The notes below the pieces were generated by a model that worked only from the letters and a program-made list of their open reading frames with translations, made no database searches and was not told the DNA's origin. This document shows, in pieces, positions 1-64,000 of a stretch of 64,000 nucleotides of DNA. A program made the translations under genes and the position numbers. Origin of the DNA: Tilletia caries (Eukaryota > Basidiomycota > Exobasidiomycetes > Tilletiales > Tilletiaceae); the NCBI GenBank assembly GCA_032718865.1, contig JALUTQ010000045.1, positions 62,001 to 126,000 of the forward strand, written 5' to 3'. Within the stretch, counting starts at the first letter, position 1. Every line of letters starts with the position of its first letter.

Positions 1-1
1 G

Positions 2-896
2 CGACCTCGGCTCCTCGACCAGGAATCCTTCCATCAATTTATGTCCGACTTCGACGAATTACGCGACTCTACGACGCCGGAGGGTCTTACAGAAGCAAGA
101 GATCAGCTCGAGGCGCGATGGGGAGATGTCCGTCAAGACTTGGTCGATTATGTGGACGCTAAACTATCGTCGGAGCATCTCTGGGTTTCATTTTACATCA
201 ACAGGCACCCTCACATGGGCTCGCGTACAACTTCCCGTGCAGAAGGCTGCCACGCAACCCTCAAGCAATACCTCCATTCCCGTCACGGAAACCTTTTCAG
301 CGTCACGCAGGCCTTGAAAAATCACTTTGTGGTACAACACACACAGATTGAAAGCGACATTGCAAACGATCACAACAAAGTCCCCATCAATATTCTAGGG
401 GATCGATTTTTACGTCGAGGTCGCCAATACCGTCTCCAGATATGCGCTTCGGCTCATCCAGGCGCAGGACGAAATGGGACGGCAGACTGTGGAAGCAGCA
501 CGGAGATCAAATGAGACCGGGGTGATTACATGCACCTGCATTATCACGGTCACCATGGGTCTTCCTTGCTCGCACACCCTCTGTCAACTACGCGCGAGCA
601 GTCAGCCGATTCCGCTCTCCAGCATACATCCTCAGTGGCGCACGGATGAGGGCCTCCAGGATGTCCGTTTCCCTCGTCTTTTGGACCCTCTAAACCCGGA
701 GCAGCGCAAGGTCGCTGCCGCCACCAAGGCAACCGGCCGTCTTCTCACGGCGGCAGAATTAGCAAAGGCTAAAGCGAGGAAGCAGACAAGGCATTGTAGC
801 AACTGCATGCAAGCCGGGCATAATTGCAGCCGCTGTCCACAGCCTTGCGGCCGATGCAAGTCCGTCGAACACAAGGTCAACTCATGTCTTTTATGA
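2..896 (+). pseudogene. MULE transposase, C-terminal part, frameshifted
   Basis: The reading frame is open from the first bases of the window, so the N-terminal part lies outside. Up to about base 397 the protein resembles the post-catalytic region of MULE transposases. The frame must then change by one base at a run of four G (398-401) to continue through a SWIM-type CxC..CxH finger (CTCI followed by CSH, about 530-575) and a C-terminal Cys-rich knuckle (CSNC, CPQPC, CGRC) before the stop at 896. With one G fewer the whole region is a single ORF. It is either a decayed copy or carries a homopolymer error; I call it a pseudogene because the element is also split. Confidence 0.8.
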
Positions 897-1107
897 TGAC
901 ATATGAGCGTTGCGGCTTGTCTTCGGTCTCAACTCTCATATGTATGCATTACCTTTCTTTCTCATGACATGAATCTCTGCATTATCCAGTATCCTTTTTC
1001 TCATATGTGCTGCCTTCCTGTGCTGCTCAAAAGAGCTCGACGTGTTCTGCTCGTCCAACTCTTTCACCACCACCTTCCCATCTTCCACACCACCTCGGCG
1101 CTTTGGA

Positions 1108-1169
1108 GTTTTGTCCCTAGCAAAAAGTTTTGCCCCGAGCCGATTCTAGTTTTGCCCGGAGCTGGCCCC
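1108..1169 (+). repeat. MULE 3' terminal inverted repeat
   Basis: A 62-bp repeat matching 29491-29552 in 55 of 62 positions, with the outermost 26 bp identical. It contains three GTTTTGYCC units. It is the right end of this MULE half; the partner is the right end of the oppositely oriented MULE half, as expected for inverted termini. Confidence 0.85.
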
Positions 1170-1178
1170 CGTGGATGA
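1170..1178 (+). repeat. 9-bp target-site duplication, copy beside the 3' MULE end
   Basis: CGTGGATGA directly abuts the terminal repeat. The same nine bases, reverse-complemented, abut the partner terminal repeat at 29553-29561. Nine base pairs is the usual MULE duplication length. Confidence 0.85.
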
Positions 1179-1251
1179 AGAGGATATACCCAACACGAAC
1201 TTCTTGGACATGGAACAGACACGGGACCTGTCAGCTCGTCGCTTCTCTTGA
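1171..1251 (+). pseudogene. Detached 3' end of the membrane-protein gene disrupted by the MULE
   Basis: Starting inside the target duplication, this stretch reads 26 codons of an acidic tail (VDEEDIPNTNF...) and ends in TGA. The codon phase at the duplication is the same as in the membrane-protein gene interrupted at 29554 on the minus strand, where the reading also enters the element at Val-Asp-Glu. I infer that this is the missing C-terminus of that gene, moved about 28 kb away by rearrangement. Confidence 0.7.
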
Positions 1252-1886
1252 CGAATCATGCATGTAAGGAGCATCGTTTATCCATTTCTATCGGACGTCG
1301 CGCAATAAGACCTCCTTCAGCTCCAGCTTTGTGGTACATACAGAAGCGTTTTGTTGGGCCGGATATAGAGCGCTCGTTGAGCATCTACGCTGGCCACTGG
1401 AAGTCTGGAAGCTCTGCTTCCTGAATGAACGCTCTGAGCTCTGACCTTGTCTCTCTGGGCCCCGTCCCTGACCGACCTGCTCAATGCAGGCTGCACTCCG
1501 CTCGTTCGGCCTCGCTACTCGCTGGCCAGCAGGCTGCAGGACCGAGGACGGCCGCTGATCCAGTCGTGGCCGGCTACGTGCCTACGTGGCTTCGCCGGAG
1601 GGTTCAATAAGTTCGCGAATTCGAATCCGTAGTGATTAGTATGCCATTAACCACGGTCTGATTCGCACCAGAGTCAAGATACAGGCGGGGGTTCGAGAGC
1701 GGCGACGTTGCTGAGGACGACCATCACCACCTCATCTGGGCTTGCTCCTCTCTCTGTGTTGTTCTCATCCTCAAATACACACGAGCTTGCTGCCCTCCTT
1801 CTGTTCGTCCTCGCCTCAACCACCACCACCACCACCTCCACCTCCACCTCCTCATCCCTCTCCCACAGACAGACAGCGATCACACG
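1252..1886. other. Intergenic; P450 upstream region
   Basis: No convincing coding signal. Short ORFs here lack homology cues. The last 80 bases before the P450 start are rich in CCACCA/CCTCC repeats, a pyrimidine-rich leader common in basidiomycete genes. Confidence 0.5.
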
Positions 1887-3854
1887 ATGGCGTGGAGTGC
1901 GGGAACGATTGCGCTTCTGGCGCCCCTCGTGGTCATCGCCCTCGTCATCCTCGGCGTGTCCCTCTTCCTGGGCAACCTCGTCGCAGGTATCCTCTACCGC
2001 TACTTCATCGGCGAATACTACAACAACCCCGTCGCCCACATCCCCAAGGTCAAGCACACCGGCTCCTTCCTCAGCACCATTTTCATGGGCGACTTTGCGG
2101 CCATCAAGGCAGCCGCTCCTGCTGCCCAGCACATCGAATGGATGGCCTCCCTCGGCCCCGTCTATCGCTACCGCCACGCCTTCTTCGTCCAACGCGTTCT
2201 TCTTGCCGACCCCAAGGCCATGCTCTTCCTCACCACCCAGCAGAACAGCTACAAATTCCCCAAGCCAGAACATACCTCCACCTTCCTCGCCGCCGCGATT
2301 GGAAATGGCCTGGTCGCCAGTGACGGTGATGCCCACAAGCGTCAGCGTCGCATCCTCGCTCCTGCCTTCTCCCCCGCATGTATTCGCGAGCTCCAGCCGA
2401 ACATGGACATGCACGGTGCCCGCCTGGTTCAAAAGCTCAATCAAGAAATCAAGAACTTTGACGCACGTCGCGCCGATGATGCCAAGGTTCTCGCCTCTGC
2501 CTCTACTGGCGCTTCCGCCGCCGAGCTCTTCAAGGACCGCACCTCCACAGCCGCAGCAAGCGAGACGCTACAAGACCGCGCCATCACAGCCAAGCTTCCC
2601 CCAGGCTCGGCGGTCATCGACGCCCTCTTCTGGGCTTCCCGTGTCACTCTCGACGTCATCGGCGACGTCGGATTCAAGTACAACTTTGACGCCCTCAACA
2701 AGGGTCATTCTGACCCCGTCGCAGACGCCTGCAACAACGCCGTTGCAGCATGCATGGACGTCGACCTCGTCCAGGCCCTCACCATCATTCTGTCCGAGAA
2801 CAAGGGGTTCCACTGGCTGCGCAAGATCCCCACAAAGGCGAACGTGACCCTCAAAACGTCGCTTGATACTGTCAATGCGGAGGCGCGTCGGATCGTCGAG
2901 AAGGGCAAAGCTGAGGTTCGGGCCGAGTTGGCGCAGTTTGGCACCACCGGCAAGTCTGCCTTTGACGAGGGTGTCATTACGGCGGCCGGAAACAGCAAGT
3001 CCATCTTCAACCGGATGATTCGCGCCAATATGGCCACAGACGTCAAGGATTCCGAACGACTGAGCGACCTCGAGCTCGAACAGCAACTCATAACCCTCAT
3101 CCTCGCCGGTCACGAGACGTCTGCCACTGGTCTCACGTGGGCGCTTGATTTCATGGCAAGGAACCCTGCTGTGCAGGAGAAGCTTCGTAAGGAGTTGCAG
3201 GACGCGCCTAGGACGGAGGAAGATGATCATGACGATCATCCTGAGCACGCGGGGCCTAGCAGCGGAGGAAGCCACGAGGTTCCCTCTCTTTCCAACACGC
3301 GCGGCATGCTCAACTTCCAGGACATCCACGCCCTACCGTACCTTGACGCCGTGATGAAGGAAGTCATCCGTCTGGCTCCCTCCATCACCTCCACCGTGCG
3401 CCAGGCGACCGAGGACTCGATCATCCCGCTCTCGAAGGGATACCCCAAGGCGGGCAAGGCAGGCAAGAGGGGCGAGACCTTTGACTCGGTCTTCATCCCC
3501 AAGGGTGCGGAGATCTTTATCCCGATCCAGGTCATCCAGGCCAGCCCGGAGATCTGGGGCGACGACGCGCTCGAGTTCAAGCCGGAACGATGGTTCGACG
3601 TGCCCAAAACGGCGCTAGACACCCAACTGCCGAGCCAGCTCTTCGCCTTCATTGCGGGACCGCGCTCGTGTATCGGGCAACGGATGGCAGTCTCGGAGAT
3701 GAAGTTCCTGTTGGCGCATGTTGTGCTGAGGTTCAAGATGGAGCCGGTGCCCGGGTATGAATTTGATGCGCGGCAGACGATTGTCACAAGGGCGTTTGTG
3801 AAGGGGCAGGAGTCGCATGGGACGAGGATGCCGTTGATCTTCACGCCGGTATGA
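1887..3854 (+). CDS. Cytochrome P450 monooxygenase
   Basis: An intronless 655-residue microsomal P450. A hydrophobic N-terminal anchor (about residues 6-38) places it in the ER membrane. Family motifs appear in order: the I-helix oxygen-binding motif AGHET (407-411), the K-helix ExxR pair (Glu492, Arg495 in KEVIRL), the PERF-type motif in FKPERWFD, and the heme loop FIAGPRSCIG with the axial Cys595. It is longer than typical (about 500-550) because of low-complexity insertions between the C and I helices and before the K helix. Substrate cannot be predicted. The start is the only Met before the anchor. In the inferred ancestral order it lay just downstream of the membrane-protein gene that the MULE disrupted. 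Confidence 0.95.
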   Translation: MAWSAGTIALLAPLVVIALVILGVSLFLGNLVAGILYRYFIGEYYNNPVAHIPKVKHTGSFLSTIFMGDFAAIKAAAPAAQHIEWMASLGPVYRYRHAFFVQRVLLADPKAMLFLTTQQNSYKFPKPEHTSTFLAAAIGNGLVASDGDAHKRQRRILAPAFSPACIRELQPNMDMHGARLVQKLNQEIKNFDARRADDAKVLASASTGASAAELFKDRTSTAAASETLQDRAITAKLPPGSAVIDALFWASRVTLDVIGDVGFKYNFDALNKGHSDPVADACNNAVAACMDVDLVQALTIILSENKGFHWLRKIPTKANVTLKTSLDTVNAEARRIVEKGKAEVRAELAQFGTTGKSAFDEGVITAAGNSKSIFNRMIRANMATDVKDSERLSDLELEQQLITLILAGHETSATGLTWALDFMARNPAVQEKLRKELQDAPRTEEDDHDDHPEHAGPSSGGSHEVPSLSNTRGMLNFQDIHALPYLDAVMKEVIRLAPSITSTVRQATEDSIIPLSKGYPKAGKAGKRGETFDSVFIPKGAEIFIPIQVIQASPEIWGDDALEFKPERWFDVPKTALDTQLPSQLFAFIAGPRSCIGQRMAVSEMKFLLAHVVLRFKMEPVPGYEFDARQTIVTRAFVKGQESHGTRMPLIFTPV

Positions 3855-4336
3855 TCGTGCTCTCGATCGCGGCCTATCGCCTTCCCCGGAGATGGTTCCG
3901 GGTTTGGCCTACGTATACCGACTTCCTCCCAGCCGACATCACTCATCGACTTTCTTTTATTTATGGACGACGACCGTCCCCTCCCCCTCCCCTCCCCTCC
4001 CTCCCCCTCGGCTCCCCACTTCTATTGTCCCGGAAAAGGAAAAGGAAACGAGCACATACAGCTCGCATCATCGAGTCGTCGCCTAAGACATCCCACGATC
4101 CCACTCTCCACCTTCCTTTCCGCATATAATCGGGATTCCCAGCGTTTTCATCATGTAGATCCTTCTGGCTTCCTCTACACATTCCCTCCCATCACTTCTA
4201 TCAAACGCTTCTCGGTGTGGATTCATCTTCCGCATCTCCCCTCTCTATTATCGGATTTCCCAATTCACGTCATGTCGATGCGATTCCGGTCACGCGCTTC
4301 GATTGGGGGAAAGAACCCAACAGGACCCCGAGTGAA
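3855..4336. other. Convergent intergenic region between P450 and Brl1/Brr6
   Basis: 3' flanks of two convergent genes. Contains pyrimidine-rich tracts (about 3970-4010) and no supported gene. Confidence 0.5.
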
Positions 4337-5842
4337 TTATTCGAGGGCAATGGCTGCCCTTGCTCGTCCGTGTGATAATTGCTGCTGTTGCTGTTGCCCC
4401 TTCCGCCGACGCCCTCCTCCGCCTCCGCCAGCGTTCTTGTTGCCCCTCCGATCCGATCCGCCGCGTGAGGACCGCGAGGACTGATTGGCATTGTGTCGCT
4501 GGGTGGCGTAGGCGTGTCGGTACGAGGATAACGTGGAGTTCGTCGTCCGGACGACGATGAAGAGACAGAGCAGCGTGAACGCCTGGGAGAGAAGCCAGAT
4601 TTGGGGTTCAGTAGAAGTTACGGGTGCAAGAATATGGGAAGAAAAAACACTCACCATCGTCTTCCAGCTCACACGGTCTACGAAGCCGTTGGCAATGTCG
4701 GCCACGGTCTCCGCAAAGACGCGTGACCGACCGACGCCATTGGGATCGCGATGCATACATCGTGCCCAAAAGGCACATTGTGCTTGGAAATCAACGCCGA
4801 GAGTGGGGGATGCGCAGTGGTTCCGGTCGTAGGAAGTTTTGCAAGCGGCAATTTGGGTTTCGAGCTCTGCGCGGTACTCGAGCCACTTCCATTCGACGTC
4901 GCGTTGGACTGTCCTTGCGATAAGGAAGAGGAGGTAGAGAGTTGCGGCGAGTAGGGAGGCATTGAAGATGAATTGTGCGTGACTGAGCAATAGCTCTGGC
5001 CAGTCCATGTGATGTACCCCTGCTCCGATCCAGGGCATCTTGGAGTCGTGAGAGTACGGATGACCGATCTGAGATTGGGAGTCGCTTCCCTGATGATGGT
5101 ACTGCTGCATTTGGGACGAGGAGCTGTTGGGGAAGAAAGGAGCGAGGAAGTAGTTGACGATGGGAGGGCCTGTGGCAGGGGACGACCCTACGCCCATCGA
5201 GGACGAGCCGCCGTGGATGAGTGCAGATGAAGACGAGTGCCGATCTGGGCCTCCACTGGCTGCGGAAGACAAAAGCGGACGCCTGCCCTGCTCGTCGCCT
5301 TCCACATCGATGAACTCGTCATCATCGCCGTGCTGCTGTCCCGCTGTAGCTGCGCCTGTGCTGTTCTGCGAAGGATACGCGACGTCCTCCATGGTGGTAT
5401 CGTTCGGGTCATCCGCTTCTGCCGAGCTTGCGCCGCCGCCGCCGAGGAGTCCGGCCGATCGTCGGGACTGGCTCCGTTTTCGATGGAGCGAGAGCGCACT
5501 GAAGCCTCCGACGGGGAATTGTCTGATCCCGCCAGGGGTGGGATGGGCCCGTCCGCGTCCGTGACTGTCGTCAGCATCATCGCCCTCGTGGTCGTCCTGC
5601 ATGACGCCGGAGGTGTCCCTCATATCCGCATCGACCGCGGCCTGTTCTGCTGTCCGTTGCTGGTTGCGCCGGGCTGCCTCTGACTGGAGGGCGGCGAGGA
5701 AGGGTGACGAGGAGGAGGAGGCGGCGGAGGCGGAGGGCTGTTCGTATGCGAAGTCCATGGGTGCCTCCCGGCCCCTGGGTGCGTTGCTGCGGAGCGGTCT
5801 GCCTTGGAGCGGCTGTTGTCGTGAGCTGAATGCGGCGGCCAT
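4337..5842 (-). CDS. BRL1: Brl1/Brr6-family nuclear-envelope protein
   Basis: Brl1/Brr6 proteins are integral membrane proteins of the nuclear envelope/ER needed for nuclear pore complex assembly and membrane homeostasis. The family core is visible: a first membrane segment (about residues 289-310), a lumenal domain with four conserved cysteines (Cys334, 343, 356, 362) that form disulfides in the family, and a second membrane segment beginning AFTLLCLFIVV. The N-terminal 280 residues are low-complexity and acidic; the tail is Gly/Arg/Gln-rich. I start at 5842 (MAAAFSS) rather than at the in-frame upstream ATG at 6196, because residues upstream look like 5' UTR. A 72-nt intron with GTGAGT..CCCAG ends (4583-4654) is an exact multiple of three, so the unspliced frame stays open; splicing brings the second segment directly after SWKTM. 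Predicted length is 477 aa. Confidence 0.85.
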   Translation of the reverse strand: MAAAFSSRQQPLQGRPLRSNAPRGREAPMDFAYEQPSASAASSSSSPFLAALQSEAARRNQQRTAEQAAVDADMRDTSGVMQDDHEGDDADDSHGRGRAHPTPGGIRQFPVGGFSALSLHRKRSQSRRSAGLLGGGGASSAEADDPNDTTMEDVAYPSQNSTGAATAGQQHGDDDEFIDVEGDEQGRRPLLSSAASGGPDRHSSSSALIHGGSSSMGVGSSPATGPPIVNYFLAPFFPNSSSSQMQQYHHQGSDSQSQIGHPYSHDSKMPWIGAGVHHMDWPELLLSHAQFIFNASLLAATLYLLFLIARTVQRDVEWKWLEYRAELETQIAACKTSYDRNHCASPTLGVDFQAQCAFWARCMHRDPNGVGRSRVFAETVADIANGFVDRVSWKTMVSVFSSHILAPVTSTEPQIWLLSQAFTLLCLFIVVRTTNSTLSSYRHAYATQRHNANQSSRSSRGGSDRRGNKNAGGGGGGRRRKGQQQQQQLSHGRARAAIALE

Positions 5843-6544
5843 CGTGAAAGTACTGTTGCGTGCAGCGTGACCCAGAGAAGATGTGAGCAATTTATAATGC
5901 GCGTGCGAAGGAAGGAGGAGGACGGTGTTGTTCTCGACCCGTGTTCTGGTCACGTGGGAAGACGCGTGGGGGTCCCAAAAAGAACAACACCGCTCTGTGA
6001 TCACTCTTTCCTGATCGCTGATCGGCCGTCGCCTCATCTGCTCCACCCCCGCCTTGCGCCCGCGTCCTCGTCGCTGGTCGCTACTCGCTACTCGCTGGAC
6101 GCTGAGCGAAACTACGGTCACCCGGCCCCCGGGCGAGCGCGGCAGCGACAGCTTCCCGAACCCCGCTGATCGCTCGTTAGCGCAGGATTCGGGCATCGGT
6201 ATCCAAGTAGTAGTCTCATCCGAGACCGCGTCGCATTATTCAAACACCGTTCTCGACATCCTGCCTACTACTCGCTGAGCCTCACCAACGACGCGCCACT
6301 GCTGCTGTCTCGGTTTCACGACGGGTATGTAACCATGTCTGGAGCGGGGGCGGGCTTGGTGTGGAGCATTGATTGATCAGGGCCCACCGGGCACTTCAGA
6401 AATCAGCATTAATTGAGCGAAGGAGATATACGAGCTGAACATACATGCTTATAAGGCTCACTGCTCTGCCTCCCTTTGCTGACCAGCTTCCCCTCCCCAG
6501 TTTCCACACTTTTTCCCTCCCCCATCTTTGCCCCGCAGACCAGC
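5843..6544. promoter_or_regulatory. Divergent promoter region of BRL1 and the Sec14-like gene
   Basis: About 700 bp between two oppositely oriented start codons, so both promoters must lie here. CT-rich tracts precede the Sec14-like start (6470-6540). I see no specific factor site that I can defend. Confidence 0.5.
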
Positions 6545-8589
6545 ATGGCTACTGCAACGCAACACGAAAACGTGTACGAGATCCCTGAGGGTCACTTCGA
6601 CGTTCCCGAAGGCTACGTCGGGAACCTGACCGACGACCAGCAGGCCAAGCTCCGCCAGCTCTGGGCAGGCTTCTTCGATGTCCTGAGCAAAGCCAAAGGC
6701 ACAGCTGACGGTGCGGCGCGGAGTGGCGCCGGCGCCGCTGACGAGTTTGAGACGGACCCCAAGAAGTCCAACATCCCCAAAGGAGATGACGCTAAAGATC
6801 TCAAGAAGGCCGAGGACGAGCGCAAGTCGATGAACGACCTCATCACCGAGTACGGCGCAGACACCGTTCGAGACAAGGCCTGGCGATTTGTGGCTTTCGA
6901 CCACCCAGACACGGTTCGTCTCTGCCTTGGTCAAACGTTCCTGGGAGGGGAAAGCTGACCACGATCCCCCTTTTCAACTTCACCAGGGCTTGCTCCGCTT
7001 CCTGCGTGCTCGCAAGTGGGATGTTGATCGTGCTCTGGCTATGCTTGCCTCAAGTGAGTGTTGGTTTGGGCATGGAGTCGAAAAGCACCCGCAAGGCTGA
7101 CTGAATGCTCCTTGTTCTTTGGTAGCTATCAAGTGGCGTCTGGACACCAACGTCGATGAACTTGCCGAGGGCGGCGACGAGAAAAACCAGAAGATCGAAA
7201 AGTTCCTGGAACAATCGGATAGTGGTAAAGGTACGTCCCGCTGACGCGTTGAGAATGTCGCGCTTCAGCACGCGCCTCTTTTCTTACGCCACGTACAATT
7301 GCCCGCAGTGTACGCCATGGCCAACTCAAAGGCACTCCAGCCGATCGTCTACATTCACGTCAAGAAGCACTTCACTCGCGGTCAGCCTTCGGAATCGATG
7401 CAGAAGTTCATCATGTCGGCCCTCGAGACTAATCGGCTCCTCATTGTCCCTGTCAGTATAGACTCAGACGGAGGTCCATCGATAATCATCTAGGCTGTTC
7501 TGACACTTCCGGCGCTACTTCACGTTCACAGCCGAATGATAAGGTCGTCTTGGTCTTTGACATGAAGGTGAGCTCGCGAAGGAACGTTACACAGTTTGTT
7601 GACACCGCCAGTTACAAGTGTTGACGCGGCTATACACGATCGTTTTCAGGGCTTCGGTATTTCCAACATGGACTTCGGCAGCATTCTATACACGCTGAAG
7701 TGCTTGGAAGGTACGTCTACAGCAGTGGAATTCTGTTACTGACTGTCGCTTACTCGCCAATTCTCTTCGCTCGTAACGTACAGCCTATTATCCCGAGTCG
7801 CTCGGCTTTTTGGCCATTCATCGCGCTCCCTTCATTTTCTCAGGCTTTTGGCTGTTGATTAAGCCTTTGCTCGACCCCGTCGTCCGCTCAAAGGTCGGTT
7901 TTACTCAGAAACCGAAGGACCTGGAGGACCGCATCCCCATCGACCGACTCGTCCCTTCCGTCGACGGCGAAATGGTGACCGAGTTCGAGTTTGTCCCTCC
8001 TCAAGCGGGCGAGAACAAGCTGCAGCAGGATGAGGAAGGGCGCAAGCGGGAGAAGGGCAGGTACATGGAGCTCGCGACGGAGTACGAAGACGCGACGCGC
8101 GAGTGGATCCAGTTGGGCTCGAACGAGTGAGTTTCTCACCATCTCCGGTTCTTCTCTTAGAAAGCAAGCTGCCTTTCTGACATGATCCATCGTCTTGGTC
8201 CCTTTGCTTCAGTCCGAAGATCATGGACAAGCGCGCGCTGCTCGCCAAAAAGCTTCGGATCCAGCAGTACGCTATGGAGCCTTACTTCCGCGGGAGGACT
8301 GTCTTGCACCGTAATAACACGATCGATGGCACGGGACGGGTCACCTGGTACTACAAGCAGAGGGACGGCCGTACTCAGAAGCACGTCTGTAAGTTCTGTC
8401 TCGCACCTGAGCGTTGTTCCTTTTCCAAAGTTACAGTGGCATTCGTTGACCATGGCTACGGTTTTTCCAGTGGGTCGGAAACATTGCACCCACACGCTCA
8501 AGCGAGAAGTCAAGGAGATCGAAGAGGAAGGCGTGTCGGTCCAAGAGGCACAGGCGCGGACCGACAAGGCGCTGGCAGCCAAGGACTAG
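6545..8589 (+). CDS. Sec14-like CRAL-TRIO phospholipid-transfer protein
   Basis: CRAL-TRIO proteins bind phosphatidylinositol and other lipids in the cytosol and on membranes. The N-terminal CRAL-TRIO-N helices are recognisable (GLLRFLRARKWDVDRALAML), followed by a lipid-binding domain with VYAMANSKALQ, the FDMKGFG strand, and YPESLGFLAIHRAPFIF with the amphipathic gate region. A charged C-terminal extension (TEYEDATREWIQL and VKEIEEEG) follows. Eight or so small exons are joined by canonical introns, e.g. after HPDT (6913), after MLAS, after DSGK, after LLIVP, after FDMK, after KCLE, after GSNE and after QKHV. The last exon uses the frame ending at the TAG at 8587-8589. The layout resembles the Pdr16/Sfh group more than canonical Sec14, but I would not assign a paralogue. 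Confidence 0.9.
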
Positions 8590-10850
8590 GTGGCTCTCTA
8601 CGGCAGCAAGGAAGTCGCGAGAGAGTACGAAGGCAGACTGCGCGGCGTTGCTGGCGAGCCGGAGCAGGCGGACGAGTGACGATGCCGATGCCGATGCCGA
8701 TGGGCCGTTGGAGAAGGGGATGGACGAGTTGAAGGATGCTTTGCCCTGAGCTGGGTGCGATTGCTGTATGGCAGGAAAGGGCGGGCGGCCACGCTCTTGC
8801 GGTTACCCGACTTACCGACTCATTCGATCACTTTGTTCGATGCTTCCACATCGTAACTCAGCCTCACGGAAGACAGGGGCAAAGCCGAACCTCATCGAAG
8901 ATACCTCACAGAGTCCCAAGGACGGCTGCGTCCCGGACTTATTTTTGGCACTCGCTTCTCATCATGCATCATGGTTCCATTCAACAGGTGGCCTTCGTTC
9001 CGGCGGCAACAAGGTTCTTCTTACATGTAGTCATGGAGCCGACTCAATCGGACTGACGCCCACGTCGGGCCTTCTCGTTGCATAATACGGATGACCTGAT
9101 TCTCCTTTCATGAATTCTGCGCGATGGACATGGAGGTGATCCAGCTCAAGAACCACGACGAGCATGGAAAACGCGGACCGTACGAAGCCCTCTGGCCGAT
9201 CGCTAATTCCCCCGACCTCGGCGAGATTCCTCGCCAGCAGCGAGTGGGGGGTCCTGCGCGCCTGTACTCACTACAGCCTCGTTCACTGGATTGTTCTGAT
9301 GGTACAGCAGCGGAGCGTCTATCCGTTTCAGTGCATCAGCGATGCACATGTCTGTAAGACCCAGACGCTAGGGTCTGGCCCTCCTGTCAGTCTGTCCCTT
9401 TGCCCTTTCTGTCGTCCTATGGCGTCTGAGTTTTGCCCCACTACACTGCCAGTCGGCTGCGACAGTCTGCGTGCGTCGTGAGGTTATCTCGGGACAGTCG
9501 TGATACTAATGAGGAGGATATCCCACGAGCTTTTTAGGCCTAATCGTTGGAACTCCTAGGAGACCCACAAAGGGCGATGTCCTGAGATCTCTTGGAGCTC
9601 TCGTAGGAGCTCGCCCATGATGTCGTTCAGCAGTTCATCACCCTCACAGACTCTATCCCCTTCTACAGCTTTGGAACGCATCGGACAAACCAGGAGGACA
9701 ATGCCAGTAATGTGTAGCAGCATATCATTCCACACGCGTGCGACATGTAGACAATTTCAGATGACGATTCAGAAGGATCATAGAACAGATCGCAGGGTGA
9801 GGAGGGCTCCGAATCTCCGATGCGCGCCCAGGTCGAACGGTCGCCGACGGAGGATGCACGATGAGGCACGGCTGGAAGGGAGGAGAGGGGCGGTAGACGA
9901 GAGATGCGGACCATCCCCGCGGTGCGAACTGAGAGGAGGTGTTAGAGGAAGGTAAGGAAACCAGAGGGGGGGTAAAGGGGGCAGGCAAAATGACAGGACA
10001 CTCACCGTCAACCGTAGACTTTCGACGATACCTTGCAAGTTGCAAGGTGGACACGATTCCCCTGGAGGTGACGAAGAACGGGATTCACCGGCCAGGTCCG
10101 ACGCGCTTGACGAGCAGATTGTGGACCGGATCTCCAATCAAATGTAAGGGATGTAGAGGACTGGTTCATCAGAAGTTCAAAAAAATGGCAGTCAGCATTT
10201 GTGGGTTCACACTTCACAGGGGCAGCAGCCTTCTTGCTGAAGGGGGAGAAAAGGGTTGTACCTCACTAGTGAGAGCGAAAGGCGTGGTGGGGGAACGAGA
10301 TTCCGCTTCGGAGCGTGATGCGCGCCATGTCACCAGCGTCAGGCGTGTCGGATACGCGTTTCTGGTGCGTGTTCCTGGCGACTGACGCGCCGGACTGCGA
10401 GGACGAAGGTTCCAACCAGGATGAGGACTGCTTACAGGAAAAAGAAAGAGGCAAAGGAGGAGAGCGGAGCGGAGGAAGAAGGGTGTCAGTCAGCATTCAG
10501 CAGGGGCAACTACGGGGCTTCAGACAGTGAGCAGCGAGCATGCGCGTCATCAGTACTTCGCTCTTTTGAAGCTTTCGAAGCGGTTCCTCCAGCTGTCGCT
10601 TCCGAAAATTTAAAAGAGAGTCAGACTCAAGCAACGACAAATGACGAGTCAGAGAAACACGTCAATTCTTGCCCGCATTGAAGTCAGCGCGCATCTTCAC
10701 CAAAACAGCCGAAGCGACCTTATTCTTACTCGCAGTTATTCTACCGAATAGCTGAAATTTACCCGTATCAATTGCCGAGCCAGTGGTTGGGAGTGGGTGA
10801 TGAGGTGGATGTACTGGAGAAAAGAAGGGAAGCACGTCAGAAGATGCATC
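8590..10850. other. Gene-poor stretch
   Basis: No ORF here has recognisable domains. A single GTTTTGCCCC at about 9430 recalls the MULE terminal repeat, but no longer match surrounds it. Scattered splice-like sites on the minus strand (for example ACTCAC at 10004) may belong to the weak gene model listed next. Confidence 0.35.
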
Positions 10851-10859
10851 ATATGCCGC

Positions 10860-13330
10860 TGCCCGTGGGCAGACTTGTAAGGCTGCAAGGAAACTGTTCA
10901 AGAATGACATGAAGATGAGCGTATTGAGCCAATTTAGTTTCTTTCCACAAGACGGATACTGCTCGTCAGACGCGTACCCTGGGAAGGAATAGAGAACTAA
11001 AATTGTGATGATCAGAGCACAAGGGTGAGAAGACGCGCTCTCGATGGCCACTCACTTGAGGATGATCAAGGTTACAGTGAGGTGGCAGCGGAGAATACCT
11101 AGGCGCGTCGAGATGTTGAAAGAAAAAGATCGTCAGCTCGTAATCGATGAACGCGTCTCGCGTTCGGCGTTCATCACGAGCTCACCATTGTAAGGACCGA
11201 GAGCGGAGTTGAACTGGAAGCGATGATTGAGAGCATGTGACATCGTAAGCACGAGGATGAGACGCGTCGCGCATCCCTCTTTTCCCGCGTCTACGCGGTT
11301 AACGACCTACCTGAGAACGGCAACTGCGATTGACGTGGCATTTGCCCTTGTCGTCTTACGAGACAACGGTAAGGCAAGTGTATAGAAGGTCAGCAGCGCG
11401 TCAAGAAAAGGGCAGAGTGACAGCATGGGAAAGGGACTAACCGGAAGGTGATGATGCGCTCAGGGATCTGAACGATGTCGAGCGCCTTCTGGCACTCAGC
11501 TTCTTCTTGAGGAACGAGCCGAGCGTGCTGGTGAGCTCGGCAGCTCGCCGAGGGCCTGGCAGGAGGGACAGAAGGTAGAACGAGGGTCAGCAAAGGCACG
11601 AGATATGTGCCTTTGAGGTCGTCTGATTCGTTGAAGTGCGCTGCTCGTGCCTCGTAGAAGGAAGGGGTCGTGACTCGTGGAACACTGCCCGCGATGAAAT
11701 GTTTGTCCCAAATGACGATCAATGAGTCAGGTTAGACAACCCTGTCATTCGACCATGTCTACACTCACGACCTGACACCATGTTCGGTTGAATGCTACCC
11801 CACTTCTTCGCGCCATTCTGTACCATCGACCAGCGCGCACGTCCATACCACAGACACCCAACCCACCATGTAAGACTGACTGTCTTCTCCTCCGTGTCCG
11901 ACGCGCCCACCGCATCTGCCGTCCAAGCGATCGTCCCCCCTCCGGTTGGATTTTGAGACGAAAGGGTCGATAGACCAAGAAGAGACGACGTCGACAACGG
12001 GAAGCCGGAAAGCTCGCAGAGAAAGCGGAGGGAGATGTCTCGACCTCGACGCAACTACTGCCGAAAACCCTCAAACGATGGAGGGAGTCCTTGGGAGGGA
12101 GAGGGAAATAAGTCAAAAATGTCAGACCAGTGATTGCAGATGAGAGGCTGCTGTAGCCCGTGCACTGTGCAGGTGGGTGAGGACGGTGTGAGAGATACAT
12201 AGTACATACCTGATGATGAGATGAATCAACATGAGAGCGACGGTAACATGATGGGTTAAATGAGAACTACCGATAACTGTCGTCCTGTCGCACGCATCCA
12301 CTGCACTACACAACGTCTATATAAAGGACTCACCTCCCCCGTTTCTTTCTTCCCCCCTTGCCCAACCCCTTATACTCCTCGCGCTCTTTGGAGCCGCTGA
12401 GCGCCACGATACCCCTCGCGCTCTTAGCCGCTGAGCGTCACGACATCTCTCGCGCTCTTAGCTGCTGAGCGCGACGACACCCCTCGCGCTCTTTGGAGCC
12501 GCTGAGCGCCACGGCAGGGTTGGGCGGCCGCTTTGGGTTTGGGCGAGATGCGGATGGCCGCATAGTGGTCGACGAGCCGGTAGACGAGACTGACGATGAC
12601 GCTCGCCGGTAGGGACTAGGGTGGAGGAGGCTGTGGCTGAGATGAGGTCGTTGGATTGGGCAAGAGCGTAGCCGTTGGTGTTTCAGATCGATCACGATGC
12701 GAGGCAGATGACGAGCTGAGAGGCATGGAGAGCTGAAAATCCCGATCTTGGAGTGCGAAAGTGATGCCGAGCCAGAGTGTTGAGTGTAAGCATGCGCCGA
12801 CAGCTGCAGCTGTGCTGGGTCGGCCGCGAGTGGCGCCTTCGAAGGAGAGAAAAAGGTCGATAGACGAGACGACGTAGGTGAGAGCATATGTACTAGCGGG
12901 CCAAGAACGATTGGATGGATGCGGAGTTTCAATTCCCGAAGATATGCTCATATGTGTCTGATCGGTGTATGATAACTCACGAGCAATGGATAGGAAGAGG
13001 ATCTGCCAGAGCTCAGCTACTCCGAGTCCTGATTTGGGCATGTCGCATGAGTATGCCGATAAGTGTGGTAGATGCGCGCCTTGATGAGCAGCGAGGCTGG
13101 GAAAGAGACGCGCTGGGGTGTACGTGATAAAATAATCAGAGGACAAGGCCAGCTGGGTGTGTGTGAGAGGCAACGGACTCACACTCTCACAGAGAACGTG
13201 GGAGGGTGCTGTCTGCCGACAGACTGGATGGCGAAGGTGGAGACAGCCTCGAGCAACAAGAAGGCGGGCGGGATGAAGCGGGGGAGCGCGGACCAGGAGG
13301 GCGGGACGCGTTTTGCGGTTTGCCAGCCAG
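10860..13330 (-). other. Possible highly split or decayed membrane-protein gene
   Basis: On the minus strand a series of short open blocks is bounded by plausible donors and acceptors. Examples are a hydrophobic block FIPPAFLLLEAVSTFAIQS (about 13240), YALTYVVSSIDLFLSFEG (about 12870), ALDIVQIPERIITFR before a GTTAGT donor (about 11450), a 28-nt block FNSALGPYN (about 11195), and KKLNWLNTLIFMSFLNSF (about 10900). Several blocks are hydrophobic, suggesting a multi-pass membrane protein with very small exons. Frames between blocks are not consistently joinable by eye and no family is recognised. It may be a real gene, a pseudogene, or chance. Confidence 0.25.
12376..12516. repeat. Tandem repeat, about 35-bp unit, four copies
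   Basis: Four imperfect copies of a unit that begins CTCGCGCTCTT and contains GCYGCTGAGCG. Copies one and four carry a TTGGAG insertion relative to copies two and three. It lies in non-coding DNA. Confidence 0.8.
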
Positions 13331-13609
13331 AAGTAGGTCGACACCGTCCCTCCTCACTATTGGCGGAGTCAGCACCCACTCGAAGAGACTGGTGATGTCC
13401 TCCAGCGAGGTCGGCGCTGCTGGGGCGATACCGTCGGCAGTGCCGGTGCTGATGCTGCTGGATCTGGCGAAGAGCAGCTGGTGGCGAGGAGTAGGTCCAG
13501 CCGAGCGCCTTGATCTTCTGAGTCGGGCCGCATTCCGAACGTTTCGGACAGAAAGACGAGGTCAGTGTGACAACAGGAGGCACCAGGGGGGGGGAGAGGG
13601 AAAGAACTC

Positions 13610-13854
13610 ACTGGGAGTGTCTCAATGAGCCGTCCCGCAGGCGTGTTGGCCTGAGCTATGGATCTGAGGCACCCATAGCCGACGCAGCCGCCGTTCTGCG
13701 CTCGTGTGCCCGCCGAAGACGGCCCGGCATCTCCCACTTCCCCTTTACGATCTTCGCCTGCAACCGCAGCTTGAAACTGCCGACGAAGGGCAAGTGGCCG
13801 GAGAGGAGAGCGACAGGGCGTAAAGGATGTAGCCGAGACTCCACCGTGTATGAT
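13610..13854 (-). pseudogene. Protein-kinase-like relic
   Basis: Read on the minus strand, WSLGYILYAL appears in one frame and, one base shifted, LLSGHLPFVGSF continues with KIVKGKWEMP. Together these match the F-G helix region of Ser/Thr kinases (WSLG..LY.LLsGhlPF...I..G.y..P). A possible activation-loop remnant (KIVRFLHLGRPFG) sits upstream near 13960. The frame change and the absence of the N-lobe indicate a decayed fragment. No kinase subfamily is claimed. Confidence 0.4.
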
Positions 13855-14346
13855 CTGTGATGAGAAATCAGAGCGGTCACGATCAGTTTCTCCCTTCGGT
13901 CCTCACGCCTCAACGGGGACAGCCACGACACGTACCAAATGGACGGCCTAAGTGAAGGAACCTGACGATCTTGCCAGCTGCGCAGCTTTGGAGTGTGATT
14001 GGCCGTGCTGCGCATGACTGATGGCGTGATGACCGACGTTGGCAGAGCACAGTCCTCTTCCTGCGACTGCATCCTGCCCCGAGTTACGAGTAAGCTTCCT
14101 GCAAAGAGAAATATGTAGGATGGCTGAGGAACGTTAGAGAAAGTAACGCATGGAGTGTCAGTATGTGGGTCATAGGCGAAAAGGTGATGGTCAATGTTCA
14201 GCGCGTCAAAGAAGAGGTGATCTTCCAGATATTCGTGAGGGGAAAGAGAAAGGGGGAAAGGGATAAGAGAAAATGTGATTGTGACTCGGAGTGATCGTAA
14301 TAGAGGTCGGAGGCTGAGGAATCGGTGTCGAGTGTTGCTCGATGCC

Positions 14347-16254
14347 TCACTTTGATCGCGCTGCATTGGCGAGGGCCTCCTCTCCCTTCTCGTCCGCCTT
14401 GGTCATCGCCCTGTCATCGAAACTTCCGAAACGCTTTTTGTCATTCACCCACACGGCTTCGAGCTCCCTGCGTTGCAGATCGTGGAGTGCCGAGTGTGGA
14501 TGAATGAAGTTGACAGATAACATTGTCAGCTCTCGTTAAAATTCACACATAACACATGGCAGGTCCACAGCAGAAAGTAGGATTGTAGGAACACGCTCAA
14601 AGCTCAAACACTCACTTTTTGGCAGCATCAGGATCACGGTCCTGAAGCTGGCGGAACTCCTTCAGCGTCGCGTCTACGGTCTCCCAAAAGTCTCCCACTG
14701 GCTTTCCGTTCTTCTCACGAGGCGCATGCTGAGTCGCGACAAAGCGCTGAAACGAGAAAAGGATATATTCATCAGTTCAATGCAAATCATAACGCATCCA
14801 AAACTCAGACTTCAGAGTCAAGATGTAGGGACTAGGAACTGGAAAATACTTACAATGTAAAGGAGCCGCATCGCACGCTCCTTGGTGAAGGGGACCTTGT
14901 ACCCTTTGCAAATGGTGTCCCACAATTCATCTCCGCTCTGTACCTCCGTATCGTCGTCCACTCCCATCGATTTGTGCACCTTAGTACCAGCAGCAAGCAA
15001 AAAAACGAATCGTATCAGCAGACAACAAACCAATCGTCAGGGAAGCGGCGGTACTCGCGAGAGCAAAAACGTGCACCTTGTAAAATACTCACTCTTGTTG
15101 CGCACATGTCTCTCATGCGATTCAGGAGCTGTTTGACTTTTGGCTCGACGTGGCAATCGCACGTCTCCGGATCCTCCACCAGCTCTTTGAAATGCTGACC
15201 GACTTGATGAGGATTTGCCTTAAGGAATTTCTGCGGCGCGTGAGAGATGGGAAAGACGATCGAAACGCATCAGCTATCACTGGACACTGATCAATCATCG
15301 CAATGAACACGGCTTTATAAATCATTATTTCTCTATCGCGCTGTCCTCTTCATTAGAGCTTGGGGACGAGAGCCGGAGAAGAGGGAGTGGGTGTGGAGAG
15401 GAACGCTCACCATTGTGCGCGTAGCAATACTTGAGTCCGCGCTGTACTCTGTAATTTGACTGCTGAAGAACACGAAGGCTACAGCCTGGCCGAGCTTGTT
15501 CTATAAAGCATGAAGAAAATGCAAGGGTCAATTGGTCACCTGTCATCAGTTACAGTGACACCTGAGGGCTGAGTATAAACGCTACTGAGCCACTTTCAAC
15601 AGCTCACCAAGTCTCCCTTCGTCAGTATTCCCGTTCCTTTCTTGAGCTTCTCGACGTCATCCTTTAGCTGATCGATCTTTCGCATGACCTGCTCCAACAT
15701 TTGTCCGGATTGGGTCGAATTTTCCCAGGTAGAAAGGTCGCGGGCCCAGTCAAAAATGTCGGCAACTGTTGGTGGGTCATCACCATACTAAGAAAAATCC
15801 TGAAGTCAATGCAACTGTGAAAGAATGCCAATTCATCCTATACATCACTCACCGACATCTGCAGCTGATACCGATCCTCAAGTAGATCTCTTGCTTGAGG
15901 CCCGAGTCGGAAACGCTGAGCCCACTGCCTCAGTACTGGAGGAACGGCTGCTTGTTGCTCTGGACGCATTGCCTCGTCTGCTTGAGCTCGCTGTCGTTTG
16001 TTGCTCGGCTGATCGTCTTCATCCTCATCAGCGGATCCAAAATCCTCCTCCTCCTCCTCAGGCTCTGAACTCTGGCGCGCATCTGAGTTCTTCTGGCTTC
16101 GGTTTCGAGCAGCATCCAAAACATCCTCTGCAGTGGGAAGATGGACAGCATCTCGATCGTCGTCTTCGGCAGCAGAGAATGACTCGCCGAGCGATGTAAT
16201 CGATCGGACGGCTGCAACGACCGGCTTGCGTGACTTGGGCATATGGAATGGCAA
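14347..16254 (-). CDS. Unknown protein, intact seven-exon gene
   Basis: Seven exons can be joined, all in phase 0, with canonical introns and no frame breaks: 15853-16254, 15608-15787, and five smaller exons down to the TGA at 14347-14349. The product is about 385 aa. The N-terminus is acidic and Ser/Glu-rich with a basic stretch (NKRQRAQ) that could be a nuclear signal. The second exon has a predicted coiled coil (EQVMRKIDQLKDDVEKLKK). Later exons contain CDCHVEPKVKQLLNRMRDMC and a charged helical C-terminus. I recognise no family. It is divergently arranged, 216 bp apart, with the transposase-like gene at 16471, so it may be an accessory ORF of the same mobile unit. A clean exon structure beside a broken partner suggests it is or was under selection. 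Confidence 0.7.
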
Positions 16255-16470
16255 ATCTGTGATAAAAAATGGGTGTGATGGTGAGGGTGTGGTTGTGAGA
16301 GAGAAGAACCGAAGAGAGAAACGCTCGTCCTTTTTGCCACATCACATCACGCGACCACACTCCTCCGCCGCACTGACGCACGGGCACACATTACCCATTC
16401 CCCCACCCACACATTCCGCATTCCAGAGTCCACATCCACACAACGAAGTCATACAGCAGCAGCAATCGAC
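16255..16470. promoter_or_regulatory. Bidirectional promoter of the unknown gene and the transposase-like gene
   Basis: 216 bp separate the two start codons. The segment is rich in CACAC/CCCACC repeats near 16390-16450. Both genes must be initiated from here. Confidence 0.5.
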
Positions 16471-19400
16471 ATGCCTGCGTACCGCAAAACAGCAGGGGCG
16501 ATTCAGGCGCAGCTTGGTCCGGGTGAGTGGCTCTGCTCTTCACCTCATACTTGTCCGCTGTCTGTCAGTGTCACTGATCCCCTCTTCTCTTGACAGAGTT
16601 CCGTCTCTTGGACGGCACCCCGTCGCGGATCGTGTGTTTGGCCTGCGATGAAGATGGAAGACGACCTTTCGTGCCAAAGCACCTCGGTCAGCACGCGTCG
16701 AGTAGCCGTCATCAACGTAACAAGTCAACATGGGTAAGTCTCTCGCGCGTGTAGACTGTGTGTGCGTGGATCGTTCTGTGCTCATTCACGGTACCTTCTG
16801 CAGCAACATGATCAGGAGTTGGAGCAGGACAGGAGTGCGACGCCAGTGACCGATCCCTTCTTCGAGTCGGGAGAGGATCACCTGCTGATTGATAATCCAA
16901 ACGACCATGCAAAGGAGGACTTCTTTCGTCGCATGGACCTTGACGACGACATGGCGTCTTTGGTGGAGGAGGGACTGGCCATGCAGGAGGAAGATGAAGC
17001 GTTCACGCAGGAGATAAGCAAGGACAACGATCATCGGAGGCACAACGGAGGCAGCGACGATGCATTCCCCTTTCAGTCAAAGGAGGTGAGTCTCTGATGA
17101 TCAGCAGAGTCCAGATACTTGCTTTGCTAATCGATACAACTATACTGTCAGATTTTTCCTTGCCCTTTCCCTGAAGAACTCGCCTCAACACGTCCTGTCC
17201 GAGGCGTCGCTGGGCTTCGCCCTCGACTTTGCCAACGCGTTGGATGCGCGCGGAACTCCGTCTGCGTACGCCTGCTCTCAAGCCATGAAGCTCATCAGAT
17301 CGGACGTGTCCCCTCCCCTTTATCGTCACACAACTTCGGACAATAAGATCTTCTTCTCAAGCAGCGTGGAGGATAAGATCCGTAACGTGAGTTGTTGAAG
17401 TCTATTATATTCAGGCTCCACCCTTTGGCTCTCGCTGATCATTTCTAAACCTCAACGCTGTATTTTTCTCTGTGACTGTTGTGTCTGGCGATCTGGCCAC
17501 CTGCATTCTGCAGGACTTTGCCAATCCCATTACGCGCACGAAGATGATACTGCTGCCTGTTCGGGATCAATCAATGAGGGAGGTGTTTCACGGGAACGAG
17601 ATGGCGCATCAGACGGATACGCGCAAGACACCGCCCTGCTTTCGCCTCAGCAACGGTGAGACTGTCTTTACCGATGAGGTTGTACAGGTCACTGGTGGCC
17701 AGCTTCTGCGGCCTTATACATTCTTCATCAATGAAGAGGGCGACCCGAGATGTGAGGCATGGCAAGTGATTCGGCGCGGCGATCACTTTGAGGCATATAT
17801 TCAAGGCGTGTCTCCCGTCGAGTTCGATCCCGAGACGATCGAGACCTGGGAACGCTCAGTACTTCACGAAGTTGATGTCTGTGAGTCCTCCACTCCTTCA
17901 ATATCCCGAACACGTCACGATGCTTCTCTCTGATCACCATCCAGTCCTCTCCAGTTGATCAGCACGGGACAAATTTGCCTCGAATCAATCACCTCCGCCT
18001 GAAGGCCGGCAATCGCCTTGTCTATCAGGTTCCTGTTATCCTGTTCGAAGATGAGACGTCTGGTTCGACAACAAAGCGTTGGAATGAACACATCGGAATC
18101 TACATGTCCAACGCAGCATTACCCAGAGCCGAGATGGACAAGCGCATCAACGTCAAGCTGTTGTCCGTCAGCACCAAGGTCAGCGGACACGACCTGATGA
18201 GTGCTGCGGTTGACGAGTTGATGTGAGTTCCGTCGGAGCATGGGCCTTTCAACTCTCGAGTATGTTCACGTATCACTGACACGCTTGATATATACTCAAT
18301 GGCTCAACGCTCTCAGTGCACTACACAACGATCCCTTCCCGGTCCATGATTGTTTCTTAAACGAAGAAGCACTCGTCAGACCGATTTTGATCTTTTGCGT
18401 GGCCGACAACCCGATGGCGGCTATGCTTTCAGCATCCATCGGGATGTCCGGTCTTCATGCGTGCCGATGCTGTCGAGCGGGAGGGACGAGGAGACAGATG
18501 AAAGAGGTGCTAGGGTTTGCCAACTTCTTAAAGGTGAGCTCTATCGTCAGGAGCATCGGCTATGGCATGGGAGACGGTGACGGACACTTTGACTGTCAAC
18601 CTGAGCGTGACCAGATATTGATTGATCTACTTCCATGTATGCATTTCAGCTCGGAACGAAGAAGAACAGCGTCGATGTCATCAAGGAGAATCGTAAACAA
18701 ATCAACTTGGCTGCCAAAGGCGTGGCATCGACGCTGTCCAATCGACAACGCGATACTGGAATCAAGGACGGGGTGACTGCTGTGCTGTGTGATGAATTGC
18801 TTGCACTATCCAAATCGAAACCAGACCGACACCATGACGAAGCTGTGAAGGCACGACGAAAGGAGATGCTTGAGGGAAAATGGCACTCTCCGCTGTTGCG
18901 GCTGTACGGTACGTATCTTACGGGTCTCATGTGTCTTTCCTTGAGTTCACCTCTCCGATTTCTGAATCTCGCTAACGTCAATCTCTGCTCTCTATAAAGA
19001 CGAGACGGGATTCGACGTCTGTGCCGCTACGCCAGTGGACCTGCTCCACACCTTTCTGCTCGGCGTCGCAAAGTACTTGTGGATTCACACAGTATCGAGC
19101 ATCGGTGGGACAAAGTTTAGCTCCACCCAGCGAGACGCTGTTGCCCGGCTTCAGGCTGTGTCTCTCTCGGGTGTGGTCAATGCAAAGTGCCTACCGGGAA
19201 AATGGCTGATTGACAATGCAGGCGGTCTCATCGGCAAGGACCTCAAGAAGATCGTACAAGTTGCGGCAGTTGCATTCTACCCGTTGATGAAAGCGGAGAC
19301 AATGTCCCTGGAACTGTGGATGGCATGGAGTGCTCTGGGTGTTTTTGGGACGTCTTCTCTTTGTTGAAGAGATTTCATGGGAAGAGATGGGTCAATACAA

Positions 19401-20576
19401 AGTGAGTAGCAGGCGACAATTCACCTGCAATGTATATTGATAAGGCTCTTTGCTTTCTCCCCTCCTTCCAGGAAGATGTCGAGGCCGCCCTCATGATCTT
19501 CTATGCCGCCGCAGCGGCAGTTTTCCCTTCCAAACTCACAGGCAAACCAAAGTTTCATATTCTACTTCACATAGTCGACAACATTGAAGCGTATGGACCG
19601 GCCAAGGGATTTACATCGGAACGATATGAATCCTTTAACTCTGCGGTCCGGGATGCGTCCATCAAGAGCAATCGCTCTGCTCCCTCGAAAGACATTCTGC
19701 AGCGCATGATGGATCAAGAAGCCATTCAGCACCTGGCGGCTGGAGGTAGCTGGGTCAAAGACGGCATCGTTCACAGGCCGGATTCCAATCTGCTTTCACT
19801 AATGCCTTCCAGTCTGCAAAAACTTTACGGCCTTTCTACGGAGGAGGACGAGGCGGTCTCTTCGGTGAAGAGGATCATCACATCAGCAGGGGATCGAGTG
19901 AGGGTTGGCGAGTTCTCCACCTTCTGGTTTGATCACAGAACTGGTGACGGGAGGATCGTCCGTGTGGATCGAATTTTTACAGTGAGCACTCAGCTCCAGG
20001 TAGAAGTGATGGTCATGCACTGGGGCGAAGATCTGGGACTGCAGCCAAGCATTCTTCAAGAGGATAGACAAGAGATCGTAGGCATTGAGGTAAATGAGCC
20101 ATGCTTGCTATCATTTCCCTATCTCGCCTTTGTATTCTTATTCTCACAAAATTCTTTTCATCATATCTTTCCAGGGATTTGAACGACTCGTCAATGTCAT
20201 GCACGACTGCCATCACCATGGATGCAAGGTGGTCGGCGACGCCAATCAAGTCCGCATGGAGCGAGAGGAGACGACCTTCACGGATGCAGGCGTCATCCAC
20301 AGCGAGGAAGGCCGACAACAATACCTACTGAATCATTGCCTTTTTCGCTCGGCTCTCGAGCTCTCATTGTGTTATCCAGCACTTCCAGACGCCCCCACAG
20401 AACAAGAGATCGCAGAACTAGCTATTGAAATCATGGACGAGCAAGACGACATAGGGCAGAATGATGCGCGAGCCGAACGACATGAAAACCAGGACGAAGA
20501 CGATGACTTTTGGACCGAATCTGGCAGCGACGACGAGGAGGCCCCTAATAACAGACCGGAAGCGCTGGACCTTTGA
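16471..20576 (+). pseudogene. Transposase-like gene of a basidiomycete repeat family, one frameshift
   Basis: About ten exons encode a long protein. Exon 1 begins MPAYRKTAGAIQ; exon 2 carries a C2H2-like finger (CLAC...HLGQH). Central exons contain DNPMAAMLSASIGMSGLHACRCC, then PVDLLHTFLLGVAKYLW, and PKFHILLHIVDNI, YGPAKGFTSERYESFNS with SNRSAPSKDI. These blocks recall multicopy basidiomycete proteins linked to Plavaka/KDZ-type DNA transposons; the exact superfamily is uncertain. Splice phases join well, including an AAG acceptor after a pyrimidine tract near 17175. The exception is GGG at 19337-19339: only with one G fewer does WSAL continue into LGRLLFVEEISWEEMGQYK. The C-terminal tail is acidic. 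The gene is probably inactivated, unless that base is a sequencing error. Confidence 0.6.
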
Positions 20577-21085
20577 ATCTGAATCTCCTTTAATGAAATT
20601 GTGCGCAGCTGTTTGGATGCTGGAAGATTCATGCGTGTGACCGTGTGTATCATAAGTGGAACTGGAAGTGATCATCGCTGGGTCTCGTGGGAGTCAGGAG
20701 ATCGTAGGAGGTAGTGTGAGGGTCTCCTCGGAGCTCGCAGACTATGAGAGCATGGGTGAGGCCCGACGATGATCCTCAGCAGTCCTCGGCGGTGGCGTAG
20801 GATATCGCCACCACGATAGTCCAACGACATACATGAACCTCTAGCAGTGTAGGCTCCATTGAATGACACCAGGAAGAGCCTAACAAGGCAAACACTGCAA
20901 GCCACACCGTGTCGCGAGATTTCAGAAGCCACCGCGCTGCCGCGACACCACGTGGCTTCACTCAACTCCCAGCCAGCTGAAATCGCCATATCCAGCTCCT
21001 CGCCCTCCGCCAGAATGCTTGCGGCTAGATCAAACATCAGATCGCTTTGGAAGAGAAAGAGCTGTGATGAAAGAGATTGTGCTGA
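20577..21085. other. Spacer between the transposase-like gene and the LTR element
   Basis: No gene is supported. The LTR retrotransposon begins at 21086; the five bases before it are GCTGA. A target duplication cannot be tested because the far LTR is truncated. Confidence 0.5.
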
Positions 21086-21379
21086 TGTAATAGCAGTTGC
21101 TATTAGGCAAGTGAAAGCGAGTTGAATAATGGGAGAAGCTATCTACAAGAGAGTGGCGAGCAGGAAGATGATGAGGACAAGAGAGGGAAAGCACTCGGCC
21201 GAGAGAGGAAAGGCGAGAAGAAGAAAGGGAAAGGAGATAAGAGAGAGAAACGGAGATAAGATAGTAAAGCCACATGGTTTGCCACGTGGATTTACTATCT
21301 ATGGAAGCGAGCAGCATTGAGAGAAGAGAAATGAGAGAGGAGAAAAGAGAGCGAGAGAGGATGAGACCACCGTCTATCA
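21086..21379 (-). repeat. 3' LTR, complete (294 bp)
   Basis: On the minus strand it runs TGATAGACGG...TGCTATTACA, i.e. TG..CA ends. Its terminal 20 bases contain an 8-bp inverted repeat (TAATAGCA/TGCTATTA) around two bases. The first three bases of the LTR (TGA) serve as the pol stop codon. The plus-strand portion 21086-21230 is identical to 27583-27727. Confidence 0.9.
21259..21300. repeat. Imperfect hairpin in LTR U3 with a CACGTG core
   Basis: Two 19-bp arms (21259-21277 and 21282-21300) separated by four bases match at 17 of 19 positions. The right arm contains CCACGTGG, the palindromic E-box bound by bHLH factors. It lies in the U3 half that is absent from the 5' LTR. Confidence 0.75.
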
Positions 21380-24300
21380 CATCCCCCCTTCAAGCAGCTC
21401 GTCCGTCTCGGGACGAACTACCAGCCGTGACAGCGCATCAGCGTTGGTGTGCGAGCTTCCCGGCCGGTGTACAAACCGAAGATGGGCAAGATGCGGCATC
21501 AGAAGAGCGCGGCACCTCGAGATGACCGGCCCGTACTTTGCCCCGGCCGTGCTCGTCAACATAGCGCCTAGGGGCGCGTGATCCGTGACGACGGTCACAT
21601 CGGCACCCTCAAGAAGATGAAGGAAGCGGCCGAACGCCCAGGCCAAACAGCAAAGCTCGAGTTCGGCGGCCACCAGCTTTCGCTCCGCTGGCGCCGTCAA
21701 CCTCGAGAGAAACGCAACCGGTTTCTCCACCAGTACGACCTCGCGCCCATCCTCCAAGCTCAGACGACGAGGGCGTCGATACGGCCCCCGCAAGTCCTCA
21801 ACCGGAACGATCGACATCGAGAAGGTGCCCGGACCTGTCTCGTACTCCCGCATCGCGCGCGGAGCATGCCGTTCACGAGGAGGCAGCGAGGGCGAGACCT
21901 CAGGAGGAGAACCAGGGGAAGCCGGGACAGGAGACGATGAAGTGGCAGGAGGCGATCCAGCACGGTGAGTCTCGAAAGGATCTGGCACCGCCGGTGTAAC
22001 GTCCAGCTGGCTGACATCGAACTCATTACCAATCCCAATTCCCGCAGGAAGAGCAAGGCGGACCCGATGTGGAGACAGCACCTCCAACACCTCGTACGGG
22101 CCCTGCTTCCGCGGCGCCAGCTTGTCGTGCAAGGCACCAGGCATCGGTCGATCGTCCAAACGGACGTACACGCGCGCCCCGGGCTCTAGAAAGGGAAGAG
22201 CCGCTCGCGAGCGATCGTAGTTGCGCTTCTGGGCCGCACGCGCCACCGATACCGCCTCCCTCGCCTCCGACAAACGAGCATCGGCGGCGGCCAGGCGCTC
22301 CGCGAAACTCCCGACACCAGAGTGCTCCTCGGAGTCGAACACCGCGTGCACCAGGTCGGGGTGGGCCACGAACACCAAATCAAACGGGCGCTCGCCGGTG
22401 GTCACGGACGGAGTCGAGTTGATGGCGAGCTCGGCTGCCGGAACGGCACGGCGGTCCCAATGCGCTCTGGACGTGACGCAGAGGGATTGCAGAACAAACT
22501 TGGCGGTTTGAATAGTGCGTTCGACGGGGTTAGCCTGGTGATGGTGAGGAAGGGAGGGTCGGAGCTCGGCCTGCAGAGAGGCAGCCAACCGACGCATCAC
22601 ATCACCGGTCAAACGCGCCTCCGAGTCTGGAACCAGGCGTCGTGGGCGCCAACCCATCCGCAGAACACGATCGCTCAAGATGGCCGCGATGTCCTCCGAC
22701 GTCACCGACGAAGAACATGGCTCCATCAAGACCATGCGCGAGAACAGGTCAAGAACGACCAGCACCGCGTCGTGGCCCGCCCTGGAACGGGGAAAACCCA
22801 ACAACAGATCGATGGAAATTGCCTCGAAGGGCAGAGCAGCATCCTTCCCAATCTCCAACTCTCCCGTTCTGCGCATCACCTTTGTGGAGATGCACGCAGC
22901 GCAGTGCCGCACCCACGCCCGGACGGCGACGGACAGGCTGGGGCGCCAGAAGTGGCGGCGAACGCGCAAGAAGGTCTTCGAGAACCCGAAGTGCCCAGCA
23001 GAGTCGTGGGCGGCGCGAAGGATAAACGGCACGCCAGCATCAGGCAAGGCCAGCACTCCATCGACTCGATGAACGAGAACGCCGTCCTCCACGAGCCACT
23101 CATCGGTGGCCCCCTCGCCGGCCTCCAACGACCGCACGATCGGCCCGAAAATGCGATCATTCAGCAGCCAGGTGCGCCATCTCTCCTTCGACACCGTCGG
23201 CGGTAGCAAACGCGCGTCAAGAGGGAACATCTCGGCGGCGCCTGGTCCATCATCGCGTTCAAAGACCTGGTGCAGCACGGCACCGAACCCTTCTTTACTG
23301 GCGTCCACATACAGGAGGTATGGGCGAGTCGGATCGGGGTGTGCGAGGACGGGAGGAGTGGCGATGGCCGCCTTCAGCGTGTCAAACGCCAACTGCTGCG
23401 CATCACCCCACGAAATCTCGACGCGAGCAGCGGACGCAGCGACCCCGTCCGAACCTACCAACTGATAGCGCTCACCGACCTTCGCGTACCGCCAACCTTG
23501 TGTCAGCTGTGACAGAGGCGCCGCCACAGAGGCGAAGTTCGGCACAAAGGCCCGGTAGTATCCGAAGAGCCCGAGCGCGTGGTACAGGTCACGGAGGGTG
23601 CGCGGTCGAGGCAGATCCAACACGGCCTTCGCCCTATCGCCCCAGACGGCCACACCCGCAGCAGAAACCTTTCGCCCAAGAAGCACTAGCGACGACACCG
23701 CGAAGGTGCACTTCGCAGGGCTAAATCGGAGACCCGCCGAAGACACGCGCGCCAGCAAGGTGTCGAGCGCAACCACATGCTCCGTCATCGTGTGGGTCGC
23801 GACAACAACGTCGTCGATATACACAACGGCATCCTTCCAGCGAAGTTCCCCCAACAACGCGTCCATTAGGCGCTGGAACACGGCCGGGGCGTTGCGCAAC
23901 CCGAATGGCACCGTCTTATACTGGAAGAGGCCTCGGTGGCAGGTAAATGCCGTCTTCCACCGATCCTGCTCCCGGACACCCAACTGGTGGTACCCACGCA
24001 ACGCATCAAGCAAACTGAAGACGCGCTTTCCGGTGAGTGAGTTGAACACGGAGTCGGTCGTGGGCAGTGGGTAGGAGTCCGGGATGGTGTGCGCATTGAG
24101 CTGACGATAGTCCACGCAAAACCGCCATTTGTCATATTGGCGAACCATCAGAACGGGGAACGATACCGGACTCGTGCTGGGTTCGATCACGTCCCAGGAC
24201 AGCAGCTGGTCAATGGCCGAGTCCATGGCCCGACGCTTCTCAGGACTGGCCCGACGCGGAGCCTCAGGGTGTAAGGCAGCATCGTCACGCAGATCAATCG

Positions 24301-25978
24301 GCATCTCGTGTCCGATCACCCGACCAGGCCGCCCGTCCAGCGCAAACGCTCCGCGATGCCGACGGAGGACGTCGACGACCTCCGCATCCGGCTCACCACC
24401 GACCCCGACGCCCACCTTAAAGACGTCGTCCACCATCACCGTCGTCGGCTCGGGAGACGAAGGAGGGGGAGATGGAGCCGCGTCATCCGCGCTGATGTCG
24501 AGCGGGCTCACATCCACATCCGCGAGCGGCGCCAACGAGGCATCGGCGAGATGCACACCAGCCGCGGCAGGGGCGATGGGCAGGAGCTCAAAGGTGTGAG
24601 AGGTGTGAACTTGCGCGTCGCCGACGTGCGCAGCCAGGGCATCGGCAACAGGGGTGCGGCGCTCCACGACTGCGTCAGTGGTGCCGACGTTGGTAAGGAG
24701 GATGTGGGTCGCGGAGCGTCCAGTGATCGCAACCGGGCCGGCCAGCTGCACGGTCTCCGAGGCGTCGACCGTCAAACGGGGAAACACGGTGTAGTCCACC
24801 CCCGGCGCCAAACAAGCCACATTCACGGGTACCCAGGCGTGCGAGCGGGCCGACACCACCACGTCGCGCACCACGCACAATTCAGCAGCCGTGGTGTAAG
24901 GCGCAGGCATGTGCTCGCGCACAGAGAAGGTGAGCACCGCACCATCGTGAGCGACTGTCGCTGCGTCGTTGGCGGAGTCGATGACGACGCCGTGTGTACT
25001 GACAAAGTCTTGTCCGAGACACAGCCCCGGCGCAAACGCCTCCAGGACGTGGAAGTCCAAGGAGCATTCAACCGTCACCCGGGAGCCGGGCGCGCCCCGG
25101 GCATCAATGAAGAATGTGAGTGTGCACCAACCAAGGGACGACGCGGGACCCAGACCCTGAATCCGCATCGGCTGACCCTGCACCGTACCTCCCAACAACT
25201 CCAGCAGATTTCGATCGATGACAGACAAGGAGGCGCCCGTGTCCAAGAGCGAGGACAAAGGGGCGCCGTCGGTGTCATTGACACGGATCAGAGTTGTGAG
25301 TGGCACATGACGGCGATAAGCTAGGCCGGTCCCCACCTCCGGACCAGGCTGCAACACCACCGTCTGACCCCTACGTCTCGTCTTCTGACGCAGGGGCTTC
25401 GTATCTCGATCAACGGAAAACGTGCGGGCGGTAAACAGGTGGGAGCTGGGTACGATGGTAAGTACCTTCCCACCCGTCGGCGCCGGCTCCGTCTCAGTCA
25501 AACAATCTCTCATGTTCAGCAGGCTAGGTAGAGAATCTGTAAAAGGGAGAACGTGCTCATTAGGCCGTCCTATTTCTACAGGAGGGAGAGTCTGTACTCC
25601 CCTTGAAAAGGGTCCATGGGGTCTCAGGTCCGGGGGTGGTCCGGGTCCCCGGCCATCTCCGCACATGGCCTCCGCGTCGTCATGGTACGCCGTGGGGAGG
25701 TCCTGTCTTGAACCAGAGGAGGACGCAACCCTCTCCCCACGGCCCTTGAATCCACCATCAGCGAGATGGTGCGGGTTGCTGTGAGTCGCTTGTTGCACCG
25801 ACTCACCGAGACGATCGTACTGACCGTCTCTACTGCTTATCGGCAGTGGATGGGTGCCGTCATCCCTTCTCAACTCGGGCCCGGTCTGAACCCCGTCAGG
25901 CGTGACGCGGCAAACGCGATCGGGTGGCTCAGGCGGAACCGAGAGGAGGCATGGCCGATCAGGGACGGCCTCTAGTTT
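21377..25978 (-). CDS. Ty3/gypsy Pol polyprotein with split RNase H
   Basis: The frame is open from just after a TAA (25979-25981) to the stop at 21377. Residue numbers below count from 25873 (a TTG; there is no ATG before residue 70). Domains in order: aspartic protease (LLDTGAS, 209-215), reverse transcriptase (FCVDYRQLN about 585; catalytic YIDD 685-688), start of RNase H (YVDASKEGFGAVLHQ, Asp857), integrase zinc finger (His956, His961, Cys991, Cys994), integrase core (Asp1022, Asp1083, Glu1118), GPY/F module (1258-1260), a Pro/Ser-rich linker, then the rest of RNase H (Glu1404, Asp1431 in VTDHAPL, Asp1479 in NADALSRL). Standard order is PR-RT-RH-IN, so here the integrase sits inside RNase H. 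The frame is intact over about 1,500 codons. The last codons overlap the polypurine tract and the stop is supplied by the LTR. Confidence 0.95.
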   Translation of the reverse strand, partial: KLEAVPDRPCLLSVPPEPPDRVCRVTPDGVQTGPELRRDDGTHPLPISSRDGQYDRLGESVQQATHSNPHHLADGGFKGRGERVASSSGSRQDLPTAYHDDAEAMCGDGRGPGPPPDLRPHGPFSRGVQTLPPVEIGRPNEHVLPFTDSLPSLLNMRDCLTETEPAPTGGKVLTIVPSSHLFTARTFSVDRDTKPLRQKTRRRGQTVVLQPGPEVGTGLAYRRHVPLTTLIRVNDTDGAPLSSLLDTGASLSVIDRNLLELLGGTVQGQPMRIQGLGPASSLGWCTLTFFIDARGAPGSRVTVECSLDFHVLEAFAPGLCLGQDFVSTHGVVIDSANDAATVAHDGAVLTFSVREHMPAPYTTAAELCVVRDVVVSARSHAWVPVNVACLAPGVDYTVFPRLTVDASETVQLAGPVAITGRSATHILLTNVGTTDAVVERRTPVADALAAHVGDAQVHTSHTFELLPIAPAAAGVHLADASLAPLADVDVSPLDISADDAAPSPPPSSPEPTTVMVDDVFKVGVGVGGEPDAEVVDVLRRHRGAFALDGRPGRVIGHEMPIDLRDDAALHPEAPRRASPEKRRAMDSAIDQLLSWDVIEPSTSPVSFPVLMVRQYDKWRFCVDYRQLNAHTIPDSYPLPTTDSVFNSLTGKRVFSLLDALRGYHQLGVREQDRWKTAFTCHRGLFQYKTVPFGLRNAPAVFQRLMDALLGELRWKDAVVYIDDVVVATHTMTEHVVALDTLLARVSSAGLRFSPAKCTFAVSSLVLLGRKVSAAGVAVWGDRAKAVLDLPRPRTLRDLYHALGLFGYYRAFVPNFASVAAPLSQLTQGWRYAKVGERYQLVGSDGVAASAARVEISWGDAQQLAFDTLKAAIATPPVLAHPDPTRPYLLYVDASKEGFGAVLHQVFERDDGPGAAEMFPLDARLLPPTVSKERWRTWLLNDRIFGPIVRSLEAGEGATDEWLVEDGVLVHRVDGVLALPDAGVPFILRAAHDSAGHFGFSKTFLRVRRHFWRPSLSVAVRAWVRHCAACISTKVMRRTGELEIGKDAALPFEAISIDLLLGFPRSRAGHDAVLVVLDLFSRMVLMEPCSSSVTSEDIAAILSDRVLRMGWRPRRLVPDSEARLTGDVMRRLAASLQAELRPSLPHHHQANPVERTIQTAKFVLQSLCVTSRAHWDRRAVPAAELAINSTPSVTTGERPFDLVFVAHPDLVHAVFDSEEHSGVGSFAERLAAADARLSEAREAVSVARAAQKRNYDRSRAALPFLEPGARVYVRLDDRPMPGALHDKLAPRKQGPYEVLEVLSPHRVRLALPAGIGIGNEFDVSQLDVTPAVPDPFETHRAGSPPATSSSPVPASPGSPPEVSPSLPPRERHAPRAMREYETGPGTFSMSIVPVEDLRGPYRRPRRLSLEDGREVVLVEKPVAFLSRLTAPAERKLVAAELELCCLAWAFGRFLHLLEGADVTVVTDHAPLGAMLTSTAGAKYGPVISRCRALLMPHLAHLRFVHRPGSSHTNADALSRLVVRPETDELLEGGM
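21380..21390 (-). other. Polypurine tract
   Basis: On the minus strand AAGGGGGGATG immediately precedes the 3' LTR. This is the primer site for plus-strand DNA synthesis. It is also translated as the last codons of pol. Confidence 0.8.
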
Positions 25979-25993
25979 TTACGACGTCGCGGT

Positions 25994-27481
25994 CTAAGCA
26001 AAAGACTGCCCGTTGTCGATCTCGGGGAGTTCGACATCGTACTCGCCCACAGCGACCAGCGGGAAAGCGCGGGCGCCCTCCTTGAGCCAGACGTGCTCGA
26101 AGTCGAAGTGGGACTCGCCACACTGTCCGCAAGGCCGATTCAGGCGCATGATGGACCCGTTGTTGCGCCGGTACCCTCGCTTCTCGGTTGCGGTCGCCTC
26201 GATGACTCGAGAAGGGTCGAAGCGATTGTCACCCGACGACGACTGCGCAGCAGGACGAGTCGGAGCGGGGGGGTTTCGCAGATCGGAGCGAGGGGGGCGG
26301 ACGGGTGCCGGCGCGGTGAGTGACGGGGCGGAAGGAACAGATGTTCCGGATTGACCAGCCGACGATGGAATGATGAGAGGTGTGTTGCTGACCTCTCTCC
26401 ACGTCGGTTCCCAGTCGCTGAGGGCGTCCTGGACATCTTCGGGGGAAACACCATCTTGCGGCAGACGGAGCATCGCCCTCATCGACGCCGGGAGGCCGGC
26501 AATGACCTCCTGCGCGATGGCAGCCTCGGCGAAGAGATCTCCGAAGGCTTGACGATAGAGCTGGATCTTGTCGAAGTAGTAAGTCATGGCCCGCTCCGAA
26601 CGTGCATTCCAAACGCGGAGACGAGCCTGCTGACGCTGATCCGTCTTGTTGACGCGGAAGCGAAGACGCATGACGCGCACCCAGTCCGCGACAGTGCAGA
26701 GCTCGGCAGCGGCCGTGTTGGAAAGGCCGATGTGCCAAGTCTCGGCATCACCAGTGAGACACTGGGGGAGGGTGCATACGACGGCCGGCTCCCACAGCGG
26801 ATCGGGGTTTGAACGAGCGATGTCCCGCAGCTTGCTCAGGAAACGTTCGAGCTTGCTTGGGTCGCCGTCGAACTCGCCCAAGGAGTCCTTCTTGCAGGTG
26901 AGTGAGCGAGTGCCACCCACCGTCGCCACCGACCGGACTGACTGAATGCTGTCTCCGGCAGCCGAAAGCTTGGTAACCGACGAGTTATACTTGCCGAGGA
27001 GGGAGCGGAACTCGCTCTGGTCGGTCGGGCTCATCGAGGCGAGCAGGTCCTGCATCGTGACCGGGAGAGCGGGGCCGGAACGTGACGCCGAGGACGCGGA
27101 TTGGTCTGAGGACGGGTCCGAGCCCATAGAGGTCGACGTCGACGTTTCCTGGGCAGCCGACGTTGACGAGGGTGCCGGAGCGGCAGACACAGCTGCAGAA
27201 GAGGGCCTCGGCGTGGAGGACCGAGGGGACGCGACCTCGACGCGGTCGATACGCGTGGAGATCTCGTCGTGGGATTGCTGGAGAGACTCGACCCGGGCCA
27301 TCAAGGTTGTCTGGCCGTCGATGATCTCCCGGAGTTGCTGTCCGATGGTTTTCTCCACGACCGGGGCCTCGGACGGCGAGGCGACGGCAGCGGCAGGAAT
27401 GTCCGTCGGAGCGTCGGACTCAGCACCCTGCTGGCGCTGCTTTCCGCGGGTGAGGGCGGGCGTGGTCTCTTTGGGCGGCAT
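25994..27481 (-). CDS. Ty3/gypsy Gag
   Basis: A 495-residue Gag. A Ser/Ala-rich N-terminal third with a coiled-coil stretch (EKTIGQQLREIIDGQTTL) is followed by a capsid-like retrotransposon Gag domain (about residues 195-345; LGEFDGDPSKLERFLSKL, then ARLRVWNARSERAMTYYFDK and AIAQEVIAGLPASMR). Near the C-terminus is a short zinc-knuckle-like motif (CGQCGESHFDFEH), a CCHH variant rather than the usual CCHC. It ends at TAG; four codons later an in-frame TAA follows, after which pol continues in the same frame. Gag forms the particle in which reverse transcription occurs. Confidence 0.9.
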   Translation of the reverse strand: MPPKETTPALTRGKQRQQGAESDAPTDIPAAAVASPSEAPVVEKTIGQQLREIIDGQTTLMARVESLQQSHDEISTRIDRVEVASPRSSTPRPSSAAVSAAPAPSSTSAAQETSTSTSMGSDPSSDQSASSASRSGPALPVTMQDLLASMSPTDQSEFRSLLGKYNSSVTKLSAAGDSIQSVRSVATVGGTRSLTCKKDSLGEFDGDPSKLERFLSKLRDIARSNPDPLWEPAVVCTLPQCLTGDAETWHIGLSNTAAAELCTVADWVRVMRLRFRVNKTDQRQQARLRVWNARSERAMTYYFDKIQLYRQAFGDLFAEAAIAQEVIAGLPASMRAMLRLPQDGVSPEDVQDALSDWEPTWREVSNTPLIIPSSAGQSGTSVPSAPSLTAPAPVRPPRSDLRNPPAPTRPAAQSSSGDNRFDPSRVIEATATEKRGYRRNNGSIMRLNRPCGQCGESHFDFEHVWLKEGARAFPLVAVGEYDVELPEIDNGQSFA

Positions 27482-27564
27482 TGTTGAGGAAACAAGCGGG
27501 GGTTGGGAGAAGGCGGAGGGTCTTGGGGTGGGTGGCTGGCTTCTGTCTGTCAGTTAGCGAGCAG

Positions 27565-27582
27565 TATCCACTCTCATCACCA
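27565..27582 (-). other. Primer-binding site
   Basis: Directly after the 5' LTR end (..TTACA) the minus strand reads TGGTGATGAGAGTGG. TGG pairs with the CCA tail of a tRNA. I could not identify the tRNA by eye. Confidence 0.65.
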
Positions 27583-27727
27583 TGTAATAGCAGTTGCTAT
27601 TAGGCAAGTGAAAGCGAGTTGAATAATGGGAGAAGCTATCTACAAGAGAGTGGCGAGCAGGAAGATGATGAGGACAAGAGAGGGAAAGCACTCGGCCGAG
27701 AGAGGAAAGGCGAGAAGAAGAAAGGGA
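27583..27727 (-). repeat. 5' LTR remnant (145 bp, U3 missing)
   Basis: Identical to 21086-21230 over all 145 bp, then the similarity stops abruptly at 27728. The missing 149 bp correspond to the U3/promoter half, including the hairpin. Confidence 0.9.
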
Positions 27728-28548
27728 TTCCTGACCTGGGTGCGTACCTTACCAGAGTGTTCCCCTAACTTTTTCGCCTTGTTGAATAACAGGTCGCTGG
27801 GGGCTGGGAGTGGGATTTAAATACAGACTTAGTCAACAAAGTTAAGTAGCAGCAACTTACGCCTTGGAACCATAGTGACCTGGCTGTCGGCTGAAGCCCA
27901 GAGGCCAGGGTGTCCCTCAGACTCGATGTGGACCTCAGACCCTTATGACCTGGTAGAGATGTGCGAAGACGTGACTGGGGGCGTCCTCTCCCCCTCCCCT
28001 TTTCGCGAATCTTTTGTATCAGAAAGGTCACCAAATCTCAGCCCAGCACGGCTACGCAGAAGCTCAAGGTAGCTTCGCTACCCTTCGTCTGCTTCGCCAT
28101 GCGGCTGCGACTTGCGATCGTAGCTACGAGCATCTATATCATTGTCCATGTAACATTTTGAATGTTGATCAAACTTGCGTGAAAAAGGGATTGAGGAACT
28201 TCACACACGTAATCATCCCGCACGGCTGTATCTACCAAGGAAGCAGAAAGCAAAGAATGATATGTCATATGATGGCTTCGCGCAGAGAGAGACAATTGAC
28301 AAACAAGACGGACAATAGCTGCGAGCGCAATGAAGATAAGATTAAAAGACTGAGGAGAAAAAAGCGTGAGGCTAATGCAGAAGGAGAGGTTAGGGGATAG
28401 GAAACATAAGCGGCCGGGGAAGCAGACGGAAGGGACGTAGAAGACGGGTGAAGGCTGAGACCGGAGACGAATGGGCAAAGGAATGCCAACAGAGCTTGAT
28501 GCGAAGGTAAGGGAATATAGAAGAGGCAAGAGCACAGCAGAAAGAAAG
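27728..28548. other. Unassigned sequence next to the truncated LTR
   Basis: No gene is supported. It begins exactly where the 5' LTR breaks off and runs to the TCAGG repeat. A short hairpin-like stretch (GGTAGCTTCGCTACC) lies near 28070. Confidence 0.4.
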
Positions 28549-28602
28549 TCAGATCAGGTCAGGTCAGGTCAGGTCAGGTCAGCCGTCAGGTCAGGTCAGG
28601 TC
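28549..28602. repeat. Pentanucleotide tandem repeat (TCAGG)n
   Basis: Nine or so TCAGG units, interrupted once by a short CCG-containing segment. The array lies at the broken inner edge of the MULE 5' half. Confidence 0.9.
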
Positions 28603-28616
28603 CAGTGTTGAACATA

Positions 28617-29382
28617 CTATTGGAGTATGGAACCCTGGGCGACTTGAGAGAGGAGAAGCACAATGGTGACGCCGAAGGTGGCCACCGACGACGGACACAT
28701 TGACCTCGGCGGGCTTGACGTTGGCAACCCGAAACGACGCAAAAGCCCGAGACCATGCGGATGGGCAAAGAAAAGTCCTTCGAGCCGCTCAACACCCGCA
28801 TTTACCGTAGCGGTCTTCGTGATGTGAGGCCATTCCTGTTCCTTGAGCCATTCCAGCAGGGCTTCGGCTGGGGCTCGTCCGTGCAGAACTTCGCGTCGAT
28901 GCCGCTGCAAAAGGTTGGAGATGTCCTTGCTGGTGACCACAAGCGGAATGGGACGTTGAACCAGCATGGAAACGATTCGGGAAGGTCGTGTTCCATGGCG
29001 AGCGAGTTCGATGATCTGATATTTTGTTGCGACATCGATGCGACGCTGGATGGCATGGGCCAAGGGACTGGTGGAAGCAATATGGTTGTGAGACGCGTTC
29101 GTTACCGCTGTAACCCATTTCCCCTCGTGATTGACCTTGAGACGAACACGAAACGGACATCCGGGTTTGGCACTGGACGTTTTGCGCTTTCGGGTCTGAT
29201 CAGTCAGATCATGGGAGTTCTTGTAGCCGCCCTGCTTGTGACAGCCCATGTAGAGATAAATGCCTTTGCTTGATGCGTACGTCGTCACTACATAGCCTTC
29301 CATCTGCGCCCAAGTCTGGAGGTAGGCCACCCCTTCTTGTTTTTGTGTCGAACGATTCGTCGTTGGGGGGCGGAAGCAGCAT
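28617..29382 (-). pseudogene. MULE transposase, N-terminal part, truncated and frameshifted
   Basis: Starting at an ATG at 29382 (MLLPPPNDESFDTK), the frame needs one base fewer at a CCCC run (29330-29333 on the plus strand) to continue into VAYLQTWAQMEGYVV. Then follows a FAR1/WRKY-GCM1-type zinc-binding DNA-binding region (YMGCHKQGG ... KPGCPFRVRLK ... SHNHIAS), the linker typical of MULE transposases, and GLFFAHPHGLGLLRRF, the segment just before the catalytic domain. The first catalytic Asp block expected next is missing. The frame ends at 28617. Confidence 0.8.
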
Positions 29383-29490
29383 GTCGAAGACTGATGGAAG
29401 ATGAAGAAGATGTGGTAGACAGACAGAAAAAAAGAAAAAAAGAAGCAGGAAGGAGGTCACCAAAAGCGACAGGTGTCGCGTGTCGTCGGC

Positions 29491-29552
29491 GTTTTGCCCG
29501 TAGCAAAAAGTTTTGCCCGTAGACATTTCTAGTTTTGCCCGGAGCTGGCCCC
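29491..29552 (-). repeat. MULE 5' terminal inverted repeat
   Basis: The 62-bp partner of 1108-1169 (55/62 identical, outer 26 bp identical). Confidence 0.85.
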
Positions 29553-29561
29553 TCATCCACG
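29553..29561 (-). repeat. 9-bp target-site duplication, copy beside the 5' MULE end
   Basis: Plus strand TCATCCACG, the reverse complement of CGTGGATGA at 1170-1178. Read in the direction of the interrupted gene both copies are the same sequence in the same phase. Confidence 0.85.
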
Positions 29562-30800
29562 GCGCCAGAACTTTCAGCCACGGTGCTGCTTCTACCACCA
29601 TGCATGAAGAGCAGCGTCGCGACGGAGTCCTCGAAAGTGGTGTGCACGAGCGAGATGACAGAGCCTGTCCCGGCCAGCAATGTGATGGTCACGAATCACG
29701 ATCAGGTAGTAGCCGACCTGCCAGTATCGTTGGAAGTCGTTTGCTTCGGCCCCCGCAACGAGTCTGACGGCCATGTACATGCCGTCAGCGAAGAAGGCCA
29801 GACCGCCGAACGAGATGCTCGCTGAATATGGAGTCACAGAGTGTGTCAGAATACCAGCAGGAACCAACTGAAGAAATCTTTCGATTCTGCGTCAACTTAC
29901 CGCTTTGAACTGAGAGGGAAAGCACAACAAGGAAAGAGAGTCAACTACATGGCGGAAAACTGATCCCTGACGAACGTACTCACGCGTAAAAAACGCAAGA
30001 ACGACGGTGGCCTTGGAAGTCTCGAGGCTCACAACCGTTGCCGACGGCATGATGGGAGGAAAGAAGGAGACAGATTTATCTTGCATCCGTTCCGCAAAAG
30101 TGAACATCCGACTTTTGATTTGTCCTTGATCGTCCTCCCTGTTCCCGCCATCTCGGCTGAAGCTGAGGGCAGGTCTCGAACTTGTGGCGGACACCTCATA
30201 CGACTCGGAGTTTGAATCGGTTTTATGCATCTCTTCGGGTGGACTGCTGGCTGGCAAATTGACAGCGGGTATCGCCGGTTGCGAATGTGCCTTGAAGCTC
30301 TGTAATGGCAGGCCTCGACGTTTTGACCTGAGGTGTTTCCCGATGTTGTAGATGAGCGTAGTTGTGGAATAGCAGTGTGCTGCTGTATTGGAGAGGCACA
30401 CCCAGGACCATACCGCCAGGCAAATTGAAAGGTAATAGGCGCCATGAATACTTGAGTGGAAGATCTGCAGCGGGACAAGTCCAAACTGTCAGCAAAGGCT
30501 CGTCACATCATTGGGCGGAGGACATCGTGTACCTACGCTCTGAGCGTCCAGAAGCATGTCCTTCGTCAGGTCCGACGTCCCGTCATATTTGCTGTGCCAC
30601 TCGAACCATCCGGTTCTGGCCTGCCCGTAATGTGAATCTGCAACGGCACCCAAGACTGCACATGGAATCGAAGGGATCGCCGGTAACAAAAGGCAGGCCC
30701 GGCAGGGTCAGATACCCCCCAACAGACTATGCAGGATAAATTGTTGAGCTGTCTAAGAGGGCATAGCTGGGCCAGAAAACATATCCCTGGTTTTTCCAAT
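29553..30800 (-). pseudogene. Multi-pass membrane-protein gene interrupted by the MULE
   Basis: Several minus-strand exons encode hydrophobic segments: GQARTGWFEWHSKYDG then LTKDMLLDAQS (about 30590), HGAYYLSICLAVWSWVCL followed by IYNIGKHLRSKRRG (about 30390), a polar loop, then ATVVLAFFT (about 29985), SISFGGLAFFADGMYM (about 29800) and LLAGTGSVISLVHTTFEDS. The order suggests a polytopic fungal membrane protein; I do not recognise the family. A one-base shift is needed between YYLIVI and the following VTITLLAG (about 29690). The reading then enters the MULE end at Gly-Ala-Val-Asp-Glu; the missing 26-codon tail lies at 1171-1251. Confidence 0.6.
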
Positions 30801-31096
30801 CAGCTTGGATTCCCTCCATGATCATGATCTCCCACTACAATTCATCGATCGATCGGCCTATGACCGAGCGATGATGTCACGCTCTCGCGCCTCAAGCCCG
30901 GCTGTGGCACGTGACCGTGCCTCAGCCTGCCACACCTCACCATCCATCTTGCCGCTCGCGGCGGTTCTTCCCCCATACGTGCAGAGCTGTCGAGGTCGAG
31001 AAATCCCTCCGCTCCCGACAGCCCCCTCACCCCCGCCCCCAGCGGGCTCCGGTCGACCCCAGCGACCCTCGGACTAGCCATTTCTATAACGCAAAT
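30801..31096. other. Intergenic
   Basis: Upstream flank of both the disrupted membrane-protein gene and the Bud20-like relic. No gene seen. Confidence 0.4.
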
Positions 31097-31552
31097 ATGA
31101 GGTACGTGACGCAGTTCTCGGGCGCGCTCTGCGGCTGCCGCTGCTGCTGCCACGCCGGTTACTGACGCCGGGTCTTCCTTTCGCTTTCCCACAGACGAAT
31201 CAGACATAAGCGTACCCACCACGCCCGCCGAGGTTCGTACACGCCCCCGCTCTTCCTTCTCGGCCCCTCGACTACTAAATGCTGACCCTTTCCAATTCCT
31301 TCTTTCTCTCTGCTTCCCCCTCCCTTTACCGGCTCCCCTTTCCAATCTCTCCTGCCCTCTTTCTTGCCTGCGCTACCACCCCACTTTGACAGATTTATCC
31401 CGCGGCGCCCACATGCCCAGCGTCTCCCACCTCGAGACCCAAGAAGGTCACGGAGGAGGCGCCGTTCACGCCGGCGGAGGCTGATCGCGCGGCTGGGTTG
31501 GGGGTGGATAATCGGCAGGGGAATGCGGATTCGACAACAGCTATGTCAACAT
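31097..31552 (+). pseudogene. Bud20/ZNF593-like relic with internal deletion
   Basis: Bud20 proteins are small nuclear C2H2 proteins that help export pre-60S ribosomes. Three exons can be drawn: 31097-31101 (ATGAG), 31195-31232, and 31393-31552. The first two give MRRIRHKRTHHARR, a Bud20-like basic N-terminus. The third, in a different frame, gives KKVTEEAPFTPAEADRAAGL and ends TTAMST, resembling the Bud20 C-terminus (PYTQEEADAAAG). The zinc finger that should lie between them is missing apart from a possible degenerate end. I infer an internally deleted, out-of-frame copy. A functional Bud20 would have to be elsewhere. Confidence 0.45.
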
Positions 31553-31806
31553 GAAGGCGGGCTTTCTCCTCTTCCACACTCTCTCTCTCACGGCTCCTTC
31601 CGCTCGATCCTCTCCCCGGCCCTCGCAAGTGTACATTCTCCCTCCCTCTCTTCATGGTCCACAACACCGCTCAATGCATCGTCCTTTCCCATCTCCTCGC
31701 TCTATATCAACAACCGATGCGTTTATTGACAGGTCACGCAAGTAGAGCACACATGTGGTAGAGCGCATCCATTGAGCAAGTTATGAGCAAGTTATGGCGG
31801 GTTACA

Positions 31807-32955
31807 TCAGTCCGATAGTCCATCTCTAAAGTCATCCACCTCCTGATTGTCGTCGTTGTCTTCTTCTCCCACGGACTCCACGACCCGGAGCTCATCAGAC
31901 TTGATTGCCTCTGCCACCGCACTGACCATTCTTTCCCGCCAATCCGCTTGATTCTTGAGACTTCCGCGCCAAATCGTGTAATGGGTCGGGAGCTCCGGGC
32001 CCGCGGGAAGATTGGTTGACGCGTCGCTGCTGATCATCTGGGAGGCAGCCAGGGGCCATCCCTTGACGTAGCATCCTGTCTCGGCAATCAGAGAAAAGAG
32101 ATCCCGATAGCGCAGTCTCGTACCTCCCTTCGTGGCCTTGATCCATTTAGTCTCGATCGCTCCCTTCTTCCGCGCAACAACGGGGCCCACGACCTTGTGG
32201 ATGCGATCTATGAGATCGTTCCGCACTTGCTCGTACGTCGTGGGGGTCTTGACTGCGTCGGTCCGAACTCCCCCCACCAAGTCCTTGTTCGTCCACACCT
32301 TGAGCTTGACGGCGTGTTCGAAGGCATTGACGAGGTCGTCCACAGTCTTGTCCGTGCCGATGCTACCGAACGACGCACTCATCGCCGCGCTGGTCTCCGT
32401 GGTCGAGGCAAAGAAGGGTGGCACGCCCTCCGTGCTAGATGCCACCACTGCGGCGACGCGAAAGCCGAAGCGAGACTGCAGAAGGGAGATCTGATCGACT
32501 AAGTTCCGGCATTCGCGATTGAAGTCCTTCTGCACGCTGAAGGCGTCCTTCTTGTGTTGGTTGTCGGCCGCCCACTGCTTGATGGCCTTCAGACGTTGGG
32601 GGGCAAGCCGCTGAAACGACACCACTGGGGTCCGGCTGGGCGTGGGAGCGTCCGGATCGTCTTTGTGACGTTTGGCCCAGGCCTGGTAAGCGTTCCACCC
32701 GTTGTCCTTGCGATACGTGACGAACCGTCGCTCCACGCGTCGCCGGATCGTGTACGGGTTGATCCCGCTCCCCTCGGCGAGCTGCCGGATGCCACGCGCA
32801 TACTGCGTGTTGAGACCCAGGATCTCTGCCTTGTTACGCGAATACCATCGAGCGACGTTTTTCCGGCTGGGAAGGAGTTGCGAGTGCGACGACCTGTTGC
32901 TGGTCGCAGCGGCGTCTGTGGCGGATGCGGAAGGTTCCGGTCCTGCGCTCTCCAT
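31807..32955 (-). CDS. Unknown 382-aa protein
   Basis: A single intact ORF. After a Ser/Ala-rich start, residues about 30-75 look like a helix-turn-helix segment (GIRQLAEGSGINPYTIRRR, with a DPDAPTP linker further on). The middle is helical (KDFNRECRNLVDQISLLQSRFGFRV), followed by an uncharacterised region and an acidic C-terminus (EEDNDDNQEVDDF). The HTH-like part suggests DNA binding, but no family is recognised. It is divergent from the zinc-finger gene at 33226 with 270 bp between starts, in TE-rich DNA, so an origin in a mobile element is possible. Confidence 0.65.
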   Translation of the reverse strand: MESAGPEPSASATDAAATSNRSSHSQLLPSRKNVARWYSRNKAEILGLNTQYARGIRQLAEGSGINPYTIRRRVERRFVTYRKDNGWNAYQAWAKRHKDDPDAPTPSRTPVVSFQRLAPQRLKAIKQWAADNQHKKDAFSVQKDFNRECRNLVDQISLLQSRFGFRVAAVVASSTEGVPPFFASTTETSAAMSASFGSIGTDKTVDDLVNAFEHAVKLKVWTNKDLVGGVRTDAVKTPTTYEQVRNDLIDRIHKVVGPVVARKKGAIETKWIKATKGGTRLRYRDLFSLIAETGCYVKGWPLAASQMISSDASTNLPAGPELPTHYTIWRGSLKNQADWRERMVSAVAEAIKSDELRVVESVGEEDNDDNQEVDDFRDGLSD

Positions 32956-33225
32956 TATGAGCTGCCGAGGGGGCTGAAGGGAAGAGGCTGAAGTCTGGCT
33001 GGGCCGCGAGATGAGGAGATGTCAGATGAAGGTGACAGAGAATGAAGCCGAGAGAGAGAGACCACGCGTGACGCGTCGCGTCGAGTTGCGTCTGATCACG
33101 ATCACGGAAACGCGCGTGCGAAAGAACCAACGGCATCGTATTGACTCCCTCGCGTCCCTTCCTCTACATCACCCTCTCCGGCCACCGATCTCGAGTCCAC
33201 TCAACACAAGATCGATTCATCCGTC

Positions 33226-34228
33226 ATGGTGCTCTCCGGCAATTCTTTCGAAGGCCCGTACGACTGGTACTGCGAGATCGCGATCTACTCCCTGTTTGCC
33301 CGCTTCCTTGTTCACGTTGATGCGACGACATCGGCGTTGGGTGTGGACGACGGCATGCCCTTCGTGCGAGCGCACCTCAAGTCATACACGACCTCCCAGC
33401 ATCTTGACCTTTGGATGCGTTTCTTCAAGCTGCACATTCCATACCGGCGCGCGCGTTTGGTCGGCAGCAAGCAAGCCTCGCTCCTTCATACCCATCAGAC
33501 GGTCAGTATTCAGTATCAGTCGTATTGTCCAGTCCCAACTCTCGCTGACTCATGATTTACGCCTCTACCAGCCTCCATGCCTGTATCCCTGCATTGCCCG
33601 CGCATTCCGGCTCATACCGCCACATATCACGGTACAACAGACGGATCACAACACCGAAGCGTTCCCATCCAAGGCTCCTTCCAATGCCGATCCCCATTGG
33701 GCGGTGAAGGTGGCGCAGCAGCACATGGAGCTCATCGGAACACCTGCCGCGTCGTCCGCACCCCGACACCATCTCCTCTCCTTCCAGTCGCGCAACCCCT
33801 TCGCGGTCCGAACCGGTTACCCGACGCCTGGGACATCTCGCACCGGCGGACCTGGCGACAGTGACTCGAAGCGAGCTCGCGCGCGGGCTCAGGAACGACA
33901 GCGCTCCCTGCGGGACGGAATTCACGACAACGAGACAGACTGGGCAATCTCGGCGCTTTCGAAGATAAGAAGCTGTCCCATTCTCAACTACTTCGACCTG
34001 CTTTCGTGTATCGGAGAAGAATCGGAACAACGCTTCCGATGGCGATGCCGATGTTGTGATGGCGACTACCTCCACCGCAAGAGCATCACCAACAATCTCC
34101 TTACTCACCTTCACCACTGCCCGAACAGAAGAGCACCTAAGGCTTTGGATCTCTCTCCCTGGGTCAAGTCAAACCGAGCCGCCAGGAAAGCTCGGAAGCA
34201 TCCCGTTGTTCCGGGAAAGAACGTGTAG
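33226..34228 (+). CDS. Unknown 310-aa protein with C-terminal zinc finger
   Basis: Two exons (33226-33501, 33572-34228) joined by a canonical intron in phase 0. The N-terminal domain (GPYDWYCEIAIYSLFARFLV) is helical and unrecognised. The middle is basic and low-complexity. Near the C-terminus CRCC...HRKSITNNLLTHLHHC resembles a BED/C2H2-type finger. A basic tail follows (SNRAARKARKH). With the divergent gene at 31807-32955 it forms a pair laid out like the one at 14347-20576: zinc-finger protein on plus, unknown protein on minus. Confidence 0.65.
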
Positions 34229-34590
34229 CTCTCTTCCTTTTCAAACAGCCTTGTATTAACAGCGTCGCCGACCAATTCACAAGTGCTCATTGAGAATGTA
34301 CAGCGAGGGGTGTCAGAAGGGAACTTGAATTGCGCGCCTACGGCTTCTTCGGCAAGCCGCACGTATGGAGTTGGACAAGTATGGATTGTGGTCTGTGGAG
34401 GGTTAAGAGAGTGAAGGTCGCTCAACTAGCGAGAGTCTTAGGGCTCGGGTGTTGCTGGTGAGCCATCTTGTAATGGCGGTGTAGGACGTTTGTCACGTTG
34501 GGGTCCACCGTCCTCACCGCATCACATCCCTCCGCCTGGCATCGCCAGCGTTCTTTCACCTGCTCGGTCTTGCTGAGAAAGAATGCCTTC
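34229..34590. other. Intergenic between convergent genes
   Basis: No supported feature. Confidence 0.4.
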
Positions 34591-35745
34591 TTAGAGCCGG
34601 GTGTTTTTCCTCAGACATGAGGGGGGGGGCGACCTTGGGTGGAAGACAAGGACGTCTTCAAGGAGCCACAGAGACATCCCAGCTGACACGGCTTTGCCGA
34701 GGATGGCGTTGCGGGCCGCCGTGCTGTGGGCGAGGCGAAGGGTGAGGTGCGCAGCGGCCCGGCGATGGGTCCTGTTGCCTTCATCCTGCTGTCGCGAAGC
34801 TGGTGCCGAGGTTGAGGATGACGACCCGCTCGAGACCGGCGCCGAGGTTGAGGATGAGGACCCGCTCGAGACCGGCGCCGAGGTTGAGGATGAGGACCCG
34901 CTCGAGACCGGTGCCGAGGTTGAGGAGCGGGTCCCGCTCGAGACCGGACCGAGGTCGCTGGCAGACGACGCAGCAGGCACGCTGCTAAGTGCGGCGGGTG
35001 TGGGTGTACTTGTGGCGGAGTGCGTCGCAGGCGGAGGCGACGTAGGGGGCAAACCCAAAGACAAGAGTGCCGGAGTCGAGGATGTGATGAAGGGCTCGGG
35101 GGTATCATCGCGCGTCGTCGCCGGAGAGAAGACAGTGGCAGGCGAGGAAGGGAGGGCTGTCTCGGTGCCGGCGTGTTGAAGGGGAGCTGAGCCGCCGACA
35201 TCCTGGACTTCGTCCTCTGCGTTGGAAGTGGGCACAGTGTAGCCAGCGGTGCCAGCGGTGCCGGCGTGTTGAAGGGGTTCTTCGTCCTCTGCGTCGGAAG
35301 TTTCTTCGAGCGCGCTCGTACCGTCTTGTCTCGTAACCAGTGTTGGTGCTCCATCGGCGCTGTCGTAGTACAAGTTGCCGCCCTGGGTGAAAGAGATCAT
35401 CGCGCCGTCGGGCATGGCAACCAGGCCCGTCGTTCGAAGCGCGCGCCGAAGGCGGGAAGGCCATGAATTCGGCATGACGCGAAAGACCCAAAAGCATCGT
35501 TTGTAGAGCTTGTGCGACATCACGTAGAAGGCGATGCAGGCGACGAGCAGGAAATAGACGGTCGAAAAGATGAGGAAGATATTCGCGGCTTTGGTCTGTC
35601 TCCACAGTCGGGCCGCATCGACGAAGTCGGACACCTCCGTGACGCTGGTGAAGTTGGGCATGCGTGCCCGGGCATCGGAATGGTCTCGAGAGAAGATGGT
35701 AGGCGGCGGAGGGGGAGGAAGGTCGAATCGAGTGTAGATATCCAT
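34591..35745 (-). CDS. Single-pass membrane protein with Ser/Thr-rich repeats
   Basis: An intact 384-codon ORF. One strong membrane segment (about residues 53-75, ANIFLIFSTVYFLLVACIAF) follows a proline-rich start; the short segment after it is basic (HKLYKRCFW). The remaining two thirds are Ser/Thr/Pro/Ala-rich and acidic in parts, including an exact 12-residue repeat (SSGSSSSTSAPV). No catalytic domain is seen. It could be a cell-surface or vesicle protein; function unknown. The repeat DNA also reads open on the opposite strand, which I treat as a by-product of composition. Confidence 0.6.
   Translation of the reverse strand: MDIYTRFDLPPPPPPTIFSRDHSDARARMPNFTSVTEVSDFVDAARLWRQTKAANIFLIFSTVYFLLVACIAFYVMSHKLYKRCFWVFRVMPNSWPSRLRRALRTTGLVAMPDGAMISFTQGGNLYYDSADGAPTLVTRQDGTSALEETSDAEDEEPLQHAGTAGTAGYTVPTSNAEDEVQDVGGSAPLQHAGTETALPSSPATVFSPATTRDDTPEPFITSSTPALLSLGLPPTSPPPATHSATSTPTPAALSSVPAASSASDLGPVSSGTRSSTSAPVSSGSSSSTSAPVSSGSSSSTSAPVSSGSSSSTSAPASRQQDEGNRTHRRAAAHLTLRLAHSTAARNAILGKAVSAGMSLWLLEDVLVFHPRSPPPSCLRKNTRL
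34799..34943. repeat. 36-bp tandem repeat, about four copies
   Basis: Near-identical copies of a unit containing GAGGTTGAGGATGAGGACCC and CGCTCGAGACCGG. They encode the 12-residue repeat of the membrane protein on the minus strand. Confidence 0.9.
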
Positions 35746-36849
35746 GGCTGTATAGGAATTTGTGGAAGAAATACGGGAGGAGGAGAGCTGAGCGTTTCTT
35801 GGGCGGAAGCGGGTATTCGGGGAAGGGGTTTGATTCTCACCTACGATGACAGCCCCTGACTTCCTATAAGAAGGAAATCCCGGCTCCTGCTAACTTCCTT
35901 CCTGCCTGCTCGAAGGGAAGAGTTGTCAGCGCGTCAGCTATTATTAGCTGCAACAAGAAATCGCTCACCGCGAACTTGGAACATCGGCTGGACGCTCAGA
36001 CAGCTGAGTGTTACGTTGGATCTGAAACCTGTCAAAGTGTCAGGTAACGAGTAACGACGAGCCTTGCTACATATCGATACAATCTGTATCTGTGGTATGA
36101 TAAATTGTGAGACAAGGGAACCTCATGATCAGCGAGGCCACCGGCCTGTGGGAACTTCTCTTGTTGCTCCCCGAGGGCCGCGACGTATGCGTCTTTCCGT
36201 CAAAGACGGCCAAGCTGTTCACTGTTCCATCATCCATGGGAGCCGGACGAGACGGCCATCGGCTGACTACCGTGTATGGTGGGAATTGGAGCTGTTGGTG
36301 GTAGCAAGCAAGGAAGGAAGGAGAGGTGGAGGAAGGAAGGAGAGGTGGAGGTGGTGGGGCGACAATGAATGAGCGGGATGACCTTGAAGCATTAGATAAG
36401 ATGCTCTCAACGAAACACAGACTGCGCACCGGAGGGCGGAGAAGCATCAGGCGGAAGCAAGGGGGGGGGGGGGGATGGAATTCAGAGTCCGAGAGAGCGC
36501 GCGCGAGAGAGACAGACAGACAGAGAGAAAGGAAAACAAACAGGCACGGGTGATGTCGAAGAATGATGGGGAGGGGACAGGGGGTAACGGCGGAAGCGAG
36601 TTATGTACGACATGGGAAGGAAGGGAGGGGGGAACCAGCGAAGACGGAAGGAGATGATCAAAGGCAGCTTTATCCCTCGTACAGAGAGAGATGGGTGAGG
36701 GGCAAGAAGAAGGGGGGGGGCGATGTCGAATCCCGCCAGGTTTTGTGCATGGATGAAAAAAAAAAATGAGCTCGAAGGGGTTGGTCGGGGTCGAAGAAAG
36801 GGGGGTCGGGCGCGCAACGAAAACGAGAGAAAAAAAGGCGATGATGCCC
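35746..36849. other. Low-complexity intergenic DNA
   Basis: Includes AAGGAAGG/AGGTGG repeats (36300-36350), a run of 11 or more G (about 36460), GAGAGA/GACAGACA tracts (36490-36530) and A-runs (36755, 36830). No gene supported. Confidence 0.6.
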
Positions 36850-39633
36850 TCAACGAATCTTCGCAAACGCATTAAAAGCCGCGCTCTCGTTCCTCTTCTC
36901 CAACTGACTCTTACTCGGCGTATTCAAGTCCCAAAAGCGCAACGTCTCATCCCCCGCCCCCGTAACAATCGTCTCCCCATCCGGACTCATCGCCAAATAA
37001 AGCACCCGCATCGTATGGCCCGTCAAGGTCGCCAGCGGCGCCATCGCAGGGTATCGCCACACCTGGATCTGGTTCTGCACTTTGCCCGCAGAGTACCCGT
37101 GCGTAGAGACGACCTCGTTCGCAGTCTTGCTCCACATCAGGTTGCACACTTGGGAGCCCGTGTCGACTTCTTGGAGCATCTGCCCCGTGAGCGTGTTCCA
37201 GAAGCGGATCTTCATGTCCGCCGTGCCGCCGCCGGAGGCGAGCAGGCCGTGCTGGTGCGGACTCCACGCGAGCGCCTTGATCGCAGCCTCGTGCCGCGTG
37301 AACCGATGCAAAGGCGTCGTATGCAACCCATCCCAGATCATAAGCTTGTTGTCGTTGCCCCCGCTCGCAAGCTGGTTCGACTCCGGGCTCCACTTCAGTC
37401 CGCAGACCTCCTGTCGGTGGCCCGCCAGCGCAGCCACGTACTGGTCCTTCACCCGGACGTCGTGGTGGAAGATCATCCGGTCTCGAGAGCCTGAACTCAG
37501 GATGTGCTCGTTCCACGCCAGCGCGCCGACCCGGCCTGTATGCCCGCGATGCGTCCGGATCAGCTTCATCCGTTCCGCATCCCAGATCTGAACGAGCCCG
37601 GCATCTGTGCCCACCGCAATGTGAGGACCCTGCTCACATCATTTGAAAATCAGTGTCAGCTCAGAATAAGTATAGCCTCCGGGTGTCAACACAACGACTG
37701 TACTCACCCTGCCAGCCCAATTCAAACCCGTCACTCGATCCTTGCTGGCCGATAAGTCGACCAGCTTGCTGACCTGGGCCGTCTTGGCCGACCACAGGTA
37801 GACACAATGTCCGAGCCCAACCCCCAAGACATTCGACGGCGACCAATCCACCAAATTCAGGTAGAAGTCGTCCTATTCGACGTTAAGGAAAGGTCAGCCT
37901 AATGTAACGTTTGGACAGGAGTAAGGAGGAATGAAAGAAAAAACTCACCGCCAACTCGGGCGCATCCAACACCTTGTACGGCACTTTACTCATCGTCCTC
38001 GGTGTCCGTCGGGGACTGAGCAGCATCCGCTGCGACTCCAGCTTGACCGGACTCAGACTGTACGCCTTATGCGTCGGCGAGTCAATCGTGACATCCATCA
38101 TCCCCAGGCCCGCAGCCGCGCTCCCTCCTCCTCCCCCTCCGCCGCTATTCTCATTGCCCCCCGCTCCTCCTCCTCCACCTCCACCGCTACTACTCCCGCT
38201 CCCATGATTACCAAAGAGACCTCCGCCCAGTCGCAGTCCCCCACCGCTCCCTCCCCTAGCCAATCCGATATTCTCATTGCTGACCGTGCCAGCGCCGAGA
38301 CTGCTACTGCTCCCGCCACTCATGAGGAGCGTCATATCAGTATCATCATCCGGCGCGCCCCGGGCGAGAGAGGAAGGCGTCCGAGGTGTGCCTGGTTGGG
38401 AGGATCGCGTTCCTCGCATCCCGCCTCCCGCCCCTGCTGCGCTCCCACTCCCTGCTCCTGCTGACCAGTCACCAGGTCCAGGTGAAGAAGCCGACGAACG
38501 AAGACCTCCAGCCCCCGAGCCCGTCGCGGCTGACGAGCTCGAGCTGCCCTTGATGCGCGGACCTGAGCGAGGGAGGGAGGGCGAGCGGTAGGAGAGGAGA
38601 TTCCGCTTGGTAGGCGTCGTAGGCGTCGGTGCTCCGCTGAAGTTGGTCGCGTGCATGTTCCCACCACCACCGCCGCTGCCGCCCATACCCATACCCATGC
38701 TCATGCTCATGAGTCCTGAGCTGGGTCCCATGCCGAGTGCACTGGCTGTGCTTGTTGCCGTGGGTAGACTGGAGGGAGGAGCAGGAGCAGGGAGAGGCTG
38801 GCCTGTATGCGCTGTTGTGCCCGACTGCGCGCCCGTGCCCGTGCCCGCAGTGGCAGAGTCGGAGGACGACGCGGTCCCGCTCCCCGCTTGTTGCGGTGTG
38901 CTCGCTCGCGACCCTGCCCTATCCCCTGCACCAGCACCACCAGCACCGGGGGACGCATACATCCCCACGCCCGCTGTCGACACGAAGCCCGTCGCCGCCC
39001 CTGTACTTGCACCAGATGGTCCCCCGCCCGCGGCGGTACCATTCGCGTTCGCACTATGATGCCGATGATGATGGGGCGGATTCGGTCTTGAGGCGGATCC
39101 ACTGGGGAGGGGCGATGCGGATGCAGACGCGATGGCGGATGGGTTGATGGATGCGTTTGCGGAGTGTGTGCGTGCGTGGTTTGCCTTGGGCGGGGTGGGG
39201 AGGCCGAAGAGTTCGGTTGTGAGGAGGGAGGAGAATGCTTGGTTTGCTTCTTCTGCGGGATGGGAGGTCATGCGAGTCAGCATAGCGTACGAAGTGTAGA
39301 GAGAGAGAGAGGATGGAAGAACGAACCCTTCTGAGCATCCATGTCTGCGGTGAGCTTGCGCTTGGAGCGTGAGGGCGCGTTGAGGTCGTCGGTCATGAGC
39401 TGGTAGGCGGCCTGCATGTCGGAGCCATCTCTGCTGGGGATGAACCTGTCTCCGTATGTGATGGAGCGGGCCTTTGCCTTGCGCGGGGTGCGTGGGGAGT
39501 GCTGTGCTGATGAGGATGGGGATGCGTATGCGGATGTCGTTGTTGTTGTGGGTGTTGGGATGGTTGCTGTCTCTGTGGTGGAGCGGAGACGTGCCTCGCG
39601 TGCTGCGCCTGCGCGCGATGTTTCTGCGTGCAT
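36850..39633 (-). CDS. CDH1: APC/C co-activator Cdh1 (Fizzy-related)
   Basis: Cdh1 recruits substrates to the anaphase-promoting complex in late mitosis and G1. Four exons join in phase: 39327-39633, 37949-39252, 37708-37872, 36850-37629. Family hallmarks: the C-box DRFIP (residues 62-66), the pre-propeller signature KVLDAPELADDFYLNLVDWS, seven WD40 blades, and the C-terminal Ile-Arg tail (FAKIR) that docks on APC/C. The C-box and KVLDAPEL identify Cdh1 rather than Cdc20. Predicted length is 851 aa, longer than usual because exon 2 encodes about 370 residues rich in Gly, Ser and Ala between the C-box and the propeller. The ATG at 39633 gives a normal spacing to the C-box; an in-frame ATG at 39825 is an alternative. 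Confidence 0.92.
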
Positions 39634-42132
<2,499 letters not shown>

Positions 42133-43352
42133 ATGCGCTACTTCGAGAAGACGCTCCCCGACGCCGAGGAGATCGTCATGTGCCAGGTCCTCCAGATCGC
42201 AGAGATGGGCGCCTACGTCAAGCTGCTCGAGTACGACGGCGCCGAGGGCATGATCCTCCTCTCCGAGCTCTCCCGCCGGCGCATCCGCTCCATCCAGAAA
42301 CTCATCCGCGTCGGAAGGAACGAAGTCGTCGTCGTCCTCCGCGTCGACAAGGAGAAGGGGTACATCGACCTCAGCAAGCGACGCGTCACGCCCGAGGACG
42401 TCGTCAAGTGCGAGGAACGCTTCAACAAGAGTAAAGCGGTGCACTCGATCCTCAGCCACGTCGCTGGTAAGCTCGACTTGGATCTCGAGGTGCTCTATCG
42501 GCAGTACTCCTGGCCGCTCGATAAGAAGTACGGCCATGCGTACGATGCCTACAAGATCGCTATCTCCGAGCCGGACCGTATCTTTGGCGAGCTGCGGGCA
42601 GCCGCCGAGGCCGGGTACGCCGGTGACGATTCTTCCTCATTACCAGACTCAGCAGCAGCAGCAGCATCATCATCAACAAAAGGCAAAGGCCAACCACTGG
42701 ACGAGAAGGTACTAAAAGAAGTCCAGGCGAACATCGCCCGCAGACTGACCCCGCAACCCGTCAAGATCCGCGCCGACATCGAAGTCACCTGTTTCCGGTA
42801 CGACGGCATCGACGCCATCCGCTCCGCCCTCGAGGCCGCGGAGAAACTGTCGACGGAGGCCATACCCATCAAGGTCAAGCTCGTGGCCCCGCCGCTGTAT
42901 GTCGTCTTGACGCAGACGACGGATAAGAGTGGTGGGCTTGCGCTGTTGGAGAAGGCGATTGAGAGTGTGGGTGAGAAGATTAAGGGTGCTGGTGGGGATA
43001 TTAACATCAAGATGAAGGTGAGTCTCTCTCTCTCCGCGCGATCCTCTTTTTCGCTCTCTGTGGGCGTGTCCTTTGAGAGGGCAGTGCTCGATGCGGGAGC
43101 TGATTGTCTTTATTCTCACACCAACCACGACTTAAACAGCCAAAAGCAGTCTCGGAGGTCGAAGACCAGGAACTCGCCCAACTCATGGCAAGGGTGGAGA
43201 AGGAGAATGCCGAGGTGGAGGGAGACGAGTGAGTAACCTATACCCTTCCCGCTTTTGATATCACCATGGTGCCTTCCGGTGGGGCGGGCCATTCCAGTTG
43301 CTCATCACAAAATTTCCTTTTCCTCTGCAGCGACTCGGAAGGCGAGGACTAG
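42133..43352 (+). CDS. SUI2: Translation initiation factor eIF2 subunit alpha
   Basis: eIF2-alpha is the regulatory subunit of the eIF2-GTP-Met-tRNAi complex. Three exons: 42133-43017, 43140-43228 and 43331-43352, giving 331 aa. The N-terminal S1/OB domain contains EMGAYVKLLEYDGAEGMILL and the phosphorylation loop ELSRRRIRS; Ser47 here corresponds to the Gcn2/PKR-target Ser51. The helical domain and the C-terminal alpha/beta domain (RRLTPQPVKIRADIEVTC) follow, then an acidic tail (DDDSEGED). A low-complexity Ala/Ser insertion (DSAAAAASSSTKGKG) separates the helical and C-terminal domains. Confidence 0.96.
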
Positions 43353-43722
43353 ACATTCCAACGGGGACCGAATGGTCACTCTCTCTCACTCTCTGCAACG
43401 GGCGGTATATCCACATCCCTGTTGTACTACCCTCCCCCCGGCCAGTCCGATCCGGGCATTCAATCCTCGTTCCCCCTTTGCCCCATCATCCGAACCTCCG
43501 AACTTCCTCTGTATTTCTGGCGAGAGCGTTCCTTTGCGAACGGGACGAAGGTTGCAAGCAACCCCAAAATCAGAAAAATCAGAAAACAGTGTGCAAAATG
43601 CAGTTTACAGAACTTGTGTACAAGATAGACGAAGGGGAGACGTAATAAGTAATTGGGGAGGGTTGGTCAACAAGCCCAGTATGAAAGTAGGAGGTGGGAG
43701 TGGGATGGAATCGAACGTGAGA
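43353..43722. other. Convergent intergenic region
   Basis: Short 3' flanks of eIF2-alpha and the Snf2 gene; no feature seen. Confidence 0.5.
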
Positions 43723-46700
43723 TCAGAAAGCAGGACGGCGATGTCGCGCACCGCCCCGGCGCGGGAGAGGCGATGGAGGCCGCCACCGCGGCTTGATCAC
43801 CTGCGACTGACTCTGGCTCTGACTCTGACTCTGGCTTTGGCTTTGATTTTGCGACAGCTTCTGATCCGACTTCGCATTCTGACTCTGCGCCTGCGCCTGT
43901 GCTTGCGTGTTCGGAGCGGACGAATCGACGACTGCAGGAGCCGGCGGTCCAGCCTTCTTGCCGTCAGTGGTGATGGCGGAGCTTGACCCCGCGCCCGCGC
44001 CCGTCCAGTCTGCACACAGATGCTTCGGCCGGCCGATGATGATTGTCGATCCGTGGTGATGGATCGTCGGGATGTCGTCCAGACGACGGAGCGGCTGCTG
44101 GGGCTCGGACTGTTGTGAGGAAATTAGGGAAGCAAATCGTCAGCAGATGGGACAGATCATGGGAGGGAGAGGGTACGCACCGTGGTAGAAGGAGCCTGAT
44201 GCGGCTTCCCCGGGGCGATGAGCTGGTCATGCCGTAGACTCCGGACACCCTCGCCGAAGTCATGTCCAGCCTGACTGGCCACTCCGACCTTCCGCTTCGT
44301 GTTCTCTCCTTCCTCCTCCTCCTCCTTCTTCTTCCCACTGGCCTCCGGCTCGTCTCCTTCAGCTTCCGTCTCGCTGTCCAGTTCGGCAAGGGCCTGATCT
44401 TGGAGGACGAGCGCCTATACAAGGCGGGGAAACGATAAAACGCAGAATGTAAGTTACGCCATTGGGACGAAAACCTCCCCAGTCGGGAGAACAACGCAGA
44501 GGAAGAATGGGAAGGAAGCTCATGAACGTACCTCCATGGGATCCAACGCGACAGTCTCACCGACATCGTCGTCCTTGTTGCCGCCCACCTTTCGGGCCTT
44601 GCCCTTGCCTTTCGCCTTCGCCTTTCCTTTGCTGCCGGCTGCTTTCTTCGCACTGTCTGCCTCAGGAGCCCGGACGGCGTGTTCGAGATCTTGCGCGAAT
44701 GCTTCCGCTTCCTCGATATTGGCCTCCTCCTGCCAACGAAGAACGGCAGGACCAAGGGAAGGGCGATCCACAAGTTAGCTTCCGTCACAGTGTCCATCAG
44801 TTGCAAGAAAGAAGCAAGCAAGATGACTCACAATCAGCCCACTCGCAGGCACCTTCCGCGGTTCAAAAGTGAACAAACTCTTCATCCCGAAATCCTCAGC
44901 GTCAACGCCCTGAACGCCCTTGACACCCGAGAAGTACCGCTCCTGCTTCTCACCGCCATAAGCCAAGTTCGCAAGCTGCTGCTTATGAACCTGTCTCCTA
45001 AAAACCCGTTCCTCCAGACTCCCACTCCCCACGAGTCGGTACACATCCACATCGCGCGTCTGTCCAATCCGGTACGCTCGGTCCTGCGCCTGCTGATCCA
45101 CCGCTGGGTTCCAGTGCGGGTCGAAGATGACGACCTTGTTGGCGGCGGTCAGGTTCAGGCCGACGCCGCCGGCCATGGTGCTTATGAGGAAGACGGTGAT
45201 CTCGGGGCTGTAATTGAAGTCGTCGACGTAGGACTGGCGCAGGGCTTGAGGCGTCGTGCCGTCCAGACTGTGGGAATAGGAAAGGAGACGGGCAGGGTTT
45301 TTCAGTGCTGTTTGGCCTTAGTGCGCCAGATTCATGGTCGGAGAGGCCTCACCGTCGGTGGTAGAAGCCAGCAATCTGGACCAGAGTCTCTAGCCAGTCT
45401 AGAAGTCGGAGGTTTTGCTGCAGTGTGCAGTGGGCGTCAGCTTGTGACTGTGACTGCTTGAAGCCTGAAAGCGGAAGCATGATGCAGAACGTACCGAAAA
45501 GAGCAATACCTTGTCTCCGGCCTGCTTCCACTCCCGCAACAGATTTTGCAGCACCTGCGAACGATATCTAGTGAGCGATCACATCTATTTGTTCGTCGGC
45601 AAATCAACAAACGACTCACAAGCCACTTCCCACACAGCTCAGGCCGCAAGCCGTTCTTCGTCGTGCATCTCTTGCTCTCCCAGTCGTCGGGGTACATGAC
45701 TGCCAAAATCCAACGCAAATGAAATTGTCAGCCAAACAAATCGCACGCGGGTGTTTTGTTCGCAATGCTCCCCCATTCACAGGACCACCTCACCTTTGCA
45801 GATCTCCCGCTGCTTGACGTACTTCCCAAACTTGACGGGGTCGCCAGGGATTCGGTCCTCAGGATTCCAATAGAGCAGTGCTGAGTGGTCGCTCGCTTGC
45901 TTGAGGATGGTAATCCACCTGTTGCAAACCTCCCAGATTATGTTAGAATGAAGGGACAAAGTAGCGTCTGCATGGCTTCCATACTCACATGAGCAAGCGA
46001 CGCTTGGTCGAAACGGGCCAGCAGCATTGACCAACTTCCATCGGAGCTCTACATCCCAGATCAGAAAGAAGGCTCGTCATTTTCGTGCAAAAAAAGTTAC
46101 CAGGTAACCTTGTGGGAAAGAAACACACTCACCCGTTCTTCGGATTTCGACGACCACAGCCGCAAGGCTTCTTGGCGACCAGGAAGTTCTCGACGTTATG
46201 GAATTGCAGCAGTCGGTTGTACGTCAAGACCTGTTCTTCGGTCAGAGAGCAGAAGATGAGGAAGTCCCGCTTGACGGGCATTTGGTGGGCGATGATGCGC
46301 TTGTCTCTGTGGACGAGAAGGCACGATGATGAGATACTTTCGTTCAGGAGAAGAATTAGAGGAAGGGCAGCTGGAATCTGGACGGTGCTCACCTGCGCAG
46401 ATAGAACTTGGGCAACAGCCGCTGGATAAACGCCAGACGTCGGATCTGTTCGAGGCGCATTCAAGCACGGAGTAAGTAATGTGTTTGCCAATGTCAGTAG
46501 TGCTGAACAAAGCCAGCTTATCAACTCACCTGTTCATCCTGCGTGCCCAGCTCCGTCAGTTCCTTGTCAAGCAGCCGCTGCAAAGGCATGTTGATCGTAC
46601 GGTCCCACTGCCGCTTGTTCCCCACCCGGCCCGGGTTGGACCAGTCCAGCATGGTATGAAGCTCGCCAAAGTCATTTTGAACAGCCGTGCCCTGGGTATG

Positions 46701-49012
46701 GGCGAAAGAAATGAATCAATCAGCTTACGGTTTTTCTACTTGCGAGCCGCAATACGAGGAAAGGATAGACATACCGTCAGGCCAAAGCGAGCCTTGCATT
46801 GAAAGCTCTGGTACGCCTTCGTCCGTGCAGCATCCGCGTTCTTGACGCGGTGGACTTCGTCGACGATGAGGCATCCAAACGACTTGAGACCGATCTCCTC
46901 GATGTGATTCGTGACAAAATCGTGTGTGGCAATGACTGTGGTCAAAACAGCTCGGAAAATGTCAGCTCGCCGTGACCTCGAGAATATACATTACTGAGCT
47001 TGAACTCGGCGAAAATACGCACTGACATCGAGCCGACCATTGTCGAAATCTTTCAGCACTTCCTTAAGATTCTTCATGTCCAGCGTCTTCCACTCGAACC
47101 AGCCCCACTGCGCAGCAGAAAAAAAATATCCAGCCGTCAGTTTCTCGGAACCGACCAAAGCTCCCAAAACCTGAAAAGGAGGAACAGGTAACTGACCATG
47201 TCAAACTCCCTGGACCAATTCTCTACCACGCTGCTGGGACAGACGACCAGCGCAGTCGGCCAGGGGGTGGGCTGGCCTGATTCGACGGCTGACTTGCGTC
47301 GATGACGGTCGATCTGGCCCAGGCCCTTCTTGTCCATGATGGCCGCTAGGAAGCTGATGGTCTGGCAGCTGATAGGTATCTCTTAAATGTCAGTTCATGG
47401 AGTAGGTTGCCACAAGTGGAAAAAGGGGAAGGATGTTGCTTACGTTTTACCCAGGCCCATGTCATCTGGAAGCAGAATTACAGGTAAGTGTGAGTGAGTG
47501 ACATATAGCAAGTGGATGACTGCGGCATGTTCTCACCTCCCAAGATGCCGCCTCTCCCTTCCGCATAGCATCTGTACAAGAACTGAATGCCTGTTGCGGT
47601 AAGGATTGACAGGACCAGGAAGAGTTCAGCAAGGCTACTATGCAGAGACTGAGTTGGGACCATCGCACCTCACCTTCTCGCTGATAGTCTCGCAAAAAGC
47701 GATTGATAGTCTTGGGAACCTGTACGATTCTCTCCTTATCATCGGTGCCCAGGTAAAGAGGAGGCGTAGTCTTCCTGACCTCCTCAGAGCAAGTGAAGTT
47801 GGGCCGAGGAAGGAGCTGTTCCTCAGGTAAGCCAGCAATGGCGTCTTTACCCCACCAGTCCGGCCGACTGAGTGCCTTTGCTTTTCCCTTCTGGGCGCTT
47901 TTTTGAATCGGCTTGTCTCCCGGACTGTAGATGTGCTCTGAGCCGGCGTCGATGGCTATGGGTGTAGGAGCACTACTGACAAGACGCGCCGGTGCTGAGC
48001 CCGTCGACGTTCTGGATGACGGCGGCTTCGAAAGGTGGGAGTTAGATGCGTTCGCGTCATTCGACGAGCGTCCAGACGACGAGAGGACCCTCTGCTGCTT
48101 GATTCTGCGCTGAAGTTTGGCCCTGCGTCGTTTCCTACGTTCGTCGGCGGAAAGGTCGGATTCGGATGTGGATGCGGGATCGACTGCTTCCATACGGGAT
48201 GAGGATGGCTCGCTTGATTTTGATGATTCTTCGATCTGAGGGGGAGCCATAGTCGACTGCAGAGAAGGGTTCACGTTGAGTCCTGGAGGCGCTTCGCCGT
48301 CGAGAAGTGCTTCTACTTCTGCTTCCACTTTCTTTATCATAGGGGAAGCCAGTGGTGAGACTCGTGCTCCGTTGACGCCTGTAGAGGGCACGACTTCATC
48401 AGGCTCCGTTTCGCTTGCAGTCTCATCTTCATTGCCACCGTTCAAGGGCTGTAGAAGGCGGCCCTCGCGATCCATACCTGAACGATTGGAGATTGCGATC
48501 GTTTCGTCAACAAAGCCTTCGTCAAGCAGGAGTCGTGCGATTGGACACATACCCAGCAAGTCCCACAGCGGATTGCGGCTCTCATTTCCCGAAACCGTCT
48601 CGTCGGAGTCATCTGAGAAGACATAAGAGAGAGTCAGCGGAGCTTCTGGCTGACTTTCTGCAATGCCTGCCAACTTACGGATGTACTGATACCGTCCGTC
48701 GGAGAGAAGGCACCACTTCGGACCGAAGTATCTGCGTTTCCGAGGCGCAGTCCCAGTTTGGCCTTCATCTTCGCCCGGTGTTGTTCCCGTCTTACGGCGT
48801 CGGGCTGGTGGCTTATCACCATCCTTTGAGGAGGTGGAAATGGCCTTCTTGGTTGTGGCCTTTGATGCGGCCCGTTTGCGCTTGGGACCCTTGGTCTTTC
48901 GCAAGGCGTCTTCTTCCTGGAATTCCTCCTTGATGACCTCGTCCCAGTCCGACCCTTCGTACGCGCCGTCGCTTTCACTCTGGGATCCGGCTGCCCTCTG
49001 GATGGCTGGCAT
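43723..49012 (-). CDS. Snf2-family DNA translocase, ERCC6L2/Rad26-like
   Basis: A long multi-exon gene. The N-terminal exons carry basic nuclear-type stretches (PKRKRAASK, ERRKRRRAKLQRR) and acidic low complexity. The ATPase follows: Walker A DDMGLGKT, split by an intron near 47450; LVVCPSSVVENW; the DEVH box in LIVDEVHRVKN (about 46870); GTAVQNDFGELHTMLDW; then the helicase C lobe with LLISTMAGGVGLNLT-like sequence (read as FLISTMAGGVGLNLTAANKV) and QAQDRAYRIGQTRDV (about 45080). After it comes HKQQLANLAYGGEKQERYF, typical of the ERCC6L2 subgroup rather than CSB/Rad26 itself. The C-terminus is charged and ends with a Gln-Ser repeat before the TGA at 43723. ERCC6L2 proteins act in DNA-break repair. 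It starts at 49012 (MPAIQRAAG). Confidence 0.88.
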
Positions 49013-49378
49013 GGCGATTTACGAGTGGCTACTGGCTACTGGCTACTGGCTACTGGCTAGTGGCTACTGGCCAGGCAGTGGTTGTCCGTATCGACCCGAC
49101 AGTGCAGGAGGTGTTGGACAGAAGCGAGTGGCTGAAAAGATGGGTGCGATGTTTTCCCGATTGGAAGCTCTTTTTGGAGCACAGCACGCCTTTTGGGAAT
49201 CATCTGTCGGACTCGGGGAGGTGGTGGTCCGCAAGAGCAAGAACAAGAAGGATCGCAAGGAAGCGCGTTGCGGATCTGAGCATTCAGTTCATTGCCTTGC
49301 GGTTATTCCCTGCCTGCCCCCCCCCTCTCCCGCACCCACCGCGCTCTCTTCCTTCCCGCCCGCCCCGTATCAAAAACG
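49013..49378. promoter_or_regulatory. Divergent promoter region with TGGCTACT minisatellite
   Basis: Separates the Snf2 and apyrase start codons. From about 49025 to 49070 a TGGCTAC(T) unit is repeated five or six times, directly upstream of the Snf2 start. Confidence 0.6.
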
Positions 49379-51789
49379 ATGGACTTCTACAGCTCGCCCG
49401 CGTCCTCGTCCTCGTCCCGCTCACTGCTCTCCCACCCCGCATGGCCATCCCAGCACCACGCCAGCCGTGACCGCGCGGAGACGTCGCCCGCCGACTGGTT
49501 CAAGAACAGGAAGTATGCAGTCATTGTCGACGCCGGCTCCAGTGGCTCCCGCATGCAGGTCTACTCCTGGCGAGACCCCGTCACCGAAAAGGCCGAGCGC
49601 TTGCGGACGGGCAAGAATCTCAAGGAGCTTCCCAAGGTCGAGAAGGGCACGTGGTCAGGAGCGGGCAAGGACTGGCAGCTCAAGGTCGAACCAGGTGAGC
49701 AGCAGCGATAGCAGCAGCAGCCGTACTGAGCTCCATTCTGGACGTGCTCACACACACACTCTCTCTCTCTTCCGCTTGCGCAGGGATTTCCTCATTCGCA
49801 ACTCACCCGCAAGATCTGCCCGACTACCTCTCCAAACTCTTCGCCCACGCCGTCGATGTCATCCCGCACCTGGCCCATTCGTCGACCCCGGTATACATGC
49901 TCGCGACCGCAGGCATGCGTCTCCTCAAGGATGCCGAGCGGGACGCCATCCTAAAAACGACATGCGACTTCATCAGGACACGGACGCCGTTCATCGCGGG
50001 GAATGCGACGTGTGACGACCATGTCAGCGTCATCACCGGCGAGGAGGAGGGCATGCTGGGCTGGATCGGTACGTGAACTTCTTTTTACTGAAGATTCTCT
50101 TCGTGGAGCTGCGGTCTGACCCCTGTATCTGTCACGCCAGCCATCAACTATCTCATGGACGGCTTTACATATAAGCCCGACGACCCTCTCAAACACGAGG
50201 TCGGCATCCCAACCGGAACCCATGGACGCACAACCTTCGGCTTCCTCGACATGGGCGGCGCCAGCATGCAGATCGCCTTCGAACCCAGCGAAGTACAACC
50301 CGCCGACGACAACATTGTCCCCGTCAAACTGCGCATGCTCGACGGAACCGACGTCACACACAATGTCTTCACTGTCACCTTCCTCGGCTACGGCGCCAAC
50401 CAGGCGCGGGAACAGTACATGGACATGCTCATCACCAACCAGACGGGGTTGATCCCACCCGTCGCCTCTACTTCCTCCTCACCCCTCACCCTCCCAGATC
50501 CCTGTCTGCCTCCCGGACTGGAAACCGCCGGCCCTTCCCATCCCGAGAAGGGAATCACAAAATCGGCCTTCACCGGCACAGGCTCCTTTTCAAAATGCAT
50601 GACAGACATGAGCCCGCTCCTGCACAAAGGCGCAGCCTGCCCTCGGCCACCCTGTCTCTTCGCCGGCGTACACGTCCCCAAGATCGACTTCAGCGTGAAC
50701 CACTTCATCGGCGTGTCCGAATACTGGTACTCCTCCAACGACGTCTTCGGCCTCGGCGGCGTATACGACTTCCCCAAGTTCCAAAAAGCGGCCGAGGACT
50801 TCTGCGCCACGCCCTGGAAGACGCTCACCCAGGGTGGGAAAGTCTGGGGAAAGTCGGTCACTGCGGACCGGTTGGAGAAGCAGTGTTTCAAGAGCGCCTG
50901 GTTGGCGACCGTCTTACACGATGGGATTGGGCTGCCCCGCATCTCGGACGCGGGCGGGAAGGGGGACGGCAAGCCGCATGCGGATGTAGCGCAGGACAAG
51001 GCGGATCAGAAGAATCTCTTCCAGAGCGTTAATGACGTCGAGGGGCTCTCGGTCTCGTGGACCCTCGGCAAGGCGGTCCTGGAATCGTCGCTGGATATCG
51101 CCGGGGCTGAGGCGGAGGGGATGAGTCTGATACCGGGCGTCGGGAAAGGCGCGGCTCCCAGCGTAAATTCGCACCGTGGCCAAATGACGTATTCCATCCT
51201 GGGCCTGGCCGTGCTCTTCCTCGTATATCTATGCTGGGCGCGCTCTCGCCGGTCACGCGGAGTAGTGTCGCCCCGAGTCGCAGGCGTCGGGTCCGGCGGT
51301 GCCGTCACTGGCAAGGGTATCCTCAGTCGGCTCTCGCGTGCGTTCCGCGGCATCATCGCCCTCCAGGACCGACCGTCGTCCGGGCGGGGCGACTACATGC
51401 TGGCCAACATGGAGGAAGGCGGGGACGGCGATGCGGACGAGGATGAGGATTCGAATGGGAAACTCACGCCGCGGCATGCCAATGGCGGTGGCTTAAATGG
51501 CCTGGCTGCTGTCGGGTACGGACTCGGACTCGGTGGGAATCCATCCTCGCGACCGCCGTCGCGGGTGGCGAGTTGGACGAATCTGACTGCTTTGGGCGGT
51601 GGTGGGGTAGGAGGCGGCACTGGCAACGGCGGCTTAACGCCTGGGGCGTCGGTGAGCAGACCGCCGAGTCGGGGGTCGAGTAGTGTGAGTGTGGGGATTG
51701 CGTCGAGTGTATGGCCGACGCCAACCACCCTGAGTCGGCCACCGAGTCGAGGACCAACGAGTCGACCGCCGAGCAGGGGTTCGAGCTAG
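49379..51789 (+). CDS. YND1: Apyrase / nucleoside diphosphatase, Golgi YND1 type
   Basis: GDA1/CD39-family enzymes hydrolyse NDPs in the Golgi lumen, clearing GDP/UDP after glycosylation. Three exons: 49379-49694, 49784-50068 and 50141-51789. Apyrase-conserved regions are visible: ACR1 IVDAGSSGSRMQVY (residues 51-58 core), ACR2 MLATAGMRLL, ACR3 ITGEEEGMLGWIAINYL, ACR4 LDMGGASMQIAF. Paired cysteines lie further on. A membrane segment near the C-terminus (YSILGLAVLFLVYLCWA, about 51190-51240) and a long cytosolic tail match yeast Ynd1 rather than Gda1, which is anchored N-terminally. The tail is Gly-rich with SRPPSRG repeats. No N-terminal anchor is seen, as in Ynd1. Confidence 0.92.
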
Positions 51790-52329
51790 GCTACGCTTTT
51801 GTTTTTTGTTTTTGTTTCCCCCTGCTGGACGCTATCAAGTATCAAACATGCGATGGGAACGCGGTGTGCTTCATTCATTCACTCCCTTATGGCCGGGCCC
51901 AACATTTCATCGACGCTCTTTACCAATTCACCACCCACGCACCATTTCCCTTGAGGAACTGCCCCCCGGGTCTGGGTCCTAATTCCCAAGTCTGCCTTCA
52001 TTCACGCTTTCGACCTTCCGATCCTTGCAAGGGGTGATGGCTGTGCAGTGGCTCTGTCTTCACGGAAGCCCTCCGGGTATGCATCAAGGTCTCGACTTTC
52101 AGCACGTTTTCCAAGTTGTTGATGGGCTTTGTAATCGGTGCGATTGAGTGAGGAGGTTACAGCGCTGAGGCCTGTTGTATGCCGGAGGAGAGCCTGAGAG
52201 AAGCAGAGAGCGCGGATAACGCATCTGTCAGCATACGTCTCCACGACCACGACGGGCCCGCCTGAGAAGGCTGACACTCACGCACCTTGATCCCGCCCGC
52301 CAGAAATGAAAGAGAACATATCCCCCCCA
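51790..52329. other. Convergent intergenic region
   Basis: 3' flanks of the apyrase and bL34m genes. T-rich stretch after the apyrase stop (51798-51820). No gene seen. Confidence 0.5.
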
Positions 52330-52824
52330 TCAATGACTCAAAAAGCGCTTCCCCTTCGCCCTCCTCCTCGTCAAGATCTTCCGCCCCGTCTTGCTCTTCA
52401 ACCGGGCCAAGAAGCCATGCTTGCGCTTACGCTTCCGTTGGCTGGGCTGGTACTCCGATCCGTAGGTGACCGAGCGCGTTTGCTGTTGGAGTCCCGCGGG
52501 GGCTCGGAGTGGTTGGGGGAGAATCGTCGTCGGTCCGGCTGGGCGTGGTCGGGTGATGGAGCTGTGCAGGAACGACGAGGACGAGGAGAAGGACAGGGGA
52601 GCGACGAATGTTCTTGAGAACGAGCTTGAGCTTGCGCTTCGCGTTGAGGCGGGCAACCTGGTAGCGAGTAGTGAGGATGTATGTTGTCGTAATGACGATG
52701 ATGAGGATGAGGAGCACGGCGTGAGGAGGGCTGCTCGGGAGGTGGACGGTGCGGCGCCCAAGGCTGCTGTCCGGTGGACGGAGCGGAGCAGTCCAGCCGA
52801 GAGGGCAAGAGGAGTGCGCGCCAT
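52330..52824 (-). CDS. Mitochondrial ribosomal protein bL34m
   Basis: 164 aa. The C-terminal 45 residues are the bL34 domain: [20 protein letters not shown], then [19 protein letters not shown], which binds 23S-type rRNA near the exit tunnel. The first 115 residues are Ser/Arg/Ala-rich with few acidic residues, as in a long mitochondrial presequence. I start at 52824 (MARTPLAL); the ORF is open further upstream, but that part overlaps the terminal repeat of the adjacent DNA element. The element lies 138 bp upstream of this start. Confidence 0.92.
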
Positions 52825-52961
52825 GAGAACGAGTGTAGCGCTCTGATCCAGAGTATGTAGAGGGTCTGTGAGTGAGTGAGTCGAGCTCGTCGTCGAGTTG
52901 AGGATGAGCTCGGGACGGCAAACTTCTGAAGCGGGCAGCAAGATCATGATCATGATCATAC

Positions 52962-53017
52962 TATGGAACGCCGTTTGGGTCAGCCTTTCAGGTCGCCCAA
53001 CATTTTTCCAGGGTCGC
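52962..53017 (+). repeat. Left terminal inverted repeat
   Basis: Starts TATGGAACGCCGTTTGGG and ends GGGTCGC; exact reverse complement of 54913-54968. The outer TA may be the target duplication. Confidence 0.95.
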
Positions 53018-54966
53018 CCAAACTTTCCACTACTAAGTATACCACTGCCCAATCACCCCTACCCATCCTCAAACCCACGCAACGCCCATTGCTGCGCCTA
53101 TCCGTCTGCGCCTGACTTGCAGCACGTCTCGCGCGCGCTTTTCTGCCGACTCTGCTGACCCTTCTCCTTTCTCCGCCGCTGTCCAGCTGGGTGCTTACTG
53201 CTGGTACCAATCGCCGATCACTTCTTCTCTCACCAGTCATCTTCAACCTTGTTCAATCCTCATTGTTGCAGCCTCTTCGGATCTTCACACCTGCTCCTTG
53301 TCGGCTACAGCTTGCGCTTTGCGCGCTCTCGAATCTCGTCTTGGCGGCAGGCTTCAAGGGCCATACATCTTTGACCTGAGGTGAGCGCGCCCGCTTTCCT
53401 ACATGCACATTGCTCAATGCTCATCACCATTCTGTTGCGCTGCACCCTGCCTTACAGCCACACGACCGCGCAGCAACGATGAATCATAGACCGGCGAGCC
53501 ACTCTGTCCTGTGCGCGTGTGATCAGGGCTCGGGTGCTGTGTAAGGTGAGACGGCTACTTCCCGAATCACGGCATGCATCTATTACTTCGTTCACTGATA
53601 ATCGATTACAATCTTCCACAGCTACTCGCACGCTGTACGGTACACACACCGGGGCTCAACGGACTCGATACCAATGTTGTGAAGGCAGGTTCATACGCAG
53701 TAGTCCTTACTGCGCACGCGGTGCGATGCTCTGCTGACAGCTTTTGTATATTGTCCTTTGCGCCGTTTCAGATTCCAAAGGACAAAGCACGTAAGCTGTC
53801 ACTCCACCATGCATGTCTGCGCGTGGGACTGCACCAAGTCACTGACCACCTACACCTCTCCTCTTCAGACTCGCTCCCGGGTTGCATACCCCCCAACCTC
53901 TCACCCGCGTCGACCTGTGGACATAACGATGCACGGACATGATCATGCACTGAAATGAGAACGGCATGAAATGAGTTATCAGCCGAGAAAATTTCACTGC
54001 TTCCTTGTTGCCTCCAGCCCATCCATCCTCTTGACCTCTTCACTCCACTGACTGTCGACTGATAACCTCGCCACCCAGCTCTGTGCTTCCTCGCACTCTA
54101 TCACGCATCCATCATGTCATTATCGAACAAGGAACGAGTGAGTGGGTTACGTCTTATCACTTATGCGACTGTCATGTACATGGAGGCTTATAGGACCTAG
54201 CTGGCCTGAGCAATATCAGAACTGATAGCATGTCACCAACGATGAGTGCGAATGGAGGCAACGAAGGAGCAGGAACAGCATTGTAGACGTACGGACGTGG
54301 CCAAAGTATCTGTAGGAAGCAAAGAGAAGTGTTCGGGAGGTCAACAAGGTCATGGTCCCTTCGGCCTGCGCTGAGCAACTAGCGTCTAGCCGCCTGTCCA
54401 CTCACTGACGCAGTCAACGACTCCAGGGCCAGGGTAGCCGAGAAAAGAAGGCAGCCGGGCAGAAGCAGAGCATGAATGCCAGAAGCAGCAATGCTGGGCG
54501 GGCTGAAACTTCTGTCATGGTTGTCAGAGTGGGGAAGAAGAGGGGGAAGAACATCAGCACAAGATTGAGAAAACTTGTTTGCTTGGATTGGGGCACTCAC
54601 ATGAATGGATCCATTGTGCCTCGTATCTGTTTGCTGGGGAGAGGTTGAGAAGGAAGAGAGTAAGTAGTGCGCGCTGAGTGGCTCGCAGAGCAGTCGGAAG
54701 GAGAAGAGGAGGACTGGGGAGGAGAGGGTGAAAGAAAGTCGAAAGACGTCAGCGGTCAGCGCACGCAAATTCTGGGCCCGGTGCAGCACGCGCGCAGCTG
54801 TTGTAGGCGTAGGACGCAATGCTTGCATGTGCGCAGGTGTGTTTGTGTATGTGAAGATGCTCGGTGGATGCTGGATGAGGATTGATTCACTGTGGTAGTG
54901 GTTTTGGTGGTAGCGACCCTGGAAAAATGTTGGGCGACCTGAAAGGCTGACCCAAACGGCGTTCCA
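52964..54966. mobile_element. 2.0-kb terminal-inverted-repeat element, no transposase seen
   Basis: Bounded by perfect inverted repeats (52962-53017 and 54913-54968, 56/56 including the outer TA). TA on both sides fits a TA target duplication, the pattern of Tc1/mariner-type elements. I found no transposase inside, so it would be non-autonomous. Instead it holds exon-like blocks on both strands, including a candidate 85-aa gene at 54172-54614. The perfect arms imply recent activity. It sits between bL34m and TFIIE-alpha, 138 and 153 bp away. Confidence 0.75.
54172..54614 (-). CDS. Candidate 85-aa two-pass membrane protein inside the TIR element
   Basis: Three exons (54601-54614, 54406-54511, 54172-54309) with GTGAGT donors and CAG acceptors join without frame loss: 14+106+138 nt. 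The protein starts MDPFISFSPPS, has a hydrophobic stretch (HALLLPGCLLFSATLAL), then LWPRPYVYNAVPAPS, and a second hydrophobic stretch (FALIVGDMLSVLILL) before a short tail ending PPCT. No family is recognised. It could be an ORF of the element, a captured host fragment, or a fortuitous splice model. Confidence 0.4.
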
Positions 54967-54968
54967 TA
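54913..54968 (-). repeat. Right terminal inverted repeat
   Basis: Exact reverse complement of 52962-53017. Confidence 0.95.
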
Positions 54969-55120
54969 TCACTCGACCTCAAACTTCGACGGACGAGGCT
55001 TCCTCTGGGAGACGTGGGAGCGGGGCGTCCGAGGCTCAGGATGGAGTACAAGTGCTGATATGCTGGGATGGTAGAGCAATTCGAATATTATCGCAACAAA
55101 AAACAGACAGAGGTGCAAAT

Positions 55121-56813
55121 TCACTCGACCTCCTCAAAGTCAAGGTCCTCCTCGCCAAAGCCACCCCCACCCCCACCCGCGCCACCGTTCTGCTTCTTCA
55201 TCGGCCCGCCCTCGTCGTCGCTGATGACAATCACATCCTCCGTCCGGGCCTTCTTCTTGTTCGTCCCTCCCCTCTGCCCATCATGATCCGTCCGAGCTGC
55301 CACTCCATCGTCGTGATCATCACCATCATCGTCTCGCCGTCGTTTGGCGGCGGCGTTCGATTTCGCAGGGGTGGCAGGTTCGTCGTCTGTGATGTCTTCG
55401 AATTCGAGGTTGTCCTCGTCGACGAGGCCACCGGCTCCAGGGACGGGATCCTCGTCCTGCAATTGTGCATATTGGGCGTAGTCTGCATGGATGGGAGAGA
55501 GACCCTGACGGCTTGAGAGGAGGTCGTGTAGACATTGAAAGGGGAAATAGGTAGAAGAAGGAAAAACTCACAGTCATCTTCACCATCTTCCCCAACCCCA
55601 TCCCCATCCGCCCTGCCTTTCCCCTTCCGATCGCCATCGACCCCACCACCAAACTGCGCATCCTTCGCCCTCCTAGCATCCTCCTTCATCCCCAAACTCG
55701 TCGCCTCGCCAGAGACAGTACTCATCAAATGCCACTCCGGCAACTGATTCTGCTCCCGATAATTTGCAGCCTCCTGTTCCTTCGCTTTCCTCACGGCCGC
55801 TTCTTCGGCTGGGTCGTTGCCTACGAGTCGGACGGAGACACCGCCGCCGGCTGAGGAGGACGAGGCTGCGCCGGGGAGGGGGCGGGATGCGATTTGGGCG
55901 TCTGTGAGGCCGTGTTTGGAAGACGACGCCTTGTTGGACGGACCGGCCGTTTTCTTGTCGTCTGTGCCTTCGTTCTCCGGCAGGTCGAAACAGTCTAGTT
56001 TGGGATGCTTCCATGTCTCCGCGTCCATGTTGGCGAGGATGTACTCTTCCGGGTCGAAGCTGGAGGGGAGGAATGGCAGCATCAAAGCTGGTCAAACAGA
56101 TGCCCCCTTCCCCCAAGGGTTCGGGTTCAGAGTACTCACTGCGGCAGGAGGACGCCCTCGAGGGAAGCCAGCAGCCTGAGAATGCTCGAACACTGCTCAT
56201 TGAACTTCCTGCCCTTCTCCTGCCCTTTCCTGGCCTCCTCCCGATTCTCATCATGCTTGAGCGCGGTCCCACAGCCGGGCACATCGCAGCAGAGCTCGTT
56301 GCTGAACGGGTCATACAGATTGGCGACATCGAGCGAGTCGTACGTCTTGCCGCATCGAGGACAGATGAAACCTTTGTTCTCGAGATTGCGCGAGCCCTGG
56401 TCCTGGATCTGCTTGTTGAGGGACATCATGCGCCAGCGGATCACCTTGAGGAAGTGCGGGAAGGATAGGTAGTAGTACGACCGGTTGACAGCCCGGGCGT
56501 GCGGGTTCGTCGGGTCGCGGATCTCGGTGCGGCGGTGGGTGGAGACGAGGCGGTGCTCGAGGAGGGTGTTGAGCATGCTACCGACCTCCTTGATGGAGCG
56601 GCCCATCCGGCCTGCCAGCACCTCGGCGGGGATGATCTCGACGGTGCAGAGCTGGTCGAGGAGGATGATCTGCGGATCGTCGTAGAAGAGACGGCCGATG
56701 CGCTGGACGAGCACCTTCACCCGCCGGATGTCCTTCTTCGTCGCCGCACGGAACTCGACGGGAACCGTACGCATCTCCGCCGCGGGCCTCGAGCTCGACG
56801 CCATCCTTGCCAC
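55121..56813 (-). CDS. TFA1: Transcription factor TFIIE subunit alpha
   Basis: TFIIE-alpha recruits TFIIH to the RNA polymerase II preinitiation complex. Three exons join in frame; the first intron ends at a CCAG just before CTTCGACC, giving LLPHFDPEEYILANMD. The N-terminal extended winged helix (about residues 25-115; RIGRLFYDDPQIILLDQL) and the zinc ribbon (CPRCGKTYDSLD ... CCDVPGCGTAL) are clear. The middle is low complexity. The C-terminus is acidic (DDFEEVE-type; DLDFEEVE) and includes DDEGGPMKKQ and a Gly run. Start at 56813 (MARMASSS); the ATG at 56804 is an alternative. Confidence 0.93.
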
Positions 56814-57045
56814 GCTTGGTCGGAAGTCAGCCAGTCAGTCCCTGCCGCAGCGAGCAACATTCCCATTCCCCTGCTCGGAGCCTTTTATTTCCGTATGAGT
56901 CGGTATGAGGTCCTCGTCGCCTCATCTTGCATCCCATCACTCACACCCTGCTTGAAGACAGGCATTGCTCTCCGTTTGCAGCGCATACATGCTGACCTTT
57001 TCTCTCTTGTCCGTCCCCAGTCAGACCGCTTTCTGAGCCCCCCTT

Positions 57046-58064
57046 TCAGACCACGTATCTCCGCTTGGCGTCGGTGCCCGCCCCTACTGGCTCGGCGGCA
57101 GTGACCGGAATCGACGGCATGATGGGGGTATGGAGGGCACAGGTCGAAGCACAAGAGGCGGAGGTGAGTAGCATTCGAAGCGCCTTCATAAAGTCCTTTG
57201 CTGACACCGTCAATCTTACGCAGATCGGACCTCGCCGCTTCCAATTTCAAGAGCTTTTCGGGCTTTTCACAAGACTACCGCCCGCATCGCTCGTACCACG
57301 ACCGACATCGATAGCAGCACACATGCCTCCCCTGGACGAAGGCAAGACGGGTTCGGCGAGTCTCGTCTGTCTGACGAACTCGCCGTCGACTTTGCTCTTG
57401 CCCTGCATGCATGGGCCGTGTCCGGAGCGTGCGGTGCAGTAGAGGGAGAGTGGAAAGAAATGCGCGGGATGCGGAGCAGAGGAGGGGGATGATTCCGAGG
57501 AGGAAGTATGCGTGTCCTGTTCGTCGACGAGGTGAGTCCTTCCTCTATTTCTCCCTTCCTCCCTTCATTTCTCTCTCGCGCGCGTGGCTTTCTGATGCGC
57601 TGATATGCCTTTTATTTTGATCATTGTAGCATACACGTCGATGCTGCGCCTCAGCACGGAGGACAAGAAGCGCGTCGCCAAGTCGAGTGCGCATGCGGTT
57701 GTCTGGCGATTCCCGAACAGCTCAAAGGGTGCATATACCCCCCATCTTTTCCCTCCTTTCATCACTTGGACTTCCTTCTTTACAATTTCGCATTTTCTTG
57801 ATCCTTCTTCTAGCCAGGGCGATTAGCGCATTAGTACACCAAGGGAATCCGACTCCCTCGCCCCTCAGAACGACTGGGCCTCTCCCCTTCGCCTCGATGC
57901 AGTTTCTCGACCGTCAGGCCCGCTCCCGCTTCCTCGACCTTGTACAGATTAAGTGTTTTGTTCATGCCGGCCTTTCCCGTGTCAAGGGAGTACGTTTACA
58001 AGCTTCAGTGAGGCCAAACGCAGCCAGACATCCCAAGACAGAGCATATCATTGTTCGCCGCTGA
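57046..58064 (+). other. Possible unrecognised multi-exon gene
   Basis: Plausible splice sites bracket open blocks: MMGVWRAQVEAQEAE before a GTGAGT donor (57165), a long block to 57531, DKKRVAKSSAHAVVWRF (about 57665-57725), and FLDRQARSRFLDLVQIK (about 57905-57960). The second block has no single frame that joins both sides. I recognise no family. Either a gene with unclear structure or a relic. Confidence 0.25.
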
Positions 58065-59253
58065 CCTTGCTTTGCGATGTCATTCGCTGACGAGCTGCTG
58101 CTTCTACTCCAGCGGGCTCTCCCTTTCCTCTGCTCTCCCTTTCCATTCCTGCTGTTCTCCTTTCCCTCTGTTCTCCTTTCCTTTCCTCTGTTCTCCTTTC
58201 CTTCTGCTCTCCGTAGAACCTGGTCTCGCCGTCCGTCTGCCCCGTCGAAAAGTCATAGATAAGTCAAACACAACAAGGGAAGCGAGCCCATAGAAGAAGA
58301 GAAGAGGTGGTTGAGTGGCTCACTGGTCGGTCGAGATGGAGTGGTTGAAGCAGAGGTTTCGATGCTTGGCGATATCTTCACAAGTGTGAGCATCCTCGTC
58401 AGCCTTATGTGGGCTGGCAGTGTCGACAAGCTGCTCGAGAAAAGCGTACTGCGAGGTGTAGCTTTCACGGCTGTTGGCGTGGTAGTCGGTACGAGAGACG
58501 GAAGCGTCGCGCTCCTAGACGTTGTGGGACTTAATGCCCTCCGGCTCTCCAAGAAGCAGTCTGGAGACAGAGCGGAGGAGTGCCTTCGACTGGAAAGGGT
58601 CACCAATTGACGTCTCCTGGCTTTGTTGGGGCTGGCCGGCGAAACGCAGAGACTCGTTTCCTGCTGGATAAAGTGCGAGGTGGTTCAAAAACAAGAACGA
58701 AACGTTCTGACGATGCTGCAAGGGTCGAGATTGGTCACAAAAGAGGTGCAACATCAATGACATCGCCTTGAAGCTTGAAGCTTGTTGGCATAGGAATCAG
58801 CTGGTTTGGAGGAGAGGTAGCCTGACGTTTGGTTCGGCTAGTTCAGCAGAATCATCAGCATAACAATGAATGCTGTGCGTGGTCGACAGAGTACTCATAT
58901 ACTCATAGTGGAAGGGGAGATAATCGGACGTCAGCTGTGATCTGGATGATAGTCGTGAGGCGTGAGGAAGAGGATGGATTGGGCGAATTTTGAAATGGAG
59001 GGGTGCAGACAAGGTGGTACCAAATTTGATTCGATTCATGCCGGGAGGAAGAGCGTAGCAGTAAAATTTCAGGAGACAAGAATCAGGCGGGCTTCATTTG
59101 TTGTAGGGTAAAATATTCGGGGCGCGGATCGTGAGTGGAAAACGTTTCTTGAGCAGTGGTGATTTGTGATGCGTGGAGGCGCGAAGTCGGAGACGAATCC
59201 CTTCGAGTGCTTGGTGCACGATTGTTTCTGGGATCGGTGTCGCTGCTGGAGTT
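58065..59253. other. Intergenic; no supported gene
   Basis: Contains a pyrimidine tract of CTCTGTTCTCCTTTC-like repeats (58120-58210) and a 99-codon ORF at 58311-58610 whose antisense frame is also open; neither has recognisable features. Confidence 0.4.
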
Positions 59254-60079
59254 CTACGGAAGACCAGGCAGCACGGGGGTAATCACGGAGACAATCGGAG
59301 GCAGCGCCGTGACAACTGGAGCGACGATCGGGATCGACGGCAGCACGGTTGGGAGCGCTGTGAGAACCGGGTCGAGGATTGATGGGAGCCCTGTGAGAAC
59401 CGGGTCGAGGATTGATGGGAGCGCTGTGACAATCGGACCGACGACTGGGAGCGACGGGAGCGTCGGAAGGATTGTGGGGAGGGTGATTGGAAGCGTCGGC
59501 AGGACTGTGGGAAGGGTGATCGGAAGCGTCGGGAGGACCGTGGGGAGGATAGTTGGAAGTGTTGGAAGGATAGTTGGAAGTGTTGGAAGGATAGTTGGAA
59601 GGGTTGGAAGGATTGTCGGGGGCGCAGTCGTGGTGGCGGTGGTGGTCCTCGTGGACCGAGTAGGTCGAGGTCGGCGCGTCCGAGTACTGGTTGGGCTAAC
59701 CGTTCCTTGACCGGGGTAGCCAGGGTAGATGCTAAGGGGAAAAGGGAGGACAGAGACTCGGTTCAGCATCCACGGGACAGGTCATCGAAATCGTTCGTTA
59801 GCAGCGGTCGAAACTTACAGCTTGCAGTTGTTGGGGTTTCTCCAGTAGTCCCAGAAAGCCTAGAGATATAGCGATGCATCTCATCATCAGAAATCATTGT
59901 CCAGCAGATCGATGACATGGTCAGAATAGTGTTGAATGACTCACAATCGTGCAGCGACCTTGACGGGCCACCATGGCGCCGGCTTGGTGCTCCTCCTCGA
60001 GAATGGGGTGAGGCGCCGCCATGACCGAGGCCGAAAGCAGCGAGGCGAAAACGAAGGCGGTGATAGCTCCTGACTTCAT
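59254..60079 (-). CDS. Small secreted protein with Leu-Pro-Thr repeats
   Basis: Three exons (59945-60079, 59819-59859, 59254-59731) total 654 nt, 217 aa, all in phase. The start MKSGAITAFVFASLLSASVM is a signal peptide, probably cut near AAPHP; a basic site (MVARQGR) could be processed by a Kex2-like protease. A short Cys-containing segment (RCTIAFWDYWRNPNNCKL) is followed by a Thr/Arg-rich linker and about 130 residues of TILPTLP-type repeats ending in LPGLP. It has no enzymatic domain. It could be a wall-associated or effector-like protein; that is inference. Confidence 0.7.
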
Positions 60080-61580
60080 ACTGCGGAGATTGAAGGGTGG
60101 AGGGTGGAGGAGGATGAGGATGAGGACGAGGAGGCCTAGGCGTTAAGAAGAGGAAGGATGAGGAGGTACTCTGTCAAGGAGGATGATAGGAGTGAGTGAT
60201 GGGTGCCAAAACATGTAGACAACACCAGCTTGAAGCCCTTCGCTTTATACCTTTTCATCAGCAGGTCGACGACAGTAAAAGGGTTAGCACTTAGCCGTCC
60301 AGGAGAGTTAGGAACGCGGAAACAGACCATCTGGCCCGGAATGCATCACTCAGAATTATCGGACACTACGCAGCAGATAGAATCTCCGAGCAGCAATCAG
60401 CGAAACACGAAGGAGGTGAGCGAACGTCCGCCTTTCGCTCCAAGCGAGCGGAGCAAATTGAATGATGGAGCAGAGCGTGTCAGCATTATAGTATCGAAAC
60501 TCTTCCTACACGGTATCATTCGAACACCGCAACTCACTGAGGATAGCGATCTCGATGGCTTGCCGCATCGAGCTGGGAACGGGAGCCGAAATTGAGTCCT
60601 GGTTCCTGTTACCTCTGCGAGCCGCTATAGAAGCGGTCACGGCCAGTTCGCGCGGAGATCGCACAGGAAGATCCTGTGCACAAAGGCTTTCCGGCCATTG
60701 GATAGATCGGACGATCCGCGATCCGGAAGCTCCAGGATCGGAAATCAACATCGACGAGGTCGCCCTGTGTTTCGAGATTGGTCTGGTTACTTGACGTGCG
60801 GACGCGCGGACGAGAGCCAACATTGCGCGGGAAAAAATAGTGAGACATTGCTGCAACAAACAAACGATCAACAAACAAACCGACGATCAGCGGCGAATCT
60901 ATGGAATTTTTACATAGTCAGTGTACCAATCGCCACAAAGCGTTGCCGCATTTACCGGGAGTGACTGCGTTGCCTTGGAATGGACGGAGTCGAGTCTTCA
61001 TGGGAGCCGCGGTGACATCGCTGAGGCTGGCAGTGAGCAGGAGGACGGTGCTGAGGAGAGGCAGATATCCGATTTACTCACAGAGCAAAAGGGTTGGCAG
61101 ATTACAAACAGGGCGGAGGGTGAGGATGAGGGTCGAGAAAGAAATGAGAGGGCAAGAAGGGAATGTATTGAAGAGAGAAAGGCGTAGAAGACATCAGCAT
61201 TGGCGCGTGAGGGCGTGAGAACTTCTTTCCAGCCATCTCCTCCAACAGCACAAGTCGTCAAAAGAGGTTGAAGCCGAATTCCGAGCTGGGAATGGTTGAA
61301 CGTTGCAAGCACTTCGCAAAGAGCTCCGCAGACGCAGCGTTTCAGCGCACTCTCAGCGCTGACCATGCAGATCCGCAATCGGTAGTGTTGCTGGGAACAA
61401 TGCTCAGCGGTAGGAGGTCAGCAAAGGTGAGTTGCAGCAATAGGCGACGTACTTATGATCTTCCTCTTCTTTCTCCAGCAGTTAACTGCGCCACTGCGGA
61501 AGGAAGGAAAAGGAATCAGTATAATCGACAGCTCTGAGAATCCAAGCAGTTTCCCGCGCAAGCACGAGGGCCAAAAAGAT
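60080..61580. other. Intergenic with weak exon-like blocks
   Basis: Minus-strand blocks before donor-like sites (e.g. RQAIEIAILS before GTGAGTTG at about 60540, and a block ending near 61083) hint at a gene, but no frame can be followed and no family is seen. Confidence 0.25.
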
Positions 61581-61654
61581 CGACCGCGGACAGGTTTGAA
61601 CTGTCGACCTCCCGATTAACAGTCGGACGCTCTAACCAACTGAGCTACGTAGTC
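61581..61654 (-). tRNA. tRNA-Asn (GTT)
   Basis: Folds as a 74-nt cloverleaf without intron. Acceptor arms GACTACG/CGCGGTC (one A-C mismatch and one T-G pair), D arm with GCTCAGTTGGTTAGAGC, anticodon arm TCCGA-CTGTTAA-TCGGG with GTT, T arm GACAG-TTCAAAC-CTGTC, discriminator G. Five T residues (complement of 61573-61577) follow three bases after the end as a Pol III terminator. Confidence 0.95.
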
Positions 61655-62122
61655 CCCCGTAGGATCTGCGCCATCTCATAACCTGTATATGTAGGCAGAG
61701 ATGATGGTGGATTGCAAGGAAAATGTACTCAACAGAGAACGTGGGAAAAGAAGGATTTGCTTACCTAACCATCTGAAACACTGCAATGCTCGGTCCTCCC
61801 GCGGTACATATAACATATTGACCTCCTCGCAACTCGCCCCCTTCGTCAAGTTGGTTGACATTCACGATGAAATCTGGACGGACCTGGATGCCTGGATCGC
61901 TCATCGGCAGTAGTGAAGAAGCCGTATCTGCTCTTGGATCCGGCTGAGATAGAGCCCGGCTTGCCGGGAACAGAATGATACATAAGCGAAGAGCCCAGCT
62001 TTCCCCCTCGGGTTTTGGCTGACACCTTGCCCCATCTCTGTCCCTCTCAGAGCTGAACTGACCTATTCACACATCCATTCACGCTCTACTCCAATATTTC
62101 TCCCCCAGTTTTAACCTACACC
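61655..62122. other. Intergenic; MFS upstream region
   Basis: No gene seen. Pyrimidine-rich leader before the MFS start codon. Confidence 0.5.
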
Positions 62123-64000
62123 ATGTCTCTGGACGACGCAGATTCGATCGCTCCTACGCATGTCGGGGACCCAACTCAGGATGAAGGTAAACCCTCAGTC
62201 GACCACGACGTGGAGAAACGAAGCATCAAGGATGTCGCCGACCCGGCCCATCTCACCCTCCGTATACTGCCCTGGCGACGACGAGTCGAACCCTTCGAAC
62301 GTATCCTCTCCCATGACTACGCCGGCAGCGGGACCGAGGACGACCCGTACGTCGTCAGCTGGCTCAACGAGGACCGCGAAGACCCGATGAACAGCTCCGA
62401 TTTTTACAAGTGGTTCGTCACCGTCATTGTCTCGCTCGTCACTCTTGCCGTCGGGATTGGGTCGTCGGCGTACTCGGGCGCGATCGAGAAGATCGGTCTG
62501 GAGTTTGGCGGCACCGAGGTACAACTCACCCTCGGGGTGTCGCTGTGGGTGCTCGGATTCGCACTGGGTCCGTTGGTGTGGGCCCCATGTTCAGAGAGTG
62601 TGAGTCGTGAATAGTTCCCCATCTCTTCCTCCTCCCCTCTCTCCTCTCGCTTTCATCTTGCTCACACGTCATTTTGGGGACAACTCGCACAGTACGGTCG
62701 AAGAAATACGCTCCTCTTCACCTACTCCTTCCTGACCCTCTGGTCCGGCCTCTGCATCTGCGCCCCAAACCTCACCGCACTCCTCATCTTCCGCTTCCTT
62801 GCCGGTGCCTTCGGTTCCTCACCCCTCACAAACTCCGGGGGGACGATCGCCGACATCTTCCCAGCCGCGCAACGCGGGCTGGGAATGGCCATCTTCTGCG
62901 CGGCTCCTTTCCTGGGGCCTTCGCTTGGGCCCATCATCGGTGGATTCTTGGCGATCACAGAGGGGTGGAAGGCGGTCATGATCTTCCTCACCGTCTTGGC
63001 TGGCGGGTTGCTGCTGTTGGCGTTCCTTTGTCTGCCGGAGACGTACTCGCCCGTTCTTCTTCGCGCGCGGTGTGAGCGGCTGGAGAAGGCGACGGGGAAG
63101 AAGTACATTGCTGTCATGGACAAGGGGAAGGACACAAGATTTGCGAGCATCCTCAAAGTCAACTTGACTCGTGAGTGTCTTGTTCCGGCATTTGAGCACG
63201 CTCCGTCTGCACTGCTCGGCTATCTGCTAACCACGCCCTTTTTTATGAACCGACAGGGCCATGGCAGCTCATCGCCTACGAGCCCATCGTCATGATCTTG
63301 TCGCTCTACATCGCCATCATCTACGGTGAGACGCTCTACCTTAACGATGCGCATCATACTACTCGATCAGCAAACTCAACCGCATCTGTCTTCTTTCCAC
63401 AGGTGTGCTGTACTCATTCTTCGGGGCGTTCCCCATCGTCTTCCAACTAGGACGCGGCTGGAACGCAGGCGTCGGTGGGCTGGCATTCCTTGGCATCCTA
63501 GTCGGCATGATCGCAGCGTGAGTTACCTATGCTGTCTTCGCCCCTCTCCCAAGACCCAGCAGAGTCTGACCGGCATGCCTCCTGACATTGCCTTTCCCAT
63601 TCATTTTTGCTTCCAGTCTCGCATGGATCATATTGTACGACAACCCACGATACGTAGGACTTATCAAAAAGGAGGTGACCGGCATCGTCCCTCCTGAGGC
63701 CCGTCTACAAGGGTCACAAATCGGAGGTATCTTGATCGTCATCGGTCTGGCATCGTTCGCAGCCGTAGACGCAGCCTCAGTACATTTCATGATTCCCATC
63801 ATCGTGAGTTGTGTTATGCACTTCTTTCACGCTCGCGCACTTGGGACACCACTTGTTCTGACACTCCCTGGTACTGGTACTTGCGCGAATGAAAGGCCTC
63901 AGCACCCTTCGGAGCCGGTATGGTCCTCGTCTTCCTCTCGATAACCAACTACCTCGTCGACAGCTACCTCCTCTACGCCTCCTCCGTCCTCGCGGCCAAC
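62123..64000 (+). CDS. MFS multidrug/polyamine H+ antiporter (DHA1 type), 3' end outside window
   Basis: A plasma-membrane 12-TM carrier of the DHA1 group (Tpo/Flr1-like). The N-terminus is polar; TM1 begins [20 protein letters not shown]. After the first intron the family motifs appear: [19 protein letters not shown] (loop 2-3 motif A-like), [40 protein letters not shown], and the antiporter-type motif C ([16 protein letters not shown]). The central loop (about 63060-63170) precedes TM7 onwards in short exons: [39 protein letters not shown] and finally [20 protein letters not shown]. The reading is open at base 64000. Substrate not predictable. Confidence 0.92.

What the first reader, a model, noticed from the sequence alone, without database searches (positions are those of the whole stretch)
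21377..25873. Ty3/gypsy Pol with the integrase inserted inside RNase H
RNase H needs four acidic residues. Asp857 (YVDASKEGFGAV) follows the RT as normal, but Glu1404, Asp1431 and Asp1479 (NADALSRL) lie after the integrase and its GPY/F module, at the C-terminus. The ORF is unbroken and the shared LTR segment is identical, so this arrangement looks recently mobile rather than decayed. Known Ty3/gypsy order is PR-RT-RH-IN; order changes are known in a few elements, but I know of none splitting RNase H this way. The enzyme might fold from two separate chain segments, be assembled after proteolysis, or be defective.
Basis: partly seen in the sequence, partly recalled or inferred. Interest (0 to 1): 0.9.

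Follow-up and report, generated by a model that had tools for sequence, protein, structure and literature searches.

The report
Retrotransposon RNase H split by integrase
In an old and recently mobile group of fungal jumping genes, the integrase is lodged inside the RNase H enzyme, whose two halves have both been kept by selection and probably fold together from distant parts of one protein.

Summary
Confirmed and widened. The window's 1498-residue Ty3/gypsy-like Pol carries RNase H in two pieces: RHN (β1-β2, Asp857) after RT, and RHC (β3 to the C-terminus, Glu1404/Asp1431/Asp1479) after the integrase. They match adjacent stretches of solved Ty3 Gag-Pol (857-914, 916-1018); the break is the β2-β3 turn. 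It is no freak copy: 20 of 20 fetched split-type loci of the same genome (very probably Tilletia caries) have this order, as do 106 of 120 listed homologues, the other 14 lacking a detected piece. Jaminaea, Parajaminaea and 11 unnamed proteins share it, the latter 12 with a chromodomain-like stretch before RHC. The RT tree needs one origin (100/98). The four acids are nearly invariant, purifying selection acts on both halves, and six loci have identical LTRs of 260-422 nt with 5-bp target duplications. Best reading: one composite RNase H folding from two segments, the integrase being an insert. Whether protease later cuts it, and whether it is active, is untested. Ten searches of one open-access library showed no earlier description.

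The parts
21085..27727 (-). Ty3/gypsy-type LTR retrotransposon with split RNase H (whole copy, 5' LTR cut short)
   Evidence: LTR pieces, gag, pol; 99.3% copy in L014 over 6645 nt
21085..21381 (-). 3' LTR, 297 nt, TGTGAT...TATTACA
   Evidence: (matches the L014 LTR at 98.99%)
27582..27727 (-). 5' LTR remnant, 146 nt, identical to 21085-21230
   Evidence: L014 shows the full length of 297 nt
27570..27581 (-). primer-binding-site-like TGGTGATGAGAG directly after the 5' LTR
   Evidence: same motif after the LTR in L009, L012, L018; named PBS by position only
21382..21390 (-). polypurine tract AAGGGGGGA next to the 3' LTR
   Evidence: read directly
25994..27481 (-). gag ORF, 495 aa (Retrotrans_gag weak, E 0.0062, under its cut-off)
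21377..25873 (-). pol ORF, 1498 aa; same frame as gag, TAG and TAA between; its stop TGA lies in the 3' LTR
24884..25291 (-). aspartic protease, residues 195-330 (DTG 211-213)
   Evidence: Asp_protease_2 E 1.8e-4, under its cut-off; D211 in 88 of 89 ungapped rows
23639..24256 (-). reverse transcriptase, residues 540-745 (YIDD 685-688)
23249..23368 (-). RHN: first half of RNase H (beta1-beta2), residues 836-875, Asp857 at 23303-23305
21944..23191 (-). integrase inserted between the halves: zinc-binding H2C2, core (D1022, D1083, E1118), GPY/SH3 module; residues 895-1310
21761..21943 (-). variable Pro/Ser-rich linker, residues 1311-1371; relatives outside Tilletia have a chromodomain-like stretch here
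21404..21760 (-). RHC: second half of RNase H (beta3 to the C-terminus), residues 1372-1490, Glu1404 (21662-21664), Asp1431 (21581-21583), Asp1479 (21437-21439), with a lineage-specific lead-in before beta3

Best explanation
This is a lineage of Ty3/gypsy-derived retrotransposons in which the integrase (in relatives with a chromodomain-like stretch) sits in the beta2-beta3 turn of the Pol RNase H. Most simply it arose once, before the Tilletia and Microstromatales members diverged or before a transfer between them. The RNase H is one composite enzyme: beta1-beta2 with the first catalytic Asp stay on the RT, the remaining strands and helices with Glu-Asp-Asp come from the C-terminus of Pol, and the integrase hangs on two flexible linkers. 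Shown here: order, break point, conservation of all four acids, purifying selection on both halves in the usable pairs, one origin on the RT tree, recent mobility of the group. Partly shown: a 959-residue model makes the conserved beta3 part of a long strand when RHN is present, whereas a model of RHC alone leaves the same residues as coil. Inferred: that the assembled domain cuts RNA in RNA/DNA hybrids, and that assembly happens within one Pol chain before any protease cut.
For: Order RT-RHN-IN-RHC in 20 of 20 fetched split-type loci, 106 of 120 listed homologues, P0125 and 12 of 12 of P0146-P0157. Control: of 30 loci with contiguous RNase H from the same genome, 29 show integrase after it and in one (L007) none was found in the stretch held. 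The halves match Ty3 Gag-Pol 857-914 | 916-1018 and my profile at about 38 | 41. Acids among 121 rows, gaps set aside: D857 116 of 118, E1404 112 of 112, D1431 111 of 112, D1479 107 of 109; for comparison RT D687 114 of 114, IN D1022 119 of 119, D1083 116 of 118, E1118 118 of 120. In 14 proteins outside Tilletia: 13 of 13 (one gap), 14 of 14, 14 of 14, 12 of 14. RHC column entropy 1.02 against 1.04 for the IN core and 2.30 for the linker. dN/dS in the two pairs with usable dS: RHN 0.00 and 0.02, RHC 0.05 and 0.02. Split rows lie on one side of one branch, 100/98, in 100% of 200 bootstrap trees, next to contiguous-RNase-H elements of the same genome. Six loci with 100% identical LTRs of 260-422 nt, each with an exact 5-bp duplication. 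beta3 strand in the long model, coil in RHC alone. In 43 of 50 listed rows the RHC model aligns to RNases H or RTs only from residues 55-58, about beta3, on. No near-complete RNase H in the split-type loci.
Confidence: 0.85

Rival explanations
1. Split enzyme rebuilt after proteolysis: protease cuts at RHN/IN and perhaps IN/RHC, and RHC, free or still fused to the integrase, docks back onto RT-RHN. This is a variant of the main reading, not its opposite, so the two confidences overlap.
For: A protease domain is present; both linkers are variable; a lead-in before beta3 is kept across the lineage, whereas matches to contiguous RNases H begin some 7-10 residues later in the query.
Against: No cleavage site was identified or tested here; one chain is the simpler way to keep the halves together.
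Confidence: 0.4
2. RNase H is defective in these elements; hybrid RNA is removed in trans by standard-order elements or host RNase H.
For: Elements with contiguous RNase H are plentiful in the same genome; no activity has been shown for the split form.
Against: Four acids nearly invariant across genera; purifying selection on both halves in the usable pairs; over a hundred genomic matches to RHC and copies with identical LTRs.
Confidence: 0.06
3. Dual RNase H as in retroviruses and Tat/Athila elements: RHC is a complete second domain and RHN a decayed first one.
For: RHC is a conserved RNase H-like piece beyond the integrase; elements with an extra RNase H are known (PMC5348765, PMC9040795; passages read).
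Against: RHC pieces start at profile positions 32-42 (118 of 129 at 41 or 42) and 0 of 159 proteins have a contiguous domain; no near-complete domain exists in the 20 loci or the window element; Asp857 is kept in RHN; modelled alone, RHC leaves the conserved beta3 as coil.
Confidence: 0.03
4. Splicing: an intron covering the integrase is removed in some transcripts, giving a contiguous RT-RNase H.
For: The distance from RHN to RHC is a multiple of three in 20 of 20 assessed copies (L026 of 21 not assessed), which an open frame also explains.
Against: No donor motif recurs after RHN; the recurrent GT lies upstream of the Asp857 codon; a branch-point-like motif was found near RHC in 4 of 20 copies only (simple patterns).
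Confidence: 0.04
5. Assembly error, nested insertion or gene-model artefact.
For: P0125 holds two pols in one gene model, so artefacts do occur.
Against: The same break appears in many contigs of this genome, in five Tilletia species, in two other genera and in unnamed contigs.
Confidence: 0.01

Closest known systems
Ty3 of yeast (Metaviridae), Gag-Pol 7q5b and RT-RNase H 4ol8
   Same: Homologous RT, RNase H and integrase; RHN and RHC match adjacent stretches of its RNase H.
   Different: Ty3 has a contiguous RNase H between RT and integrase; here the integrase lies inside it.
Elements with contiguous RNase H in the same genome (L008, L029, L036, L037) and P0162 (Tilletia indica)
   Same: Nearest group on the RT tree (node 99/95).
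   Different: RNase H in one piece, integrase after it.
Fungal chromoviruses (Ty3/gypsy with a chromodomain on the integrase)
   Same: Relatives outside Tilletia have a chromodomain-like stretch after the GPY module. Of five scanned with Pfam, P0152 is above the Chromo cut-off, P0149 and P0158 just under it, P0146 and P0157 give no Chromo match.
   Different: RHC follows that stretch; the window shows no chromodomain.
Dual RNase H elements: retroviruses, Odin, plant Athila/Tat; oomycete Chronos and Archon with an added RNase H
   Same: Unusual RNase H make-up in Ty3/gypsy-like Pol (passages of PMC9040795 and PMC5348765).
   Different: They carry an extra RNase H domain; here there is one, in two pieces.
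Ty1/copia order, and Gmr1-type order (the latter recalled): integrase before RT
   Same: Integrase away from the usual Ty3 place; P0165 and P0174 show such an order.
   Different: RNase H is in one piece there (P0165).
RNase H-like proteins with inserted domains (PARN with R3H, Hermes transposase)
   Same: Another domain lodged in an RNase H-like fold (PMC3985635, passages read).
   Different: Not a retroelement RNase H; that review calls insertions among the first three strands relatively rare, helices between beta2 and beta3 marking RNases H2 and H3.

Membership tests
Ty3/gypsy (Metaviridae) | RT related to Ty3 | tested here: met
   7q5b_A is the best solved match, E 8.5e-78; RT trees
Ty3/gypsy (Metaviridae) | LTRs, primer-binding site, polypurine tract, 5-bp target duplication | tested here: met
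   exact 5-bp duplications in 8 of the 14 loci where an LTR pair was found (of 20 loci); this copy's 5' LTR is cut short
Ty3/gypsy (Metaviridae) | Pol order PR-RT-RH-IN with contiguous RH | tested here: not met
   RH in two pieces around IN. By RT descent it lies in Ty3/gypsy, by order it does not; I call it Ty3/gypsy-derived
Chromovirus | Chromodomain at the integrase C-terminus | tested here: not met
   None in the window; in relatives P0152 (above cut-off), P0149 and P0158 (just under)
Ty1/copia or Gmr1-type order | Integrase upstream of RT | tested here: not met
Dual RNase H element (retrovirus, Tat/Athila) | Two RNase H domains | tested here: not met
Active RNase H | Four acidic residues D-E-D-D | tested here: met
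Active RNase H | Hydrolysis of RNA in an RNA/DNA hybrid | not testable with these tools
   Needs purified protein
Active RNase H | Both halves in one fold | tested here: inconclusive
   Strand comparison of two models; low pTM, no coordinates read

The most novel reading that the evidence does not exclude
RNase H is a coupling device: protease cuts between RHN and integrase but not between integrase and RHC, so that RHC travels on the integrase and the RNase H site is completed only when RT and integrase are bound together. An RNase H-fold enzyme (the integrase core) would then be nested in sequence inside another RNase H-fold enzyme, and RNA removal, polymerisation and integration would be tied to one complex.
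Probability: 0.25. Interest if true: 0.93.

Novelty: new variant of a known kind. Interest (0 to 1): 0.83.

Why it matters
Pol domain order is treated as a hallmark of LTR-element classes, and RNase H as an indivisible module attached to RT. Here a whole lineage keeps an RNase H whose catalytic acids lie on either side of an integrase about 500 residues long. It offers a natural experiment on how RT, RNase H and integrase are processed and held together, a natural split site in RNase H that evolution has used, and a warning that annotation by domain order or by whole-domain RNase H profiles may read such elements as truncated.

Tried and rejected
Intron joining the halves: no recurrent donor after RHN, branch-point-like motif in 4 of 20 copies (simple patterns). 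Complete second RNase H: none found. Coupling between halves by mutual information: 128 of 159 rows, effective number 44; the top pairs pile up on columns 874-875 beside gaps, uninformative. Fold searches of the 959-residue model were filled by integrase and RT matches and said nothing clear on RNase H. IMG/VR scan: 128 stretches matched a pattern, none encodes a relative. Papers: ten searches showed no description of this arrangement in their listings; three of them found no paper at all. I read passages of PMC3248453, PMC9040795, PMC10684912, PMC8632968 and PMC3985635, the abstract and passages of PMC5348765, and the whole short abstract PMC3851607; closed-access papers, Repbase notes and preprints are untested. 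Of eight copy pairs for selection, L010/L016 was dropped because L010 holds parts of two elements, pairs with saturated dS were not used as evidence, and L025/L028 differ too little.
Full report
What is there. On the minus strand at 21085-27727 lies an LTR retrotransposon: a 297-nt 3' LTR (21085-21381), a polypurine tract, pol, gag, a TGGTGATGAGAG primer-site-like motif and a 5' LTR cut down to 146 nt. Gag (495 aa) and pol (1498 aa) are in one frame with TAG and TAA between them. Pol reads protease, RT, first part of RNase H, integrase (zinc-binding, core, GPY/SH3), Pro/Ser-rich linker, second part of RNase H. The protease, integrase-core and gag matches are under Pfam's cut-offs, but the key residues of protease and integrase are kept among relatives.

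The two parts are complementary halves of one domain. Against solved structures by sequence, the RHN stretch (query residues 792-898) matches Ty3 Gag-Pol 857-914 (E 2.5e-4) and RT-RNase H 324-381 (E 6.6e-5), and murine leukaemia virus RT a little better; RHC matches Ty3 916-1018 and 383-438. The RHC matches are weak alone (E 0.38 and 2), so I also built a profile from 21 distinct contiguous RNases H of the same genome and nine proteins with contiguous RNase H: the window gives positions 2-38 and 42-138 of 144 (27 and 58 bits). Of 159 split-type proteins (window and P0001-P0158) 129 show both pieces within my score and position limits, 112 of them ending RHN at 36-41 and 118 starting RHC at 41-42; none of the 159 shows a contiguous domain, whereas P0159, P0162 and P0165 do. 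The break is therefore the turn between β2 and β3. No near-complete RNase H lies elsewhere in the 20 loci or the window element.

It is a lineage trait. In the host genome 150 of 315 candidate RNase H places were scored; about 69 of them, counted by eye, match only a C-terminal part of the profile. I fetched 20 loci that hold some of these, long open frames preferred; all 20 have RT-RHN-IN-RHC. Of 30 loci with contiguous RNase H from the same genome, 29 show the integrase after it; in L007 none was found in the stretch held. The genome's contig lengths C7 = 2,689,501 and C36 = 1,798,756 equal the largest contig and N50 of Tilletia caries TC1_MSG (PMC10684912, passages), so the host is very probably that assembly.

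Beyond the genome. Of 180 homologues 120 were listed, all named Tilletia (indica, controversa, walkeri, laevis, caries): 106 have the full split order, 9 lack a detected RHC, 3 RHN, 1 RHN and zinc domain, 1 the zinc domain, none is standard. A second search, with the deep Tilletia branch L019, found 600 and listed 120; 25 were new, 24 of them Tilletia, and the one from another genus, P0125 of Jaminaea pallidilutea, is also split. A third search, with P0125, gave 41 proteins: Parajaminaea phylloscopi (P0146) and 11 unnamed proteins (P0147-P0157) are split with a chromodomain-like stretch between GPY and RHC, 12 of 12 by similarity to P0125; Pfam finds Chromo in 3 of the 5 non-Tilletia proteins that I scanned. 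P0158 of Melanopsichium pennsylvanicum has chromodomain and C-terminal RHC but no RHN in its gene model. None of the 24 more distant proteins P0159-P0182 has the split order; in some a piece was not detected. Jaminaea and Tilletia are in different orders of Exobasidiomycetes. Each search lists at most 120 proteins and depends on shared words, so the true range may be wider.

Origin. On RT trees the split rows form one side of one branch: 18 of 33 rows (100/98) and 40 of 76 rows (100/98, 100% of 200 bootstrap trees). The nearest group is four loci of the same genome with contiguous RNase H followed by integrase and P0162 (node 99/95), though its own stem is long (1.49). Contiguous order is thus most simply ancestral and the split arose once. 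The chromodomain-like stretch in the other genera and its absence in the window suggest that the Tilletia members lost it (inference).

Function kept. Among 121 aligned rows, gaps set aside: D857 116 of 118, E1404 112 of 112, D1431 111 of 112, D1479 107 of 109. In 14 proteins outside Tilletia: 13 of 13, 14 of 14, 14 of 14, 12 of 14; the two exceptions, P0125 and P0153, leave the alignment near that point, as a misread or damaged end would. RHC varies about as little as the integrase core (entropy 1.02 and 1.04; RHN 1.06), the linker far more (2.30). Of eight pairs of copies, the two with usable dS give dN/dS 0.00 and 0.02 for RHN, 0.05 and 0.02 for RHC (L018/L020, L011/L022). At high or saturated dS, L013/L017 gives 0.07 and L009/L023 0.06 for RHC, L015/L024 0.19 for RHN, and L012/L021 no value for either half; L010/L016 mixes two elements; L025/L028 hardly differ in most domains and give 0.34 for RHC, 0.95 for the integrase core and 1.49 for RT. 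Of 14 loci with a detectable LTR pair (of 20), six have 100% identical LTRs of 260-422 nt, each with an exact 5-bp target duplication; eight have such a duplication in all; two more identical pairs (L013, L026) are short (147 and 103 nt) and reach the end of the stretch held.

How it most likely works. One RNase H folds from two segments, with the integrase on two linkers in the β2-β3 turn. [quoted passage not shown] Whether protease separates RT-RHN, integrase and RHC is open. The boldest reading is that RHC stays on the integrase and RNase H works only in an RT-integrase complex.

What is known. PMC3248453, a survey of 59 fungal genomes, describes RT and RNase H as transmitted together and mentions complex outlier elements (passages), but not this order in what I read. 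Dual RNase H elements are another thing (PMC9040795, PMC5348765, passages). PMC3985635 (passages) notes domains inserted in RNase H-like folds and calls insertions among the first three strands relatively rare. Ten searches of one open-access library gave no description; this does not prove that none exists.

Noticed in passing
P0165 and P0174: Ty3-like proteins with integrase upstream of RT and RNase H after RT, one of unnamed source, one annotated in the oyster Saccostrea: another rearranged order.
   Followed up: no
P0125: One Jaminaea gene model holds two pols in tandem; the first has the split order, the second breaks off after GPY. Tandem or nested elements read as one gene.
   Followed up: partly
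window 21728-21778 (pol residues about 1366-1382) and the alignment: A lead-in before beta3 (pattern like P..RP..v.iDG....l.ERPVAF) is kept across most of the split lineage where a standard RNase H has a short beta2-beta3 turn; its role is unknown.
   Followed up: partly
window 25979-25996: Gag and pol share a frame but TAG and TAA stand between them; some Tilletia homologues are annotated as products of about 2000 aa that may include gag. How pol is expressed is not clear.
   Followed up: no
window 18240-18773 (+) and 28620-29330 (-): Pieces like transposase family tnp2 (E 2.4e-5, under its cut-off) and a FAR1 DNA-binding domain (E 6.3e-7) lie on either side of the element.
   Followed up: no
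L019: On a deep Tilletia branch; its RHC coding stretch stops matching at 1445 (minus strand) and resumes at 953, some 490 nt on.
   Followed up: no
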